Assembly (NCBI RefSeq): GCF_023276355.1
Contig: NZ_JALLPL010000001.1
Span: 496,001-560,000, forward strand
Source of the DNA: Haloplanus sp. XH21
Lineage (GTDB): Archaea; Halobacteriota; Halobacteria; Halobacteriales; Haloferacaceae
Direction of reading: 5' to 3'
Length of the DNA stretch: 64,000 nucleotides
The notes beneath the pieces were generated by a model. That model was not told the DNA's origin. It did no database searches and saw only the letters and a program-made list of their open reading frames with translations. A program made the translations under genes and the position numbers. Numbering within the stretch: position 1 is the first letter of the stretch; the number at the start of each line of letters is the position of its first letter. This document shows, piece by piece, positions 1 through 64,000 of this stretch.

Positions 1-939
1 AACGCGACGCAGGCGGGCTACTTCGTCGCGGATCAGAACGGATTCTACGAGGAGGAGGGTCTCTCGGTCGACCTTGTGTCCGGACAGGGCGGGAGTTTTG
101 CCGCCAAGCAGGTCGGCCTCGGAAACCAGGACATCGGTCTCGGGACGGGGATCGCACTGCTGAAAGCGCGGAACCGCGACCTCGACATTCAGTCGTTCGC
201 GGCGGCACAGGACTCAAACGCGGTTATCTACACGGTCGAAGAGGCGTTCGGCGGGGAGCTCACGGACCCGTCACAACTCGCGGGCAAGCGGGTGGCGGTC
301 GTCACCGAATCGGCCAAGACGTACACCTACCTGCAGATGCTCCTCTCGCAGGCGGGCATCGCCGACGACGTGGAACTCGTCAGCGTCGGGGTCGAACAGC
401 AGACCTCGCATCTCCTCTCGGGGAACGCGGACGCCGCGGTGGGCATCTTCTCGGACCCGCTCGGCCTCGACGCCGAGGGTTACAACGCGTCGATGCTCTG
501 GCTCTCCGACTACACCCCCTCCATCGGCCGAACGGTGTTCGCCCGCCCCGACTACGCGGCCGAGAACCCGGAGGTCATCGAGGGGTTCCTGCGAGCGACC
601 GCTCGGGGCTGGGCGTGGGCCTCGAACGAGCCGGCCGACGGGATGGATCGGATGATCGACGCGAGAGAGAGCCTATCGAAATCCCGCGACATCGGCCTGC
701 TCAAACTGAAGTACACGGCGAAGAATCTCGTGTTGAGCGAGGCGGTTCGCGAGCAGGGCTGGGGCTATCAGCGCGCGGACATCTGGGATCGGGTGGCAAC
801 GAACCTCACCGAGAGCGACGTGATCGACGCCGATGTCGCCGTCGACGACGCCTGGTCGAACGACCGCCTCGACACCGACGCGGACTACGTCGGCGACTAC
901 GCGACGCGTGTCACCACCGACTACGACCTCCCAGTCTGA
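1..939 (+). CDS. ABC transporter substrate-binding protein, SsuA/THI5/NMT1-like (5' end missing)
   Basis: The reading frame is open from base 1, so the signal peptide and first residues lie outside the window; 312 codons remain. The visible part has the type-2 periplasmic-binding fold typical of sulfonate, nitrate, taurine and pyrimidine-precursor (NMT1/THI5-like) binding proteins: an early GYFVADQNGFYEEEGLSVDL segment, a GSFAAKQVGLG strand-helix, DPSQLAGKRVAV marking the second lobe, and an ENPEVIEGFLRATARGW helix near the C-terminus. In such systems the protein captures the solute outside the membrane and hands it to the permease. The permease gene begins directly after the stop codon, which supports one transcription unit. 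No ATPase gene is visible, and the substrate cannot be deduced. Confidence 0.85.
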   Translation, partial: NATQAGYFVADQNGFYEEEGLSVDLVSGQGGSFAAKQVGLGNQDIGLGTGIALLKARNRDLDIQSFAAAQDSNAVIYTVEEAFGGELTDPSQLAGKRVAVVTESAKTYTYLQMLLSQAGIADDVELVSVGVEQQTSHLLSGNADAAVGIFSDPLGLDAEGYNASMLWLSDYTPSIGRTVFARPDYAAENPEVIEGFLRATARGWAWASNEPADGMDRMIDARESLSKSRDIGLLKLKYTAKNLVLSEAVREQGWGYQRADIWDRVATNLTESDVIDADVAVDDAWSNDRLDTDADYVGDYATRVTTDYDLPV

Positions 940-2490
940 ATGCGAACGGGTCAGATTCGTCGCGCCGCCGGTGACCTCTCTCGGCCGCTCACGGCCGCCG
1001 CAGCCCTCGTGGTGGGTGTCGCCCTGTGGCAAGCCGCGACGGCACTCACCGGCGTGCGGACGATTCTCCTTCCGTCACCCGTCGACGTGGTCGGCGCGCT
1101 CGGTGGGCACGGCGGCGCGCTCGTCCAGCACGTCGCGTACACGGGCTACGAGATCGGTCTCGGATGGCTCGCCGGCGTCGGCGTCGGCATACTCAGCGCG
1201 AGCGCGATGGCCGCCTCACGTCGCCTCCGTCTCGCCGTTTACCCGCTCTTGCTGTCGGTGCGGATCGTTCCGCTCATCGCCATCGCCCCGCTGTTGATCG
1301 TCGCCTTCGGCGCGACGCTCCGGACGCGAGTGCTGATGGCCGCGATACTCACCTTCTTCCCGGTCGCCGTGGCGACGCTCGACGGATTGCTGTCGGTGCC
1401 GGCTCGCCAACTCGACCTCATGCAGTCCGTCGAGGCGTCGACCTGGAAGCGGATCCGTCACGTCCGGCTCCCGAACGCCGTCCCGAGCGTCTTCGCCGGG
1501 GTGAAAATCGCTACCCCGCTCGCCGTCGAGGGCGTGTTGATCGCGGAGTTTCTCGCCTCGTCGCGTGGCCTGGGCCACGCCGTTCTGCAGGCAGCCGCGG
1601 CGCTGGATACGGCGCTGCTGTTCGCGGAGGTGGTCCTGATCATCGGGATCGGCCTGGCGCTGTTCGGTCTGGTCGCGGCCGCCGAGCGAGCGGTCCGCTG
1701 GAACGACGCCTCGGGGGTCGCGAGCGGGTTCGGAAGCGGCGGTGGCGGGATCGAGACGCCGACGCCGGACCGGCTCGTCTTCGGCGGGCTCGCGCTCGCG
1801 GCCATCGCGAGCCTCTGGGTCGGCGGGACCGTCCTGTTGCCGACGACATCGGCGTTTCTCCCCCGTCCGACCGCCGTCGCGGCGTCGCTGTGGGCGACGC
1901 CGGGCCTGTTTCTGCGGGCGTCCGTGGGAACCCTGGGAAAACTCGCGGCGGGCTGGGCGGTCGGCGCGGGCATCGGCGGAACGATCGGCGCGGTCATCGC
2001 GTTCGCGCCGCGGGCCCGCCCCGTTGCCGGACCCTTCCTCGTGGGCGCGCGCGTGACGCCGACCATCGTCGCCGCGCCGCTCTTGCTCGTCTGGTTCGGC
2101 ATCTCGTTGTTGTCGGCGGTCGCGCTCGTCGCGCTCGCGACGTTTTTCCCCATCGCGGTGGCGGCGGCGAGCGGTCTCACCACGCTGCCCGACGCCCACC
2201 GATCGCTGCTCGATTCGGTGGGGGCACCGCGCTGGGCACGGCTGATCGTCCGTCTCCGATACGGGCTCCCGACCGTGATCGCCGGCGTGAAACTCTCGCT
2301 CGTCAGCGGCCTCTCGGGGGTCGTCATCGCCGAGTGGTTCGTCGCCAACGGCGGTCTCGGTGTGCTCGTCAATCAGGGGATGCGGAACATCCAGCCAGCG
2401 CTGACCTACGCCGGCGTCGTCTGTCTGTTCGCCCTCGGACTGGTCCTGTTCGGTGGCACGACGCTCCTCCAGCGACGCCTCGACTGGTGA
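940..2490 (+). CDS. ABC transporter permease with two fused permease domains
   Basis: This 516-residue integral membrane protein carries two BPD_transp_1 (SsuC/TauC-type) domains in one chain, at about residues 20-245 and 270-510. Each half has its own EAA-like cytoplasmic loop that contacts the ATPase: EASTWKRIRHVRLPNAVPSV in the first and a GAPRWARLIVRLRYGLPTVI loop in the second. Usual SsuC-type permeases are about 250 residues and act as homodimers, so this looks like a fused pseudo-dimer. The ATG abuts the stop of the binding-protein gene with no spacer, which implies translational coupling. The next gene is convergent, so the ATPase must be encoded upstream of the window or elsewhere. 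Confidence 0.9.
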   Translation: MRTGQIRRAAGDLSRPLTAAAALVVGVALWQAATALTGVRTILLPSPVDVVGALGGHGGALVQHVAYTGYEIGLGWLAGVGVGILSASAMAASRRLRLAVYPLLLSVRIVPLIAIAPLLIVAFGATLRTRVLMAAILTFFPVAVATLDGLLSVPARQLDLMQSVEASTWKRIRHVRLPNAVPSVFAGVKIATPLAVEGVLIAEFLASSRGLGHAVLQAAAALDTALLFAEVVLIIGIGLALFGLVAAAERAVRWNDASGVASGFGSGGGGIETPTPDRLVFGGLALAAIASLWVGGTVLLPTTSAFLPRPTAVAASLWATPGLFLRASVGTLGKLAAGWAVGAGIGGTIGAVIAFAPRARPVAGPFLVGARVTPTIVAAPLLLVWFGISLLSAVALVALATFFPIAVAAASGLTTLPDAHRSLLDSVGAPRWARLIVRLRYGLPTVIAGVKLSLVSGLSGVVIAEWFVANGGLGVLVNQGMRNIQPALTYAGVVCLFALGLVLFGGTTLLQRRLDW

Positions 2491-2493
2491 CGA

Positions 2494-2919
2494 TCAGCCC
2501 TGCCACGTCCACCGCGAATCGAGGACGTACCGGTAGACGCCGCTGATGACGATGCCGATGCCGTTGGCGACGAGATAGGGGATGGTCGCGGCCGAGACGA
2601 GGGCATAAAGGACGCCGACCTGGATCGGAATGGCCGAACCACGGACCAGGTTCGTCCGGAGGAGTCCGTGAGCGTACTCCCGCCACCCGTCGTGCCGGTC
2701 GGTGTGGAACGTCCACCGATTGTTGACGCCGTACTGGAGGATGATCGTCGTCTCGATGGAGAGCACGGCGGCGAGGAGATACTGAATGTTGCCCAGTTCG
2801 ACGAGCGTGCCGAGCAGGGCCGTCTGGAACCCGGCAGCGACGGTGCCGACGAGGAAGAACCGGCGGATCTGGGGCGCCTCGGGGCCGACGAGGATCGCCC
2901 GCAGGAAGCGCCGGAGCAT
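2494..2919 (-). CDS. GtrA-family membrane protein
   Basis: This 141-residue protein has four predicted membrane helices and the family pattern: RRFFLVGTVAAGFQTALL at the start of helix 1, QYGVNNRWTFH after helix 2 and a C-terminal YRYVLDSRWTW. GtrA-like proteins are thought to help move lipid-linked sugars across the membrane during surface polysaccharide or glycan synthesis. The start codon overlaps the stop of the upstream sulfatase-type gene (TGATG), so the two are probably translated together and may act on the same surface polymer. The latter point is inference. Confidence 0.85.
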   Translation of the reverse strand: MLRRFLRAILVGPEAPQIRRFFLVGTVAAGFQTALLGTLVELGNIQYLLAAVLSIETTIILQYGVNNRWTFHTDRHDGWREYAHGLLRTNLVRGSAIPIQVGVLYALVSAATIPYLVANGIGIVISGVYRYVLDSRWTWQG

Positions 2920-4343
2920 CAGCGATAGCCGAGGGCTTTCAGCCGCGTCTCGATGCCGTCGTCGACATCCGCCGCAGCCCCCCCGGGCTCGACGGCGTCC
3001 AGCGTGGCGACGTGGTCGCCGACGGCCGCCCGGAGGCGGTCACGGACGGCGACGACCGACGGATCGCCGTCGTCGGATCGGTCCGACTGTTGCGTGGGGT
3101 CGGCCCGGCGGTCGTAGAGTTCCTCGGTCCCCGTCGCCGTGTTCTGGATGTACACCCAATCGGTCTCCCGGGCGCTCACCAGCAGGTCACCCTCGTCGAG
3201 GCCCCGGGGGATGGGCTGTTGGGTCACGTCGTCGCCGCGGACGGCGACGCTGATCACGGGGTCGGTGACGGGCGCAGTCCCGCCTCGAATCGTCGGCAAG
3301 AGGCTCTCGCCGGTCCACTCGTCGGCGGGATCGACGCCGAGGAGCTCACAGACGGTCGGCGGGATCGCATCGAGACCGACGTGTTCGGACACGCGGCCCG
3401 GTTCCGTTCCGGGGACGTGGACCAGCAGCGGGACGTGGACGAGTTCGTCGTAGAGTTTGGGGTAATGCGAGAGGTGGCCGTGGTCCATGAACTCCTCGCC
3501 GTGGTCGCCGGCGAGGACGACGGCGGTGTCGTCGCCGACGCCCGCGTCGTCGAGTTCGGTCAGCAGGCGCTCCAGACTGGCGTCGACCTGGCGCACTGCG
3601 GCCTGATACAGGGTGCGCAGGTCCGCGAGGGTGCGGTCGCCGACGGACCACCCGAGACCCGTTCGGACGTGGGCCACCATCATGCGGAACGTCCCGACGT
3701 TGCGGTCCGTCAGGTCGCGGAGGTAGCGCGGCGCGGGGACGTAGGGCGTGTGGGCGTCCATGTAGTGGACCCAGAGGAAGAACGGTTCGTCGGTATCGTC
3801 GATGAACGATGTGGCCTCGCGCTCGATGTCGAGCATCCGCGAGGCGTCGGTGAAGGGTTTCTCGTCGCTCCCGCCGCGCAGGAAGTTGCCGGCGCGTCGG
3901 AACGGCGAGGTGAGCAGTTGGAGCCACGCTCCCCAGGTCGGATGGGCGGCGACGAACTCGCTGGCTCGGCCGTCGGTGTCGCCGACGAACGCCTCGAAGT
4001 GGTCGAAGCCGTCGTCGTACCCCCAGTGTTCGGTGAGGAAGCCGTTGGCGGCGTTGAACCCGCCGGTGGCGACGCCCGCTTCCTGCAGTCGCTCGGCGAG
4101 GGTCGTCGTACCGTCGACGCCGATGCGGCCGGTGTCGGCGAAGGCGGGGCGCGAAGCGAGAATCGACGGGAAGGACATCGGCGTCCAGTTGCCGTGAGCG
4201 AAGGCGTTCTCGAAGATCGTGCTGCGGTCTGCGAGGTCCGCGAGCGCCGGGGTGTCGTACTCGCCGCCGTACGGTTCGATGGCGTCGGCGCGCAACGAAT
4301 CGACGGTGACGAGGAGGACGTTTGAGACGGGCGTGTCTGTCAT
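2919..4343 (-). CDS. Sulfatase / alkaline-phosphatase-superfamily hydrolase
   Basis: The protein has 474 residues from the ATG at 4343; an in-frame extension upstream is unlikely. It opens with the metal-binding segment NVLLVTVDSLRADAIEPYG and carries VVLAGDHGEEFMDHGHLSHY, both typical of the sulfatase fold. The formylglycine motif C/S-X-P-X-R is absent. The equivalent region reads NWTPMSFPSILASRP, so a threonine or serine nucleophile, as in phosphoglycerol-transferase relatives, is possible. It may act on sulfated or phosphorylated surface glycans. It shares an operon with the GtrA-like gene. Confidence 0.85.
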   Translation of the reverse strand: MTDTPVSNVLLVTVDSLRADAIEPYGGEYDTPALADLADRSTIFENAFAHGNWTPMSFPSILASRPAFADTGRIGVDGTTTLAERLQEAGVATGGFNAANGFLTEHWGYDDGFDHFEAFVGDTDGRASEFVAAHPTWGAWLQLLTSPFRRAGNFLRGGSDEKPFTDASRMLDIEREATSFIDDTDEPFFLWVHYMDAHTPYVPAPRYLRDLTDRNVGTFRMMVAHVRTGLGWSVGDRTLADLRTLYQAAVRQVDASLERLLTELDDAGVGDDTAVVLAGDHGEEFMDHGHLSHYPKLYDELVHVPLLVHVPGTEPGRVSEHVGLDAIPPTVCELLGVDPADEWTGESLLPTIRGGTAPVTDPVISVAVRGDDVTQQPIPRGLDEGDLLVSARETDWVYIQNTATGTEELYDRRADPTQQSDRSDDGDPSVVAVRDRLRAAVGDHVATLDAVEPGGAAADVDDGIETRLKALGYR

Positions 4344-4494
4344 GGGCAGAGAGTCGACGACACCGATGCACGGCAGACCGGCGCCGTCGGCGAACGTGGT
4401 TATCCAGGGTATAACGGTGACCGTACTCAACCTTTTGGTCCGCGGCCCGGCAGTCCGGCACGTTCAAGACGCCGGAGCGCCGACGGCGGAGTAC

Positions 4495-4604
4495 GGGCCC
4501 TTAGCTTAGTCTGGCTCAAAGCCCCCGGCTCATACTGGCTCGCGATGGCGGCGTCGTGGTCATGGGACACCGGGTGATCGCTGGTTCGAATCCGGCAGGG
4601 CCCA
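4495..4604 (+). tRNA. tRNA-Met (CAU), elongator type, with intron
   Basis: The acceptor arms GGGCCCT (4495-4501) and AGGGCCC (4597-4603) pair perfectly. The D-stem is GCTT/AAGC, and the anticodon stem CCCGG (4524-4528) pairs with CCGGG (4570-4574). The T-arm is GCTGG-TTCGAAT-CCGGC. The anticodon CAT is at 4531-4533. The loop closes to seven bases only if about 34 bases (near 4535-4568) are removed at the usual archaeal 37/38 position, which leaves a 76-base mature tRNA. An intron in elongator tRNA-Met is well known in haloarchaea. The exact bulge-helix-bulge is not resolved, so the splice sites may shift by a base or two. A CAU anticodon could also mean tRNA-Ile2, which I consider less likely. 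Confidence 0.85.
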
Positions 4605-4720
4605 TCTATTTCCGGCGAACGTCAGTGAGCAGGAACTCGTCCGTTCTGCCGGTTCGGGCCAGAGAACGAAGCGAGCAACGCGAGCGGAGTGACCGTGGTT
4701 CGAATCCGGTAAACCCTATC
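4605..4720 (+). repeat. Degenerate tRNA T-arm-like fragment next to a low-complexity GAGCGA-type repeat
   Basis: Bases around 4697-4712 contain GGTTCGAATCCGG, identical to the T-loop region of the tRNA just upstream, but the flanking bases cannot form a proper T-stem. Just before it lies a GAACGAAGCGAGC-type low-complexity stretch (about 4666-4694), similar to the one at 13573-13592. No tRNA can be folded here. I read it as a decayed partial duplication of a tRNA 3' end. Confidence 0.4.
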
Positions 4721-4818
4721 GATGGCCAAGCAGTGGCAAGTTTTCACGTGGCACGGCCGCTAAAAACCGCGCAGCGCTTTTCCGTGCAAACCGTTAACGT
4801 GGCCGGTACAGTGAGAGC

Positions 4819-4986
4819 ATGAGCGTGCTTCAGAAGCTCAAATCGGTGCTCCCCGTCGAAGACGAGGGCGTTACCCGTCGGACGTACGAGTGTCAGGACT
4901 GCGGAAACGTCTTCGAGTCGGCCAAAACGCCGGACAGAGCGGAGTGCATGGAGTGTCTGTCGGCAGACGTGGCGGAACAGGACTGA
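4819..4986 (+). CDS. Small zinc-ribbon protein (55 aa)
   Basis: The frame starts at ATG 4819 and ends with TGA at 4984-4986. The 55 residues begin MSVLQKLKSVLP, followed by YECQDCGNVFES and AECMECLS, so two CxxC pairs form a plausible zinc ribbon. Such FmdB-like mini-proteins are abundant in haloarchaea, and their roles are mostly unknown. A protein of the same plan is encoded at 51589. No convincing TATA box is seen, although AT-rich sequence lies about 40 bases upstream. Confidence 0.75.
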   Translation: MSVLQKLKSVLPVEDEGVTRRTYECQDCGNVFESAKTPDRAECMECLSADVAEQD

Positions 4987-5304
4987 CACCGCAGTGGTAG
5001 AGAGGACCACCTCCCACGCTGACACGCGTTAGCCGTCCGTCGTCGAGACGCCGTCAGTCACGGCGTTGGAGGTTCGCCGGACGACAGCGGCCAGACCAGG
5101 CTGGCGTCCGAGGGCAGCGAAAAACGGTAGAGGCACGCACTGCGATCGAGACGCCCATCCGATATCGGCGGTCACTCTCAGACGGCGTAGACGAGCACCG
5201 CGACTTCGCTCGGGTGTGAGCTTTTCCTATTCAATATTTCGGTCGTTGCCAAAATAACACGGTTTATCATACTAAATACGGAACAGGGTATATCCCTGCT
5301 CGCA
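4987..5304. other. Gene-free stretch of about 320 bases
   Basis: No convincing coding frame is present on either strand, because the overlapping frames are low-quality antisense readings. The last 80 bases are AT-rich, with possible TATA elements within ATTCAATATTTCGG and TTTATCATACTAAATACG, and probably form the promoter of the small membrane-protein gene that follows. Confidence 0.4.
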
Positions 5305-5511
5305 ATGATCAACAGTCGCACGAGGGCGTCGATCATCGGCATGACAATGGGCATTCTCGCGGTCACGGGAACGGGGCTCGCCGCAGGGATCGAACTGTTC
5401 CCGTCGCTGGCGATGTCGCTGTTCGGCCTGGCCGTGGGCGGGTGGCTTGGCGAATGGCAGTACGAGAAGAACCGCGCGTCGAGCGGCCGAGACAACGTCG
5501 AGACGGCGTAG
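5305..5511 (+). CDS. Small hypothetical membrane protein (68 aa)
   Basis: The 68-residue frame has two hydrophobic segments, about residues 8-28 and 33-48 (GMTMGILAVTGTGLAAGIEL and FPSLAMSLFGLAVGGWLG), then a charged tail. The AT-rich region within the 60 bases upstream supports expression. I do not recognise a family. It may be a small two-helix membrane protein of unknown function. Confidence 0.5.
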   Translation: MINSRTRASIIGMTMGILAVTGTGLAAGIELFPSLAMSLFGLAVGGWLGEWQYEKNRASSGRDNVETA

Positions 5512-5567
5512 CGACTGTCCGGCCGGCGAGCGGAGGTTCAAATACGGAAACGCGGCCAGCGCCGTCC

Positions 5568-6224
5568 GTGCTCACGTTCGGTTCGCTCGCGACGGCCGCT
5601 TACTGTCCGCGACAGGAGTACTACGCGCGGAGAGACGACGCCGACGAGCCGCCACCAGTGGCCCAGGCACGCCGTGATCTGGCGTTTCGCTATCCCGCGC
5701 TGCGCTCGGCGAGCGACGCCACACTGGCCGCCGAGCCTATCGACCGCCCGCCGAAGGCGTATCGGGCGGCGCTCGACCGTCTCGCCGAACGCGAGGACTG
5801 GGAGTCGTTGATCGACCCCGCGGCCCGTAACGTGCTGCTGGACGGGCGAGAGTGTCGCGGTATCGTTCACAAACTACTGGCGGGAGATCCGCCGACGCCG
5901 ACGTTCGCCTCGCCCGGACGCCCGCCCGACCAGGGAGTGTGGGAACCCCAACGCGTGCGAGCGGTGGCGATGGCGAAAGCGCTGGCGTGGGAGCGCGAAC
6001 GCGAGATTCCGTCGGCGCTGATCGAATACCCCGCTCACGGCGTCGTCCGCCGCGTCGATCTGACGACGCGCAACAAGGCGATCTATCGGCGGACGGTGCG
6101 GACGGTCCGATCGATCGACGGCCCGCCGCCGCGGATCGACGACGGGGCCAAATGCGACGCCTGCGACTACCGCGAGGAGTGTGGGGTGCGAACGCGCTCG
6201 CTCAAATCACTCCTCGGCCTGTAG
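5568..6224 (+). CDS. Cas4-like protein of the RecB nuclease superfamily, probably catalytically degenerate
   Basis: The frame can be extended upstream, but the GTG at 5568 followed by LTFGSLATAAYCPRQEYYARR matches the usual Cas4 N-terminus and follows a TATA-like AAATACGG, so I chose it (218 aa). The Fe-S cysteines are retained: one in AAYCPRQ and three in KCDACDYREECG at the C-terminus. The expected nuclease residues are not. The position normally reading GVVD is GIVHKLL, and the E-X-K segment is replaced by TFASPGRPPDQG. No CRISPR array or other cas gene is present. It may be a housekeeping DNA-binding or inactive relative. The 3' end overlaps the convergent Sua5-type gene by 18 bases. Confidence 0.75.
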   Translation: MLTFGSLATAAYCPRQEYYARRDDADEPPPVAQARRDLAFRYPALRSASDATLAAEPIDRPPKAYRAALDRLAEREDWESLIDPAARNVLLDGRECRGIVHKLLAGDPPTPTFASPGRPPDQGVWEPQRVRAVAMAKALAWEREREIPSALIEYPAHGVVRRVDLTTRNKAIYRRTVRTVRSIDGPPPRIDDGAKCDACDYREECGVRTRSLKSLLGL

Positions 6225-6788
6225 CCAGGCCTCGATGTCGTCGGCCATGGCGCCGCGGCGGTGGATGACGCCCCGACCGGGGTCGACGACGGTGCTCTCG
6301 GTGCCGGGCGTTTCGCCGCCGTCGAGGACGACGGCGGCCCCTTCGCGGATCCGTTCGTCGAGTTGGTCGGGATGAGTGACGCTCGGTTCGCCGGAGCGAT
6401 TGGCGCTCGTCGCGGTCAGCGGCGGGGTGCGTTCGAGGAGCGCGAGCGCCAGCTCGTGGTTGGGGACGCGCACGCCCACGCGGTCGCGGCCGGCGGTGAG
6501 AACGTCGGGGAGCGTCGACCGCCGTTCGACGACGACGGTCACCGGCCCGGGGAGAAAGCGCCGCATGAAGCGTTCCTCGCGGGGCGTCGGGCGGGTGTAC
6601 TCCAGCGCGGCGTCGACGCTGGGAACGCCGAGCGACAGCGGGTTGTCCCGCGGCCGATCCTTCAGATCAAACACGCGTTCGACGGCGTCGGCGTCGGTGG
6701 CGTCGGCACCGAGGCCGTACACCGTCTCCGTGGGATAGACCACGGCGCGCCCGTCGCGCACGGCGTCGGCTGCTGCATCGAGTGTCAT
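6207..6788 (-). CDS. Threonylcarbamoyl-AMP synthase, Sua5/YrdC family
   Basis: The enzyme makes threonylcarbamoyl-AMP from threonine, bicarbonate and ATP, the first step of t6A37 modification in tRNAs reading ANN codons. The 193-residue single-domain form shows the YrdC signatures AVVYPTETVYGLGADAT near the N-terminus, FDLKDRPRDNPLSL, FLPGPVTVVV, and TATSANRSGEPS. Longer upstream in-frame sequence is not conserved in style, so the start is placed at ATG 6788. It lies convergent to the Cas4-like gene. Confidence 0.92.
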   Translation of the reverse strand: MTLDAAADAVRDGRAVVYPTETVYGLGADATDADAVERVFDLKDRPRDNPLSLGVPSVDAALEYTRPTPREERFMRRFLPGPVTVVVERRSTLPDVLTAGRDRVGVRVPNHELALALLERTPPLTATSANRSGEPSVTHPDQLDERIREGAAVVLDGGETPGTESTVVDPGRGVIHRRGAMADDIEAWLQAEE

Positions 6789-6832
6789 AGTCGACTGTCC
6801 GGGGGAGCGCGGGAAAAGCGTGGCGTGAGCGG

Positions 6833-7345
6833 TCAGTTCACGAGCGCGCGAATCTCGCGTTCGAGATCGTCGTACGGCGGGAAGTCGGGCCACTCCTCGG
6901 CGACCCACGCGTACTGGACCGTCCGGTCCTCGTCGATGAGGAACGCCGCAGGCCGGGGTTCGGAGAGGCCAGCCATGCCGTCGAGGTCGTGCGCGATACC
7001 GTAGTCACGGGCGACCTCGTTCGCGGGGTCGGCAAAGAGGTCGACGGCCATCTCCCGCTCCTCGATGAGCCGTTTGTGGGCGTACGGCGTCGAGATGGAG
7101 ACGCCGACGACGGTGAGTAAGTCGCCGATGTCGCGGTCCCGGAGTTCGTTCCAGATGTACGTCGCCGGGAACGAGCCATCCATCGGATAGAAGACGAGAC
7201 AGACGGGGCCGTCGGCGGTCAGCGCCGAAAGTGAGACGTCCTCCCAGAACTCCGCGTTGACCAGCGGGCGGGTGAAATCGGGCGCCTGCTCACCCTCGGC
7301 GACGTGGTCGGCGTCGGGGAGGTCGACGACGTCGAAGTCGACCAT
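6833..7345 (-). CDS. Peroxiredoxin-like (AhpC/TSA fold) protein lacking the catalytic cysteine
   Basis: The 170 residues follow the thioredoxin-fold plan of AhpC/TSA proteins: APDFTRPL, then CLVFYPMDGSFPATYIWNEL, VVGVSISTPYAHKRLIEERE, LFADPANEVARDYGI and PAAFLIDEDRTVQYAWV. The peroxidatic cysteine expected after FYP (TxxC) is missing; the protein reads GSFPATYIW there. It therefore probably lacks ordinary peroxidase activity. Its start overlaps the stop of the upstream glutaredoxin-type gene, so the two proteins are likely co-expressed partners. Confidence 0.8.
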   Translation of the reverse strand: MVDFDVVDLPDADHVAEGEQAPDFTRPLVNAEFWEDVSLSALTADGPVCLVFYPMDGSFPATYIWNELRDRDIGDLLTVVGVSISTPYAHKRLIEEREMAVDLFADPANEVARDYGIAHDLDGMAGLSEPRPAAFLIDEDRTVQYAWVAEEWPDFPPYDDLEREIRALVN

Positions 7346-7629
7346 CAGGCGTCACCTCCGGCCTCGACGAGACCCTCGCCGTAGGTAGATTCGAGATATT
7401 CGACGATGTTGGCTGACTCGGACATGGTGACGCCGGTCCGGTCGTCGACGATGGCGGGAACGGGACGGGATCCAGCGACCCGCTTGACCACGTTGCGCTC
7501 GGCGTGCATCGGCTCGACGAACCGCGAGGTGTACTCGAGGCCGAGGTCCTGCAGCACCCGAACGACGCGTTCACAGTAGGGACAGGCCTGCAGCCGATAC
7601 AGGGTGATCGGTGGGTCGGTGGTCGACAT
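7345..7629 (-). CDS. Glutaredoxin / GST N-terminal-domain protein
   Basis: The 94-residue thioredoxin-fold protein has the redox motif CPYC in YRLQACPYCERVVRVLQDLG, a cis-proline loop PVPAIVD and a closing GVTMSESANIVEYLESTYG, as in glutaredoxins and GST N-terminal domains. It could act as a thiol-disulfide reductant, in haloarchaea probably with gamma-glutamylcysteine rather than glutathione (family knowledge). The ATG at 7629 is chosen over an in-frame start seven codons earlier. Its stop overlaps the start of the peroxiredoxin-like gene. Confidence 0.85.
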   Translation of the reverse strand: MSTTDPPITLYRLQACPYCERVVRVLQDLGLEYTSRFVEPMHAERNVVKRVAGSRPVPAIVDDRTGVTMSESANIVEYLESTYGEGLVEAGGDA

Positions 7630-7733
7630 GGGCCGGCGTACGGACGGCACGGGCCTAAGCCCTTCGCTGCGGGGAATACAGCGGCCATGAGGGCAACGCT
7701 TAATTCAGGGCCGGAACTAAGACGTGTACTTAC

Positions 7734-9110
7734 ATGGGTTTGTCGCCAGCGAGCGCCGCCGGAGCGGGAGCCGTGGCGCAGATCACCGATTCCGTGCCGC
7801 TCACGGATACGACCGTCACCATCGCGGGAATGCTAGCGATACTCGTGTTGATCGCACTATCGGCGTTTTTCTCGTCGTCCGAAATCGCGATGTTTTCGCT
7901 GGCTCGCCACCGCGTCGACTCGATGGTCGAGGAGGGCGTCCCGCAAGCGAAAGACGTGAAGGATCTGAAAGCCGACCCCCACCGCCTGCTCATCACGATC
8001 CTCGTCGGCAACAACATCGTCAACATCGCGATGTCCTCGATTGCGACGGGGCTCTTTGCCCTCTATCTCTCGCAGGGGCAGGCCGTGCTCGCGGCGACGT
8101 TCGGCATCACCACCCTCGTCTTGCTGTTCGGCGAGAGCGCGCCCAAATCCTACGCGGTCGAACACACCGAGTCGTGGGCGCTCCGCATCGCCCGCCCGCT
8201 CAAGTATTCGGAGCTGGCGCTCATGCCGCTGGTCATCGTCTTCGACTACCTCACCCGCGTTATCAACCGCGTGACTGGCGGCCGGTCGGCCATCGAGACG
8301 ACCTACGTCACCCGCGACGAGATCCAGAACATGATCCAGACCGGGGAGCGCGAGGGCGTCATCGAGGAGGAGGAGCGGGAGATGCTCCAGCGCATCTTCC
8401 GGTTCAACCGCACCATCGCCAAGGAGGTGATGACGCCGCGTCTCGATATGACGGCCGTCCCGAAAGACGCCGCCATCGACGAGGCCATCGAGACCTGCGT
8501 TCAGAGCGACCACGAACGCATCCCCGTCTACGAGGGCAATCTCGACAACATCATCGGCATCGTCACGCTCCGTGACCTGGTTCGACAGAAGCATTACGGC
8601 GAGAGGGACATCGACCTGACCGACGTGGTCCAGCCGACGCTACACGTCCCCGAGTCGAAAAACGTCGACGAACTGCTCGAAGAGATCCAGGAAAACCGGA
8701 TGCGGATGGTCATCGTCATCGACGAGTTCGGCACCACGGAGGGCCTCATCACGCTGGAGGACATGGTCGAGGAGATCGTCGGCGACATCCTCGAGGGCGA
8801 CGAAGAAGAGCCGTTCGAGTTCGTCAACGACGACGAGGTCATCGTCCGGGGCGAGGTCAACATCGACGAGGTCAACGAGATGCTGGATCTCGACCTCCCG
8901 GAAGGGGAGGAGTTCGAGACGCTCGCGGGCTTCATCTTCAACCGCGCCGGCCGCCTCGTCGAGGAGGGCGAAGAGATCGACTACGACGGCATCACCATCC
9001 GCATCGAGCAGGTGGACAACACCCGGATCATGAGCGCTCGGCTCACGATCCACGACGCCGGGGACAGCGAGGAGCCAGCGGAGGAGACGGAAGCCGAGGC
9101 CGAGGGGTAG
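7734..9110 (+). CDS. CNNM/HlyC-CorC family transporter with CBS domains
   Basis: The 458-residue protein has an N-terminal DUF21 membrane domain (about residues 25-200; AFFSSSEIAMFSLARHRVDS is diagnostic), a CBS pair (about 205-340, with VMTPRLDMTAVP and ERIPVYEGNLDNIIGIV), and a C-terminal CorC_HlyC domain (about 350-440, VIVRGEVNIDEVNEMLDLDL). Family members are linked to magnesium, cobalt or sodium movement, with nucleotide-sensing CBS domains. The acidic tail is typical of halophiles. The gene is monocistronic in appearance. Confidence 0.92.
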   Translation: MGLSPASAAGAGAVAQITDSVPLTDTTVTIAGMLAILVLIALSAFFSSSEIAMFSLARHRVDSMVEEGVPQAKDVKDLKADPHRLLITILVGNNIVNIAMSSIATGLFALYLSQGQAVLAATFGITTLVLLFGESAPKSYAVEHTESWALRIARPLKYSELALMPLVIVFDYLTRVINRVTGGRSAIETTYVTRDEIQNMIQTGEREGVIEEEEREMLQRIFRFNRTIAKEVMTPRLDMTAVPKDAAIDEAIETCVQSDHERIPVYEGNLDNIIGIVTLRDLVRQKHYGERDIDLTDVVQPTLHVPESKNVDELLEEIQENRMRMVIVIDEFGTTEGLITLEDMVEEIVGDILEGDEEEPFEFVNDDEVIVRGEVNIDEVNEMLDLDLPEGEEFETLAGFIFNRAGRLVEEGEEIDYDGITIRIEQVDNTRIMSARLTIHDAGDSEEPAEETEAEAEG

Positions 9111-9137
9111 GACGAGGCACGCGCGGCGGGGCGAGCC

Positions 9138-10307
9138 TTACAGCATCTCGATCGCGGTGAACACGCCGAACGAGAGCGCGAACGCGAGCAGCAGCGAACC
9201 GGCCCACGCGAGGACGGTGTAGATCATTTTCCGACGGCTCACCCCGCCACCGCCGGCGGCGTACCCCGAACCGATGATCGCTGAGACGACGATTTCGTTG
9301 AACGAGACGGGGATACCGAAGGCGACGGCGGCCTGCGCGATAGCGAAGGAGGGGATGAGCGCCGCGATCGATCGCCGGGGGCCGAGCGAGGAGTAGTCCT
9401 GCGCGAGCGCTTTAATCATCCGGGGGGCACCGGTCCACGACCCGAGCAGGAGGCCGAAGCCACCGCCCGCGAGCACGGCGATCAACGGGATCTGGAAGTC
9501 ATCGAGCAGAGGGACGAGCGGGCCGATGGCGAGGCCGACCTGACTCCCGCCGGCCGAGAAGGCGACCAGCCCCCCGAGGACGAGGAGAAAGCGGCGCTGG
9601 GCCGCCTCGGGATCGGTGGCGAGCCCGCGAAACAGGACGCCCGCCGAGAGAAGCGCACAGCCGAGCGTGACGGTGAGTATCCCGCCGGGAACGCCGGGTG
9701 CGAACGTGCTGGCGACCGACCCACCCTCGCCCGGTGGGCCGAGAAGGGCGAAATCGATGGTGGCGACGAGTGCGCCGACGAGGCCGCCGAGGGCGGAGAT
9801 GGCGTAGCGCTCGGGGACCGACGGCGAGCGGAGGAGTCGGGCCGTCGCGTACGCGACGCCGCCGCCGACGAAGGGAGTCAACACCCAGAGCGTCGCAATC
9901 TGGCGGTATTTCGCCCACGCGGGGTCGCCGCCGAGCGCGAGGCCGACGCCGACGATAGCCCCGGTGACGGTGAAGGCGGTCGCGATGGGATAGCCGGTGA
10001 AGACGCCGATAGCGACGAGGATGGCGGCGGTGAGCAGGCCGACGATGGCGGCCGTCGCCGACAGGGAGACACCGCCGGCGATGAGTTCCGTACCCACCGC
10101 TTCGGTGACGTTCGCGCCCTGCAGGACGGCGCCGGCGAAGCCGAGCAGGCCGACGATGAAGCCCGCGCGCATCACGGAGATGGCGTTGGCGCCGACGGCG
10201 GCGGCGAAGGGCGTCGATCCCGACGAGCCAGCACCGATGGCCCACGCCATGAAGAGACTCGCGAGAGCGGCGACGACGAACGTCAGCAGCGTTCCGGTAG
10301 CGACCAT
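9138..10307 (-). CDS. Inorganic phosphate permease, PiT family
   Basis: The 389-residue polytopic protein begins with the family repeat FMAWAIGAGSSGSTPFAAAVGANAISVMRAG. It has an inverted second copy near the C-terminus (PVSFNEIVVSAIIGSGYAAGGGGVSRRKM) and about ten hydrophobic segments. PiT carriers take up phosphate, usually as a metal-phosphate complex, by cation symport. The ATG follows GC-rich sequence, and a very small membrane protein is encoded upstream on the same strand. Confidence 0.9.
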   Translation of the reverse strand: MVATGTLLTFVVAALASLFMAWAIGAGSSGSTPFAAAVGANAISVMRAGFIVGLLGFAGAVLQGANVTEAVGTELIAGGVSLSATAAIVGLLTAAILVAIGVFTGYPIATAFTVTGAIVGVGLALGGDPAWAKYRQIATLWVLTPFVGGGVAYATARLLRSPSVPERYAISALGGLVGALVATIDFALLGPPGEGGSVASTFAPGVPGGILTVTLGCALLSAGVLFRGLATDPEAAQRRFLLVLGGLVAFSAGGSQVGLAIGPLVPLLDDFQIPLIAVLAGGGFGLLLGSWTGAPRMIKALAQDYSSLGPRRSIAALIPSFAIAQAAVAFGIPVSFNEIVVSAIIGSGYAAGGGGVSRRKMIYTVLAWAGSLLLAFALSFGVFTAIEML

Positions 10308-10386
10308 CAGTTCGTGCCCTTCTGGGGGAGGGGGGTACTAATCGGTACCGGGCCCGGGACGCGGTCGGTGTGCCGACGAGGGTCGG

Positions 10387-10548
10387 CTATCGGTACCCCT
10401 CGTCGTACCCCTCGCGGAGCGAGAGGAGTGTCCGTCGGACGAGCAGGTAGCCGAAGAAGACGAGCAACAGCATGATCGCCACCAGGACGAGGAAGATGGG
10501 GTCCTCGAGGAGCCCGGAGATCTGGAGCGCGACGACCGACGTATGCAT
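10387..10548 (-). CDS. Small single-helix membrane protein (53 aa)
   Basis: Translation from the ATG at 10548 gives 53 residues with one strong transmembrane helix (IFLVLVAIMLLLVFFGYLLV) and a positively charged, then tyrosine-rich tail (RRTLLSLREGYDEGYR). The gene lies upstream of, and on the same strand as, the PiT permease. No function is known to me. Association with the permease is only a positional inference. Confidence 0.6.
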   Translation of the reverse strand: MHTSVVALQISGLLEDPIFLVLVAIMLLLVFFGYLLVRRTLLSLREGYDEGYR

Positions 10549-10701
10549 GGTCGGGAGGTGCGCCGGCGCGCACAAAGCCGTTTCGACGGGACGGTCAAAC
10601 GGCCGTTTGAGCCTACGGTGTTTATATTATCCCGCCGGCCGTACGTCGATTTGCGTGGTCTCCCCGACCCGCTTCGGCCCTCCACTTTTCGTCGAGACGA
10701 G

Positions 10702-11259
10702 TCATCCAGACGGAGGCACGTGAAACCGGTCGAGTACGTCGCCGTCGGGCGTCCGAAGCACGCCCGCGAGTCCCGTCTCCGCGTCCATCGCCTCGACGCC
10801 GTCAGGCGGCGCGTCGTCCGCGGCCCGCCAGAGTTCGGCGTGGGCCGGCCGGTGTCTCCGCGGATCGGCGTAACTCCCCGGATTGAGCAGCATCGGCCCC
10901 GCGTCGTCGACGACGGTCGGCCGATGCGTGTGCCCGAAGACGACGAGCGCGGCGCCGCGCTGGCGGCCGAACAGGGAGAGCGCGGTCGTGCCGCCGCGTT
11001 CCGTGTGGGTAACCGCGATGGGTGCGTCGGCGTAGGCGGTCGACGCGGCCGACGGCAGCCGTTCCTGGACGGCCGGGGTGTCCGCGTTGCCGTGGACGGC
11101 GACCAGGCGCTCCGTCCGGTCGCGGAAGGCGTCGAGGACGGCTTCGGTGGTGAAGTCGCCGGCGTGGACGACGAGGTCGGCCGCGTCGACGGCCGTGCGC
11201 GTCCGGCCGGTCAGGCGCGGGCCGTCGGTGCCGTGCGTATCGGAGCAGATGACGAGCAT
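10702..11259 (-). CDS. Metallophosphoesterase, YfcE-like
   Basis: The 185-residue protein carries the calcineurin-like metal motifs in order: SDTHG near the start, VVHAGDFT, VHGNAD and VVFGHTHRPTVVDD, then LLNPGS. Compact YfcE-type enzymes hydrolyse phosphodiesters with Mn or related metals. The physiological substrate is not evident. The gene is divergent from the CDF transporter, with an 81-base shared promoter region. Confidence 0.9.
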   Translation of the reverse strand: MLVICSDTHGTDGPRLTGRTRTAVDAADLVVHAGDFTTEAVLDAFRDRTERLVAVHGNADTPAVQERLPSAASTAYADAPIAVTHTERGGTTALSLFGRQRGAALVVFGHTHRPTVVDDAGPMLLNPGSYADPRRHRPAHAELWRAADDAPPDGVEAMDAETGLAGVLRTPDGDVLDRFHVPPSG

Positions 11260-11340
11260 GTCGGTCGAAGGCGGGCCAGCGACAATTCGGTTGCGGCCGC
11301 GGTCGGAAGGTTGAATCGGGGGGCGACCGACGGCGTGGAC

Positions 11341-12282
11341 ATGGCAGGCAGCAAGTCGGTCGTCCTAGCCGCACTCGTCGCGAACGGCACCATCGCCGTC
11401 CTGAAGTTCGGGGCGTTTCTGCTCACCGGGAGTCCCTCGATGCTGTCCGAGACGTATCACTCCATCTCCGACACCGGCAACCAGGTGTTCCTGTTGATCG
11501 GGATCCGGTACAGCGAGAAGCAAGCGAGTCGCGGTCATCCGTTCGGCTACGGCAAGGCCCAGTTTTTCTACAGCTTCCTGGTCTCCGTCCTGCTGTTCGG
11601 CATCGCCGGCTGGGAGAGCCTGAAACACGGCTACGGCGCCATCGTCAACGGGCATTCGGCCGCGCCAGGCACCGTGACCGTGGCGAGCGTGACGTTCGAC
11701 GCGGTGTACGTGAGCGTCGTCGTCCTGCTGGGCGCCATCGTGTTCGAGACGTACGCCTTCGTGAAGGCCAACGCCGAACTCCGACGGCAGATGGAGAAGT
11801 ACGGCTGGACGGATCTGGTGACGGCGTTCCGGTCGACCAGCGACGTGACGACGCTGACGGCGTTCACCGAGGACGCCATCGCCCTCGGCGGCGCGGTCCT
11901 GGCGCTGGTCGGCATCGTCCTGACGCGCATCACCGGGAACTACATCTACGACGCCGTCTCCGCCGCGTTGATCGGCATCATGCTCATGGGCTTCGCCCTG
12001 GCGCTGGCCTGGGAGAACAAACGGCTCCTGCTCGGGGAGAGCGCGCCGAACGGGCTGGAGTCCGACTTCGAGTCGATCATCCGGGAACATCCGGGTGTCG
12101 CCGGCGTCGACCAGTTCCGGACGATGTTCGTCGGTCCCGGTGAACTCCTCGTCGCCGCCGACGTGAGTTTCGAAGCGAACCTCGATACGGCCGACCTGAA
12201 CGACGATATCGACCGCATCGAGGCGAAACTCCGGGACCACGACGACCGGGTGCGGTTCGTCTACGTCGAACCCGAACTCTGA
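11341..12282 (+). CDS. Cation diffusion facilitator (CDF) metal exporter
   Basis: Although the frame is open far upstream, that part only mirrors the phosphoesterase gene. ATG 11341 (MAGSKSVVLAALVANG) is the natural start, giving 313 residues. Family features are six hydrophobic segments, the metal-site motif SETYHSISDTGNQ in helix 2, RGHPFGYGKAQFF in loop 2, and a C-terminal cytoplasmic ferredoxin-like domain after about residue 220. CDF proteins export Zn, Fe, Mn or related divalent cations in exchange for protons. The metal preference cannot be read from the sequence. Confidence 0.92.
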   Translation: MAGSKSVVLAALVANGTIAVLKFGAFLLTGSPSMLSETYHSISDTGNQVFLLIGIRYSEKQASRGHPFGYGKAQFFYSFLVSVLLFGIAGWESLKHGYGAIVNGHSAAPGTVTVASVTFDAVYVSVVVLLGAIVFETYAFVKANAELRRQMEKYGWTDLVTAFRSTSDVTTLTAFTEDAIALGGAVLALVGIVLTRITGNYIYDAVSAALIGIMLMGFALALAWENKRLLLGESAPNGLESDFESIIREHPGVAGVDQFRTMFVGPGELLVAADVSFEANLDTADLNDDIDRIEAKLRDHDDRVRFVYVEPEL

Positions 12283-12387
12283 ACGGCGCCGATCCGCGCG
12301 CCGGGCGGCCACGCCGACCCGCGGATTGGAAACGAGGGGACCGACCGATGCCGAAAGGCTTTGCCGCCTGCGACGGAAGTCGCGGGT

Positions 12388-13473
12388 ATGGATCCGCGCA
12401 TTCGCACGCACGCAGAGACCATCGTCGACCACTCGACGCGCATCGAGTCGGGCGATGACGTCGTCATCAGTATGCCGGCCGTCGCCGACGATCTGGCGGT
12501 GGCGCTCCACGAACTCGTCGGTGAGCGGGGCGCGAACCCGGTGTACCTGCACAACTCCGACCGGGCGACGCGGGCGTATCTCCGCGCGAGCGACGAGGAC
12601 GCCTTCGAGACGCCCGACCACCAGCTCGCGCTCTACGAGGCGGCGGACGTGTTCATCATCGCCCGCGGCGGGCCGAACGTCTCCGAACAGAGCGACGTGA
12701 CGCCCGACACCAACGCGGCCTATCGGCGGGCGATGCGCCCCGTCCTCGACGAGCGCCTGGGCAAGCGCTGGTGTCTCACGCAGTTCCCCTCCTCGGGCCA
12801 CGCCCAACTCGCGGGGATGAGCACCGAGGCCTACCAGGAGTTCGTCTGGGACGCCGTCACGCTCGACTGGGACGCCCAGCGCGACCACCAGGCCCAGATG
12901 GTCGAGATTCTGGACGGCGCCGACGAAGTGCGGATCGAAAGCGGCGAGGAGACGGACGTGACGATGTCCGTCACGGGCAACCCGACGCTCAACGACTACG
13001 GCGAGCACAACCTGCCCGGCGGCGAGGTGTTCACCGCGCCCGTCAAGGAGTCGGTGAAGGGGCGCGTCCACTTCGATCTGCCCCTGTACCGAAAAGGGAA
13101 GGAAATCGAGGGCGCACGCCTCGAATTCGAGGACGGAAAGGTCGTCGACCACGCCGCCGAGCGCAACGAGGACGTGCTCACGGGCATCCTGAACACCGAC
13201 GAGGGCGCGCGCTATCTCGGCGAACTCGGCATCGGGATGAACCGCTCTATCGACCAGTTCACGTACAACATGCTGTTCGACGAGAAGATGGGCGATACGG
13301 TCCACATGGCGGTGGGCAACGCCTACGCCGACACCGTGGACGAGGAGAACGAACGCAACGAGAGCGCCGAACACGTCGACATGATCGTCGACATGTCCGA
13401 GGACTCCGTCATCGAGGTGGACGGGGACGTGGTCCAGCGCAACGGGACGTTCGTGTTCGAAGACGGGTTCTGA
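12388..13473 (+). CDS. Aminopeptidase, M29 family
   Basis: The enzyme removes N-terminal amino acids using a two-metal centre. The 361-residue protein starts at ATG 12388 (MDPRIRTHAETIVDHS) and has the M29 C-terminal half: GNPTLNDYGEHNLPGGEVFTAP, LGELGIGMN, FDEKMGDTVHMAVGNAYAD and HVDMIVDM, which supply the metal-binding Glu, His and Asp residues. The last 30 bases, including the stop codon, are repeated 164 bases downstream, so its 3' end seems to have been partly duplicated. Confidence 0.92.
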   Translation: MDPRIRTHAETIVDHSTRIESGDDVVISMPAVADDLAVALHELVGERGANPVYLHNSDRATRAYLRASDEDAFETPDHQLALYEAADVFIIARGGPNVSEQSDVTPDTNAAYRRAMRPVLDERLGKRWCLTQFPSSGHAQLAGMSTEAYQEFVWDAVTLDWDAQRDHQAQMVEILDGADEVRIESGEETDVTMSVTGNPTLNDYGEHNLPGGEVFTAPVKESVKGRVHFDLPLYRKGKEIEGARLEFEDGKVVDHAAERNEDVLTGILNTDEGARYLGELGIGMNRSIDQFTYNMLFDEKMGDTVHMAVGNAYADTVDEENERNESAEHVDMIVDMSEDSVIEVDGDVVQRNGTFVFEDGF

Positions 13474-13638
13474 GACGGTTTATTGTAGGTCAGTACCGGT
13501 GGGTCGCCGGACTGTTTCGGCGGCTCACCGGTGAACAGGAACAAGCCGTAGAGCGTTTTGGTCCAGCTTTTGCGAGCGAACGAAGTGAGCGAGTAAAAGG
13601 TGGAATGTGGACGTTCGTGTTCGAAGACGGGTTCTGAG
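13445..13638 (+). repeat. 30-bp direct repeat flanking a 134-base insert
   Basis: The sequence GGACGTTCGTGTTCGAAGAC, extending through GGGTTCTGAG, occurs identically at 13445-13474 and 13609-13638. The first copy is the end of the aminopeptidase gene. The insert holds the hairpin element and a GCGAGCGAACGAAGTGAGCG low-complexity stretch (13573-13592). A shorter GGTCCAGC match (13431-13438 region and 13560-13567) suggests that the duplicated part of the gene end was originally longer. Confidence 0.75.
13475..13538 (+). repeat. Hairpin repeat element, copy 1
   Basis: A 15-bp stem (13495-13509 with 13518-13532) with an 8-base loop is flanked by ACGGTTTATTG upstream and GAACAG downstream. All 15 pairs form, two of them G-U wobbles. 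A second copy at 22712-22775 has the same architecture and flanks. The element begins two bases after the aminopeptidase stop codon. Confidence 0.7.
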
Positions 13639-13657
13639 CGAGGCGCGACGCGACTCG

Positions 13658-13825
13658 CTACAACCCGGCGAACAGCAGCGAGAGCACGCCGTACGCCGCC
13701 CCCAGTAGCAACATGGCGGCGAGGAGGAGGGCGAACCACGTGCGGCCGGTCCCCGGAACGTCGGGCGTGTCCGACGGAGAGTACGGAGCGAGCGGGTTCT
13801 TCGGCGACGGATCGTCGTCCGTCAT
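13658..13825 (-). CDS. Small membrane protein (55 aa)
   Basis: ATG 13825 opens a 55-residue frame with a Pro- and Asp-rich N-terminus (MTDDDPSPKNPLAPYSPSDT) and one C-terminal transmembrane helix (TWFALLLAAMLLLGAAYGVL). Small tail-anchored haloarchaeal proteins of this kind often accompany transporters. Here it is divergent from the MFS carrier gene. The function is unknown. Confidence 0.6.
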   Translation of the reverse strand: MTDDDPSPKNPLAPYSPSDTPDVPGTGRTWFALLLAAMLLLGAAYGVLSLLFAGL

Positions 13826-13939
13826 GGGTGTCGCTTCGTCCGCCAGGCGGATATCGGTTGCCCACCGCCGTGGCAGTCGGTCGGTGGGAGGCATCAGGAG
13901 GGTCCAGGCTTTTTGCCGGCGCCCGTCGCTACACGACGT

Positions 13940-15235
13940 ATGGCCACGCCGAACGCAGAGAAGAACCGATGGCTCATCGCGGCGTCGGCGATGTCGCTCC
14001 ATCTCTCCATCGGGTCGGTGTACGCCTACAGCGTCTACCAGCGGCCGCTCCAAGAGACACAGGGATGGAGCATCGCCGACGTGTCGCTGGCGTTCACCGT
14101 CGCCATCTTCACCCTGGGGATGGCGACGGCGGCGCTCGGTCGGTACGTGGAGCGATACGGCCCGCGGCGATCGGGGCTCGGCGCGGCGGTGCTGTTCGCA
14201 GGCGGGACGGTCCTCGCCGGCGTCGCGGTGCAGGTCGGGAGCTACGTCGGCTTCGTGGCGACGTACGGCGTCGTCGCGGGCGTCGGTCTCGGCCTCGGCT
14301 ACATCAGCCCCGTGTCGACGCTCGTGAAGTGGTTTCCCGACCGGCGCGGTCTGGCGACCGGACTTGCGGTGATGGGGTTCGGTGCGGGGGCGCCGGTGAC
14401 CGGTCCCGTGGCGAACGTCCTCATCGAGACGACGGACATCCCGACGACGTTCTACGTCCTCGGCAGCGGCTACTTCGTGGCGATGGCGGCGGGGGCGAGC
14501 TATCTTGAGAAGCCGCCGGAGGAGTGGGTGCCCGCGGGCGTGTCGGCAGACGAGGTCGTGGAGACCGACAGCCACGGCGTCATCGTCGCGTCGGACCTCG
14601 AACAGCGGACGGCGAGCGAGGCCATCCGGACGCCGCAGTTCTACCTCGTCTGGCTCATCGTCTTTCTCAACATCACCGCGGGCATCATGCTCCTCTCGGT
14701 GGCGTCGAACATGACACAGGCGATCACGGGCGCGAGTGCGGCGACCGCCGCGGCCGTCGTTGGCCTGATCGGCGTGTTCAACGGTGCGGGGCGGATCGTC
14801 TGGTCCAGCCTCTCGGATTATCTCGGCCGGACGGCGACCTACGCCGTGTTTTTCGCCCTGCAGATCCTCGCCTTTCTGGCGTTGCCGAACCTCCGGACCG
14901 TCCCCCTGTTCGCGGGCGCGATGTTTCTCATCATCACCTGCTACGGCGGCGGCTTCGCCTGCCTGCCGGCGTATCTCGCCGACCTGTTCGGCACGCAGGA
15001 GCTGGGGGCGATCCACGGCTACACGCTCACGGCGTGGTCGATGGCCGGCGTCGCTGGCCCGACGCTCGTCGCGCGCATCGTGGAGCTGACGGGGTCGTAC
15101 GAGCTCGCGTTCTACGTCGTCGCCGGCGCGCTGGGTGTGGGGCTCGTCTGCGTGGGGCTGCTCCGCTGGCGCGTCACCGTCGTTCGACAGGCACAGCTCC
15201 AGGGGACGCCACACGAGGCGACCCGATGGGAGTAG
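13940..15235 (+). CDS. MFS transporter, OFA (oxalate/formate antiporter-like) family
   Basis: The 431-residue carrier starts at ATG 13940 and has 12 hydrophobic segments. Characteristic parts are SMLH-like AMSLHLSIGSVYAYSVYQRP in helix 1, RYVERYGPRRSG in the 2-3 loop, GLGYISPVSTLVKWFPDRRG and a matching second-half GAGRIVWSSLSDYLGR. OFA carriers exchange or import small carboxylates. The substrate is not deducible. A short charged loop separates the two halves around residue 200. Confidence 0.9.
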   Translation: MATPNAEKNRWLIAASAMSLHLSIGSVYAYSVYQRPLQETQGWSIADVSLAFTVAIFTLGMATAALGRYVERYGPRRSGLGAAVLFAGGTVLAGVAVQVGSYVGFVATYGVVAGVGLGLGYISPVSTLVKWFPDRRGLATGLAVMGFGAGAPVTGPVANVLIETTDIPTTFYVLGSGYFVAMAAGASYLEKPPEEWVPAGVSADEVVETDSHGVIVASDLEQRTASEAIRTPQFYLVWLIVFLNITAGIMLLSVASNMTQAITGASAATAAAVVGLIGVFNGAGRIVWSSLSDYLGRTATYAVFFALQILAFLALPNLRTVPLFAGAMFLIITCYGGGFACLPAYLADLFGTQELGAIHGYTLTAWSMAGVAGPTLVARIVELTGSYELAFYVVAGALGVGLVCVGLLRWRVTVVRQAQLQGTPHEATRWE

Positions 15236-15277
15236 CCCCCGCGGAGCGGGATCGTATCGTGCCGTCCGCGATCCCGG

Positions 15278-15739
15278 TTACTCGTCGTCGACGTCGAGGT
15301 CGAACTGCTTGTTCTCGACGGCGGCGTTGAGGACGACGCTGGTGTTGGATTCGCGGATGTCGGCGTCGGTGAGCAGGGTCTTGATCTGCTCGTTCATGCC
15401 GTCGGTGTTGAGGAACTTGCCGATGGCAATCACGTCGTAGTCGCCGGTGACCTCGTAGACGCTCACCATCTGTTTCTGGTTCTGGAGCCGTTCGGTGACA
15501 TCGGGCAGCGCGCTTCCCTCCACCTTCAACTGCAGGATGGCGGTGACGTCGTAGCCGAGGGCGTCGTAGTTCACGCGTGGCGTGTACCCCTCGATCACGC
15601 CCTCGTCTTCCAGGTCTCGCAGGTGGTTCGAGACGGTCGTAACCGAGACGTCGAGTTCTTCGGCCAGGCTCCGCAGGCTCGCACGGCCGTCGCCGAGTAG
15701 TGCGTTGATGAGCTTGGCGTCGAGATTTTCGTACGTCAT
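15278..15739 (-). CDS. lrp: Lrp/AsnC-family transcriptional regulator
   Basis: The 153-residue regulator has an N-terminal winged helix-turn-helix ([39 protein letters not shown]) and a C-terminal RAM/AsnC sensor domain ([29 protein letters not shown]). It is divergent from glnA across a 126-base AT-rich spacer. This pairing is known in Halobacterium, where Lrp influences glnA and amino-acid metabolism. I infer that it binds the shared spacer and may control both genes. Confidence 0.9.
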
Positions 15740-15865
15740 GGCAGTTACGCACGTACCGGGGGGTATAGAAGTTTACGAATATCCAATTCCAATCGAAGCG
15801 CCGAGTAATTTGCAGACAACAAAAAGGGCTTAATACTAGGAGTATAGATTAACGCTGTCCAGAAC
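15740..15865. promoter_or_regulatory. Divergent lrp-glnA promoter region
   Basis: This AT-rich 126-base spacer lies between the lrp and glnA starts. On the glnA side, GGCTTAATACTAGG at about 15826-15840 lies 26-40 bases before the ATG and is a reasonable TATA element. On the lrp side, the reverse complement holds AAACTTCTATACC. No clear palindromic operator is visible by eye. Confidence 0.5.
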
Positions 15866-17239
15866 ATGACGGACGAAAATGCGGTCACTGACGGCGGTTT
15901 GACGGCGGAAGAACAGGACGTGTTAGACGAAATCGATGAGGAGAACGTGGACTTCCTCCGACTTCAGTTCACCGACATCCTCGGCACCGTGAAGAACGTC
16001 TCCGTTCCGGCGAGCCAAGCGGAGAAGGCGTTCGAGGAGGGTATCTACTTCGACGGTTCCTCGATCGACGGCTTCGTCCGCATCCAGGAGTCCGACATGC
16101 GCCTCGATCCCGACCCGTCGACGTTCGCCGTCCTCCCGTGGCGAGACGCCGAGGAAGGGGCGACCGCGCGCCTCATCTGTGACGTGATCAACACGTCGAC
16201 CGGCGAGCCGTTCTCGGGCGACCCGCGTGGCGTCCTCAAAAACGCCATCGATCGCGCGAACGAGATGGGCTACAACGTCAACATGGCGCCCGAGCCGGAG
16301 TTCTTCCTGTTCGAGGAAGACGAGGACGGCCGGGCGACGACGACGACCAACGACGCTGGCGGCTACTTCGACCTCGCGCCGAAGGACCTCGCCAGCGACG
16401 TCCGCCGTGACATCATCTACGGCCTGGAGAGCATGGGCTTCGACATCGAAGCCTCGCACCACGAGGTGGCTCAGGGTCAACACGAGATCAACTTCACGTA
16501 CGACGACGCCCTGTCGACGGCCGACAACGTCGCCACCTTCCGCGCGGTCGTTCGCGCCATCGCGGCGGAACACGACCTCCACGCGACGTTCATGCCCAAG
16601 CCCATCGCGCGCATCAACGGCTCGGGGATGCACACCCACATGTCGCTGTTCACCGAGGACGGCAAGAACGCCTTCCACGACGGCGACGACGAGTTCAACC
16701 TGAGCGGCACGGCCAAGCAGTTCCTCGCGGGCATCCTCGACCACGCGCCCGCCATCACGGCCGTCGCCGACCCGACCGTGAACAGCTACAAGCGGCTGGT
16801 TCCGGGCTACGAGGCGCCGGTCTACGTCGCCTGGTCCGACCGCAACCGCTCGGCGCTCATCCGCAAGCCGGCCGCGCGCACGCCGGCCGCCTCGCGAATC
16901 GAACTCCGGTCGCCGGACCCGTCGTGTAACCCTTACCTCGCCTTCGCGGCCATGATCCACGCGGGTCTCGACGGCATCGAGCGCGGCCTCGACTGCCCCG
17001 ACCCGGTCCGCGAGAACATCTACGAGTTCGACGAAGAGAAACGCGAGGAGTACGGCATCACGACGCTGCCGTCCAACCTCGGTGAGGCCGTCGACGCCCT
17101 CGAAGAGGACGAGGTCATCCAGGACGCGCTCGGCGACCACGTTACCGAGAAGTTCGTCGAGGCCAAGTCCCAGGAGTTCGGCGAGTACATCGTCGAGGTC
17201 TCCGACTGGGAAGTCGACCGCTACCTCGAGAAGTTCTAA
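15866..17239 (+). CDS. glnA: Glutamine synthetase, type I
   Basis: The enzyme makes glutamine from glutamate, ammonia and ATP and is the main ammonium-assimilation route. The 457 residues are full length for GSI. They include the beta-grasp N-terminus ([20 protein letters not shown]), [10 protein letters not shown], the metal-site [25 protein letters not shown], the ATP-binding [20 protein letters not shown], and the [20 protein letters not shown] flap. No adenylylation loop is recognisable at its usual place. It is divergent from lrp. Confidence 0.97.
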
Positions 17240-17249
17240 CGCCGCGCCC

Positions 17250-18146
17250 TCACACGTTTTTCGCCGACACTGACGCCGACAGTCCCGGGAGCGCGAGCAG
17301 GAGCGCGACGATACCGCCCGCCAGCAGCGCCGCCACCGGCAGGGAGACGCCACCCTCGAGGACGACGCCGACGACGAGCGCGACACCGGGCAGGACCACC
17401 AGCGCCGCGGCGAATCGCCGTCGAGAGGAGGGGAGTCCATCACCGATGCGGTCGGCGGCGAACTGCCAGCCGAGTAACCCGCCGACGGCAGCGGCGCTGG
17501 CGACGACGGTATCCCGGACGACGGCGACGCTCAACGCGACGAGGCTGACGCCGACGGCGATGGCGAACGCGCGCCGGGCGTCGGCGGCGGTGATGTCGTC
17601 GGGGCGCCAGCCGGCGCCAGCGTGGAGTGTCGCCGCGAGGTAGGCGATGCCGACGCCGGTGCCGGCGACCACGTCGACGAGGTAGTGGACGCCGATGACG
17701 ACCCGGGAACAGGCGACGAGCGCGATCAGCGCGGCGGCGGCGACGCGGCCCCGACGGCTAGCGAGGAGCGCGGCGAGGCCGCCGTAGACGACGGTCGCAC
17801 CGAGGGCGTGCCCGCTGGGGAAGCCGTAGCCGTCGGCGGCGGCGCCGGGCGGGCGCGGAAGGACGAAGGCGTGTTTGAGCGCGAGCGTCAGCGCGAACGC
17901 GCCGAGGGCGAGCGCGAGGGCGGTCGCCATCCGCGCAGGAGGGACATCGAGCTGATCGGCCAGCAGATACCCACCGACGACGACGAGCAAGAGCGTCACG
18001 GGGTCGCCGAGGCGCGTGACGAGCGCGAACAGGTCGACGACGGCGTCGGGCGCCGTCTCCGCAATCGCCGTCTCACCGATGCCGCGGTCGGCGGCGAGCG
18101 AGGGGTCGGCGCGTGACATGTCTCGAACGTGCGCGAGCAGCGACAT
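17250..18146 (-). CDS. PAP2-superfamily membrane phosphatase
   Basis: The 298-residue polytopic protein holds the three PAP2 active-site motifs in order: KHAFVLPRP (KX6RP), PSGH in GYGFPSGHALGATVVYG and SRVVIGVHYLVDVVAG (SRX5HX3D). This class dephosphorylates lipid phosphates or isoprenyl pyrophosphates at the membrane. The C-terminal third is an additional hydrophobic, Ala- and Val-rich region. It is convergent with glnA. Confidence 0.9.
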   Translation of the reverse strand: MSLLAHVRDMSRADPSLAADRGIGETAIAETAPDAVVDLFALVTRLGDPVTLLLVVVGGYLLADQLDVPPARMATALALALGAFALTLALKHAFVLPRPPGAAADGYGFPSGHALGATVVYGGLAALLASRRGRVAAAALIALVACSRVVIGVHYLVDVVAGTGVGIAYLAATLHAGAGWRPDDITAADARRAFAIAVGVSLVALSVAVVRDTVVASAAAVGGLLGWQFAADRIGDGLPSSRRRFAAALVVLPGVALVVGVVLEGGVSLPVAALLAGGIVALLLALPGLSASVSAKNV

Positions 18147-18173
18147 TAGCCCACCGGCTGCAAGTCGTACCGG

Positions 18174-19436
18174 TCAACGCCGGAAGCGCCGCATCGCACC
18201 GAGGGCGCGCCCGGGGATGTCGAGCAGCGAGAGGCCGGCACCGACGAGCACGAAGAGCGTGTAGAGCCCCAGCGTCGAGAGGAAGATAACGAGCATCGCG
18301 ACGATGGCGAGCAGGTCGTCGTTGAGGAGGTAGAAGGCGCCGAGCGTCATGACCGTCCCGTAGAGGAGCACGAGATACGGTCCCCAGCCTCTGGCGTGTC
18401 CGCGCCGCATTCGCTGGCGGACGTACCGCTTCAACTCCGCTTCGAGTTCCGGCCGGTCGACCGTCCGCTCCTCGATGTCGGATTCGAAGGCGTCGAGGTC
18501 GGCACGGACGGCGTCGATCCGTTCGTCGAGGTCCTCGATGTCCGGCGCCGGCGAGGGTTCGGCGTCCCCCTGTCGCGTATCGTCTCCGGTCATTCCCGTC
18601 GTGACGTGGTCTCGTCCCGATGGCTGTTGTACCTGCCGGTCCTGGCTGACGTGTCGCTCCGCGAGGACGGCGTTGAGCGTCGCGCCCACGAGCAAGACCA
18701 GTCCCGCGAGATAGAACCACGTCACGAGCAACAGGACCGCGCCGAGGACGCCGTAGAGCGCGAACTGGCCGCTGGTCGTGGCCGCGGCGGCGTAGACGGC
18801 GAAGGCGGTCCCGAGGAGCGTCCAGCCGACCCCCGCGAGGACCGCGCCAGGGAGCGCCTCACGCGGCGCGAGCGACGCCGACGGCGTCAGATAGTACACG
18901 GGGAAGAGGACGATAACGAGGACGCCGGCGAAGACGACGGGCGCGACGCCCGCGATCAGTGGCGACCGAAGGAGCGCGAAGGCGCCCACGAGCGCGAGGC
19001 CGGACACGGCGCCGACGCCGACGGCCACGAGAACCGTCGCGCCCACGCGGAGACTGCCGAGCAACCCCCGTGACGGCGCGCCGTAGATGCGGGCGAACGC
19101 GGTGTCGACGCCGCGGAAGAGTTTGAGCGTCCCCCAGAGCAGGATGGCGAGGCCGACGAGGGTGACGCCACCCTGGCCGGTCGTGTTTTCGAGGGCCGTT
19201 CCGACGAGTCCCTCGCCGACGGGGAGGAGAGACTGGCTCGCGAACGCGAGGAGTGCGGTGCGGAGCGCCGGCCCGCCGACGGCCGTCGCGACGACCATCG
19301 TCAACACGAGCGAGGGCAGGAGCGAGACGAAGGCGTAGTAGGCGATGCTGGCGGCCAGCAAGGTGACATCCCGCGCCCGTACCTCGCGCGCGACGGACCG
19401 GGCGACGGCGAGCCATCCCTGGAGTCGAGCGGACAC
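18174..19436 (-). CDS. YihY/BrkB-family membrane protein
   Basis: The frame starts with GTG at 19436 and gives 420 residues. The BrkB domain spans about residues 10-260, with the signature LLAASIAYYAFVSLLPSLVL, a middle ALLAFASQSLLP and the GVLGAVLLLVTWFYLAGLVL helix. Family members were once annotated as ribonuclease BN but are now regarded as membrane proteins of unclear role, possibly transport. A C-terminal extension (about 275-420) has a charged coiled-coil-like region (DIEDLDERIDAVRADLDAF) and two further membrane helices. Confidence 0.85.
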   Translation of the reverse strand: MSARLQGWLAVARSVAREVRARDVTLLAASIAYYAFVSLLPSLVLTMVVATAVGGPALRTALLAFASQSLLPVGEGLVGTALENTTGQGGVTLVGLAILLWGTLKLFRGVDTAFARIYGAPSRGLLGSLRVGATVLVAVGVGAVSGLALVGAFALLRSPLIAGVAPVVFAGVLVIVLFPVYYLTPSASLAPREALPGAVLAGVGWTLLGTAFAVYAAAATTSGQFALYGVLGAVLLLVTWFYLAGLVLLVGATLNAVLAERHVSQDRQVQQPSGRDHVTTGMTGDDTRQGDAEPSPAPDIEDLDERIDAVRADLDAFESDIEERTVDRPELEAELKRYVRQRMRRGHARGWGPYLVLLYGTVMTLGAFYLLNDDLLAIVAMLVIFLSTLGLYTLFVLVGAGLSLLDIPGRALGAMRRFRR

Positions 19437-19512
19437 GACCGGGTAGTTGGACCGGCGCCCTCAAAAGGCCACGGAGAGCCAGGCTTATTCGCCCCGTCGA
19501 CGTACGGCGGGT

Positions 19513-20199
19513 ATGAGCGTCCGCGACGAGTTCGATCAGTGGGCCCGCGAGGGACGCGACCGAGGCATGGAAGAGCGCCACTGGCACACGGCGAAACACG
19601 CCCTCGCCCGGATGCCGGTCGAGGCGGGCGACACCGTCCTGGATCTGGGCACGGGGTCGGGCTACGCCCTGCGCGCGCTGCGGGACACGGCGTCCGTCGC
19701 CCGCGGCTACGGCGTCGACCGCGCCCCCGAGATGGTTGCCAACGCCCGCTCGTACACGGACGACCCGAACATCGGGTATCTGCGGGCGGACTTCGATCAC
19801 CTCCCCTTCCCAGACGACAGCATGGACCACGTCTTCTCGATGGAAGCGCTCTACTACGCGCCGGATCCGACCGAGACGCTCGCCGAACTGCGCCGGGTGC
19901 TCCGGCCCGGCGGCACCGTCTACTGCGCCGTCAACTACTACGAGGAGAACGTCCATTCCCACCAGTGGCAGGCGGACATCGACATCTCGATGACGCTCTG
20001 GAGCGCCGACGAGTACCGGCAGGCGTTCCGCGAGGCGGGGCTGTTCGTCGCCGAACAGGACTTCATCCCGGACCGTGAGGTGGAGATCCCGCCCGCCGAG
20101 GCGTTCCCGACCGACGGCTGGGAGTCTCGCGAGGCGATGGTGGAACGGTACCGCGAGTTCGGAACGCTGCTCACGGTCGGTGTCGTGGGAGACGACTAG
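19513..20199 (+). CDS. Class I SAM-dependent methyltransferase
   Basis: The 228-residue protein starts at ATG 19513. The Rossmann fold is clear: motif I VLDLGTGSGYALRAL, motif II GVDRAPEMVANARS, the acidic DFDHLPFPDDSMDHVFSMEA stretch and RVLRPGGTVYCAVNYY as motif IV/V. It resembles UbiE/Methyltransf_11 enzymes acting on small molecules. The substrate is unknown, and a quinone or other metabolite is possible. It is divergent from the BrkB gene. Confidence 0.88.
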   Translation: MSVRDEFDQWAREGRDRGMEERHWHTAKHALARMPVEAGDTVLDLGTGSGYALRALRDTASVARGYGVDRAPEMVANARSYTDDPNIGYLRADFDHLPFPDDSMDHVFSMEALYYAPDPTETLAELRRVLRPGGTVYCAVNYYEENVHSHQWQADIDISMTLWSADEYRQAFREAGLFVAEQDFIPDREVEIPPAEAFPTDGWESREAMVERYREFGTLLTVGVVGDD

Positions 20200-20329
20200 C
20201 GCCGAGAATCCCCGAAAACGTGTTTCTCAGCGCTTCGTCGATATCGAGTGATCGGGAGTTAGCATCGCCATTTTTCGGCGCTCACCCCTACCAACGTCAT
20301 ATGGACCAGTACGATCGGGTCCTCGGGGG

Positions 20330-20542
20330 ATGTTTCTCGCGCTCCTCGTCGGGGTCGGCGGCGGCCAGCATCCGACGCTCGATTTCCACCACAGCCTGCT
20401 GGGCGGGGCGACGCTCGCGACGCTGCTGTTCTGGCAAGCGGTGTTTCGCAACCCGCCGGACCCGGGGTCGGCCACTCGCACGACGGCCGTCGGCGTCGGG
20501 TGGCAGATCGCGGTCCTGTGCTATCTCGTCCTGCGCTGGTGA
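20330..20542 (+). CDS. Small membrane protein, probably truncated by a one-base frameshift
   Basis: The 70-residue frame from ATG 20330 has two hydrophobic segments (FLALLVGVGGG and VGWQIAVLCYLVLRW) around a polar middle containing FWQAVFRNPPDPG. Just upstream, ATG 20301 in another frame reads MDQYDRVLGG and would join this one exactly if the five-G run at 20325-20329 had one more G. I therefore think the real gene is 20301-20542 with an indel in the G-run, either a sequencing error or true decay. The family is unknown. Confidence 0.5.
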   Translation: MFLALLVGVGGGQHPTLDFHHSLLGGATLATLLFWQAVFRNPPDPGSATRTTAVGVGWQIAVLCYLVLRW

Positions 20543-20596
20543 GACCGGGCGCGGTTAGGCACACCTTTCTCGTCGGTGGCCACCGAACGGGGGGCC

Positions 20597-21016
20597 ATGC
20601 CAGTCGACGACCTCGCGCGCAGCGACGTGGTGACGGCGCCACCCGGCGAATCGATTTCGGCGCTCGCGTCGACGATGCGGTCCCGGGACGTGGGAAGTGT
20701 CGTGATCACGGACGGGGACGAACCGGTGGGCATCGTCACCGATCGGGATCTCACGCTTCGGGTCCTCGCGGAGTCGGTCGATCCGAGCGAACTGACGGCC
20801 GCGGACGTGATGACCGACGATCCGCACACCATCGACAAGCAGGCGGGGTTCTACCGCGCGACGGAGCTCATGAGCGACCACGGCGTGCGGCGACTGCCCG
20901 TCTGCGACGGCGACGACCTGGTCGGAATCATCACGGCCGACGACCTGACGGAACTCCTCGCGGACGAACAGGGACGGATGGCGGAGATCATTCGCGCCCA
21001 GCGTCCACCGTACTGA
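20597..21016 (+). CDS. CBS-domain-pair protein
   Basis: The 139-residue protein consists of two CBS motifs only: DDLARSDVVTAPPGESISAL with GSVVITDGDEPVGIVTDRDL, then ADVMTDDPHTIDKQAGFYRA with RRLPVCDGDDLVGIITADDL. Such stand-alone pairs bind adenosyl ligands and report energy state to partner proteins. The start is at ATG 20597, after a GGGGGGCC leader. It is convergent with the potassium-channel gene, but no functional link is shown. Confidence 0.9.
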   Translation: MPVDDLARSDVVTAPPGESISALASTMRSRDVGSVVITDGDEPVGIVTDRDLTLRVLAESVDPSELTAADVMTDDPHTIDKQAGFYRATELMSDHGVRRLPVCDGDDLVGIITADDLTELLADEQGRMAEIIRAQRPPY

Positions 21017-21025
21017 TCGACCGTC

Positions 21026-22711
21026 TCACCCGAACCGCTCTTCGAGCGCCGTGATGTCGTCGTCCTCGCCCGCGACGATCACAGCGTCGGCGTCGGCGAA
21101 GGACCGATCGGCGTCGAAGTCGGTGACCGTCTCGCCGTCGCTGACGACCGCGATGACGGTACAGCCTGTCTCGCGGATGTCGGCGGCGGTGATCGCGTCC
21201 CCGTCGAACGCGTCCGTCGACTGTTTCATAATCTGAATCCGGGTGTCGTACGCGAGCACCTCCTCGTCGCCGAAGACGGTCGAGGCCATCATCCGCCCGC
21301 TGACGGTCGCCAGCGACTGCACGTAGTCCGCACCCGCCTGGGACAGTTTCTCGGTGTCCTCCCGTTCGTTTGCCCGGACGAGTATCTCCAGTTCCGGGTT
21401 CAGTTCGCGAGCGATCAGCGTCGTGAAGATGGCGACGGTGTCGTCGGCGAGCGTCAGGAGCAACACCGACGCGTCCTCGATCCCCGCGTCGCGCAGGACA
21501 GCCGGATCTCGGGCGTCGCCAACGACATCCACGCCGGCTTTCTCCTCGATGTCGAGGACGGTGACCCGCGAGTTCGTCTCCTGGAGCGTCTCGTGGGCGG
21601 CCGAGCCGGCCTGGCCGTAGCCCGCGATGACGACGTCCTGTGGCGCGAGCGATCGAATCCGCGACCCAGCGGCCTCCTGCAGATCCTGTAGTCGCTCGGG
21701 CGCGCCGGCGACGAGGAGCGTCGTCCCCGGTTCGAGACGGGTCCCCGGGGACGGCGACAGTTCGAACTCGCCGTCGGTCCGGATGCCGACGACGTTGACG
21801 CCGAACCGCTCGTCGATCCGAGCGCTGCCGTAGGATCGCCGGTCGAGACGACTGCCCTCCTGAACCGACAGCTCCACCAGTTCGAACGCCTCTCCGAGCG
21901 TGACGCCCTCCTGGACGGCGGCGGAGACGGCGGTCGCCACCCGCCGCGTGAGGCTCTCCCCGAGCAACTGGCGGGGCGAGAGGACGTCGTCGGCGCCCGC
22001 CGCACGGTGGTACGGCTCCGAAGTTGCGTCCTCGACGAGTGTCACGACGTGGATGTCGGGGGCGGCGTCGCGGGCCGCGAGCACGATGCTGGCGTTGGTG
22101 TCGTCGGCCACGTCGGCGACGACCGCCGTCGCCGAGCCGATGCCCGCGCGGTCGAGCACCGTGGCCGACTCCGGGTTGCCGTGGATGACATCGTAGCCGG
22201 CGTCGTGCAGGTCGATCGCGGTGTCGTGATCGGCCTCGACGAGGACGTAGTCGACATCGCGGGCGTCGAGTTCCTCGATGAAGGACTCGCTACGGGGCGA
22301 GTGGCCACAGATGACGACGTGATCCGTGACATCACGGCGCTCGACGGGCGGATCGACCGAGAGCGCGTTCCGAATCCACGGGACCGCGAACACGTCGACG
22401 GCGGTCAGGATGAGGCCGATGCCGGCCAGTTGCATCACGATCATCAGGACGTTCATCTGGGGCGTCTGCCAGGGCGCGTCCTCCCCGTATCCCGTGGTCG
22501 TGAACGTCTGGACGACGACTTCGAGCGACTGATAGATCGGCTGTGGCCGGTGTTCGAGGGTCGCCATGCCGAGATTGTACAGGAGCGTAAACAGCACCGT
22601 CGTCGCCGCGACGGCGCCGAGGTAGTAGACGATCCGTCGAGTGTCCCGCGGCATCGACCCGATGTTCCGGGCGCCGGGAGGTATACTTTCGGCCGATTCC
22701 AGCGCACTCAT
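21026..22711 (-). CDS. Potassium channel with RCK/TrkA regulatory domains
   Basis: The 561-residue protein has two N-terminal membrane helices (about residues 27-50 and 88-112) around a pore loop, VVVQTFTTTGYGEDAPW, which contains the TTGYGE selectivity filter. Two RCK units follow: TrkA-N Rossmann domains (HVVICGHSPRSESFIEELDA at about 130, and VVIAGYGQAGSAAHETL at about 370), each with a TrkA-C domain. This matches Kch/MthK-type channels gated by ligands. The 5' leader contains hairpin element copy 2, which ends immediately before the start codon. Confidence 0.92.
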   Translation of the reverse strand: MSALESAESIPPGARNIGSMPRDTRRIVYYLGAVAATTVLFTLLYNLGMATLEHRPQPIYQSLEVVVQTFTTTGYGEDAPWQTPQMNVLMIVMQLAGIGLILTAVDVFAVPWIRNALSVDPPVERRDVTDHVVICGHSPRSESFIEELDARDVDYVLVEADHDTAIDLHDAGYDVIHGNPESATVLDRAGIGSATAVVADVADDTNASIVLAARDAAPDIHVVTLVEDATSEPYHRAAGADDVLSPRQLLGESLTRRVATAVSAAVQEGVTLGEAFELVELSVQEGSRLDRRSYGSARIDERFGVNVVGIRTDGEFELSPSPGTRLEPGTTLLVAGAPERLQDLQEAAGSRIRSLAPQDVVIAGYGQAGSAAHETLQETNSRVTVLDIEEKAGVDVVGDARDPAVLRDAGIEDASVLLLTLADDTVAIFTTLIARELNPELEILVRANEREDTEKLSQAGADYVQSLATVSGRMMASTVFGDEEVLAYDTRIQIMKQSTDAFDGDAITAADIRETGCTVIAVVSDGETVTDFDADRSFADADAVIVAGEDDDITALEERFG

Positions 22712-22775
22712 ACGGTTTATTGGAAGTCAGTGCCGGTGGTTCGCTGGGACGGTGCAGCGAACCACCGGTAAACAG
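22712..22775. repeat. Hairpin repeat element, copy 2
   Basis: Stem arms lie at 22732-22746 and 22755-22769, with an 8-base loop. They form 14 Watson-Crick pairs and one terminal wobble. Flanks ACGGTTTATTG and AAACAG match copy 1 at 13475-13538. The arms differ from copy 1 at several positions, but pairing is kept at each. The element occupies the gap between the trm1 stop and the potassium-channel start, so it would sit in the leader of the channel mRNA. Confidence 0.7.
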
Positions 22776-22790
22776 TTACACTAATCCGTA

Positions 22791-23906
22791 TCAATCAGCG
22801 GTCGCGACGCGGATCTCCTCGACATCGGCGTCGGTCTTGAACGACGTTCCGCTGTAGTGGGCGCGGGAGGCCTCGAACCCCGCCGCCCGGAGGTCATCGA
22901 GGAACTCGTCCATCGCGGGCGCCGAGCGCCCCCACTCCTTACAGAGGCGGTGCTGGTCGTAGTGGGTCGGGCGGTCGAGTTCCGCTTCGAGGGTGCGCAG
23001 CGTTCGGTCGGCGCGCGTCGCCTCACCCATCTCGGGGTCGAGCGCGGCGCGGACGTCGGCGACGAAGGCACGGTCGCGGATGGCGCCGAGCCACAGGGGG
23101 CCGGCGGTGACGAAGCGATTGCTCCCGCAGGCCGGGCAGTCCTCGGGCGGGTGGGCGATGAGGCCGTACTCCTGGTCGCGGGTGAGGCAGTCCTCGCAGT
23201 GGTAGACGTGGCCGAGTTCGTCGATACAGGCGTCGGCCTGGGTCGCGCGGGCGTCGAGTTCGAGATACGTGCGGGCGTAGTGGCGGGAGACGTGCGAGCA
23301 GATGGGACGGGCGGCAGTGTCGTAGCGGGCGGCGGTGCGCACCAGCGCCGAGAGGAGGATGCGCAGGCCCATCTCGGGGTGGTAGTCGGTGTTGCGGGGG
23401 ACCGCGCTGTAGGACCGGACGCCGCTCTCGAAGTGGGCGCCACAGAGCGGTGCGGTGTCGGTCGCGGTGACACAGACCAGGTCGCGCGCGCCGACGAAGG
23501 CTGCGTCGGCGAACGGAATCGGCGTGCCGAAGGGGTCGAGGTCGATCACGTCGAAGACGGACTCGTGCATGAGCGCGTTGGCGTTGCGCTCGACCACCTC
23601 GCCGGCGAGATCGTTGCGCGCGAAGTTCTCGCGGGCGAGCGAAACGGCGTCGGGGTCGGTGTCGGCGGCAGTCACGTCCCACCCCTCGTTGGCGGCGCGG
23701 AGGGCGCGCACCCCACTCGCGGTCATCGCGTCGAGATACGAGTCGGCACGCGATTCGCGCTCGGCGTACGCCCGCAGGACGGCGACGGTGACATCGCGGT
23801 TCAGTTCCTGTGTCGGGTTGTAGAAAACCCCCTCGCCGCGGCCCTGACTCGCGCCGTCGCGGGCGTCGGGTACCTCGAACTCCACCCCGGCCTCGGTGAC
23901 GCGCAT
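22791..23906 (-). CDS. trm1: tRNA (guanine26-N2)-dimethyltransferase
   Basis: Trm1 forms m2,2G at position 26 of many tRNAs using SAM. The 371-residue protein starts at ATG 23906 ([14 protein letters not shown]). Signatures are [63 protein letters not shown], and the C-terminal zinc site [20 protein letters not shown] followed by CPACG. A longer in-frame start is possible but less likely. Its 3' side borders hairpin element copy 2. Confidence 0.95.
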
Positions 23907-23992
23907 GGAGGAACTGGCGGGGGCGCGCCGAAAAGCACCTCGGTTCACACCGACCGAATCTGTTTAGTCGCCGAGGCCCGACGATTTTCGTC

Positions 23993-24340
23993 GTGAGCGA
24001 GGTCGAGGACTGGCGGGCGGCGCTCTCGACGGCGGGAGAGCTATCCCCGGCGATCGTCGACGCCATCCTCTCGGTCCACGGCGACCGCGGCCAGCGCGCC
24101 ATCGAAGCCGTCTCCGAGGAACGGATCAAGCAGTACCGCGACTTCACCGTCGTCGTCGGCCACGACGACGAGTACATCGTCGAGGACGGTGGCTGTACCT
24201 GCAAGGACGCCGAATACAACCTCGACACCTCCGACCCGGCCCAGCGGTGCTGGCACGCCCTCGCCGTCGAGGTGGCCGAGCGCGTCGGCGCGGTGGATCA
24301 CCACGACATGTGGTACTCCGAGGTCCGCGAGTTCCTGTGA
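23993..24340 (+). CDS. SWIM-type zinc-finger protein
   Basis: A GTG at 23993 begins a 115-residue protein whose C-terminal half has CTCKDAEYNLDTSDPAQRCW followed by H, a CxCx(n)CxH SWIM zinc finger. The N-terminal half is a short helical region (IVDAILSVHGDRGQRAIEAV). SWIM domains mediate DNA or protein binding. Small stand-alone forms are common in haloarchaea, and their role is unclear. It is divergent from trm1. Confidence 0.8.
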   Translation: MSEVEDWRAALSTAGELSPAIVDAILSVHGDRGQRAIEAVSEERIKQYRDFTVVVGHDDEYIVEDGGCTCKDAEYNLDTSDPAQRCWHALAVEVAERVGAVDHHDMWYSEVREFL

Positions 24341-24415
24341 TTGGGCGTGTGACGCGTGCCCAAAAGACGGAGGTCCAAGGTAGATCCAGTCGACCGACGA
24401 ACGACGTGACTGACC

Positions 24416-24688
24416 GTGTCCCCAACCACCTGTCACGGCCCCGACGGCGTCGACCTCTCCCACGACCAGGCGTGGGTCCTCCACGACGCCCTGCTCGACC
24501 ACGTCGAACGCACCGTCGCGGCGGGCGGGTCGCCCGACCACGCGATGGACGTGCTCGAACGCGGTGAGGCGTGCGCGTCGCTCGATGCGGCCGACCGCGG
24601 CCTGGCCCGCGAGGCCCGCACCGCGTATCTGGTCGATCCGCCGGCGCGCGACCGGGAGCCGGCACAGACCGCGCTGGCGACGCTGTGA
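24416..24688 (+). CDS. Haloarchaeal conserved small protein (90 aa)
   Basis: A GTG at 24416 opens a 90-residue, Asp-, Glu- and His-rich, largely helical protein (VDLSHDQAWVLHDALLDHVE, PDHAMDVLERGEACASLDAA). No catalytic or membrane feature is visible. It follows the SWIM gene by 75 bases and ends one base before the stop of the convergent cupin gene. I do not recognise a named family. Confidence 0.6.
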   Translation: MSPTTCHGPDGVDLSHDQAWVLHDALLDHVERTVAAGGSPDHAMDVLERGEACASLDAADRGLAREARTAYLVDPPARDREPAQTALATL

Positions 24689-25168
24689 TCACGGCTCGTC
24701 GGTCCAGTAGTCCACGTCGTCGTCGCGGCGGAAGTAGCCCGACACCGTCCGGTCGGCGTCGCTTCCGGGCGGCGACCCCGCGTAGACGCCGATTTTTCCG
24801 GAGTCCGGATACACCGTCACGTCGGGGTCGCGCATCGTCGACACCGCGAGATACCGCAACGGGTCGTCGCCGTCGTTGATGACGCGGTGGCCTCCGTCCT
24901 CGCCGGTGGGGAAGACCGCGTAGTCGCCGCCGCGGAGCGGGTCGGTGCCGTCGGCGGTCCGGAGTTGCCCCGTCCCACTGAGGACGTAGATGGCCTCCTC
25001 GTTACCGGTGTGGTAGTGAAAGGGCCAGGATTGCTTCCCCGGCGGAAGTTCGTACAGCGAACAGCCGAGTCGCTCCCCGCCCGCCGCGGCGGCGAGTTTC
25101 TTGCGGCGGAACCCCGTCTCGCCGCGGTCGACCGTCGTCCAGTCGAGGTCGGCGTCGTTGACGCGCAT
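24689..25168 (-). CDS. Cupin-domain protein
   Basis: From ATG 25168 the product has 159 residues. Alternative in-frame starts at 25186 and 25195 would add six or nine residues. The double-stranded beta-helix shows cupin motif 1 (WPFHYHTGNEEAIYVLSGTG, with two His and a Glu that can bind metal) and motif 2 (GGDYAVFPTGEDGGHRVIND). Such proteins may be isomerases, oxygenases or sugar-binding proteins. Nothing in the sequence selects one. Confidence 0.82.
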   Translation of the reverse strand: MRVNDADLDWTTVDRGETGFRRKKLAAAAGGERLGCSLYELPPGKQSWPFHYHTGNEEAIYVLSGTGQLRTADGTDPLRGGDYAVFPTGEDGGHRVINDGDDPLRYLAVSTMRDPDVTVYPDSGKIGVYAGSPPGSDADRTVSGYFRRDDDVDYWTDEP

Positions 25169-25215
25169 GGCCGGGCGTTCGGCCATCGGCCTCATAAGTC
25201 GGACGGGGCAGGGTA

Positions 25216-25920
25216 TCAGAGCACGGCCCACGCAAGCAACGCGAGACCGACGCCGACGGCGGGCACGTCCCGCCACGTCGGATCGAGGCGGGGGAGCGTG
25301 GGGTTCCACGCGAAACAGCGGGCCTGGAGCGCGAGCGCGAAGCCGTCGGCACGGGCGAACACGCGCCGGAGTCCGGTCACCCCGATGAGGCGAATCCGCT
25401 CGAACAGCGAGCGCTCGGCGCCGAGACGGGCGTGTATCGCCCCCCGGATCGTCGAGAGGTCGTCGCGGAGCAAGGGGAGAAAGCGGAGGACGAACCCGAC
25501 GCCGGCGCCGAGGACGACGCCGGGGCGGCCCGGAACGAGACGCTGGATAGCGGCCCGCGACTCACGGACGCGGGTGGTGCGGATGTAGACCGTCGAGACG
25601 AGCAACAGGAGGAGCACCCGATAGCTCGCCAGCGCGGGCGTGACGGCGTCGGCGGGGACGACCCACGGCGCGCCGAGCGTCGCGGCCTCGACGAGCGGAC
25701 CGGCGACCAGAAAGGGGAGGAAGGCCCGATAGGTGCGGAGACTCGCCAGGATGGGCGTCGCCGCCAGCCAGCAGACGCCGACGACGAACCCCGAGAGGAC
25801 GAGCAGCCCGCGCGGCGTGGTGCGGGCGAAGGCCGCGATGGCGACGGCCGCCTGGACGAACAGTTTCGTCCGCGGATCGAGGCGGTGGACGGGCGTCTCG
25901 CCCGCGACGTACGTGATCAT
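25216..25920 (-). CDS. bioN: Energy-coupling factor transporter transmembrane protein EcfT (BioN-like)
   Basis: This 234-residue membrane protein of the CbiQ/EcfT family has hydrophobic segments throughout and coupling-helix motifs of the Ala-Arg-Gly type (SRAAIQRLVPGRPG and ADGFALALQARCFAWNP near the C-terminus). It joins the substrate-binding S component to the ATPase in ECF-type vitamin importers. It overlaps the ATPase gene by four bases and is the third gene of a BioY-EcfA-EcfT operon, so biotin is the likely substrate. Confidence 0.9.
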   Translation of the reverse strand: MITYVAGETPVHRLDPRTKLFVQAAVAIAAFARTTPRGLLVLSGFVVGVCWLAATPILASLRTYRAFLPFLVAGPLVEAATLGAPWVVPADAVTPALASYRVLLLLLVSTVYIRTTRVRESRAAIQRLVPGRPGVVLGAGVGFVLRFLPLLRDDLSTIRGAIHARLGAERSLFERIRLIGVTGLRRVFARADGFALALQARCFAWNPTLPRLDPTWRDVPAVGVGLALLAWAVL

Positions 25921-26615
25921 GGCGGGCGGACGCCGAGCGGTTCCAGATCCGCCGGCGCGGGGTCAGCGGTATCGAGCGCAATCTGCCCGTCCGAGAGCAC
26001 GACCGTCCGATCGGCCAGCGCGGCCACGTCCCGCAGGTCGTGGGTGACAACGACGACGCTCACGCCTGCCGCCTGCAGGTCGGCGAGGCGGTCGAGCACC
26101 GACTGCCGGGCGCGCCAGTCCAGGCCCGTGAACGGTTCGTCGAGGACGAGATGGTCGGGGTCCATCGCCAGCGCGCCCGCGATGGCGACGCGTTCGCGCT
26201 CGCCACCCGAGAGCTGATCGATGCGCTCGTCTTCGCGGCCGGCCATCCGGACGGCGTCGAGCGCGTCGGCGACGCGGCGGTCGATCTCCGCGTGATCGAG
26301 GCCGAGATTCGACGGGCCGAAGGCCACGTCCGCCCCGACCGTCGCGGCGACGAAGCCGTCGCGCGGCTCCTGAAACACCATGCCGACGCTGGTGCGGGCG
26401 GCGACCAGGTCGTCCTCGACCTGGCGACCGTTCACCCGCACCTCGCCCGAGTCGGGCGACAGCAGGCCGTTGAACCCGCGGACGAGCGTGGTCTTTCCGG
26501 AGCCGTTGGGGCCGGCGAGACACAGAAACTCGCCGTCGTCGAGGGTGAGCGACACGTCGTCGACCGCGACGACCTTGCCGTAGCGGGCGGTGTAGTCCTC
26601 GACGGTGATCGTCAT
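25917..26615 (-). CDS. bioM: ECF transporter ATP-binding protein (BioM-like)
   Basis: The 232-residue ABC ATPase has Walker A GPNGSGKTT (about residues 34-42), a Q-loop in VGMVFQEPRDGFVAATVGAD, signature LSGGERERVAIAGALAM, Walker B HLVLDEPFTGLD and an H-loop VVVTHDLRDVA. The Q-helix after the Q-loop is typical of EcfA proteins. It energises biotin import together with BioY and the EcfT protein. Four-base overlaps with both neighbours show tight translational coupling. Confidence 0.93.
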   Translation of the reverse strand: MTITVEDYTARYGKVVAVDDVSLTLDDGEFLCLAGPNGSGKTTLVRGFNGLLSPDSGEVRVNGRQVEDDLVAARTSVGMVFQEPRDGFVAATVGADVAFGPSNLGLDHAEIDRRVADALDAVRMAGREDERIDQLSGGERERVAIAGALAMDPDHLVLDEPFTGLDWRARQSVLDRLADLQAAGVSVVVVTHDLRDVAALADRTVVLSDGQIALDTADPAPADLEPLGVRPP

Positions 26616-27196
26616 CGGGCGACGATGGCGTCGCTGCGGACGATGGCGACGGTCGCCGCGACTTTCAGCGTCGCCACCGGCAGGAAGGGGAGGACGACCG
26701 CCGAGACGGCGGCAACGAGGCCGATGGCCTGCACCAGCGCGTAGCCGACCGCGCCGGCGGCGTAGATGACGGCCGTGCCCGCGACGAGTGCCGCGACGAG
26801 ACGCGCCAGCGGAACGTCGCCGAGCGGCGTCAACCCGTCTGGGCCGTGGGTGACGGCGCCGATGGTCATCGCGGCGAGCGGGAAGCCGATCAGAAAGCCG
26901 CCGGTCGGACCGAGGAGGACGCCGAGACCAGCGTTCCCGCCGGCGAATACGGGGAGCCCAACCACCCCGGCGAGCAGATAGAGGGTGAACGCGACGCCCG
27001 CCCAGAGCGGACCGAGGACGATTCCCGCGAGATACACCCAGAGCGTCTGGAGCGTGATCGGCACGTTCGGCGCGAGCGGATGCACCACGTCGACCGGTGC
27101 CGTGGCGCTGGTCGCCGCCGCGAACAGCACCGCGCGGGCGACGTTGCCCGTCACCTCGTCGCCGACGAGTTCGACCGAGTCCGTTGCCGTCGTCAT
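26612..27196 (-). CDS. bioY: Biotin transporter substrate-binding S component BioY
   Basis: The 194-residue integral membrane protein starts at ATG 27196 (MTTATDSVELVGDEV). The BioY signature is PLAPNVPITLQTLWVYLAG, followed by [40 protein letters not shown] and FLIGFPLAA. It binds biotin with high affinity. As the first gene of the operon, it lies behind a short region with a palindrome at 27223-27232 that may be a regulatory site. Confidence 0.95.
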   Translation of the reverse strand: MTTATDSVELVGDEVTGNVARAVLFAAATSATAPVDVVHPLAPNVPITLQTLWVYLAGIVLGPLWAGVAFTLYLLAGVVGLPVFAGGNAGLGVLLGPTGGFLIGFPLAAMTIGAVTHGPDGLTPLGDVPLARLVAALVAGTAVIYAAGAVGYALVQAIGLVAAVSAVVLPFLPVATLKVAATVAIVRSDAIVAR

Positions 27197-27214
27197 AGCG
27201 GTGACTCTCTCGTA

Positions 27215-27236
27215 AACCACTTAGTAGCTACTGGTT
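27215..27236. promoter_or_regulatory. Palindromic candidate operator in the bioY promoter
   Basis: A perfect 10-bp palindrome AGTAGCTACT (27223-27232) sits within AACCA(N12)TGGTT ends (27215-27219 and 27232-27236). It lies 19-40 bases upstream of the bioY ATG, where the TATA element and transcription start are expected. A repressor binding here would block the operon. The regulator is not known. Confidence 0.4.
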
Positions 27237-27302
27237 GACGAAAGATATACGGTCGGTTTAGCGGAGGGTTTTTTCGTCCGAGCGGCGTTCGTACATGTCA
27301 GT

Positions 27303-27905
27303 ATGGACGAAAAAACCGAGGAGCTACGCGACATCTTCCTCGACGCGACGGGCGAAGAGTCGGTCACGGAACGCCAGGCCGAAACGCCCGGCTCGCTCGT
27401 CGACGACGAGAAAGCGGACGAGGAGGCGGCCCGTCTGCACGACCTGCTCGACCCCATGCGCGAGCAGTACGCGTTCGACACCGACCTCTCCGCCGACGCG
27501 TACGCTCGTCTCATCCGTGGCTTCTATAACGACGCGTCGGACGCGGCGCTCGCGGCCGCCCTCGGCATCGACGAGGACCGCGTCGAGCGGGCACGGTTGG
27601 ACCTCCATCTCGTCCGCGAGAGCGACCGCGACCACCCCGACTACGACGCCGTCCGCGCGGCCGTCGTCGACGGCGCGGACGACGCGACCATCGCCGACGA
27701 ACACGGGCTCGACACCGAGACGGTCGCCGCGCTCCGACGGGTCGTCGACGCGGAACGTACGGCCACCCGCGCCAACGACCGCTTCCGCGACGCCTTCGCC
27801 GAACTGCTGACCGACGCGGATCTCTCCGACCACCTCGCCAGCGACTCCCGCAAGGACGGCCTGCAGGAAGCGACCGAGGACATCGAGACCGATGTCTCCT
27901 TCTAG
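27303..27905 (+). CDS. Conditioned-medium-induced protein 4-like haloarchaeal protein
   Basis: The 200-residue soluble protein is strongly acidic and helical, with repeated short helix-turn-helix-like units (YARLIRGFYNDASDAALAAA followed by LGIDEDRVERARLDL; and VVDGADDATIADEHGLDTET). The style resembles the haloarchaeal protein annotated as conditioned medium-induced protein 4 (from memory). It lies 37 bases upstream of mcm and probably shares its transcript. A DNA-binding role is possible but unproven. Confidence 0.65.
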   Translation: MDEKTEELRDIFLDATGEESVTERQAETPGSLVDDEKADEEAARLHDLLDPMREQYAFDTDLSADAYARLIRGFYNDASDAALAAALGIDEDRVERARLDLHLVRESDRDHPDYDAVRAAVVDGADDATIADEHGLDTETVAALRRVVDAERTATRANDRFRDAFAELLTDADLSDHLASDSRKDGLQEATEDIETDVSF

Positions 27906-27942
27906 CGAAGACTCTTAGGCGAGTAGGAACGACGGGAGGATA

Positions 27943-30900
27943 ATGGCGCAGTCGTCGCAAAACCAGGAGTTGATCGACCGGTTCGGCCGGTTCTATCGGA
28001 ACTACTACCGCGACGAGATCAGCCGGCTCGCCCAGCGTTACCCCAACGAACAGCGGTCCCTCCACGTCGACTACGACGACCTCTACCAGTTCGATCCGGA
28101 TCTCGCGGAGGACTACCTCTCTCAGCCGGACCAGCTCACCGAGTACGCCGAAGAGGCGCTTCGCGTCTACGACCTGCCCGCGGACGTGTCGCTCGGCCAG
28201 GCCCACGTCCGCCTGCGGAACCTCCCCGACACCGTGGACATCCGATCGATCCGCGTCCACGACAACCACGTCGGCCGCCTCATCGCCGTCTCGGGCATCA
28301 TCCGCAAGGCGACGGACGTCCGCCCCAAGATCACCGAGGCGGCCTTCGAGTGCCAGCGCTGTGGCACGATGACCTACATCCCACAGACCGACGGCGGGTT
28401 CCAGGAACCCCACGAATGCCAGGGCTGTGAGCGGCAGGGACCCTTCCGCGTCAACTACGACCAGTCCGAGTTCGTCGACTCCCAGAAGATCCGTGTCCAG
28501 GAGTCGCCCGAGGGCCTCCGCGGCGGCGAGACCCCCCAGAGCATCGACATCGACATCGAGGACGACATCACGGGCGAGGTGACCGCCGGCGACCACGTCA
28601 CCGTCACCGGCGTCCTCCACATCGACCAGGTGACCGAGGGCAACGAGAAGTCCCAGCTGTTCGACCTCTATATGGACGGCGTCAGCGTCGAGATCGAGGA
28701 CGAACAGTTCGAGGAGATGGAGATCAGCGAGACGGACAAGCGAGAGATCATCGAACTCTCGAACCACCCCGACCTCTACGACGAGATGGTCGCCTCCCTC
28801 GCGCCCTCCATCTACGGCTACGACGAGGAGAAACTCGCCATGATCCTCCAGCTGTTCTCGGGCGTGACCAAGGAACTCCCGGACGGCACCCGGATTCGTG
28901 GCGACCTGCATATGCTTTTGATCGGGGATCCGGGTACCGGGAAGTGCGTCGATGGGGACACACGCGTGACGCTCGCTGACGGGCGTGAACGGCCGATCCG
29001 GGAACTCGTCGAACGCAATCTCGACGATCCGACGCCAGTCGACGATGGCGTCTACGACGACGCCGAGATCGATCTTCAGTCCGTCACCGCAGAAGGCCAG
29101 CTCACGACACGACAGGCGACGAGAGTGTGGAAACGGGAGGCACCTGCACAACTGTATCGCATTCGGACGGCGAGCGGACGGGAACTTGACGTTACACCGT
29201 CTCATCCCCTGTTTACACAGGATGGCGGGCGGCTCACCGCCACCAGAGCAGAGACACTAGACGTTGGCGAGCGTATTGCCACGCCGCGAAGGCTCGGCGA
29301 AGAAGGAGATGATACTCTCGATGTTGATTATCGGCAGTCAAAGTCGCCCAACACTGTCAGACTCGACTGTCCGGAGCAGTGGACACCCCGTCTCGCGCGT
29401 CTCGTCGGCTACATCGTCGCCGAAGGGCACGTGATCAGCCGTGACGACAACACGGCAGATGTTCGTATCACGAATCAAGACGACGAGATCCTATCCGACG
29501 CCTCTCAGGCCTACGAAGAACTCGGACTGACATACACCATCGACGATTCTCGAAACGGTGGGTCGACCAGTGACGTTCGCTGTACTGCCAGCGAGTTCAT
29601 CAGCTTCCTCGAACACCTCGAGCCAGCGATCCTTCGTAATTCGGCAGCGCAACGGGTCCCAGACGCGCTGTTCACCGCGACGAAGGAGACGAAACAAGAG
29701 TTCCTTCGCGCATACGTCGATGCGGAGGGCCATGTCTCCGAAACGCAACGAGAGATTACGGTCGCATCGATGAGTCGCGAACTACTGGAAGGTGCTCAAT
29801 CGCTCTTGCTGGCTTGCGGTGTCCAATCGAGCATTGCGCCACGGGCCAACGGAAGTTACCGCCTCCGTATCTCCGGCGAGGCGTTCGAAACGTACGTTCG
29901 AAGTATTGGATTCGTCACGGACCGGAAGACGGAGGCATCCCGGTCGTACGATGACGTTTCGAGCAATACGAACGTAGATATTGTTCCGGAAATCGGTGAT
30001 GACCTTCGTCAGATCCGGAAACAACTTCAGCTCACACAGTTCGACTGTGGGATCCCACGAACGACCGACCAACATTACGAGCGCGGCGACCGTAATCCGA
30101 GCAGGCAGAGCCTCAAGACAGTCGTCGACGCATTCCGAACCCGTCTCACGTGGCTTCAGAGGGCTCAGCTGGAAAACGGCAGTTGGGAGGACATCGAGGC
30201 GATCCGGCAAGAACTGAACGTATCCCAGCGAGAACTTGCAGACCGTATGGGCGTTGAGCAGACGGCCGTGAGCTACTACGAACGGAACGCAGTCGCTCCC
30301 GACGGCGGCCGTACCGCCGATGCACGAGATGCGATCCTCAAACGTATCGACGATGCGCTGTCCGTTTCGGAGGCTGTAGATTCACTCGAAGCGTCCTGTA
30401 CGAACGATATCGTCTGGGATCGCATCGAATCGATCGAGGCCGTCGAACCCGACGATGACTGGGTGTACGACCTCGAAGTCGCGGACACCCACACGTACTT
30501 GGCGAACGGCGTCGTCTCGCACAACTCGCAGTTGCTCTCGTACATCCGAAATATTGCGCCGCGATCCATCTACACGTCGGGGAAGGGGTCGTCCTCGGCT
30601 GGCCTCTGTGTGACGGGCGATACGCTGATTCACACGGCTGACGGGTTCAAGCCGATTCGCGAACTAGCCACGCCGCATCACCCCTCCCCAGTCGACGAGG
30701 AAACCGCCGCTCCGGCCAGCCACGAGCTATACACGTTCGGCCGCGAGGACGGGGCGATGACCCGCCGACAGAGTTCACACGTCTGGCGGATGCCGGAAAA
30801 GCCGTGTCGGCGGATCGAGACGGCACACGGGAAGGAACTGGAAACGTCGGTCAACACGCCCGTACTGGTCTGTGGCGACGAGGGCATCGAGTGGCGTGAG

Positions 30901-33204
30901 ATGGCCGACGTGGACGCAGGCGAGTTCGTCGCCGTGCCGAAATACGACGATGTCGAGCGGTCCACGCTGTCGACGCGCCCCTTCTTCGAATTCACCGAGG
31001 AGAAACTGAAACCGACGGCCGAGTCGGTCGAGTTCCTCCGCAATCGGCTTCGGGAGGAGTTCGGGACGCTCCGCGATGCCGCCGCCGCGCTCGATCTGCC
31101 GGAAGACTTCATCTACGACTCGCTGTCCAACCGTCACCTGCCACAGGACCGCCTCGACCACGTTCTGGATGCCGTCGGCGCAGACCGAATGGACATCGAC
31201 ATCGAACGCGCGATGCTCGGACACGGGAACAGCGTCACGATCCCGGATACGTTCGACGCGGACCTCATGTATCTCGTCGGTCTCGTCTTCGGCGACGGGG
31301 ACATCATGGTGTCTCGCCGTGGCGGGAATCGCGGCCACGTCCGCATCTCCAACTCGAACGAGGAGCTGCTGCGAGACGCCGCGCGAATCGTCGACGAGAC
31401 GTTCGACAAGTCCGTCGACATCGAACGCCAACCTGACCGCGTGCCCTGCATCCGGATTCACAGCGCCACCATCGCCCGCTTTTTCCAGAATCTCGGGATG
31501 GAGAGTCCGAAAGACGATCTGCGACTCGATCCGAGGCTGACGACTGCCGAGCACGCCGACGCGTTCCTCCGCGGCCTGTTCGACGCGGATGGTTCGGTCT
31601 CCGCACGCGATGATGGCGGTTCCAGTATCCAGTTTTCGACCATCAGCGACGCGCTGGGCCAGCAGGTACAGTTGCTGCTCGAAACGTACGGCATCCGGGC
31701 ACGACGGCGTGAACGTGACCGCCGTGGGACGTACGAACTGGAGACGGGACACGAAATCGAGTCGAAGGCGATCCAGACGCATCTGGCCATCTATGGCAAG
31801 GACATCGACACGTTCGCGGAGCGGGTCGGCTTCCGGTCGGAAGCGAAGACGGCCGCACTGGAAACGGTCGTGGGCGGCGCCGAACGGCGGGGCGAGCGAC
31901 TCCCCGTCTCCGGGGCGCTCGCAGCCGCGGCAGGACCGGCCGGGACGTATTATCAGAATTTCCACCGTGGCGACAATCCCAGTCGAGAGCGCGCCCGGGC
32001 GATGCTCGCGGACCGTGATCTCGGTGACATCGCACCGGTCGTCCGCGAGGCAGCCGAGGCGGACCTGGTGTGGGACAAAGTCGTCACGGCGACCGACACC
32101 GGCAAGAAGGAGCTGTTCGATCTCACCGTCCCCGAGACGAACAACTTCGTCGGCAACGGTATCGTGACGCACAACACGGCCGCCGCAGTTCGCGACGACT
32201 TCGGCGAGGGCCAACAGTGGAGCCTCGAAGCCGGGGCGCTCGTGCTCGCGGACCAGGGCATCGCCGCTGTCGACGAACTTGATAAGATGCGCTCGGAAGA
32301 TCGCTCCGCCATGCACCAGGCGCTCGAACAACAGGAGATCAGCATCTCCAAAGCGGGCATCAACGCCACCCTCAAATCCCGGTGTTCGCTGCTCGGCGCT
32401 GCCAACCCGAAATACGGCCGGTTCGACCAGTACGAACCCATCGGCGAGCAGATCGACCTCGAACCCGCGCTCGTCTCGCGGTTCGACCTCATCTTCACCG
32501 TCACAGACCAGCCCGATCCGGAGGAGGACGCCGCGCTGGCCGAACACATTCTGCGCACGAACTACGCGGGCGAGTTGAACACCCAGCGGACGGAGGTGTC
32601 CAACCCCGAGTACAGCGAGGCGGAGGTCGAATCGGTGACCGACACGGTCGAACCCGCCATCGATCCCGAACTCCTGCGGAAGTACATCGCCTACGCCAAA
32701 CGCTCCTGTTTCCCGACGATGACCGACGAGGCGAAGGCGGCCATCCGCGATTTCTACGTCGACCTGCGCGCAAAAGGCGCCGACGAGGACGCGCCAGTCC
32801 CCGTTACCGCCCGAAAACTCGAAGCCCTGGTGCGTCTCGCGGAGGCGAGCGCCCGCGTCCGCCTCTCCGATACGGTCGAACAGTCGGACGCCGAGCGCGT
32901 CATCGAAATCGTCCGCTCGTGTCTGCAGGACATCGGAGTCGACCCCGAGACCGGCGAGTTCGACGCCGACGTCATCGAGACAGGTACCTCGAAGAGTCAG
33001 CGCGACCGTATCAAGAGCATCAAGGACGTCATCGAGACGGTCGACGCGGAGTACGAGGGCGAGGCCGGCGCCCCCATCGACGCGATCATCGACCGGGCGG
33101 CCGCCGAAGGCATCGAAGAGGAGAAAGTGATGGATCAGATCGAGCAGTTGCGCCGGAAAGGCGACGTGTACAGTCCGACGACGGATCAGTACAAGGTGGT
33201 GTGA
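27943..33204 (+). CDS. mcm: MCM replicative helicase with two inteins
   Basis: This is the hexameric replication-fork helicase. The 1753-residue precursor should splice to about 703 residues, the usual haloarchaeal MCM length. Extein parts are the N-terminal OB/zinc domain ([20 protein letters not shown], then CQGC), Walker A GDPGTGK-S split by intein 1 after the Lys (residue 334), SSSAGL-T split by intein 2 after residue 888, Walker B region [15 protein letters not shown], sensor [11 protein letters not shown], arginine finger LVSRFDLIF, and a C-terminal winged helix. Intein 1 is residues 335-861 and intein 2 is 889-1411. The stop overlaps the next gene (TGATG). Confidence 0.97.
28945..30525 (+). 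other. Intein 1 of MCM (527 residues, LAGLIDADG endonuclease, Xre-type HTHs)
   Basis: The intein begins [17 protein letters not shown], with Cys1 as nucleophile, and ends VVSHN before Ser of the extein. Block B is [19 protein letters not shown] motifs are LVGYIVAEG (intein residues 153-161) and LRAYVDAEG (254-262). After the nuclease come two Xre-like helix-turn-helix segments, about 354-392 and 416-452 ([20 protein letters not shown]). The insertion point is inside the ATP-binding P-loop. The codon use is more AT-rich than in the extein, which suggests later arrival. Confidence 0.95.
30607..32175 (+). other. Intein 2 of MCM (523 residues, LAGLIDADG endonuclease)
   Basis: The intein begins [20 protein letters not shown] and ends NGIVTHN before Thr of the extein. 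LAGLIDADG motifs are LVGLVFGDG (intein residues 223-231) and LRGLFDADG (311-319). The usual block B T-x-x-H motif is not evident: the region reads [14 protein letters not shown], without histidine. Splicing may then use a variant mechanism. G+C content is closer to that of the host than in intein 1. Confidence 0.93.
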
Positions 33205-33488
33205 TGGACCGAATTTCCGCACTCAGAAACGTCGAGCAGGCACTCCGTGCGTTCGAGGAGGGAGAGACCGACCTCGCAGCAACCGAAGAGCGGGTTCTAG
33301 CGACGCTCCGAACCTATGCCACGGAGTTCGACGAGGAGACGGGACTCGTGGCGTACGCGGGGCGCGGTCCCGAGGCGGTGGACGGTGTCGTGGTGGTCGC
33401 ATCCTCGCGGACGGAAGCGCGGGAACGCGTCCTGTCTCACGCCGAGGCGGCAGACAGGGACGCGGTCGAAGTCGAACGGCTATCGTAG
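33204..33488 (+). CDS. Haloarchaeal conserved protein downstream of mcm (94 aa)
   Basis: Its ATG overlaps the mcm stop (TGATG), so it is translationally coupled to the helicase. The 94 residues form an amphipathic N-terminal helix (NVEQALRAFEEGETDLAATE), a short beta region (GLVAYAGRGPEAVDGVVVVA) and a C-terminal helix. I see no catalytic motif. It probably belongs to one of the haloarchaea-only families clustered with mcm (DUF7854-type, from memory and unchecked). Confidence 0.8.
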   Translation: MDRISALRNVEQALRAFEEGETDLAATEERVLATLRTYATEFDEETGLVAYAGRGPEAVDGVVVVASSRTEARERVLSHAEAADRDAVEVERLS

Positions 33489-33571
33489 TTCACCGACGCG
33501 CAGTCCACCTCCAGCGGGTGAGACTGCCGGTACCGATACCATTAGGTGGTCGGTCGGGGCACGCCCACGCG

Positions 33572-33916
33572 GTGCTACTCGTCGTCACGTACTCACAGGC
33601 CGCCCGCACGACGCTCCGAAACGTCTGTCGGAGCCACGAGGCGACCGTGGTTCGGCGACTGGGCCGCGCGGCGCTGTTCGAAGAGACGGAACTCGGCGCG
33701 TTTCTCGCCTTGCGCCTCCGTGAGAAACACGGCGACGACGTTCAGCTCGAGCGGACCTCCCCGCTCAACGAGTTCGCGACGGTTCCCGACCGTGTCCGAG
33801 AGGCAGCCAAGAGCTACGAGAACCGCGAGACAGCGAGCACGCCGTACGCCAAGTTCGCGTCGAACACCGAGCATCCGAATCCGGACACTCTGCGAGACGC
33901 CGACTTATGCGAGTGA
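33572..33916 (+). CDS. Haloarchaeal conserved protein (114 aa)
   Basis: The GTG at 33572 (VLLVVTYSQAARTTLRNVCR) is preferred over an upstream in-frame start because the preceding residues look non-coding. The 114-residue protein is alpha/beta, with an Arg-rich N-terminal half, VVRRLGRAALFEETELGAFL, and a C-terminal segment STPYAKFASNTEHPN. No named domain is recognised. It overlaps the next start by 10 bases and belongs to the mcm-linked cluster. Confidence 0.78.
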   Translation: MLLVVTYSQAARTTLRNVCRSHEATVVRRLGRAALFEETELGAFLALRLREKHGDDVQLERTSPLNEFATVPDRVREAAKSYENRETASTPYAKFASNTEHPNPDTLRDADLCE

Positions 33917-34737
33917 GGATAGACGGAGCGGTGCGCGAGGGACAGGCCATCGACCTCACCGAGTTCGACGTCTCCGCGACGGCGGTCGTGCGGGCGATCG
34001 ATGGCGGCGGCGCGTCGCTCGATGTCGACTGTCCGACACCCGGTGCCGCCCACGGTCACGTCGCGCTGTTGCCGCCAGCGACGTTCGACCGCCGGGCAGC
34101 GCTCGCGGACGTGGCCCGAGCGCTGGGTCACGAATCGTCGGCCAGTGCGTCGCTCGCCGACGCCCGCTCGGAACTGGCGTCGCTGTCGCCGCCATCAGTC
34201 GACGGGCGAGCGGCGCGACAGCGGGTCGCCGAGGCAGGAACGGAGGAGGACCGCTTGCGCGAGCGTGTCGCGGAACTGCGGGGTCGCGTGCAGGCACGCC
34301 AGGAGATGGGGGCATCGACGACGGCCGTCGAGGCACAACTGAACGAGGCGGTTCGGAAGCTCTCGGAGGCCGAAACCGAACGGATCGCGGCCGAACAGGC
34401 GCTCGATCGCGCAGCGACGGCCGCAAGGGAGGCCCGAGACCGTCGCGACCGGCGCCTGGAACTCGAAGACCGGGTAGCGAACTTGGAGCGGACGGTCCGG
34501 TGCGACCTGACGAGTGCGGTGTGGGACCGGTTCCGATCGGCGCTCCGCACCGTCCCGGGAACGGCGACTGCCGGAGAATCGCCCGGCGACTACGACGGTG
34601 ACGCGGCGACTGCGGCGCTGGGCGTGACCCGAATCGCCCCGCTCGATGCTCCGGTCGTCGTTGACGGCCTCGATCGATTTTCCGGGGCCAGCGAAGCCGT
34701 GTCGGTGCTAGACGCGCCCGTGATTTATACACGGTAA
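33907..34737 (+). CDS. Coiled-coil haloarchaeal protein in the mcm cluster (276 aa)
   Basis: The ATG lies inside the end of the previous gene. The N-terminal part (1-85) is mixed beta and ends in PPATFDRRAALADVARALG. A long Arg-, Glu- and Ala-rich coiled coil (about 95-205: RLRERVAELRGRVQARQEMG, AVRKLSEAETERIAAEQALD) follows, then a compact C-terminal domain. The coiled coil suggests oligomerisation or a scaffold role. The function is unknown. Confidence 0.78.
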   Translation: MRVRIDGAVREGQAIDLTEFDVSATAVVRAIDGGGASLDVDCPTPGAAHGHVALLPPATFDRRAALADVARALGHESSASASLADARSELASLSPPSVDGRAARQRVAEAGTEEDRLRERVAELRGRVQARQEMGASTTAVEAQLNEAVRKLSEAETERIAAEQALDRAATAAREARDRRDRRLELEDRVANLERTVRCDLTSAVWDRFRSALRTVPGTATAGESPGDYDGDAATAALGVTRIAPLDAPVVVDGLDRFSGASEAVSVLDAPVIYTR

Positions 34738-34754
34738 CGCGGCCAGTTCGGGGT

Positions 34755-35444
34755 ATGGACTCCGAATGGTCGATACGCTCGCTCGAAGGGTGTGACGGCG
34801 TCGCCCTCGTGATGGTCGACCTGCACAACCCCTCGCCCGTCGATCGATCGGTGTGCGTACGGAACCGCCTCGATGGGCCCGTTCTCCCGCCACAGCGAGG
34901 TGGCGTTGCGGAGGCAGGGTGGGACGACGGGGGGTTCACTGGAGTCGTGCCGGCGGGCGAGCGACGGGCGATCGGCTACGCCTGTCCCGCACCCGAACGA
35001 CGGCCGCCAGTGGACGTAATCGACGAGGGACGAGCGACCGGGAACAGAGAGGGATCGACCGATCGGACGGCCACGATCGCCGTTCGTGAACTCGCCGATC
35101 CGCGGCCGCCAGCCGACGCGGTTCCGATCCGAACGTCCTGTCTCAAGAGCGATACCGAGAGGGACGGAGAAACGACGGAACACGACGTGCATCCGCCGGA
35201 ATCAGTCGAGACGTGGTTGCAATCGGTCGAACGACGGATCGAACGTGGAGAGCGGCTGACCGAGGCCTCCGTCGAGACGGCGACGAGCGTGCTCGACGAC
35301 GGCCCACCCGACATCGTCGAACTCGACGCGCGCGTCTCGGCGGACGCGGCCGCACTCCGCGTACTTGCGGATCGAACCGCGGCGCTCGCAGAGCGGGCGA
35401 CAGCGGTCGATATCCCGGTCGAAGCGCTCCGGAGGCTGGCGTGA
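34755..35444 (+). CDS. Haloarchaeal conserved protein in the mcm cluster (229 aa)
   Basis: Seventeen bases separate it from the coiled-coil gene, and its stop overlaps the GTG start of the ParA-like gene. The N-terminal domain (about 1-85) contains ALVMVDLHNPSPVDRSVCVR and may be a small beta sandwich. The middle is low complexity, and the C-terminal 80 residues form helices (VETWLQSVERRIERGERLTE, VSADAAALRVLADRTAALAE). No known family is recognised. Coupling with ParA suggests that they act together. Confidence 0.76.
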   Translation: MDSEWSIRSLEGCDGVALVMVDLHNPSPVDRSVCVRNRLDGPVLPPQRGGVAEAGWDDGGFTGVVPAGERRAIGYACPAPERRPPVDVIDEGRATGNREGSTDRTATIAVRELADPRPPADAVPIRTSCLKSDTERDGETTEHDVHPPESVETWLQSVERRIERGERLTEASVETATSVLDDGPPDIVELDARVSADAAALRVLADRTAALAERATAVDIPVEALRRLA

Positions 35445-36109
35445 TCGTTGCCGTCGCTGGCGGGAAAGGTGGTGTCGGGAAGACGACGATCGCCTACAAT
35501 CTCGGAGCGGCACTGGACGCGGTGGTCGTCGACGCCGATCTGAGCATGGCCGATCTGCCCCGAGGACGGGGACCGGACCTCCACGACGTTCTCGCGGGAC
35601 AGGCCGCGGTGACCGAAGCGATCCGGGGCGGAGCGGTGTCGGTACTTCCGTGTGGCCGCTCGCTCGCCGGAGCGCGCGCCGTCGACATCCGCGACCTGGG
35701 AGACACGCTCCGGACGGTCGCCGCCGAGGCGGGCGACGTGATCGTCGACTGCCCCGCCGGCCTGCGCGCGGACGTGGGGGTCCCCCTGGCGGTCGCGGAT
35801 GTCTGCGTCGTCGTGGCGTCACCGCGGCAGTTCGCCGTCGCCGACGCGGTGCGGACACGGGAACTGGCCCGCGAACTCGACGCCGGGCTGGTCGGGGTCG
35901 CACTCAACCGGACGACTTCGACGGACGAGCCGCCAGTGGACGTGCTCCGACGTATACTCGGTGCCCCCGTATCGACGGTGCCGGCCGATCCCAGAGTCGA
36001 CCGGTCGGTCGGCGAAGAGGCACCGGTGGTCACGGCAGCCCCGGACTCCGTCGCGGCCGATGGAGTTCGGTCGCTTGCGGCCGCGATTCAGTCCTGCAAG
36101 AGCGTGTAG
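35441..36109 (+). CDS. ParA/MinD-family ATPase
   Basis: Starting at the GTG that overlaps the previous stop, the product has 222 residues. It has the deviant Walker A GGKGGVGKTT (about residues 7-16) with the signature Lys, VVVDADLSMADLP as A', and VIVDCPAGLRADVGVPLAVA as the Walker B region. Such ATPases dimerise on ATP and position DNA or protein cargo. As the last gene of the mcm transcript, it could act in replication or segregation, which is inference. It overlaps the convergent TFB gene by 22 bases. Confidence 0.88.
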   Translation: MIVAVAGGKGGVGKTTIAYNLGAALDAVVVDADLSMADLPRGRGPDLHDVLAGQAAVTEAIRGGAVSVLPCGRSLAGARAVDIRDLGDTLRTVAAEAGDVIVDCPAGLRADVGVPLAVADVCVVVASPRQFAVADAVRTRELARELDAGLVGVALNRTTSTDEPPVDVLRRILGAPVSTVPADPRVDRSVGEEAPVVTAAPDSVAADGVRSLAAAIQSCKSV

Positions 36110-36951
36110 GTATTTCGAATCGTGACGGGCGTCACGTCGGCCACGTCAGCCGCCATGCGCTGTGTGAGCGGGGCGCCGGCGTCCCGTGCCGCCGCGTAAA
36201 GGCAGGCCGCGGCGACCCCGCTCGGGTTGCGCCCGGCGGTGTCACCGGAGTCACGGAGACGGCGAGCGTAGGTCTCAGCGTCCCGCCGAATGGCCTCGCT
36301 CAGATCGAGTTCGGTGGCGTACCGCGGGATGTACTCGGCCGGGTGGATCGGGCCGGTCGCAACATCGAGTTCGCGGTTCAGCGCGCGGTACGCGGCCCGG
36401 TGTTCGTCGGCCGTCGCCTTCGCGGCGGCAACGATTTCCTCGACGGTCCGAGAGACCGAACACACGCGACAGGTGGCGTATACGGTCGCGGAGGCAAAAC
36501 CCTCTAGTGAACGCCCACGGAGCAAATCCGCGTCCTGCGCGGAGCGAAACAGCGAGCAGGATGATTCGCGAATGTGTCTTGGAAGGGACAGCTCCCCGAC
36601 CAGCCGTCGAATCTCGGTGAACGCGTACACCTGGTTTCGCTCGCGCTTCGACGATATCTGTGCCCGGTTATGCTGGGTTCGCATCCGGGAGAGACGGCGA
36701 CGCTTTCGCCCTTTCACCCGCGTCGACCGGCCGATATCGGTCGAGAGACCGCGGTCGTGTCGGGACTGCGTGAGCGGCGCCCCTGTCCGCTCCGGAGACG
36801 TCTCGTCGTCGGCGAAGGACCGCCACTCGGGTCCGTGGTCGATGCGGTACTCGTCGACGACGAGCCCACACTGTCCACAGACCGTCTCGGTGCCTTCCGT
36901 GTTCAGTCGGCCGCTACACTCCGGACACTCCGCCTCGCGTGTCTGAGCCAT
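36088..36951 (-). CDS. tfb: Transcription initiation factor TFB
   Basis: TFB bridges TBP-bound promoters and RNA polymerase. The 287-residue protein begins at ATG 36951. It has an N-terminal zinc ribbon (CPECSGRLNTEGTETVCGQC), a B-reader/linker (GAPLTQSRHDRGLSTDIG), and two cyclin-fold repeats (about 105-190 and 195-285, the second with AAACLYAAARDAGAPLTQRM and a closing HTH ADVTPVTIRNTY). Haloarchaea carry several TFB paralogues. This one sits inside the mcm-ParA neighbourhood and has its own strong TATA element. Confidence 0.95.
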   Translation of the reverse strand: MAQTREAECPECSGRLNTEGTETVCGQCGLVVDEYRIDHGPEWRSFADDETSPERTGAPLTQSRHDRGLSTDIGRSTRVKGRKRRRLSRMRTQHNRAQISSKRERNQVYAFTEIRRLVGELSLPRHIRESSCSLFRSAQDADLLRGRSLEGFASATVYATCRVCSVSRTVEEIVAAAKATADEHRAAYRALNRELDVATGPIHPAEYIPRYATELDLSEAIRRDAETYARRLRDSGDTAGRNPSGVAAACLYAAARDAGAPLTQRMAADVADVTPVTIRNTYTLLQD

Positions 36952-36978
36952 CACAGTCGAACATTGTCCCCGATAGGG

Positions 36979-36987
36979 TATTTAAAC
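36979..36987 (-). promoter_or_regulatory. TATA element of the TFB gene
   Basis: On the minus strand GTTTAAATA ends 28 bases upstream of the TFB start codon and is followed by CCCTATC. This is the canonical haloarchaeal spacing for a leaderless transcript. Confidence 0.6.
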
Positions 36988-37030
36988 AAGGGCGCGAGCA
37001 GGGAGGGATAGCGGCGAACGGCGAACAGAG

Positions 37031-37049
37031 CGTACCGGTAAACGGTACG
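37031..37049. other. Short perfect hairpin between the tfb and 37114 genes
   Basis: CGTACCG (37031-37037) and CGGTACG (37043-37049) form a 7-bp inverted repeat around a 5-base spacer GTAAA. It lies between two divergent promoters, about 32 bases upstream of the TATA box of the next gene. It could be a dimeric regulator site. Confidence 0.4.
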
Positions 37050-37080
37050 TTATGGTGGCATCCCGCCGGCTCGGCGGTGG

Positions 37081-37089
37081 TTTTTATAG
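37081..37089 (+). promoter_or_regulatory. TATA element for the 37114 gene
   Basis: TTTTTATAG lies 25-33 bases before the ATG at 37114, which suits a leaderless haloarchaeal promoter. Confidence 0.55.
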
Positions 37090-37113
37090 TGATGAGGGGG
37101 CCACTGAGTCTCG

Positions 37114-37629
37114 ATGGGGCTCTCGGATATCGCCGCTGGCGTCGAGGTACACGAACAGCAGCGCGACCGTGGCGTCCCGACGGTCGACGCCACCGGCGGC
37201 AACCTCCGCTCCCAACTCCAGAACTGGGCGGACGCGCTGCCGTGTACGCCGGCGGCGGCCGCGACGGTTCTGGAGGCGTACACCGCTGGAACGAGCGTCG
37301 GCGACTGCGCCCGGGAAGCGGGCGTCGCCCCGATGACGGCAGCGAAACTCCTCCATCGGTGCGGCATCAGCGGGCTCTCACCGCTCTCGCCAACCGCCCA
37401 GCGCGTGCTTCGGGACTGGCTCGACGGGACGCTGCCGCGGTCGGAAGCGATCGAACTGACGGGCGCTGCCGACGCGGAGTTCGCGCTGGCAGCGTATATC
37501 GAGACCCACGACGCCGTGCCAGAGCTGGCGGATGCCGTCGAGGGAGTGCTCGAACCCGACGCGACGGCGACGGTTCACAAACGCGACGCACTGTCCGAGA
37601 CCATGAGTTCGGTCGACGACCTCCAGTAA
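37114..37629 (+). CDS. Helix-turn-helix-like haloarchaeal protein (171 aa)
   Basis: The 171-residue all-helical protein contains two segments that resemble helix-turn-helix units: TSVGDCAREAGVAPMTAAKL followed by LHRCG, and LPRSEAIELTGAADAEFALA. DNA binding is therefore plausible. The N-terminal part has QLQNWADALPCTPAAAATVL. It is divergent from tfb and convergent with the second ParA-like gene. Its family is not known to me; it may be one of the DUF785x haloarchaeal families. Confidence 0.72.
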   Translation: MGLSDIAAGVEVHEQQRDRGVPTVDATGGNLRSQLQNWADALPCTPAAAATVLEAYTAGTSVGDCAREAGVAPMTAAKLLHRCGISGLSPLSPTAQRVLRDWLDGTLPRSEAIELTGAADAEFALAAYIETHDAVPELADAVEGVLEPDATATVHKRDALSETMSSVDDLQ

Positions 37630-37636
37630 CGCCGGC

Positions 37637-38371
37637 TCACCGCGAGACGAATTCTCCGATCGAACCGAACAGACCGGTTTCCTCAGGCGACAGCGCGATG
37701 TCGAACACGGCCGCCGCGACATCGGCAGTCGCGGATGCCGTCGGTTGCTCCGAGAGACACGCCGGTGCGTCGATGTCCGTTTCGGGCAGCGTCGCGTCGG
37801 CAACCGACAGTTCGCCGCGCGTCGAGACGACGGCGTCAGCCTCCACGCCGATATCGGCGAGACGACCGTCCATCCGCTGGACGGCGTCGCGTCCGTGGGT
37901 CGTTGCGGGGGCAACGAGAGCGATACGATCGGCAGCGTTCACCGCCGCGACCGACTGGTTGGCCGCGACCGGTGGCGTATCGACGAGGACGTGGTCGAAC
38001 GCCGCGGCCGCGGCATCGATCCGGGATTCGAATACCTGCGCCGCGGCGGGAGACTTCGCCCGGGCGAGTCGTTCGAAGGGCGCGAAGGCGGGCAGACACG
38101 CCATCCGCCCGGCGTCGGTGTCGAGCGGGAACTCGAGCAGTCCCTCCTGAAGCGGCGCCTCTCGCTCGTCGGTCAACAGCGCGGTCAGATCGGGGTCGAT
38201 CCGCCCGGAGAGGTAGTCGGAGAGTCCCTGGGTGGCGAACGCGGCATCGAGAATCGCGACCGCACGCCCGTCGCTGGCGAGCAACGCGCCGAGTTCGACG
38301 GTCAATCGGGTGGTTCCAGCGCCTCCCGTCGCACCGACCAGCGCCGCCACGTCGCCGATATCGTCGGTCAT
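37637..38371 (-). CDS. ParA/MinD-like protein with degenerate Walker A
   Basis: The 244-residue protein starts at ATG 38371 (MTDDIGDVAALVGATGGAGT). The fold is ParA/MinD-like: DGRAVAILDAAFATQGLSDY matches the A' region and FDHVLVDTPPVAANQSVAAV matches Walker B. The Walker A reads TGGAGTTR, so the signature Lys and the P-loop Lys of KGGxGKT are both replaced. It probably binds nucleotide poorly or hydrolyses none. It may be a regulatory partner of the intact ATPase at 35441. Confidence 0.82.
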   Translation of the reverse strand: MTDDIGDVAALVGATGGAGTTRLTVELGALLASDGRAVAILDAAFATQGLSDYLSGRIDPDLTALLTDEREAPLQEGLLEFPLDTDAGRMACLPAFAPFERLARAKSPAAAQVFESRIDAAAAAFDHVLVDTPPVAANQSVAAVNAADRIALVAPATTHGRDAVQRMDGRLADIGVEADAVVSTRGELSVADATLPETDIDAPACLSEQPTASATADVAAAVFDIALSPEETGLFGSIGEFVSR

Positions 38372-39083
38372 ACGGTAGTGTGACCGCCGCCTCGGATTTA
38401 AACTCCGAGGGTCAGGAGAGTCCGCAGAAGTCGTTGCTCGGCGGAAATACCGACATCGAATTCGGAGTATCACGCATTACAGGAGTGGCACGTCGCGAAA
38501 ACAGGGTGGACAGTCCGCGTAGGGCAGGTGGGTCGGTTGGCGACGCATTTTGGTAGCATGTCCCTCACGCAGCACCCTGGAGACTGACCGTCTCATGTGG
38601 CTGATAGGGATCATCGGACATCTCGGAGGGCCTCGCCGAGACTCTCTCGACAGGCACGATAATCCCTATGAGTCGACGTCTCGGACCAGACCACGGTGGT
38701 GGTCACGAGTCAGTGTGGTGTGTCCCTATGATCGATCACCTCATTCATTGAATCAAACGTATTTCGAGTATAAAACCTCTTTGCTGCCATTTCCTAATAT
38801 AATTATATCACTTGTGCTGTGTTTCAGTTGAAATTATGTAGTATTGTGAATGAATGGTTAGTACAACGTAGTGGTCCGTCCGAAACAGCGGAGGCGACTC
38901 GACGGACACCCGAACGAACCGGTCGCTCTCGCGGGGCAGTACCGTCGTTCACACGCTCCGCTACGCGTAGAAGGGCGGCTCACTGCGCGGCGCGCGGCGC
39001 CACAGGCGAACTGTCGGCAGTCAGTTCCGGCGGTCGCCGACCACGGAGGCAGCGACCGCCGGGATACGTCACACGGACCCGCC
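38372..39083. other. AT-rich, gene-free interval of about 710 bases
   Basis: No frame here looks like a gene. The best, a 93-codon frame at 38550-38831, has poor composition. Bases 38745-38870 are strikingly AT-rich against the chromosome, with a TATA-like TATAAAA at 38769-38775 and an AATATAATTATAT stretch. An untranslated RNA, decayed mobile DNA or a regulatory region is possible. The block ends in GC-rich sequence downstream of the HIT gene. Confidence 0.4.
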
Positions 39084-39503
39084 TCAGTCGGCCCGGATCG
39101 CCGCCGCCACGTCTTCGAGTTCGTCGTCGGAAACGTCCGGGCGATCCTCGACGATGGCGTGGATGGGGCGGCCGCCGTCGCCCTCGAACCGCGGGACGAT
39201 GTGGGCGTGGACGTGGGGGACCTCCTGTCCCGCACCGGGGCCGTTGTTGACCGCGAGCGTCGTCGCCGGGGCGTCGACCGCCGCCTCGACCTGCTCGGTC
39301 AGGTCGTGGACGGCCGCGAACACGTCGCCCGCGAGGTCGGCGGGCAGGTCGTTGACGCGTTCGTGGTGGGCCTTCGGGATGACGAGCGTATGCCCGCGGG
39401 CCAGCGGGTTGGCGTCCAGAAACGCCAGCACGGTGTCGTCTTCGTACACGGTGTAACTGGGGATGTCGCCGTCGACGATGGAACAGAAGATGCAGTCGCT
39501 CAT
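39084..39503 (-). CDS. HIT-family nucleotide hydrolase
   Basis: The 139-residue protein starts at ATG 39503 (MSDCIFCSIVDGDIPSYTVY). It has the histidine triad VPHVHAHIVPR, an N-terminal CxxC zinc pair, and FLDANPLARGHTLVIPKAHH typical of Hint/HinT enzymes, which hydrolyse AMP-linked phosphoramidates. It is the last gene of a prs-UDG-HIT transcript, with 23 bases to the glycosylase gene. The three together handle nucleotides and DNA damage. Confidence 0.93.
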   Translation of the reverse strand: MSDCIFCSIVDGDIPSYTVYEDDTVLAFLDANPLARGHTLVIPKAHHERVNDLPADLAGDVFAAVHDLTEQVEAAVDAPATTLAVNNGPGAGQEVPHVHAHIVPRFEGDGGRPIHAIVEDRPDVSDDELEDVAAAIRAD

Positions 39504-39526
39504 ACCGGTCCATTCGCTGTCCCGTC

Positions 39527-40204
39527 TCAAAAGCGTCCCGGCGACGGCGAGGTTGCATCGAGACCGCAGTCCCGCAGCGCCGTCGCCAGCGCCTCACGAT
39601 AACGCTCCCGGTCGTAGCCGAGACGCGACCGCCACACGTCGGCGTAGGAGGGATGCAAGAGCGGGATCACCACCGGATCGATGGCGGGCAGGTCGACCGG
39701 GTCGAGGACGTGATCCAGAAAGCCGTCCAGCTCCCGGTCCGTGAGCGAGAACAGACTCGCCGTGGCGTGTTTGCCTGTCGGAAGCACGACCGTGGGCGCG
39801 ACGAGATCGATCTCCCGCCGAAGATGCGACCGGCAGTTCGCCCGCTCGGTGGCCGTCGGCTCCCGGTTCGACCCCTCGCCGTCGGACGGGAAGCATTTCA
39901 CCGCGTTCGTGTAGAACGCGCGGTCGACGAGGCCGACGCTCGCCAGCAGCGACCGAATGCGGCGTCCGGAGTGACGAGAGGTGTAGGCCAGTCCCGAGCG
40001 GTTGCCACCGGGCCAGGTGGAGTCGTCGGGGTCGCCAGCAGCGGGCGCCTCGCCCACGACCAGCACGGCCGCGTCACGGGGACCATTCCCCCACGCGATG
40101 CAGTCCCGCGACTCCACGAGGGCGGGACACTGCTGGCAGTCGACGTCGAGAACGAGGGTGTCGTCGGCGGTGGGCGGTGTGGGATCGGGAGCAGCGTCGG
40201 ACAT
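39527..40204 (-). CDS. Uracil-DNA glycosylase family protein
   Basis: The enzyme should excise uracil from DNA. The 225 residues show a family-4-like plan: an N-terminal CQQC pair for an Fe-S or metal site, active-site VVGEAPAAGDPDD, GLAYTSRHSGRRIRSLLASV, YTNAVKCFPSDG, and the C-terminal LLHPSY. Some motif residues differ from textbook UDGs, so the exact family is uncertain. It begins three bases after the prs stop. Confidence 0.88.
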   Translation of the reverse strand: MSDAAPDPTPPTADDTLVLDVDCQQCPALVESRDCIAWGNGPRDAAVLVVGEAPAAGDPDDSTWPGGNRSGLAYTSRHSGRRIRSLLASVGLVDRAFYTNAVKCFPSDGEGSNREPTATERANCRSHLRREIDLVAPTVVLPTGKHATASLFSLTDRELDGFLDHVLDPVDLPAIDPVVIPLLHPSYADVWRSRLGYDRERYREALATALRDCGLDATSPSPGRF

Positions 40205-40207
40205 ACC

Positions 40208-41062
40208 TTACAGCGCGTCGGCGATGACCGGCGCGACGGAGACGGCCGTCACGTCGCGCTCGATGGTGTCGGTGGCGTAGATGTCCGTTACGCCGGCGCG
40301 TTCGAGTTTCGTCCGGGCGTTGCGCGCGAACAGCGGATGGACGCAGGTCACGTAGACGCCCGCTGCGTCGCGGTCGTTCAGGACACCGATGGATTCGCTC
40401 ATCGTGGACCCGGTGGCGACGATGTCGTCGGCGACGACCACGTCGCGGCCGTCGACGGCGGCGTCGCTCGGCATGATCTCGACCTCAGTGCCCGAGTGAC
40501 GCACCTTCTCGAAGTAGTCCACGTCGCCCCGGCCGTAGGTGTCGCGCACGGACTCGGCGAGGTCGATGGCGCCTTCGTCGGGCGAGAGAAAGAGCGGGTC
40601 GGTCAGATCCGCGGGAAGTGGTCGAGCCAGGCGCGGCGCCGCCTCGACGATGGCACAGGGCACGTCGAAGAAGTCCGTCACCGACGCCTCGTGAGGTGTG
40701 ACGAGGATCACCCGGTCGGTGCCGGTCGAGATGGCGCGAGCGACGGCGCGGGCGGAGACGGGTTGGCCTGCCTCGAACGCGCGTTCCTGTCGCCCGTAGC
40801 CCATGTAGGGCAGGACGGTCACCACCTCGTTCGCGCCCGCCTCGCGCGCGGCGTCCTGTAACTGCAGGAGTTCGACGTGGGCGCCGTCGGTGGTCGTCGA
40901 CGCGACGACGACGGCTCGGTCGACGCGCTCGTCGACGCCGGGCACCGACGCCATCCGTTCACCGTCGGGGAACTGCTCGTAGCTGACGGCCGCGAGCGAC
41001 TCCCCCGTCTCGGCGGCCAGCGCCGCCGCGAGCGCCTGCGAGTTCGAACCGGGGACGATCAT
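40208..41062 (-). CDS. prs: Ribose-phosphate pyrophosphokinase
   Basis: PRPP synthase transfers pyrophosphate from ATP to ribose 5-phosphate for nucleotide, His and Trp synthesis. The 284 residues are of archaeal short type. They include MIVPGSNSQALAAALAAETG, the flexible-loop region YGRQERAFEAGQPVSARAVA, SPDEGAIDLAESV, and the PRPP-binding loop VVVADDIVATGSTM. The gene leads the prs-UDG-HIT operon. RpiA, encoded at 53641 in this window, supplies its substrate. Confidence 0.95.
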   Translation of the reverse strand: MIVPGSNSQALAAALAAETGESLAAVSYEQFPDGERMASVPGVDERVDRAVVVASTTTDGAHVELLQLQDAAREAGANEVVTVLPYMGYGRQERAFEAGQPVSARAVARAISTGTDRVILVTPHEASVTDFFDVPCAIVEAAPRLARPLPADLTDPLFLSPDEGAIDLAESVRDTYGRGDVDYFEKVRHSGTEVEIMPSDAAVDGRDVVVADDIVATGSTMSESIGVLNDRDAAGVYVTCVHPLFARNARTKLERAGVTDIYATDTIERDVTAVSVAPVIADAL

Positions 41063-41116
41063 ACTGCGTGGGTCGACGCCCGCCCCGAAAACGGTTTCCG
41101 TCCGTCCGCGCCCCGC

Positions 41117-41911
41117 CTACGACTGGACGGCGAGGCCCGTGACGCCCGTGACGCCCAGTTCCCGCGTGCGCCAGCCGTCACCCGCGTCGGTCAGGAGCGT
41201 TCCCCCTTCCGTTACCGCCACCGTCGCCGCGTCGGTGTAGCCCACGTCGACCGGCGGCGCATCCGCGGGGAGGTCGACCGGCGTCCACGACGCGACGGCG
41301 TCGCGAGCGAACAGGGTTCCATCACTCACGGCGTGGGCGCGATCGTCGGCGTCGTCGGCGCTCACCACGTCGGCGGCGCCGTCGAGTTCGTCCATCCAGC
41401 CGTTACCCAACCGGTAGAGGCCGTCCCCAGTCGCCGCGAGGGGGAGGCCGCGGCCGTGCACGTCGCGCACGTCCGCGAGGCCGACGTTGCGCAGGCCGTC
41501 GTCGACGGTCCAGACGCCGTCGGCGGCGGCGACCATGCCGGCGTCGATGGCGCGCGGGTCGTCGACGTGTCCGACCGTCGTCCACCCGTCGTCGAGACGG
41601 GCCACGCGGCCATCCGGACCGGCCGCCAGCAAGTCACCGCCAGGGCCGTCGAAACCGACGGCGACGGCGGCGCCGAAGCCTGTCGCGCTGTAGTCGCCGA
41701 CGAGGACGTCCTCGTCGGTGGCGACGGCGCGGCGCGTGCCGTCGGCGACGACGTCGCGAGCGGTCGTCCGGTGATCGAGGGAGAACTCGCCGACGCGGTC
41801 GTCCGAGAGCGACGCGACGACGACCCCCTGTTCGGCGGCGACCAGCACTTCGACCGCCCCCATCCGGTCGGCGTACACCCGTTTCTCGTCGATCGTCAGA
41901 TCGTGGGCCAT
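41117..41911 (-). CDS. HVO_0234-type beta-propeller protein
   Basis: The 264-residue soluble protein starts at ATG 41911 (MAHDLTIDEKRVYADRMGAV). It is made of repeated strand units with DG turns (VLVAAEQGVVVASLSDDRVG, GVWTVDDGLRNVGLADV, GDGLYRLGNGWMDEL), as in a propeller. The arrangement beside prs matches the haloarchaeal HVO_0234 family (from memory). It has no signal peptide, so it probably acts in the cytoplasm. Its function is unknown. Confidence 0.78.
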   Translation of the reverse strand: MAHDLTIDEKRVYADRMGAVEVLVAAEQGVVVASLSDDRVGEFSLDHRTTARDVVADGTRRAVATDEDVLVGDYSATGFGAAVAVGFDGPGGDLLAAGPDGRVARLDDGWTTVGHVDDPRAIDAGMVAAADGVWTVDDGLRNVGLADVRDVHGRGLPLAATGDGLYRLGNGWMDELDGAADVVSADDADDRAHAVSDGTLFARDAVASWTPVDLPADAPPVDVGYTDAATVAVTEGGTLLTDAGDGWRTRELGVTGVTGLAVQS

Positions 41912-41933
41912 ACCGCCACTCCGGGAGCGGCGT

Positions 41934-42635
41934 TCAAAACGGTTGGTGGGCAGAGAGGCTTGGCTCTCGGCGTCGAACGTGCGCCGTGAAGTTGTCGAAG
42001 AGACGCTTGGTCCGGCAGGCGGCCGCGTAGTTGTCGTCGGTGATCCCGTCGAGCACGCGCTCGATGCGCTCGGCGGGGAGGTCTTTCCCCCGCGTGATGC
42101 GCTCGGCGCTCGCCTGGTCGTACTCGGGGTGGAACTGCACGCCCCAGCAGTCGCCGTGGCGGAACGCCTGGATGCCGCGGTCGTTCTCCGCGATGCGCGT
42201 CGCGCCGGCGGGCAGGTCGACCACTCGATCCGAATGCGTCTCGAAGGCGAGGAACGGAGAGTCGATGCCCGCAAAGAGCTGATCGCCCGTATGGCGAACC
42301 TCGCGGTAGCCGAGTTCGATGTCGTCCATCGCCTCGACCCGGCCGCCGAGGGCCTCGGCGAGCACCTGGTGGCCGTAGCAGACGCCGAGGACCGGCACGC
42401 CGCGGTCGGTGGCGTCGGCGACCCAGTCGGTCAGGGCGTCGATCCAGGGCTCGTCCCAGTACACCGAGGAGCGCGACCCGGTGACGACGACGCCGTCGTA
42501 CTCGAACGTCGGCGGGCGGGTGCCATCCGTTACGTCGAACTCTACGAGGTCGGCGTCCAGTTCGCGCCGGAAGTTGCGTCGCGTGTGGGCGGTCCCGTGT
42601 GACGCGTCCAGGAGCGCAAGCCGCGGTCGACTCAT
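41934..42635 (-). CDS. Class I glutamine amidotransferase-like protein
   Basis: The 233-residue protein has the catalytic triad of class I amidotransferases: Cys86 in PVLGVCYGHQVLAEALGG, and the His-Glu pair in WGVQFHPEYD. The oxyanion region VVTGSRSSVYWDEPW is present. No synthase domain is attached, so it may hydrolyse gamma-glutamyl compounds or serve an unidentified partner. It is the third of several minus-strand genes in a row. Confidence 0.9.
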   Translation of the reverse strand: MSRPRLALLDASHGTAHTRRNFRRELDADLVEFDVTDGTRPPTFEYDGVVVTGSRSSVYWDEPWIDALTDWVADATDRGVPVLGVCYGHQVLAEALGGRVEAMDDIELGYREVRHTGDQLFAGIDSPFLAFETHSDRVVDLPAGATRIAENDRGIQAFRHGDCWGVQFHPEYDQASAERITRGKDLPAERIERVLDGITDDNYAAACRTKRLFDNFTAHVRRREPSLSAHQPF

Positions 42636-42660
42636 CGTCTGGTCTGAAGCGGTCGAGAAG

Positions 42661-43434
42661 TTAGTCTCTTACGCCCTCGAAGAGGCCGAACAGTTCGTCG
42701 TTGACCGCGCGGGCCTGCTCGATGCCGACGAGGTGGCCCGCGTCGAACCCCGCGAACTCGCCGCGGGGAAGCCCCTCCGCGAGGCGGCGGCCGCGCTCGA
42801 CCGGCCAGACGGCGTCGTCGCGGCCGTGGGCGACCAGCGCGGGACAGTCGACCTCGTACAGCCGATCCGAGATGTCGAACGCCTCGACGGCGGCGGTCTG
42901 GGCCGCCCAGGCGTCGGGCGCGGCGTCCTCCGCGGTACGCCACTCGACGATGCGCTCGGCGACATCGGGGTGGGCGTCCAGAAATTCCCGCGAGAACGCG
43001 GCCGCGAGCGACGACCGTAGCGTGTCGGCGTCGGCCGGGTCGCCGAACAGCGGATCGAGCGACAGGCCGGCGCCGGCGGCGGCCGTCCCGAGAAGGCCGA
43101 GCGAGCGCGGCCGCGACGAGACGCGCGCGAGTTCGAGCGCGACCATCCCGCCCAGCCCGGCGCCGACGACGTGGACAGCTCGGGCGCCGTGGTCCTTGAG
43201 GACGGCCTGGACATCGGCGACCATGTCGTCGACGGCGTACGGACCCGGCGGCGCGTCGGATCGGCCGGTCCCCCGCAGGTCCGTCACGAGCGTCTCGAAC
43301 GGCCCGGCCAGCGCCCCGTGTTGCCACCCCCACTGCCAGGCGCCGTACCCCACGTCGCCGAGGAACACCACCGTCTCGCCGTCGCCATCCGTCTCGTAAT
43401 ACAGGGACACCGGGCCGTTCGATGCGGTGGGCAT
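42661..43434 (-). CDS. Alpha/beta-hydrolase-fold protein without the usual nucleophile serine
   Basis: The 257-residue protein has the fold's features: PVSLYYETDGDGETVVFLGD, LVTDLRGTGRSDAPPGPYAV, VDDMVADVQAVLKD, a late acid in LVAHGRDDAVWPVERG and a C-terminal FDAGHLVGIEQA His. The nucleophile elbow reads GAGLGG instead of GxSxGG, so the serine is replaced by glycine. It may be inactive as an esterase or use other chemistry. Confidence 0.8.
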   Translation of the reverse strand: MPTASNGPVSLYYETDGDGETVVFLGDVGYGAWQWGWQHGALAGPFETLVTDLRGTGRSDAPPGPYAVDDMVADVQAVLKDHGARAVHVVGAGLGGMVALELARVSSRPRSLGLLGTAAAGAGLSLDPLFGDPADADTLRSSLAAAFSREFLDAHPDVAERIVEWRTAEDAAPDAWAAQTAAVEAFDISDRLYEVDCPALVAHGRDDAVWPVERGRRLAEGLPRGEFAGFDAGHLVGIEQARAVNDELFGLFEGVRD

Positions 43435-43509
43435 GGGCGCGGGTTGGGTCGCGAGTGCCTTACAATCGTTCGTATCGGCGCGCCGACCGAGAGCGAAGCC
43501 GGCGGTCAG

Positions 43510-46281
43510 TCAGGCGTTCTGCATCGCCCGGATGATGTCGGGCGCCTCGTCGAGCGCTTCGTCGAGGGCGTCGACATCGGGACCGCCACCCTGGGCGAAG
43601 TCGGGCGGTCCGCCGCCGCCACCGCCGACGCGGCTGGCGAGTTGCCCCACGATTTCGCCGGCGTTGACGCCGATGTCGTCCGGGACGCCGACGACGAACT
43701 GGGCGCTGTCGCCAGCGCCGCTTCCGAGGACTGCGACGGCGCCGTCGTCGACGATGGCGTTCGCCGTCGCGCGCAGTTCGTCGGCGTCGGCGTCCATTCG
43801 CCGGATGACCGCGGTGATGCCGCCGATGTCGACTTCCTCGCCTTCGGCGGCCGACGCCCGCACTTCGGCGAGTTCCTCCTTGAGGCGGTCGATCTGTTTA
43901 CCTCGTTCCTTCCACTCCTCGAAGAAGCGCTCGGCCGTCTCCGGCACGTCCTCGGGGGAGACATCGAGGACGTCGGCGGCGTCGTAGAGGGCGTCCTCCG
44001 TGCGCTGGGTCGCCTCGATGGCGGCGTCGCCGGCCGCGAAGACGATGCGTTCGACGCCGTCCTGAACGGGTTCGGTCGTGATGATCTTGATCGCGCCGAT
44101 GTCACCCGTCCGGGAAACGTGGGTGCCGCCACACGCCTGGACGTCCTCGTCGACCTGAATGAGGCGGATGGTCTGGCCCGGCGGGACGCCGCCCTGATAG
44201 AGGTCGAAGCCGTGCTCGGACTCGGCTTCGTGCCGGTCAGCCCACGCCTGAGTGACCTGCTGGTTGTCCATCACGACCTCGTTGGCGACGCGTTCGATCG
44301 CTTTGACCTCCTCGCGGGTGATGCGCTGGAAATGCCGCACGTCGAGGCGCGCCTGCTCCGTGCCCTTCTGGGCGCCCGCCTGCCGGACGTGTTCGCCGAG
44401 CACTTCGCGGGCGGCGTAGCCGACGACGTGGGTGGCCGTGTGGTGACGCATCAGGCTGAAGCGCCGGTCGGCGTCGATCCGGCCACGGACGAACTCGCCC
44501 TTTCCGGGGTTCTCGTCCGTGCGGTGGAGGATCACGCCGTCACGGCGCTGGACGTCGGTGACCTCGACGGTCGTCTCGTCCGTCGAGAGGACGCCACGGT
44601 CGGCCGGCTGGCCCCCGCCCTCGGGGTAGAACATGGTCTGGTCGAGCACCACGTCGTAACCGTCGTCGCGCTCGAAGACGTCGAGGACGACCGCTTCGAA
44701 CTCCGTGCGCTCCTGGTCGTCGTAGAACAGGCGGTCGGTGTCGGGGATGTCGTCGAGGCGCTCGTCGCGACTGGTCGCCGCCTCCGGGCCGCCGCCCGTC
44801 TCGTGGCGCTCCGCGACCAGCCCGTAGAAGTCGTCGGGGACGTCCACCTCGGCGCCGAACTCCGCAGCGATGTCCGCGACCATGTCCGGCTGGAGCCCGT
44901 GGGAGTCGTAGAGTTCGATCAGCGTCTCCCGCGGGATGGGGTCGCCGGCCTCGGCGTACTCCTCGGCGATGCTCTCGACCTTGCGAGTACCGCGTTCGAG
45001 CGTCTCCTTGTACTTGCGCTCCTCGGTCCGCACCATGTCGCGAATGGTGTCGCGGTTGGCGTACCCCAGGCGTTCGGCCTGCATGTCCACGAGTTCGTCG
45101 AGCGGGGCGTCGATACCCAGCGAATCGACCAGGCGCTTCGTGCGCCGAAGCACCATCCGGGCGAGATAGCCCGTGCCGACGTTCGAGGGGACGATACCGT
45201 CGCCGAGCATGTACGCGAGCGTCCGGCAGTGGTCGGCGATGGCGTAGATGTCTTCCAGGGGTTCGAGCAGGTCGGCGAGTTCGTCGGCGGAGACGCCGAG
45301 TTCGTCGGCCACCGCCGCGCGGGCGGAGGCGAGGTCCTCGACTTCGTCGATGTCGAGATAACCCGAGAGGCGGGCGGCCTCGCGGATGAGCTGTTGTTCC
45401 TCCTCCGTATGATCGATTCCCGCGTACTCCGTGAGGAAGTCGATCATCTCGGGGTAGACGGCCTCGTACACCGTCGAGGTGCCCTGACTCATCCACGTCC
45501 ACCGCTCCAGCCCGTAGCCCGTGTCGACGATGTAGGTGTCCATCGGGCTGTAGCGGTTGCCGTCTTTCATCTCGTACTCGCCCTCGGGGTCCTGCTCCAT
45601 CGACATGAAGACGAGCGTGGCGAGTTCGAGGCCGCGGTAGATGACCTCGAAGGCGGGGCCGGCGTTGCCGCCGCCGACCCACGGATCCTCGATGTACGTG
45701 ATCTCTTCGGGGTCGGCACCCATGTGTTCGAAGAAGTCGTCGCAGTATTCGACCGTCTCGTCTTTCCAGTAGACCTCGCCCTCGTAGGCGTAGTCGCCCT
45801 CGGCGTCCTCGCGGGCGTTGAAGGCGTGGTGGGCCATCATCTCGAAGGCCATCGTGTGCCGGCCCGTCTTGCCCACGTTGTCGATGTCCTGCATCCGAAT
45901 GCAGGGCTGGGAGATGGTGAGCGGGTTCGCCGGCGGCGGCGTCTCGCCCGACGTGACCAGGGGCTGGAAGTCGTAGATGGAGGCCTGGGTCAGCAACACG
46001 TCGTCGCGCCAGCGGTTCGCCGCGACGGGATAGGGGTCGATGCGCTCGTGGCCGTGGTCCTCGAAAAAGGAGAGAAAGGCCTCGCGCATCTCCTCGAGCG
46101 TGTAGGACTCGTCGAACCCGGGGTTGCCGATGAACGAGTAGTCGTCACAGGGTGGTTCCCCGCAGGTGTCACGCTCCGCGTCGCGCGCCCAGAAATGCAC
46201 GCCACACGAGGCACACTCCAGGCGGGTGAACCCCTCTTCCTCGAAGTAATCGAGGCGATAGGCGTCTTCGAGTTCGCTCAT
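43510..46281 (-). CDS. alaS: Alanyl-tRNA synthetase
   Basis: The 923-residue enzyme attaches alanine to tRNA-Ala and edits mischarged Ser or Gly. It is full length for the archaeal type: an N-terminal zinc-binding extension ([20 protein letters not shown]), the class II core ([38 protein letters not shown]), the editing domain with [20 protein letters not shown] and [15 protein letters not shown], and a C-terminal DHHA1 domain ending in a [15 protein letters not shown] loop. Confidence 0.98.
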
Positions 46282-46344
46282 TACACCCAGTTGGCCCGTC
46301 TCCGCCTAAAACAGTTCCGGGAACGGGTGTCTCGCGCCGCGAGG

Positions 46345-48624
46345 CTAGTCGTCCGCGAGCGCCAGCGCCGCCAGCATCGCCTCGAGTTGGACCCGCTCGT
46401 TCGCGCCCTCCGTGATGCGGTAGTCGGCCTCGCCGAGGCGTTCCATCAGGCGGACGGTGCGGCGCTCGTCGATGTCGAACTCCCAGGCCGAGCGGTGGAG
46501 CTGGTCGATGACATCGCCGCCGGCCATCCCGGAGTCGACCAAGAGCGTCTCGAGCGTCGACCGCGCCCGCTGGAAGTCGCCTTCGATGGCGGCCTCGACC
46601 ATCGACTCGACCTCCTCAGGGCGGGCGGTGCTGGTGACCATGTACACCGCCTCGTCGTCGACGGTGTCGCCCGTCGTCGCGGCCGCCTGAAGCGTGTTGA
46701 TCGCCCGCCGCATGTCGCCACCGGCGGCGTACACGAGGGCGTCGAGGCCGTCGTCGGTCATCTCGATGCCCTCGGTTTCGGCGATCTCCCGAACCTGCGC
46801 CGCGATGGCGTCGTCGGACAGCGGCGAGAATCGGAAGACGGCACACCGCGACTGGATCGGGTCGATGATGCGACTCGAGTAGTTACACGAGAGGATGAAG
46901 CGGGTGTTGTCGGAGAACTGCTCCATCGTGCGTCGGAGCGCTGACTGGGCGTCCGAAGTGTTGTGGGTCAGAATCCCGTTAGCGAGCATGAAGTTCGGCG
47001 TCCCCTCCATGCTGATGTTGTAGGCTTTCCCGCGGTGGCTGTACCCGATGCGGTTGATGCCCACGGTTCGAACCGCTTGTTTGCCACCGTCCGAAAGGAC
47101 TGAGGGCTCGAACTCCGATCGCTCGGAGTGTTCGTGATGGGGGAGGTCACCGTCACCGATGACGACGAAGGTGTATTCGTCACCGTACGTTTCCAGGAAC
47201 TCTTCTACCTTCTCCGTCTGTCCCCACAGTGCGGCGACTCCTTTGACTTCGATTACCGTATCGCCGAGCAAGAAGTCGGGGTGGTACACCGAGTCGGAGA
47301 GTTCGAACGACGGTTCGTACTCGTATTCGATATCCGCGTCCTGTAACGCCTTCCCGACTTCGTACTCCCAGTCTGACCGAACGAGGTGGCCGAGTTCCTC
47401 GCTGTGTCTGACGTTGCCACCGGTCGGCTCGTGGCCTTTTAGAGCATCCGAAACTTTCTGTGCGACTTCGGGGTCGCGCATCGGATTGTTGTCGCCACTG
47501 ATATCACAGACGGGATAGTCACAGTTCTCGACGCTCTTTTCGATGATAGCTGCCTTCTCATCGTCGTCCAGAGCGGCCCACCATTCGGCCGAAGCGGTCC
47601 CGATGTCTTCTTTCACTCTGTCGGGGTCGGCGTCGACGACCCACTCCTCCCACGGAGTTCCGGACCGCATCTCGCTGATCGTTTCACGGACCCGCTCGAC
47701 CGTCTCCTCGTCCATCTCCCAGGCGTTGACTCCGTGGAACTCTCCGCCGTAGTTCGGATTGTCTTCGCCTGCAAACCGCCCATCCGAGAGTTTCTCGACG
47801 ATCTTGCTTCGCCGCTCATCCGACCACGTTGTCCCGTGCATCGGATTCTTCTCGCCGCGCATCTCGCGGCTGTGTCCCTCATTCTTGCAGTCGACGGAAC
47901 AGAACTGACCTGCAGTCCAGGCGTCGCAGATGTCACACTGCGACACACCGATATCATCTTTGAAATCCGCGATCTCGTCACCGGGGGAGAGTTCCCAGAG
48001 TTCTTTTTCAACGAGGACCCCGTTCTCGTCGACGACGAAGAACGGGTGGGTCAGGCTTGCCAGAATCGTCCGTCCATCCTCCAGTTCGATTTCGAAGAAG
48101 TCCGCAACACCGGAATCCACGAGTGTTCCCTTGTCGGACTGTATCTCGTTCGTCTCGAAATCGACAGATGGGATCGGCTCACCGTCCCGTTTCACCTCCT
48201 CGATCGGCTTCACTTCCGGTTTCGATGGATATCCCGTAACCACCTCGGTCCCTGGCGGCACGCACAACGAGTCTGCCTCGTCGAGAAATATAATGCGGTA
48301 GTCGTAGCCGCCGAACGCGGACCGGGCGAAGTTCTTGATCCGGTCGCGCACTACGTCGATGCCGCGCTCGTCGGAGGCGTTGAGTTCGAGGAAGTTGCCC
48401 CGCCAGTCGTCGCCGTACATTTCACGGGCGATAGCCGTGGAACAAGTGGTTTTTCCCACGCCTGCAGGCCCTGAAAATAAAAGGTGCGGCAGGTCGTCGC
48501 GCTCGATGTAGCTCTGCAGGCGGTCGACGATGTCCTCCTGTCCCTTCACGTCGTCGAGGGTCTGCGGGCGATACTTCTCGATCCATATCTCGCGTCCCGC
48601 GGACGACCCCTCGTCCTCGCTCAT
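46345..48624 (-). CDS. rfcS: Replication factor C small subunit with intein
   Basis: The clamp-loader subunit places PCNA on primed DNA. Starting at ATG 48624, the precursor has 759 residues; removing a 435-residue intein leaves 324, the normal RfcS size. The extein shows the RFC box WIEKYRPQTLDDV, Walker A GPAGVGKTT, Walker B FLDEADSL, the SRC box SRIIDPIQSRCAVFRF, and the C-terminal collar domain. The intein occupies residues 121-555, directly after DEADSL in Walker B. The gene is divergent from the SAMP2-GNAT gene. Confidence 0.97.
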   Translation of the reverse strand: MSEDEGSSAGREIWIEKYRPQTLDDVKGQEDIVDRLQSYIERDDLPHLLFSGPAGVGKTTCSTAIAREMYGDDWRGNFLELNASDERGIDVVRDRIKNFARSAFGGYDYRIIFLDEADSLCVPPGTEVVTGYPSKPEVKPIEEVKRDGEPIPSVDFETNEIQSDKGTLVDSGVADFFEIELEDGRTILASLTHPFFVVDENGVLVEKELWELSPGDEIADFKDDIGVSQCDICDAWTAGQFCSVDCKNEGHSREMRGEKNPMHGTTWSDERRSKIVEKLSDGRFAGEDNPNYGGEFHGVNAWEMDEETVERVRETISEMRSGTPWEEWVVDADPDRVKEDIGTASAEWWAALDDDEKAAIIEKSVENCDYPVCDISGDNNPMRDPEVAQKVSDALKGHEPTGGNVRHSEELGHLVRSDWEYEVGKALQDADIEYEYEPSFELSDSVYHPDFLLGDTVIEVKGVAALWGQTEKVEEFLETYGDEYTFVVIGDGDLPHHEHSERSEFEPSVLSDGGKQAVRTVGINRIGYSHRGKAYNISMEGTPNFMLANGILTHNTSDAQSALRRTMEQFSDNTRFILSCNYSSRIIDPIQSRCAVFRFSPLSDDAIAAQVREIAETEGIEMTDDGLDALVYAAGGDMRRAINTLQAAATTGDTVDDEAVYMVTSTARPEEVESMVEAAIEGDFQRARSTLETLLVDSGMAGGDVIDQLHRSAWEFDIDERRTVRLMERLGEADYRITEGANERVQLEAMLAALALADD
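46960..48264 (-). other. RfcS intein (435 residues) with NUMOD3 repeats and PD-(D/E)XK-like nuclease
   Basis: The intein starts CVPPGTEVVTGYPSKPEVKP and ends NGILTHN before Thr. Block B is ILASLTHPFF. No LAGLIDADG motif exists. Instead there are a Cys cluster (CDICDAWTAGQFCSVDC, intein 110-126), NUMOD3-like GEKNPMHG, GEDNPNYGG and GDNNPMRDP repeats, and a nuclease-like core: WEYEVGKAL (E300), YHPDF (D330) and VIEVKG (E339, K341). This resembles Vsr/PD-(D/E)XK homing nucleases. Confidence 0.9.
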
Positions 48625-48707
48625 ACCGAATATAGGGGGTGGTCCGCACATAAACTCCCCGAGACGGGACCCGAACGTTCAGGGCGATCCACCCCCTTCA
48701 TCCGTCC

Positions 48708-49307
48708 ATGCCGACGGTACGCACCGAGGTGGTCGGGGAGGGCGTCGAGGAAGTTTCCCTCGACGCCGAGGCCACCTACGGCGACCTGCTCACGGCCCTG
48801 GGATTCAGCGCCCACGAGGCGGCGGTCATCGTCGACGGATCGCCAGTACCCGAGGACCGACGGATCGGCGCCGAGACGGACGAGGTGCGCGTCCTCCGTC
48901 TGGTCAAGGGCGGCAGCGACGCGGCCGGCGTCACCGTCCGTCCCGCCGACGACGACGACCATCTCGACGTGATGCGCGTCGTCGACGGCGCGGTGCTGGC
49001 GGCCGACGGCGAGACGGTGCGGGCGCGCATCGACGACGGCGAGGTACTGGTGGCGACGGCCGACGGAAGCGTGGTCGGCGCACTCGTCCACGACGACGGC
49101 CACGTAACGGCGGTTGCGGTGCGGCGACGCCGCCGCAGTCAGGGTATCGGCACCGCGCTCGTGATGGCGGCGCTCGACCGACAGGAGACGCTCACCGCCG
49201 ACTTCGACCCCGGTGTGCGACCCTTCTACGAGTCGCTGGGGTTCGATATCGAGGCGGAGGGCGACGGGGACCGCCTCCACGGACAGCGCGAACGACGTGA
49301 CCCCTAA
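48708..49307 (+). CDS. SAMP2-like ubiquitin-fold domain fused to GNAT acetyltransferase
   Basis: Residues 1-69 match the small archaeal modifier SAMP2: VSLDAEATYGDLLTALGFSA, VIVDGSPVPEDRRI and VRVLRLVKGG ending in the conjugation Gly-Gly (68-69). Instead of stopping, the frame continues with a GNAT domain (about 75-199) bearing the acetyl-CoA loop RRRRSQGIGTALV and a closing FYESLGFDIE. Free SAMP2 needs an exposed Gly-Gly for activation by UbaA, so a processing step after residue 69 would be required, or the domain serves only as an adaptor. No internal stop or frameshift is seen. Confidence 0.9.
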   Translation: MPTVRTEVVGEGVEEVSLDAEATYGDLLTALGFSAHEAAVIVDGSPVPEDRRIGAETDEVRVLRLVKGGSDAAGVTVRPADDDDHLDVMRVVDGAVLAADGETVRARIDDGEVLVATADGSVVGALVHDDGHVTAVAVRRRRRSQGIGTALVMAALDRQETLTADFDPGVRPFYESLGFDIEAEGDGDRLHGQRERRDP

Positions 49308-49999
49308 CCGCGCAGGCGACGCGAGCAGGCGACGCTCACCTCGTCGGCCCAGTAGAGCAGGGCCACCGTGAGCAGGAAGACGAGCGTCGAGAGATCCCAC
49401 GCGAGGCCGGTGAGCGTCGATCCGAACAGCGTCGTCGCACCGAGCAGCGGGAGGATGATGGAGAACGTACAGCCGACACAGGAGACGAGGCCGAGGGCGC
49501 CGGACAGGACCGCCCGCGTCGCGTCGAGCAGGCGCGCGTAGACGAGATACGTCATCGCGACGTAGCCGACGACCTTGAACGGGACGAGCGAGAGGCGGAG
49601 GTGTGGCGTCCCGTAGACGACGGCGGGCCCCCAGCCGGGAACGTTCCAGTGAATCGACGACACGGCGCCGCCGGGAAGCGGGTCGAGACCCACGAGGAGG
49701 ACGCCCCCTGCCCAGAACAGGAGGCCGAGATACGCGCCCGCAATCGCGACGGCGACGGTCCGCTGTCGGCGGTCGACCGACGGCGTGTCGGTGCGGAGCA
49801 TCGCCCACACCCCGACGTTGATCCAGACGAAGGGGTAGACGACGTAGCGCGGTTCCGTGACGACGACATCGGTCGTCGCGAGATACGCCGTGACGACGGC
49901 GATTTCGGCGGCGAGCACGAGACACCACCAGCGGATGGCGGCCGTCTCGGTCGCGAGGCGGCGTCGGAGCCGCGTCAGCGGGCCGTAGGCGCTGCTCAC
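49304..49999 (-). CDS. Haloarchaeal seven-helix membrane protein (231 aa)
   Basis: The frame begins with GTG at 49999 and encodes about seven hydrophobic segments (WWCLVLAAEIAVVTAYLATT, AGAYLGLLFWAGGVLLVGLD, VVGYVAMTYLVYARLL). A distinctive GLVSCVGCTFSIILPLLG segment contains a CxxC pair in a membrane helix that may bind metal or form a disulfide. The function is unknown, and it may belong to a DUF7546-type family (memory). It overlaps the GNAT fusion gene by four bases at the 3' end. Confidence 0.75.
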   Translation of the reverse strand: MSSAYGPLTRLRRRLATETAAIRWWCLVLAAEIAVVTAYLATTDVVVTEPRYVVYPFVWINVGVWAMLRTDTPSVDRRQRTVAVAIAGAYLGLLFWAGGVLLVGLDPLPGGAVSSIHWNVPGWGPAVVYGTPHLRLSLVPFKVVGYVAMTYLVYARLLDATRAVLSGALGLVSCVGCTFSIILPLLGATTLFGSTLTGLAWDLSTLVFLLTVALLYWADEVSVACSRRLRG

Positions 50000-50043
50000 G
50001 CGACCACCTCCGAGACGATCACGCGCACGCGGCGCTCAGACAT
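49996..50043 (-). CDS. Possible 15-residue leader peptide
   Basis: ATG 50043 opens MSERRVRVIVSEVVA, whose TGA overlaps the GTG start of the seven-helix membrane protein gene. Such tight overlap fits an upstream ORF with translational coupling. The frame is too short to judge from composition, so confidence is low. Confidence 0.25.
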   Translation of the reverse strand: MSERRVRVIVSEVVA

Positions 50044-50083
50044 GGCTAGAGAGTCCGTTTGGAGGACTATGACCGCTTCGACT

Positions 50084-51454
50084 TCACAGGTGGGCCTCGA
50101 CCAGGTCCCGCCCCGCGTCGAGCAGTTCGTCGACGCGGGCACGACTCCCGGCCTCGGCGTAGACGCGCAGTTTCGGCTCGGTGCCGCTGGGGCGGACCAG
50201 CACCCACGACCCGTCATCGAGGAGGAGTTTGAACCCGTCGACGGTGACCACATCCTCGACGGCGTGGCCGGCGAGACGGTCGGGGATGGCGTCCCCGAGC
50301 GACGCGATGACTCCCGCCTTGCGGTCGTCGGGGCAGTCGACGCTCACCTTGTCCGCGACGATGTCGCCGTGGGTGTCGAGCAGGCGGTCGACCCGGTGGT
50401 CCATCGGTTCCGCGGCCGCGACATCGGCCGCCAACAGCGCCATCGTGACGCCGTCCTTCTGGGGGATGTGGCCGCGGACGGTGAACCCGCCCGACTCCTC
50501 GCCGCCCATCAGGGCGTCGTGGTCGACCATGGCTTGGGCGACCCACTTGAAGCCGACCGCCGTCTCGAACACGTCCTCGCCGCGGGCCTCGGCGATGCGG
50601 TCGATGAGGAAGGTGGTGGAGACGGTGCGGACGGCCGGTCCCGACCGATCCTCGAGCAGTGCGTCGTAGACGGCGGCGAAAAACAGGTTCTCGTCGAGGA
50701 AGCCCCGTTCGGGTGTGACGACGGCGATGCGGTCGGCGTCGCCATCGTTCGCGATGCCCAGGTCGGCGTCGTGGGTTTCGACGGCGTCGACGAGGCCACC
50801 GAGGTTGTCCGCGCTGGGTTCGGGGCTGACGCCCCCGAAGTCGGCGTCGCGTTCACACCGCCGGCGGATCACCGTCGCGCCCGCGCCCTCGAGGAGTGCG
50901 TCGGTGACTCCGCGCCCACTGCCGTGGATGGCGTCGTAGACGACGGTCAGCCCGGAGCAGTCGGCGTCGGTCACCGACCGGGCCTGGGCGGCGTGGGCGT
51001 CGACGAGATCGACTCGGTCGGTCGATCCGCGCGGGCCGTCGTCACGCGGTTCGGCGAGGCGGGCCTCGATGGCGTCCGTCACCGCGGGCAGCGCCGGCGC
51101 GCCGTCGTCGGGGATGAACTTCACGCCGTTGTACTCGGGCGGGTTGTGCGAGGCGGTGACCATCAACGCGCCCGCGAGGTCACGGTCGACGACGGCCCAC
51201 GCGACCACGGGCGTCGGACAGTCACGCTGTGGAAGGAGCACGTCGAAGCCGTTGGCCGCGAGCACGTCGGCCAGCGATTCGGCGAATCCCTCCGAGGTTT
51301 CCCGGGCGTCGTAGCCGACGGCGACCGGAGCGTCGCGCCCCGCGTCGTCGAGATAGTCCGCGACCGCCTGGCCGACCATCCGCACGCGGTCGTCGGTAAA
51401 CGTCTCCAGGCGGGCGCGCCACCCGTCGGTACCAAAGGAGATGGCGTCGTCCAT
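50084..51454 (-). CDS. Phosphohexomutase (phosphoglucomutase/phosphomannomutase family)
   Basis: The 456-residue enzyme interconverts hexose 1- and 6-phosphates through a phosphoserine. The signatures are complete: ISFGTDGWRA at the N-terminus, VTASHNPPEYNGVKF with the catalytic Ser, metal loop IANDGDADRIAVV, sugar-binding MGGEESGGFTVRGHIPQKDG, and phosphate-binding VRPSGTEPKLRVYAE. It could serve glycogen-like, glycan or UDP-sugar synthesis. Sequence alone does not decide between glucose, mannose and glucosamine. Confidence 0.93.
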   Translation of the reverse strand: MDDAISFGTDGWRARLETFTDDRVRMVGQAVADYLDDAGRDAPVAVGYDARETSEGFAESLADVLAANGFDVLLPQRDCPTPVVAWAVVDRDLAGALMVTASHNPPEYNGVKFIPDDGAPALPAVTDAIEARLAEPRDDGPRGSTDRVDLVDAHAAQARSVTDADCSGLTVVYDAIHGSGRGVTDALLEGAGATVIRRRCERDADFGGVSPEPSADNLGGLVDAVETHDADLGIANDGDADRIAVVTPERGFLDENLFFAAVYDALLEDRSGPAVRTVSTTFLIDRIAEARGEDVFETAVGFKWVAQAMVDHDALMGGEESGGFTVRGHIPQKDGVTMALLAADVAAAEPMDHRVDRLLDTHGDIVADKVSVDCPDDRKAGVIASLGDAIPDRLAGHAVEDVVTVDGFKLLLDDGSWVLVRPSGTEPKLRVYAEAGSRARVDELLDAGRDLVEAHL

Positions 51455-51588
51455 ACGCTACCCTCCCGGGCGGCCGTCAAAAAGGCGTCGTGGTCCCCGG
51501 TCCGACGACGTGAACGAACGTCCAGTTCCGGGGCACGAGCGAAACAGTATTATCGATCATTATAGTATCGCCGCTGTGGGGTGAGACC

Positions 51589-51750
51589 ATGCCACTCGTC
51601 AAGACCCTCAAACAGATGTTCACCGCCGGCGAGCGCGCTGTCTACCGGTGTGACGCGTGTGGCGAGACGTTCGAGGCGGTCGTGGACGCGGAGGACCCGT
51701 CGTGTACAGCGTGTGGCGCCACGGAAGTGCGACAGATCAACCGTCTGTGA
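51589..51750 (+). CDS. Small zinc-ribbon protein (53 aa)
   Basis: ATG 51589 to TGA 51750 encodes 53 residues: a short helix (MPLVKTLKQMFTAGERAVYR), then CDACGETFEA and CTACGATEV, two CxxC pairs of a zinc ribbon. A TATA element TTATAGTA lies about 22-29 bases upstream. It resembles the 55-residue protein at 4819 in plan. Its role is unknown, and it may be an RNA or protein adaptor. Confidence 0.78.
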   Translation: MPLVKTLKQMFTAGERAVYRCDACGETFEAVVDAEDPSCTACGATEVRQINRL

Positions 51751-51767
51751 CTCGTCGACACGGAGGG

Positions 51768-52031
51768 CTACGCGTCGTCGGCGTTCGTCTCCGCGTCGGC
51801 GACGAGTCGTTCTTTGGCCCGTCGCGAGAGGGATTTGATCTCGTGTTCCCGGCTCATCGCCGCCGAACGAGTCTCGTAGCGTTCGGTGTAGCGGAGTTCG
51901 ACCGGGGTCCGCCCGCGGGTGTATTTCGCCCCCTCGCCGGCGTCGTGTTCCGCCACGCGTCGCTCGACGTCGGTCGTATAGCCCGTGTAGTAGGTACCGT
52001 CGCGACATTCGAGGATGTAGACGTAGTGCAT
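51768..52031 (-). CDS. GIY-YIG nuclease-domain protein, UPF0213/YhbQ-like
   Basis: From ATG 52031 the product has 87 residues, the usual size for this family. It begins HYVYILECRDGTYYTGYTTD, which includes the G-Y/Y-I-G-type active site, an Arg (VERRVAEH) and KYTRGRTPVELRYTERYETR with the catalytic Glu region. Stand-alone members act on DNA or RNA in repair or turnover. An in-frame extension to 52070 looks non-coding. Confidence 0.9.
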   Translation of the reverse strand: MHYVYILECRDGTYYTGYTTDVERRVAEHDAGEGAKYTRGRTPVELRYTERYETRSAAMSREHEIKSLSRRAKERLVADAETNADDA

Positions 52032-52167
52032 TGGTGGGGTGGGGGAGTCCCGGGCGGATAAGCGTTCCACACGCGCCGATCGCGTTGGGGACTGGCCGCG
52101 GTATCGGTGGGGTCACGCGGCGGGCGTGGACGGCGGCTTCGCGTGGTGATCGAACGGCGCTGCGGCG

Positions 52168-52316
52168 TCACGCGTTCGGGGCGCGGCGTCTGGGGACTTC
52201 GGCGATACCGGCGGTCGCCGAGCAGCTTGGACAGACGAGGAGTCGCCCACTCGCGTCGGCGAACACCCGCGCGAAGCGCTCCGAGACGGGCGACCGCAGT
52301 GATCGCAACGTGCCAT
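52168..52316 (-). pseudogene. Frameshifted small zinc-ribbon gene
   Basis: ATG 52316 reads MARCDHCGRP, and a second frame continues PVSERFARVFADASGRLLVC and PSCSATAGIAEVPRRRAPNA to the stop at 52168. The two halves would join into a 49-residue, two-CxxC zinc-ribbon protein if the CCC run after GGTCG contained one more C. The length (149 bases) confirms the loss of a single base. It could be a sequencing or assembly indel or a genuine pseudogene. Confidence 0.7.
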
Positions 52317-52458
52317 GATGACGCCGGCTACCACCGGTGCCGGCATCGCGCGTCGACCATCGCGCGGCCGATGGTCTCACACGCGTAAATGGCTGCTGCG
52401 CTGGCGGGGGGATGGAAACGAACGTCCAGAAACGGAGCGGAAAGCCGGAGATATCGTT

Positions 52459-53217
52459 CTATTCGGAGCGTGAAGCGTCGACAGCTCGAGCGATCAGGCC
52501 CGCCTGCGCACCGGCGCTGAACCCGTTGTCGACGTTGACGACCGAGAGCACCGTACACGACTGGAGCATGCCGGCGAGCGCCGCCTCGCCGTCGCCGCCG
52601 AAGCCGTAGCCGGTCGAGACGGGGAGGCCGATGACGGGCGTGTCGACGAGTCCGGCGACGACGGTCGGGAGCGCTCCCTCGCGGCCGGCGGCGACGATGG
52701 CCGCGTCGGCCGCGCGGAGGGTTTCGAGATGATCGAGGACGCGCCCGAGGTGGGCCACGCCGACATCGTCGACGCGGTCGACCGTCGCGCCGATCGCTCG
52801 GGCGAGGACGGCCGCCTCTCCTGCCGCCGCTGCGTCCGAGGTGCCGCCGGTGACGATGGCGACCGTCGCGTCGAGCGACGGTGGCTCGAAGTCGGGCAGC
52901 TGCGCCACGAGCGCCCGGGCGCGTTCGCGGTGATCGACGGTCACGTCGTCGGGAAGACCCTCGGTGACGGCCGCGACGGTGGCGTCGTCGGCCCGCGTGA
53001 TCAGCACGCGGCCCGTCGTCTCCAGCGCCGCGTCGGCCAACGCCACCACCTCCGCGGGCGTCTTGCCCTCGGCGAGCACCGCCTCGGGAATCCCCCGGCG
53101 CTGCTCGCGCGCCGCGTCGAACCGCCCTGCCCCCGTCGTGGCGTAGCCGGCGAGCCGGGCCTCCGCCTCCGACGGCGAGAGGTCGCCCCGCGCCACCGCA
53201 TCGAGAATGTCGCGCAT
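52459..53217 (-). CDS. larB: Nickel-pincer cofactor biosynthesis protein LarB
   Basis: LarB carboxylates and hydrolyses nicotinate adenine dinucleotide in synthesis of the nickel-pincer nucleotide cofactor of lactate racemase. The 252-residue protein starts at ATG 53217 (MRDILDAVARGDLSPSEAEA). Its C-terminal half is AIR-carboxylase-like: TVAIVTGGTSDAAAAGEAAV, AAIVAAGREGALPTVVAGLV, IGLPVSTGYGFGGDGEAAL. The other Lar genes (larC, larE) are not in the window. Confidence 0.92.
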   Translation of the reverse strand: MRDILDAVARGDLSPSEAEARLAGYATTGAGRFDAAREQRRGIPEAVLAEGKTPAEVVALADAALETTGRVLITRADDATVAAVTEGLPDDVTVDHRERARALVAQLPDFEPPSLDATVAIVTGGTSDAAAAGEAAVLARAIGATVDRVDDVGVAHLGRVLDHLETLRAADAAIVAAGREGALPTVVAGLVDTPVIGLPVSTGYGFGGDGEAALAGMLQSCTVLSVVNVDNGFSAGAQAGLIARAVDASRSE

Positions 53218-53390
53218 ACCGGCTGTCCGGCCGTGAGCCACTCGTAGGTGTCGGTTCGGCGTCGATGGCGGCGTCACGCAGGCGGGGCAGGCCGCTCGGC
53301 ATCCCGGCGTCACGGCCGATTATATTATATACGTGGAACAAAATGCGCGAGAACGGCCCTGTAGGGGTATGTGCGGCCGATTTGGGAAAT

Positions 53391-53402
53391 CTTATTAATA
53401 AG
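53391..53402 (+). promoter_or_regulatory. Palindromic TATA element of the 53423 gene
   Basis: CTTATTAATAAG is a perfect 12-bp palindrome lying 21-32 bases before ATG 53423, where the TATA box of a leaderless transcript is expected. Its symmetry could allow transcription in both directions or act as an operator. Confidence 0.45.
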
Positions 53403-53422
53403 GCCAGGCATGTGTAGTCCGT

Positions 53423-53590
53423 ATGGCAGACCTTATTGTCAAAGCCGCCGTCAAGGAAGCGTTCGAGGACAAAAACGTTGCTTCGGACTTCTACGAAGCC
53501 CTCGACGAGGAAGTCGAAGAACTGCTCGCCGACGCCGCCCGGCGCGCCGAACAGAACGATCGGAAGACGGTCCAGCCGCGCGACCTCTAA
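53423..53590 (+). CDS. DUF1931-like histone-fold mini-protein (55 aa)
   Basis: ATG 53423 to TAA 53590 encodes 55 residues, MADLIVKAAVKEAFEDKNVA to RKTVQPRDL. The pattern of a short helix, a long amphipathic helix (SDFYEALDEEVEELLADAAR) and a C-terminal VQPRDL matches DUF1931 haloarchaeal proteins, which have a histone-like fold, here reduced to one unit. It may bind DNA or pack as a dimer. A perfectly placed TATA element supports expression. Confidence 0.82.
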   Translation: MADLIVKAAVKEAFEDKNVASDFYEALDEEVEELLADAARRAEQNDRKTVQPRDL

Positions 53591-53640
53591 TTCGGCGGTT
53601 CAGACCCGCTTCGCGACTTTTTTGCCAGGGGCGACGCCCG

Positions 53641-54342
53641 TCAGTCGTGACGCTCCGCCGTGCGAACTGTAACGCCGTCCTCGTGACCGACGTGTACCTC
53701 GTCGGCGAGACCGACGAACAACCCGTGTTCGACGACGCCCGGGATCGCCGACAGGTCGGTCGCCAGGGCGGCCGGATCGGTGATCGGCCCGAACGCGCAG
53801 TCGACGACGAGGTTCCCGTTGTCGGTCACGACGGGGCCGTCCTTCCGCTCGGCCGCCCGAACCGTCGGCTCGCCGTCGAGCGCGCGCAGCGCTCGGATCA
53901 CCGTCGACCGGGCGTCCGGTAACACCTCGACCGGGACCGACCGATCCAGCGCCGCCGACTCCTTGGAGGGGTCGACGACGACGACGAACCGCTCCGCTGC
54001 GGTGTCGATCACCTTTTCGCGGGCGTGAGCCGCGCCGCCGCCTTTGATCAACGCCAGGTCGTCGCTGACCTGATCGGCGCCGTCGATGGCGATGTCGATC
54101 CGGTCGACGGCGTCCAGGGCGACGACCGGGATGCCGACCTCGCGGGCCAGATCCCGCGACGCGTAGGAGGTCGCGACTCCCTGAACGTCGAGGCCGTCGT
54201 CGACCGCCCGCCCCAGCGCACGGATGGCGTGGGCGGCGGTACTGCCCGTCCCGAGGCCAACCGTGTCGCCGTCGGTGACGAGGGCGGCGGCGTGTTCCCC
54301 CGCGCGACGCTTCGCCGCGTCCGAACCGCCGGGCGTCTTCAT
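53641..54342 (-). CDS. rpiA: Ribose-5-phosphate isomerase A
   Basis: The enzyme interconverts ribulose 5-phosphate and ribose 5-phosphate in pentose metabolism. The 233-residue protein starts at ATG 54342 and has the motifs GLGTGSTAAHAIRALG, ALDAVDRIDIAIDGADQVSD with the catalytic Asp, LIKGGGAAHAREKVIDTAAE, and VVTDNGNLVVDCAFG. It feeds PRPP synthase (40208). An in-frame upstream extension is unlikely. Confidence 0.95.
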   Translation of the reverse strand: MKTPGGSDAAKRRAGEHAAALVTDGDTVGLGTGSTAAHAIRALGRAVDDGLDVQGVATSYASRDLAREVGIPVVALDAVDRIDIAIDGADQVSDDLALIKGGGAAHAREKVIDTAAERFVVVVDPSKESAALDRSVPVEVLPDARSTVIRALRALDGEPTVRAAERKDGPVVTDNGNLVVDCAFGPITDPAALATDLSAIPGVVEHGLFVGLADEVHVGHEDGVTVRTAERHD

Positions 54343-54415
54343 GGCCACGCCTGCGTGGGCGGCGGGCAAAAACGACCCGGTCGGTGACGGGGTCACGGCC
54401 ACCCGAGCACCACGT

Positions 54416-55780
54416 TCACACGCTACCGAACGCGAACAGGCTACCGTCAGTCGTGATGGCGTAGAGATAGCCGTTGGCAGCCATCACGTCCACGATCGGG
54501 TCGTATATCTCCTGTCGCCAGCGCTGGGTCCCGCTTGCGGCGTCGACGGCGGCCAGCGAGAGTCGGTTCGTCGTCGGATCGCTCCGGCCGACGCCGAAGA
54601 GGACGTCGCCGACGAATATCACGTCGCCGTGGACGCCGAAGGGCAACGACCAGCGTTCCGTCCCCGACGCCGTATCGAGGCCGTGAAGCGTGCGCCGCGT
54701 GCCGTAGACGGCGGTGCCGTCGGCCACCGCGAGCGTGGCCGGGCGGACGCCGGCCTCAGCGGGCGCGCTCCAGCGGCGCTCGCCGGTCTCGGCGCCGAAC
54801 CCCACGAGTCCGTGCCCGGTCGTGGCGACGACGACGCCGTCCGAGACGGCGAGTCGACCGACGGGGCCGTCGAGCGACGCCTGCCACCGAACGCCGCCGA
54901 CCGACGGGTCGACAGCGTACAGGTGGCCGCTCTCGGTCGCCTGGTCGCCGTCCGGATAGCCCGTGCCGACGTACGCGACGCCGTCGCCGACGGCGGCCGC
55001 GCGGATGTTACGGTCCCGGCGATCCGCCTCCCGAACCCGGTTCGGCGTGAACGACCAGCAGTGGTCGCCCGTCCGGGCGTCGACGACGCGGTACGCTTGC
55101 TGAGTGGGGATCATTAGACTCGGCCCCGCGCTGGCCAGTTCGCCGACGAACCGCCCGGGTAGATCGTACGTGGTCACCAGCGACCCCTCCGCGCGGTCGA
55201 TGGCGACGATGCGGGCGTCGTCCTGGGTGCCGAACGGGACGTACACCGCCGATCCGGCGACGACGGGGGGACCGATCGGCGTCGCATCGATTCGGTGGCG
55301 CCACTGGATCTCCCCCGTGAGTCGAGGGTCGTGACACAGCACGGCCGACTGCGGCACGCTCGGGTCGGCGTCGGCGTCCGCGGCGACGAGGTAGACGAAC
55401 TGGTCGTCGGCTACGGGGAAGGTGACCTGGGCATCGAGTGCCGACATCGTCCACCGTTCGTTGAGCGGAAACGCCGTGGGACCGTTGACCGCGGGCGCGG
55501 CGTTGGTCCCCGACGGATCACGGTGGGTCATCGGCCACGTCCCGTCGGCGATGGATGCGGCGCCCAGCGAGCAGGCGCCCGATCCTTGCTCGAACGAGGG
55601 GTTCGCGTCCTGCGCGCCGACGGGGTCGGATGACGCCGTGGTCGTGACCGGTGGCTCTGTCGTCGCGGCTCGTGGCGACGACGTCGCGTCCGCCGTCGCG
55701 GAGCGCCCGCCACACCCCGCGGTCACACCGCCGACGATGGCGGCGAGCCACCGCCGGCGTGTGAACGTCTGTCGTGGCAT
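54416..55780 (-). CDS. PQQ-like beta-propeller lipoprotein
   Basis: The 454-residue protein begins with a Tat-type signal (RRRWLAAIVGG) and lipobox VTAGC, so it should be exported folded and anchored to the membrane by a lipid on Cys23. After a Ser/Thr-rich linker come repeated WD/PQQ-like blades (ETGERRWSAPAEAG, TASGTERWSLPFG, ASGTQRWRQEIYDP), as in BamB-like or PQQ-enzyme propellers. No catalytic residues are recognised, so a binding or scaffold role outside the cell is likely. Confidence 0.88.
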   Translation of the reverse strand: MPRQTFTRRRWLAAIVGGVTAGCGGRSATADATSSPRAATTEPPVTTTASSDPVGAQDANPSFEQGSGACSLGAASIADGTWPMTHRDPSGTNAAPAVNGPTAFPLNERWTMSALDAQVTFPVADDQFVYLVAADADADPSVPQSAVLCHDPRLTGEIQWRHRIDATPIGPPVVAGSAVYVPFGTQDDARIVAIDRAEGSLVTTYDLPGRFVGELASAGPSLMIPTQQAYRVVDARTGDHCWSFTPNRVREADRRDRNIRAAAVGDGVAYVGTGYPDGDQATESGHLYAVDPSVGGVRWQASLDGPVGRLAVSDGVVVATTGHGLVGFGAETGERRWSAPAEAGVRPATLAVADGTAVYGTRRTLHGLDTASGTERWSLPFGVHGDVIFVGDVLFGVGRSDPTTNRLSLAAVDAASGTQRWRQEIYDPIVDVMAANGYLYAITTDGSLFAFGSV

Positions 55781-55857
55781 GAGTCACCACTGCACAGAGT
55801 TCGGCGAGTAAAGGTGTTCCGCCTCGTTTCCGTGCCAACCGCGTGAGAAAAAACGGG

Positions 55858-56982
55858 TTACAGCCGGTCGCGGACGGCCTCGGTGTCGTAGGAGAGGGTG
55901 AGCGACCGCGACCGTCCCCGTCCCTCGACATCGGCGTAGTCGGCTTCGATCACGCCGAGCTGGTCGAGTTTGTTGATGATCTCGGCGTAGCGCGTATAGC
56001 CCAGGTCCGTCGCCTCGTGGAACGCCTCGTACACCGTGCCGGCCTGTTCGCCGTCGTGGTCGGCGATGGTCTCGACCAGGGCGCGTTCCGACTCCGAGAG
56101 CTCGCGCAGACACCGGGAGAGGTGGACGTATTTCGACTTGTCGTAGGCCTCCTCGACGTCGTCGGTGCTGATGGTCTTGCTGGCGCGCATCTCGGCGTTG
56201 AGTCCCGCCCGCCGCAACAGGTCGATGCCGACCCGGAGGTCGCCGCTCTCGGCGGTGAGTTCAGCCACGCGGTCGAGTTCCTGCGGGCCGATGACGCCGT
56301 CGTGGAACCCGCGGTCGACGCGCTCTTGCAGGATGTCGACGATCTCGTCGGCGTCGTACACCGGGAAGTACACGTCCTCGGGGCGGAAGACGCTCTGCAC
56401 TCGCCCGTCGAGTTCGTCCAGGATGTCGAGGTTCAGGTCCGAGGAGACGACGATCACCCCGATACGGGCGCCCGCGTTCCCCTCGTGAGCGCGCAGCAGG
56501 GAGTAGAGCGTATCGGACGCCTCGTTCTCGTAGAACAGGTAGTTCACGTCGTCGAGCGCGACCACCAGCACCTCGTCGTCGTCGACCAGACGGTCCGTGA
56601 TCTGGCCGAACAGTTTCTTGAACGAGATGCCCGAGGAGGGGGGTTCGTAGTCGAAGACGTGCTCGAACACCCGCGAGAAGACGGCGTAGCGCGTCGAGTC
56701 GAGCTGGCAGTTGACGCGGACGGTCCGCACCCCGGGCTGGCCCGACAGTTCGCCGAACAGTTTCAACACCGCCGTGGTCTTGCCCGTCCCCGGTGGTCCG
56801 CGAACCATCGTGTTGAGCGGACGAGAGCCACGCACCGCGGGACGAAGCGCGTATTTCAGGCTCTCGAGCTGTGTCTCGCGGTGGTCGAACGTCTCGGGAA
56901 CGTAGTCGATTTCGAAGACGTGTTCGTCCCGAAAGACGGACTCGTCCCACGACAGCATCCCCTCGTCGGGGTCCTCTGTCAT
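55858..56982 (-). CDS. Orc1/Cdc6-family replication initiator protein
   Basis: The 374-residue AAA+ protein starts at ATG 56982. It has Walker A RGPPGTGKTT (about residues 61-70), Walker B VLVVALDDVNYLF, sensor VVSSDLNLDILDELDGRV, the lid GDLRVGIDLLRRAG, and a C-terminal winged helix (TVYEAFHEATDLGYTRYAEI). Such proteins recognise origins and load MCM. Haloarchaea have many paralogues, several not tied to an origin. No ORB-like repeats are seen around this gene. Confidence 0.92.
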   Translation of the reverse strand: MTEDPDEGMLSWDESVFRDEHVFEIDYVPETFDHRETQLESLKYALRPAVRGSRPLNTMVRGPPGTGKTTAVLKLFGELSGQPGVRTVRVNCQLDSTRYAVFSRVFEHVFDYEPPSSGISFKKLFGQITDRLVDDDEVLVVALDDVNYLFYENEASDTLYSLLRAHEGNAGARIGVIVVSSDLNLDILDELDGRVQSVFRPEDVYFPVYDADEIVDILQERVDRGFHDGVIGPQELDRVAELTAESGDLRVGIDLLRRAGLNAEMRASKTISTDDVEEAYDKSKYVHLSRCLRELSESERALVETIADHDGEQAGTVYEAFHEATDLGYTRYAEIINKLDQLGVIEADYADVEGRGRSRSLTLSYDTEAVRDRL

Positions 56983-57052
56983 CACTTTCACCTCGCCCGT
57001 GTGACCACTTAAGGATTGTCGCGGGGCGAAAAAACCGGAGCGCGCGGCGGCG

Positions 57053-57406
57053 CTACTCTTCCGTCTCGGCACCGGGCGCGTTGCGCTTCACGCTCTCAAT
57101 GGCGTCGTGGGCCCCGCTTCGGGAGTCGTAGCCCTCGCCGCTGTCGCCGAGGATGTTGCCGTTGCGGTGGCGGAGTCGCCACCGCCACTCGCCCGCGTTG
57201 TCCTCGTACACTTCGAAGGCCGCGTAGCCGACATCGAGGACGTCGGCGTTCGGCGCGTACGACTGGATGCGTTCGACCGCTTGCCGCGCGCCGTCTTTCG
57301 ACGCGTAGCCTTCGCCGCTGTCCGCGATGATTTCGCCGTTCGATGCGACGAGTCGCCATCGGTACTCGCCCGCCTTGTCCTCGAAGATTTCGAATGTTTG
57401 ACTCAT
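57053..57406 (-). CDS. Tandem YegP (DUF1508) protein
   Basis: The 117-residue protein consists of two YegP repeats: FEIFEDKAGEYRWRLVASNG with DSGEGYASKDGARQAVERI, and FEVYEDNAGEWRWRLRHRNG with DSGEGYDSRSGAHDAIESVK. These small beta-rich domains occur widely, and their function is unknown. It lies downstream of a second, larger YegP-repeat gene on the same strand, which suggests a paired role. Confidence 0.85.
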   Translation of the reverse strand: MSQTFEIFEDKAGEYRWRLVASNGEIIADSGEGYASKDGARQAVERIQSYAPNADVLDVGYAAFEVYEDNAGEWRWRLRHRNGNILGDSGEGYDSRSGAHDAIESVKRNAPGAETEE

Positions 57407-57512
57407 GTTTGGTGTTGATTGCTGGGTTGGTCGTCGTACTGTCGGCTGTAACTGTAGGGAACGATTCGCACCCCGAGGTGCCGAACCGTTCCACGACTTA
57501 CAGCCATCAGTA

Positions 57513-58655
57513 TCAGTCCTGTTCCTCGATCGAGGCGTCGCCGGCGCCCTCGCGGACGCTGTCGGCGGCCCGGCGCGCGTCACGCCGCCGGGTGTAGCCC
57601 TCGCCGCTGTCGGCGAGGACGTTCCCGTTCTTGTGGACGAGTCGCCACCGCCACTCGCCGCCCGCGTCGCGGTAGAGTTCGAACGATGCGGGATCGAACT
57701 GGAGATACGCCGCGGGGGCGACGTTGCGCTGGACGCTCTCGGTGGCGCGTTCGGCGTCGCGACGGCGGGTGTAGCCCTCGCCACTGTCGGCGAGGATGTT
57801 GCCGTTCTCGTGGACGAGTCGCCACCGGTACTCGCCGGCCTCGGCCTCGTACACCTCGAACGCCGCCTGTGACTCGTCGGCCAAGTCGGGGAGGTTGGGC
57901 ACCTCCGCGTCGTCGGCGACGGTCTCGATATCGAGCACCGCGGCGCCGAGCGCGTTGGCGCGGACGCTCTGCATGCCCTTCTGGGCGTTGTGCTTGCGCG
58001 TGTAGCCCTCACCGCCCGTGGCGACGACGTTGCCGTTGCGGTGGCGGAGTCGCCACCGCCACTCGCCGGATCCATCCTCGAACACCTCGAACTGCGCCTG
58101 ACTCCGGCGGAGCGAGGCCAGTTCGGCTTCGAGGCGGTCGCGCTCCGCGGCCGCCGTCTCGGCCTCGGTCTCGCTCGCTTCGCGTTCCGCCGCGAGTTCC
58201 GCCTCCAGACCGGCCGTCCGGGCGTCCGTCGCCGCCGTCGCCTGGGTGAGCAACGGGATGAGGATCCCGCCAATCCCGATGATGGCGACGCCGACCGCGT
58301 ACAGCGCGATGACGCCCGTGTTCCCCGTCTGGACGCTCCAGTTCGCCGGGAAGGCGAGGAGGAACCAGACGACAGCCAGGAGACAGACCGCGAGGCCGAG
58401 GTGGGTCGTGTAGGTGGCCATCCGACGCAACGGGAGGCGGATGATCGGTCCGGCGACCAGAAGCGCCAGGCCGATGCCGCCGAGGGCGATGCTCGCCTCC
58501 CGCAGCCCCGTCGCCGGCGTGCTCGGCAGGAAGAGGACGATGCCGACGACGCCAGCGAGAAGGCCAACCACGAACAGCCAGTACCCGCGGACTTCGTCGG
58601 CCGTCCGGGGGATCCCGACTCGCCGGGCATACAGCCCGGAATGGTCCTCCGTCAT
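57513..58655 (-). CDS. Membrane-anchored protein with three YegP repeats
   Basis: The 380-residue protein starts at ATG 58655. The N-terminal third has four or five transmembrane helices (GYWLFVVGLLAGVVGIVLFL, LAVCLLAVVWFLLAFPANW, VIALYAVGVAIIGIGGIL). A coiled coil rich in Glu and Ala (LEAELAAEREASETEAETAA, about 160-195) follows, then three YegP domains (FEVFEDGSGEWRWRLRHRNG, FEVYEAEAGEYRWRLVHENG, FELYRDAGGEWRWRLVHKNG). The arrangement suggests a cytoplasmic sensor on a membrane stalk. It precedes the two-repeat gene by about 107 bases. Confidence 0.85.
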   Translation of the reverse strand: MTEDHSGLYARRVGIPRTADEVRGYWLFVVGLLAGVVGIVLFLPSTPATGLREASIALGGIGLALLVAGPIIRLPLRRMATYTTHLGLAVCLLAVVWFLLAFPANWSVQTGNTGVIALYAVGVAIIGIGGILIPLLTQATAATDARTAGLEAELAAEREASETEAETAAAERDRLEAELASLRRSQAQFEVFEDGSGEWRWRLRHRNGNVVATGGEGYTRKHNAQKGMQSVRANALGAAVLDIETVADDAEVPNLPDLADESQAAFEVYEAEAGEYRWRLVHENGNILADSGEGYTRRRDAERATESVQRNVAPAAYLQFDPASFELYRDAGGEWRWRLVHKNGNVLADSGEGYTRRRDARRAADSVREGAGDASIEEQD

Positions 58656-58721
58656 ACATGTGTAAATTAATATATTAGGAAATAAAGGTGATGGGCGCGT
58701 CGCCGACACTGGCAGTTTCTT

Positions 58722-60719
58722 TCAGAATTTCCGCAGAAGCCGCCGGTAGAAGTCGTCCCCGCCGTCCGCCCGTTGACCGTCCGACTCCGTCGCGAGTTTC
58801 TCCACGATGAGTTCGGGCGTCGAGCGCGCCAGGTGGTCCGTCACGGGCGACCGGTTCACCTGGAGTTCGCCGTCCACGAGGCCCACGGCCTCGATCCCGT
58901 CGACGGCGACATCGGTGGCGGCGGCGTCCCGGATTTCGCCCGCGAGATGGGAGACGAAGACGGCGGTAACGGCCTGCCCGTCGAGGGCTTCGAGGATGCC
59001 TGCGATGATCTTCGCGCTCGCGCCGGGTTCCGTGATGCTCTCCAGTTCGTCGACGAGGACGAGACGGGAGTCGGTGCCCGCCGCGAGGGTGGCGAAATCC
59101 TGCAGCGTCGCCTCGAACGCGCCGGCGTCGAGGGTGCCCTGGCTCTTGGCGTAGTAGTGGAGTTCGTCCACGCGCTCGACGCGGGCCGAGTCGGCGGGCA
59201 CCGGCAATCCCATATGGGCGAGCAGCGCCGTCAGCGCGAGCAGGTCGAGCGTCGAGGTCTTCCCCCCGCTGTTGACGCCGGAGAGGAGGGTAACGCCGGA
59301 GACGGCGTAATCGACAGGATCGACCTCGTCGAAGGAAACGTCGAGCAGGGGCGAGCGCCCGCCCTCGACGGCGATGCCCGTGACATCGTCTGCGATGTCG
59401 GGGAGCGTACACTCGAAGTCGGACGCGAAGCGCGCAAGCGCGAGTTCAACGTCGCGTTCGAGCGCCGCCCGTACCAGCCGGTCGGCAGGGTCGCGGAGGT
59501 CCCCCAGGTCGTCGGCCAACTCGGCCTTGAGTCGGGCAGCGCGGCGGTCGCGCGCAGCCGTGAGTTCGGTGCGGAGGCGGGCGACGGCGTCGTCGTCGCG
59601 CTCCAGGGGAAAGGTGGGGTCGCCGCCGAAGACCCGGGCGGCCAGGTCGGCCTCCGTCTCGGCCAGGTCGAGGCTGTCGACGAGGTGGGCGTGCGCCTTC
59701 TCGACCGCGCGGTCGAACGCGTCGGCGAGTTCGCGTTCGAGGAGCGTATCGACCCGCGCGCCCTGTTCGACCAGCGAGAGGAAGTCGGTTCCCTCGATGG
59801 TCACGTCGCGCTCCCGGATGGCGTCGCGGAGATGGTCGTTGGCGACGGATTCGGCCGTGCTCACGGCGGCGTCCAGGTCGTCGACGGCACGGGTCAGGCG
59901 GTCGAGATCGTCGTCGCCGACGGGGGTGCCGTCGTCGTCGAGACGCGAGAGGGCGTCCCGGAGCGCCGCCAGGTCACAGGGCGGATCCATCCCCGCGGCG
60001 TCGTGGACGCGGGCGGCCGCCAAGAGGCTATCGCGGTTCGCGGCGAAAAAGCCGAGCAGTCGTTCGGGCACCACCTCTTCGGGATGGTCCAGCGCGTCGG
60101 GGCGGACGCGCACGTCGCCGTCGACATCGACCCCCGCGAACGCCTCGTCGAGGGCGACGACCGTCGCGTAGGAGCGCGCGAGTTCCGCGAGGTCGCGGGC
60201 GTCGTCGACGACCTCGACCGAGAGTTCCGGGATGGCGTCGCTGGCTTCGGCGTACATCTCGGCGTCGGTGGTCGCGAGACAGCGGTCGCGCACCCGCGTC
60301 GGGGCCGGCGTCGAGAGCGGTTCGACGCCCGCCAGCGCGTCGAGGACCGCGGGGTCGACATCGTGGTCCATCGCCCGGTCGACGAGCGACCGCACCTCCG
60401 TGATGCGCGATTCGGCGCCGGTGGGGACGAACGTCTCCACCCGCCGCGCGGCGTAGTCGGTGACCGTCCGCTCCTGCAGGAGCGAGAGGATGTCCTCGTA
60501 GATGTCGCGAGCGCGGTCTGTCGCGAGGAAGTCACCGTCGGCGCCGTGTTCGTGGCGGATGGCCGCGCGGGCGATGGCCGCGGCTCGGCCCGACGAGATA
60601 CCGGGCGCCGCCGCGAGTGCGGCCACGTCGCCCTCCCGCAGCGCCCGTTCGGGGTCAGCGAGGTCGGCGAGGGCGGCCGCCGTCTTCTCGCCCACACCCG
60701 GGATGGCCGTAAACTCCAT
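58722..60719 (-). CDS. Helix-hairpin-helix MutS-type ATPase
   Basis: The 665-residue protein starts at ATG 60719 (MEFTAIPGVGEKTAAALADL). N-terminal HhH motifs (to about residue 60: AIPGVGEKTAA and APGISSGRAAAIARA) should bind DNA without sequence preference. The C-terminal half is a MutS ATPase with Walker A LSGVNSGGKTS at about residue 480 and Walker B LVLVDELESI at about 555. Mismatch-recognition domains I are absent, and the middle is a long helical clamp-like region. It resembles MutS-related haloarchaeal proteins involved in DNA repair or recombination. Confidence 0.85.
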   Translation of the reverse strand: MEFTAIPGVGEKTAAALADLADPERALREGDVAALAAAPGISSGRAAAIARAAIRHEHGADGDFLATDRARDIYEDILSLLQERTVTDYAARRVETFVPTGAESRITEVRSLVDRAMDHDVDPAVLDALAGVEPLSTPAPTRVRDRCLATTDAEMYAEASDAIPELSVEVVDDARDLAELARSYATVVALDEAFAGVDVDGDVRVRPDALDHPEEVVPERLLGFFAANRDSLLAAARVHDAAGMDPPCDLAALRDALSRLDDDGTPVGDDDLDRLTRAVDDLDAAVSTAESVANDHLRDAIRERDVTIEGTDFLSLVEQGARVDTLLERELADAFDRAVEKAHAHLVDSLDLAETEADLAARVFGGDPTFPLERDDDAVARLRTELTAARDRRAARLKAELADDLGDLRDPADRLVRAALERDVELALARFASDFECTLPDIADDVTGIAVEGGRSPLLDVSFDEVDPVDYAVSGVTLLSGVNSGGKTSTLDLLALTALLAHMGLPVPADSARVERVDELHYYAKSQGTLDAGAFEATLQDFATLAAGTDSRLVLVDELESITEPGASAKIIAGILEALDGQAVTAVFVSHLAGEIRDAAATDVAVDGIEAVGLVDGELQVNRSPVTDHLARSTPELIVEKLATESDGQRADGGDDFYRRLLRKF

Positions 60720-60877
60720 ACGAGGGAGCATATCGCCGCGTCGGGCAAAACGTTGCGGGTCGACAAGGTTTATGTCCGGAGGACGCCGTAGCGCCTGTCC
60801 CGATAGCGGCGGTCGGCGTTCGGCCGCCGGAGGTCGAAACCATAGACGAGCGACGCATCAGCCACCGACTCGAGCGC

Positions 60878-61171
60878 GTGATGCGTGGACTCGAACTGGG
60901 AACCGCAGGACTGGTCGTCGTCCTGTTCGCCATCGGCGCCGTCGACTTCGGGCTCCAGATACTCGAACTGGGGACCTCCGGCCGGGTCACCGACCCGCAG
61001 ACGGTCGTCGGCCTCATCGACACGGCGCTGCTCCTGTTCATCATCGTCGAGGGGTTCCTGACCGTCATCGCGTACAGTCGCGACGAGTCCGTGGTCCGCA
61101 TCGTCCTCGGCGCCGGCCTCATCGCCATCGCTCGGAAGATAATTGTGATATATACCACCATTGTATCATAA
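60878..61171 (+). CDS. PsiE-like membrane protein (97 aa, start uncertain)
   Basis: The product has three to four hydrophobic segments (LELGTAGLVVVLFAIGAVDF, VVGLIDTALLLFIIVEGFLT, VVRIVLGAGLIAIARKIIVI), typical of the phosphate-starvation-inducible PsiE family, whose function is unclear. The upstream codons from about 60812 (ending ERRISHRLERV in the same frame) look coding but lack an ATG, GTG or TTG start, so the true start may be further upstream or damaged. GTG 60878 or ATG 60881 is the fallback. Confidence 0.7.
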   Translation: MMRGLELGTAGLVVVLFAIGAVDFGLQILELGTSGRVTDPQTVVGLIDTALLLFIIVEGFLTVIAYSRDESVVRIVLGAGLIAIARKIIVIYTTIVS

Positions 61172-61200
61172 TTTACGGCATAGCAGACCGCACCGCTATG

Positions 61201-61230
61201 TATAAAAATTATAAGCTGTTTTTTTAATTA
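61201..61230 (+). promoter_or_regulatory. AT-rich promoter of the phn operon
   Basis: TATAAAAATTATA (61201-61213) and TTTTTTTAATTA (61219-61230) lie 19-48 bases before the phnD ATG at 61249. Either may be the TATA element. The stretch stands out against the GC-rich surroundings. Confidence 0.5.
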
Positions 61231-61248
61231 CCCCCAGATCGATATGTG

Positions 61249-62274
61249 ATGCCAGATAAGACGCGCCGTCGCGTCCTGCAGAGTACTGGGATAGCACTGA
61301 CTGCCGGCCTCGCAGGCTGTAGCGCGGGTGGTGCTGGTGGTGGTTCTGATAGTAGTTCTGGGGACGGGTCCGGCGGATCCGGCTCAACCGCCGGATCGTC
61401 GAGCAACGGCTCTGAACCAGTCACGTTCCTAGAGACGCCGGGTGAGACTCCAGGGGACACTGAAGAGATGTGGGAGCCGTTCCAGGAGTATCTCGGCTCG
61501 GAAGTCGACGGGCTGAACCTGGAGGTCAGTTTCGCCGATAGCACCTCGGGAATCGGTCAATCTCTCCTCAACGACCAAGCCGAGTTGACGCGCAGCGACA
61601 TCGTCATGCTCGCGAATCCCGAGGAACTCGACGTCGTCGGCATCGTCGAGGAGGGTGGTGCTGCAGTGTATTTCGCTGGAATCGCGACCCGCCCGGATTC
61701 CGATATCGAGGAGCTTGCTGATCTCGAAGGGGAGAGCATCGTGTTCGCCGACCGGCTCTCGACGAGCGGGTCGCTGTATCCCAACTACATGCTCCACCAA
61801 GCCGGCCTCGACACCGGAGAGGCACCGTACGGCGATCCGGTCGACTACAACGGCACGTGGACGAGCGGCCAAGCTGGTGCGATAGAAAACTTCCTCAACC
61901 GGGACGAGTTCGCCGCCGTCGGCTGTGACATCGCGGTTCTCCTAGAGTACATTTCGGAAGACCAGTGGCCGGATCGAGTTCGTGAACAATCCGGCCGATG
62001 GGACGACAATGTCGGGTCGAGTTCGACGGAACTGGAACTGGTCGAAGCGTCGCAATCGCTTCCCTTCTCGCCTATCATCGCACGCAGCAACTGGGAACAC
62101 CCGCTGCGATCCGACATTGAAGAGGCGATCGTCTCGATCCAGGAGGGCACGCTTCGGGAACCAGATGGTGACGTGGACAACCCGATCAGTGCAGTCACAC
62201 CGGGTAGTCAGGAGGATTACCAGCCGATTCTCGACGTAATCGATACGCTAGGCATCGACCTGGGAGATCTCTAG
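61249..62274 (+). CDS. phnD: Phosphonate/phosphite ABC transporter substrate-binding lipoprotein PhnD
   Basis: The 341-residue protein starts at ATG 61249 with a Tat signal and lipobox (RRRVLQSTGIALTAGLAGC), then a Ser/Gly/Asp-rich linker typical of haloarchaeal lipoproteins. The PhnD fold is shown by the TSGIGQSLLNDQAELTRSDI and IATRPDSDIEELADLEGESI stretches and ADRLSTSGSLYPNYMLHQ. It binds phosphonate, phosphite or a related ligand for import by PhnC and PhnE. Codon use is more AT-rich than that of the genes to the left. Confidence 0.9.
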   Translation: MPDKTRRRVLQSTGIALTAGLAGCSAGGAGGGSDSSSGDGSGGSGSTAGSSSNGSEPVTFLETPGETPGDTEEMWEPFQEYLGSEVDGLNLEVSFADSTSGIGQSLLNDQAELTRSDIVMLANPEELDVVGIVEEGGAAVYFAGIATRPDSDIEELADLEGESIVFADRLSTSGSLYPNYMLHQAGLDTGEAPYGDPVDYNGTWTSGQAGAIENFLNRDEFAAVGCDIAVLLEYISEDQWPDRVREQSGRWDDNVGSSSTELELVEASQSLPFSPIIARSNWEHPLRSDIEEAIVSIQEGTLREPDGDVDNPISAVTPGSQEDYQPILDVIDTLGIDLGDL

Positions 62275-62280
62275 CTATAC

Positions 62281-63081
62281 ATGGGTCTTCGCGTGCAGGA
62301 TGTGACAAAAGAATACGGGGACACGACGGCCTTGTCAGACGTCTCCTTCGAAATCCCCGACGGGAGCTTTGCCGTCCTACTCGGAGAGTCCGGTGCTGGC
62401 AAGTCAACGCTGTTGCGGATCCTCAACGGGTTGACCGAACCCACCTCGGGGAGCGTATATCTCGATGGTCAGAAAATCACCAACTCGAGATCGGACATCG
62501 GAATGGTGTTTCAGCAGCACAATCTCGTCGACGAGCTGAGTGCCTACGATAATGCTCTGACCGGGACATTCAATCGGACTGGATTCCTTCGGAGCCTGCT
62601 CAATGTACAGCCTGCCGAGGATCGAGAGCTCGCACTAGAGGCACTGGACACAGTCGGATTGCTCGACGAGGCAGGCCAGAAAGTGGACCGTATGAGCGGG
62701 GGCCAGCAACAACGCGTCGGAATCGCACGCGCGCTGGTCCAACAACCTGCGCTCCTCCTCGCCGACGAACCCGTCGCCAGTCTGGACCCTGCCAGTGCTG
62801 AGACGGTGATGACGTACTTTCGTGAGACTGCAAAAAAGCGCGACCTCACGACGCTGGCAAGCCTCCATCAAGTCAATATCGCCCGGGAGTTCGGCGAGCA
62901 GTTTATCGGTTTGAAAGAGGGTGAGGTGATGTTCACTGGCTCACGCTCGGAACTCACATCCTCGATTCTCAAGGAGATATACGGTGAGATCCAGACGGAG
63001 GAACTCCGCGAAGGAACTGAGGCTACCGACTCGAACGAATCCACACAGAGCGAAACTGCCAGTATCGGAGTCGAATTATGA
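62281..63081 (+). CDS. phnC: Phosphonate/phosphite ABC transporter ATP-binding protein PhnC
   Basis: The 266-residue ABC ATPase begins six bases after the phnD stop. Walker A GESGAGKST, Q-loop IGMVFQQHNLVDELSAYDN, signature MSGGQQQRVGIARALVQQ, Walker B LLLADEPVASLD and H-loop LASLHQVNIAREFG are intact, and GSRSELTSSILKEIYG near the end is PhnC-like. It powers import through PhnE. The stop overlaps the phnE start (ATGA). Confidence 0.93.
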   Translation: MGLRVQDVTKEYGDTTALSDVSFEIPDGSFAVLLGESGAGKSTLLRILNGLTEPTSGSVYLDGQKITNSRSDIGMVFQQHNLVDELSAYDNALTGTFNRTGFLRSLLNVQPAEDRELALEALDTVGLLDEAGQKVDRMSGGQQQRVGIARALVQQPALLLADEPVASLDPASAETVMTYFRETAKKRDLTTLASLHQVNIAREFGEQFIGLKEGEVMFTGSRSELTSSILKEIYGEIQTEELREGTEATDSNESTQSETASIGVEL

Positions 63082-64000
63082 GTACTGATAGCGATCGCCT
63101 CGTCGAGAGGCTACGTCGACGATTCCTCGGTGGGAGTCGAGAAAATACAGCCATCAAACAACGGTACAGCGAATTGAAGCGTGCCCGACTGGTACGTCGG
63201 CTGTCTCAATCAGCGCTACTGGCTGGCATTGCGGTACTGCTGTACGTGTCATTGAACGCAGCCGGATTCTGGAGTACAGAATGGGTGGAGTACTGGCCTC
63301 AGTTCGTCGAGGCACTCGCGCTGTACTTCCCGCCGAAGCTGTATTTCGACCTACTCCCCTTCGTCGATCTCGGCCGCTACTACCAGTTCATGAAGGAAGC
63401 TGGGCTGGTAGGAGAAGCTGGAATCACGCTGGCAATTGCGCTCGCGGGTACGATTATGGGCGCGCCGCTGGCACTGCTGTTCGGTATCCTCGGAAACGAG
63501 CGGGTCACCCCGTTTCCACTCAATTTCTTCTTCCGAGGCGTGATGAGTATCATCCGGTCCATCCCGGCACTCGTCTGGGCGATAATATACGTCCCTCTGG
63601 GTGGTATCACTCCCGTAACCGCAACGCTCGCCCTCGGTACAGACACTATCGGAGAACTAGGCCGACTACTCACCGACGAGCTTGAAGAGGTCGATGACGG
63701 ACCCATCGAAGGAATCAGAAGCACTGGCGCAGGCAAGCCTCAAATAATCACGTTCGGGATGCTTCCACAGATGGTTCGACCGTTCATCGCGTGGGCAATG
63801 TTTGTTCTGGAGAATAACGTCCGGTCCGCCGTCAGTCTCGGTATCATCGGCGCGGGTGGTCTCGGAGTGACGCTAACGATCGAGCAACAAACCTTTCAGT
63901 TCACGAATATGATGGCGACGATTCTATTCATAGTGGTACTCGTCATCTCCGTTGAAATGATTAGTCAGCGAGTACGCTCTTATCTCCGTGAGGGCGACGA
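63078..64000 (+). CDS. phnE: Phosphonate/phosphite ABC transporter permease PhnE (3' end missing)
   Basis: The frame opens at ATG 63078, overlapping the phnC stop by four bases, and runs to the window edge (307 codons and part of another). It has a charged N-terminus, a first hydrophobic segment (LLAGIAVLLYVSLNA), further helices (AGITLAIALAGTIMGAPLAL), and an EAA-like loop GIRSTGAGKPQIITFGMLPQ for the ATPase. Closing segments (NVRSAVSLGIIGAGGLGVTL) fit PhnE. Lower G+C continues. Confidence 0.9.
   Translation, partial: MSTDSDRLVERLRRRFLGGSRENTAIKQRYSELKRARLVRRLSQSALLAGIAVLLYVSLNAAGFWSTEWVEYWPQFVEALALYFPPKLYFDLLPFVDLGRYYQFMKEAGLVGEAGITLAIALAGTIMGAPLALLFGILGNERVTPFPLNFFFRGVMSIIRSIPALVWAIIYVPLGGITPVTATLALGTDTIGELGRLLTDELEEVDDGPIEGIRSTGAGKPQIITFGMLPQMVRPFIAWAMFVLENNVRSAVSLGIIGAGGLGVTLTIEQQTFQFTNMMATILFIVVLVISVEMISQRVRSYLREGD

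Follow-up and report, generated by a model that had tools for sequence, protein, structure and literature searches.

Is the SAMP2 of Haloplanus a ubiquitin-like modifier that is released by proteolysis from a longer precursor, or has it become a built-in domain of an acetyltransferase? The question is raised by a gene in the window, which is a stretch of 64,000 nucleotides from Haloplanus sp. XH21, where one open frame encodes SAMP2 and continues past its Gly-Gly into a GNAT acetyltransferase (Table 1). The SAMP2 gene of Haloferax ends with a free Gly-Gly, and the removal of tags is regarded as the main task of the JAMM protease. A free C-terminal glycine is needed for E1 activation. In a SAMP2, the Gly-Gly is the encoded C-terminus; here 130 more residues follow, and the Gly-Gly would become a C-terminus only if the protein is processed. 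The product is therefore named a SAMP2–GNAT fusion rather than SAMP2. Residues beyond an encoded Gly-Gly are the mark of ubiquitin-like (Ubl) precursors of the CsUb-pre/MoaX type, and the fusion has such residues.

Table 1. Positions in the window of the fused gene, its parts and its divergent neighbor.
Feature	Position	Strand	Description
SAMP2–GNAT fusion gene	48708..49307	+	199 aa, ATG to TAA, uninterrupted frame
SAMP2 ubiquitin-like domain, ends LVKGG	48708..48914	+	Residues 1–69; PF21965, NF041919, PDB 2l32
RLVKGG tail	48897..48914	+	Residues 64–69; cleavage predicted after Gly69
Linker SDAAG	48915..48929	+	Length and sequence differ among species
GNAT acetyltransferase domain	48930..49304	+	Residues 75–199; acetyl-CoA loop RSQGIG; PF13673, PF13508 and PF00583 pass cut-offs
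rfcS with intein	46345..48651	−	ORF; divergent neighbor of samp2; marker of the conserved rfcS–samp2–gnat order

The original prediction, of a SAMP2-like fold in frame with a complete GNAT domain and with the boundary at LVKGG, proved correct by profiles, by the known structure and by the codons at the junction. PF21965 (SAMP2) covers residues 4–66 (E = 1e-21; 77.5 bits against a cut-off of 27), NF041919 (SAMP2) scores the fusion at 87 bits (cut-off 70), and the structure of Haloferax SAMP2 (2l32) is aligned by phmmer through its final Gly-Gly (5e-16). The beta-grasp domain closes with the conserved diglycine, with LVKGG at residues 65–69. The two glycines are encoded by GGC GGC (codons 68 and 69), and AGC follows as codon 70, where many relatives have a stop codon. 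The GNAT families PF13673 (6.3e-11) and PF13508 (1e-9) match residues 102–180, and PF00583 (1.7e-7) also matches the GNAT part. The acetyl-CoA loop (Q/RxxGxG/A) is kept, as RSQGIG here and as RxRGVG or RGQGVG in relatives, and with this loop retained the GNAT half is probably an active enzyme. WD-40 repeat proteins among the PDB matches were discarded as weak, repeated matches to a low-complexity stretch.

The structure predicted by AlphaFold2 on a 12-sequence alignment (mean pLDDT 82) has beta-grasp elements followed by GNAT elements, and pLDDT falls below 50 only at residues 67–71, which is the predicted cleavage region. A Foldseek search of the PDB returned GNAT matches, the best of which was Thermoplasma Ard1 (4pv6; E = 3.4e-8). 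In this model, the product would consist of two folded domains with a flexible stretch centered on the Gly-Gly, and at a pTM of 0.60 the model does not define how the two lie with respect to each other.

The search covered 392 genomes of the order and then 12 genomes of Haloplanus, and all 12 Haloplanus genomes carry the SAMP2–GNAT fusion. The linkers are about 5–15 residues long and differ in sequence, yet the frame is kept in every case. Because the same fusion recurs in 12 genomes at only 63–68% protein identity, a sequencing error, a frameshift or a missed stop is ruled out as its cause; a stop or frameshift after codon 69, which would have left two ordinary genes, is absent, the junction being free of stop codons throughout. 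Each Haloplanus genome has a single SAMP2 above the PF21965 cut-off, and this is always the fused gene. Thus, no second, free SAMP2 was found above that cut-off in any of the 12 genomes, including that of strain XH21; matches below the cut-off are limited to one each in three of these genomes (16–20 bits).

Elsewhere in the order, samp2 normally ends at or near the Gly-Gly, and the GNAT is encoded by a gene of its own that comes next. In other Haloferacaceae (Haloferax, Halegenticoccus, Halogranum, and others), samp2 stops at the Gly-Gly or a few residues further on, and a GNAT frame lies next to it, often in a different reading frame. Among 74 samp2 loci, rfcS was found upstream in 48 (strict motif) and GNAT downstream in 47 (crude motif). 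Haloferax volcanii SAMP2 (HVO_0202; 2l32, 4hrs) belongs to the same family and has the same LRL(V/I)KGG tail, and in its loci, as in those of Haloplanus, samp2 is preceded by rfcS and followed by a GNAT-encoding frame; however, it terminates at the Gly-Gly, whereas the Haloplanus frame runs on. The side-by-side arrangement of samp2 and GNAT in Halobacteria (arCOG00535–arCOG04721) is given in Table 1 of Makarova and Koonin (2010; PMC2948915). The two genes are the same as those of the Haloplanus fusion, but are listed there as neighbors and not as a single polypeptide. The simplest history would be that the samp2 stop codon was lost in the Haloplanus ancestor, merging the gene pair.

Two further SAMP2–GNAT frames, which occur in distant families and in single genomes (G013, L042:965-1573, with LIAGG followed by SVEIR; G032, L043:986-1642, with LSGG followed by LSSKP), were not counted as established independent fusions, since the assemblies are incomplete and congeners have a stop at the junction. 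They may be either independent fusions or assembly errors. As for the neighborhood in the window, rfcS is apparently split by an intein, which by eye begins CVPPGTEV and finishes ILTHNT; within it, a NUMOD3-like segment and a stretch like a restriction-type nuclease (YHPDFLLGDTVIEVKG) can be recognized, whereas a LAGLIDADG motif is not obvious by eye. On the other side of the fusion, positions 51768–52070 (minus strand) encode a small GIY-YIG-type protein (MHYVYILECRDGTYYTGYT...), which is ordinary-looking by eye.

Selection at the junction was assessed in the alignment of the 12 Haloplanus fusions, using Nei–Gojobori proportions averaged over 66 pairs. The pN/pS ratio is 0.45 for SAMP2 residues 1–63, 0.045 for RLVKGG, 0.95 for the linker (an approximate value, as its columns align poorly), and 0.46 for GNAT, the contrast being that of a six-codon tail in 12 sequences that share descent. 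Lys67, Gly68, and Gly69 are invariant in the 12 species, and the alignment is variable from column 70 on, so that constraint changes sharply at the junction between the Gly-Gly and the linker. Of the 157 gap-free stretches of six columns, only five equal the tail in invariance; two of these cover the tail, and the other three cover the GNAT motif FYESLG. Judged from these sequences, the contrast between tail and linker is what a precursor would predict, and a permanently fused beta-grasp domain would have no evident need of a Gly-Gly. The Gly-Gly could nevertheless persist for non-covalent contacts (with UbaA or NcsA) or by constraint on the fused form, and constraint on both domains is also expected if they are functional only while fused.

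The enzymes that would handle a released SAMP2 are encoded in the same genome, each above its NCBIfam equivalog cut-off, namely UbaA (NF047750, 524 bits; cut-off 450), NcsA (NF047749, 640 bits; cut-off 500), and a desampylase of the haloarchaeal family (NF041370, 196.9 bits; cut-off 130; L076:1447-1881, minus strand), whose JAMM residues are HSHPESDPVPSATD. All 12 Haloplanus genomes have both Prok-JAB and the NcsA-type PP-loop family, although in one incomplete assembly (G396) the stronger of the two JAB matches usually seen is missing. In Haloferax, NcsA is required for thiolated tRNA-Lys(UUU), and the ΔncsA and Δsamp2 mutants alike fail to grow at 50°C, the latter after passage; in addition, HvJAMM1 hydrolyzes both the isopeptide and the linear links of SAMP1–3 (PMC4048286).

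Taken comparatively, an invariant Gly-Gly tail beside a free linker, the lack of any other SAMP2 above the cut-off in Haloplanus, and the genes for UbaA, NcsA, and desampylase favor proteolytic release over a built-in domain. SAMP2–GNAT would then be a modifier precursor, derived from samp2 and GNAT neighbors that were joined in the Haloplanus ancestor. We infer that a protease, most likely the JAMM desampylase of the genome, cuts after Gly69, and that the GNAT, beginning at Ser70, is released to work alone. The freed SAMP2, ending in VKGG, would be activated by UbaA for sampylation and, with NcsA, for tRNA thiolation. That the fusion is processed in some way, as a precursor, is quite probable. 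The assignment of this role to the desampylase is less certain, though still rather likely, and a different protease could be responsible instead.

Known precursors and fusions resemble the Haloplanus protein in different respects. In Caldiarchaeum subterraneum, ubiquitin and SAMP precursors are cut by CsRpn11 and CsJAMM, of which CsJAMM cleaves the CsSAMP precursors (PMC6043591). These are likewise archaeal modifiers with residues after the Gly-Gly that are cut by JAMM proteases, but CsUb has a short tail of nine residues, whereas that of Haloplanus is a folded enzyme (PMC6043591). The cleavage site of mycobacterial MoaX lies between Gly82 and Ser83, and this Gly–Ser junction is the one predicted for the Haloplanus fusion (PMC4326299). 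In an engineered linear SAMP1–MoaE fusion, HvJAMM1 cuts exactly after the Gly-Gly, and complementation in vivo is obtained only with jamm1 (PMC4443979). In both MoaX and SAMP1–MoaE, the Ubl is N-terminal to an enzyme, as in Haloplanus (PMC4326299, PMC4443979); however, their partner is MoaE, the sulfur acceptor of the Ubl itself, and their Ubl is of the MoaD/SAMP1 type, whereas the Haloplanus fusion links a Ubl of the SAMP2 type to an acetyltransferase. In eukaryotic UBA52 and RPS27A, the modifier is also the N-terminal half of an unrelated protein, but the Ubl family and the proteases are different and the partner is a ribosomal protein.

The SAMP1–MoaE example also bears on the timing of cleavage, since the uncut protein is inactive until HvJAMM1 acts (PMC4443979). 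Processing in Haloplanus might similarly be slow or regulated, with the fused portion serving as a store of inactive modifier and of an acetyltransferase that is inactive or retargeted, until the desampylase releases both under stress. The same enzymes are encoded in the genome of strain XH21, and this possibility, which is unlikely in its specific form, overlaps with the precursor reading and refines it.

In a permanent fusion, by contrast, SAMP2 would be a targeting or regulatory domain of GNAT that binds UbaA, NcsA, or sampylated partners and is never conjugated. Ubl domains that stay fused permanently are a known general type, the SAMP2–GNAT fusion has become fixed in Haloplanus, and the two domains are under similar, ordinary constraint; however, within the SAMP2 region constraint is strongest on the Gly-Gly tail, next to a linker that is free, and NcsA is retained, yet the genomes have no second SAMP2 above the cut-off to serve NcsA-dependent thiolation. 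A role of this kind has been suggested for the uncleaved ubiquitin–eS31 fusion of Giardia, which, unlike the Haloplanus protein, lost the Gly once cleavage stopped (PMC11354881). A permanent fusion is therefore rather improbable.

Translation might also yield two proteins, by an internal start for GNAT together with programmed termination of SAMP2 at the junction. An in-frame GTG is found in or near the linker in six of the 12 Haloplanus species, but no ATG, GTG, or TTG lies between the Gly-Gly and the first GNAT helix in six, including the present one. Separate translation of GNAT was accordingly rejected for the present species and five others, the other six remaining candidates; given that the junction lacks a stop codon in all 12, this explanation as a whole is very improbable. 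Least credible is a relic, in which SAMP2 function has been lost in Haloplanus and the domain hitch-hikes on GNAT: the blocked C-terminus is the sole point in its favor, whereas pN/pS values of 0.45 for SAMP2 and 0.045 for the tail, in species only 63–68% identical, and the retention of the partner enzymes stand against it.

Residues after the Gly-Gly occur more widely in haloarchaea. A scan of the 392 genomes for the SAMP2-type end V-x-R-L-x-K-G-G, with the next codon beginning with a letter other than T, gave 44 genomes from 10 genera, which is a lower bound for SAMP2 genes that extend past the Gly-Gly. Translation revealed three kinds of extended SAMP2, namely the Haloplanus GNAT fusion, a peroxiredoxin-like fusion in Halorussus, and short tails. 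In 16 of 18 sampled Halorussus genomes (L086–L089, L091–L102), SAMP2 is fused in frame, directly after KGG, to an AhpC/TSA peroxiredoxin-like protein (PF00578, 2.9e-18), which is unrelated to GNAT; in one Halorussus species (G082, L090) the two are still encoded separately. The Halorussus protein is a separate fusion with a different partner, and it counts in favor of the precursor reading. Short SAMP2 tails of 2–11 residues occur in many genera (SR, GR, RWD, ATDPGA, TGTGDSP, APCPHEDTVE, RSAHED; L056, L103–L110, L116–L126, L189).

Other modifiers are extended as well. In Haloplanus, SAMP1 has 1–5 residues after VSGG and SAMP3 has one residue after VAGG, each in nine of 10 genomes (L063, L150, L152–L169 for the two together), and with these tails all three Haloplanus modifiers look like precursors. 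For the SAMP3-type end FPPV(A/S)GG, searched as an exact pattern in 79 Haloferacaceae genomes, the next codon is a sense codon in 37 and a stop in 25. Several extended FPPVAGG modifiers run on for about 100–135 residues; this added part includes the block YRGISRRLA and ends in another Gly-Gly, as KAMRAGG (extended SAMP3-type loci L230, L235–L239, L244–L246, L255–L258). This extension resembles the TBP-like Gly-Gly protein arCOG06308, which is found beside MoaD-like genes, and the whole is possibly a tandem of two Gly-Gly proteins. Because residues after the Gly-Gly are recurrent, the existence of a general maturation protease in these archaea is likely, on the strength of these gene comparisons, and the Haloplanus fusion is less isolated than it first seemed.

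The initial view that such a protein is unusual for archaeal modifiers is thus only partly correct: residues after the Gly-Gly are fairly common in Halobacteria, and SAMP and ubiquitin precursors are known in Caldiarchaeum (PMC6043591). In the open-access literature (subscription papers and preprints being outside the scope of the search), no report of a native SAMP2 fusion to GNAT or to peroxiredoxin was found; SAMP2, GNAT, their neighborhood, and the JAMM-dependent maturation of archaeal precursors were already known.

Haloplanus would be without a working SAMP2 unless the protein is cut at the Gly-Gly, and maturation would therefore be a required step. If there is no cleavage, Haloplanus has lost free SAMP2 but kept NcsA, which would cast doubt on the function in tRNA thiolation that is now accepted for SAMP2. 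If the precursor reading is true, haloarchaea would have the precursor logic of eukaryotic ubiquitin with other partners, an acetyltransferase and a peroxiredoxin, and the fusion would offer a handle on why a GNAT gene adjoins samp2 across Halobacteria. More broadly, the Haloplanus SAMP2–GNAT and Halorussus SAMP2–peroxiredoxin fusions, the Haloferacaceae SAMP3-type proteins with a double Gly-Gly, and the short tails raise the possibility, plausible but short of probable, that haloarchaea commonly make their modifiers as precursors or fusions. On that view, sampylation and tRNA thiolation would both depend on maturation by the desampylase, and the proteins fused to the modifiers would link acetylation and redox functions to the supply of modifier, in a manner comparable to that of the ubiquitin–ribosomal protein fusions.
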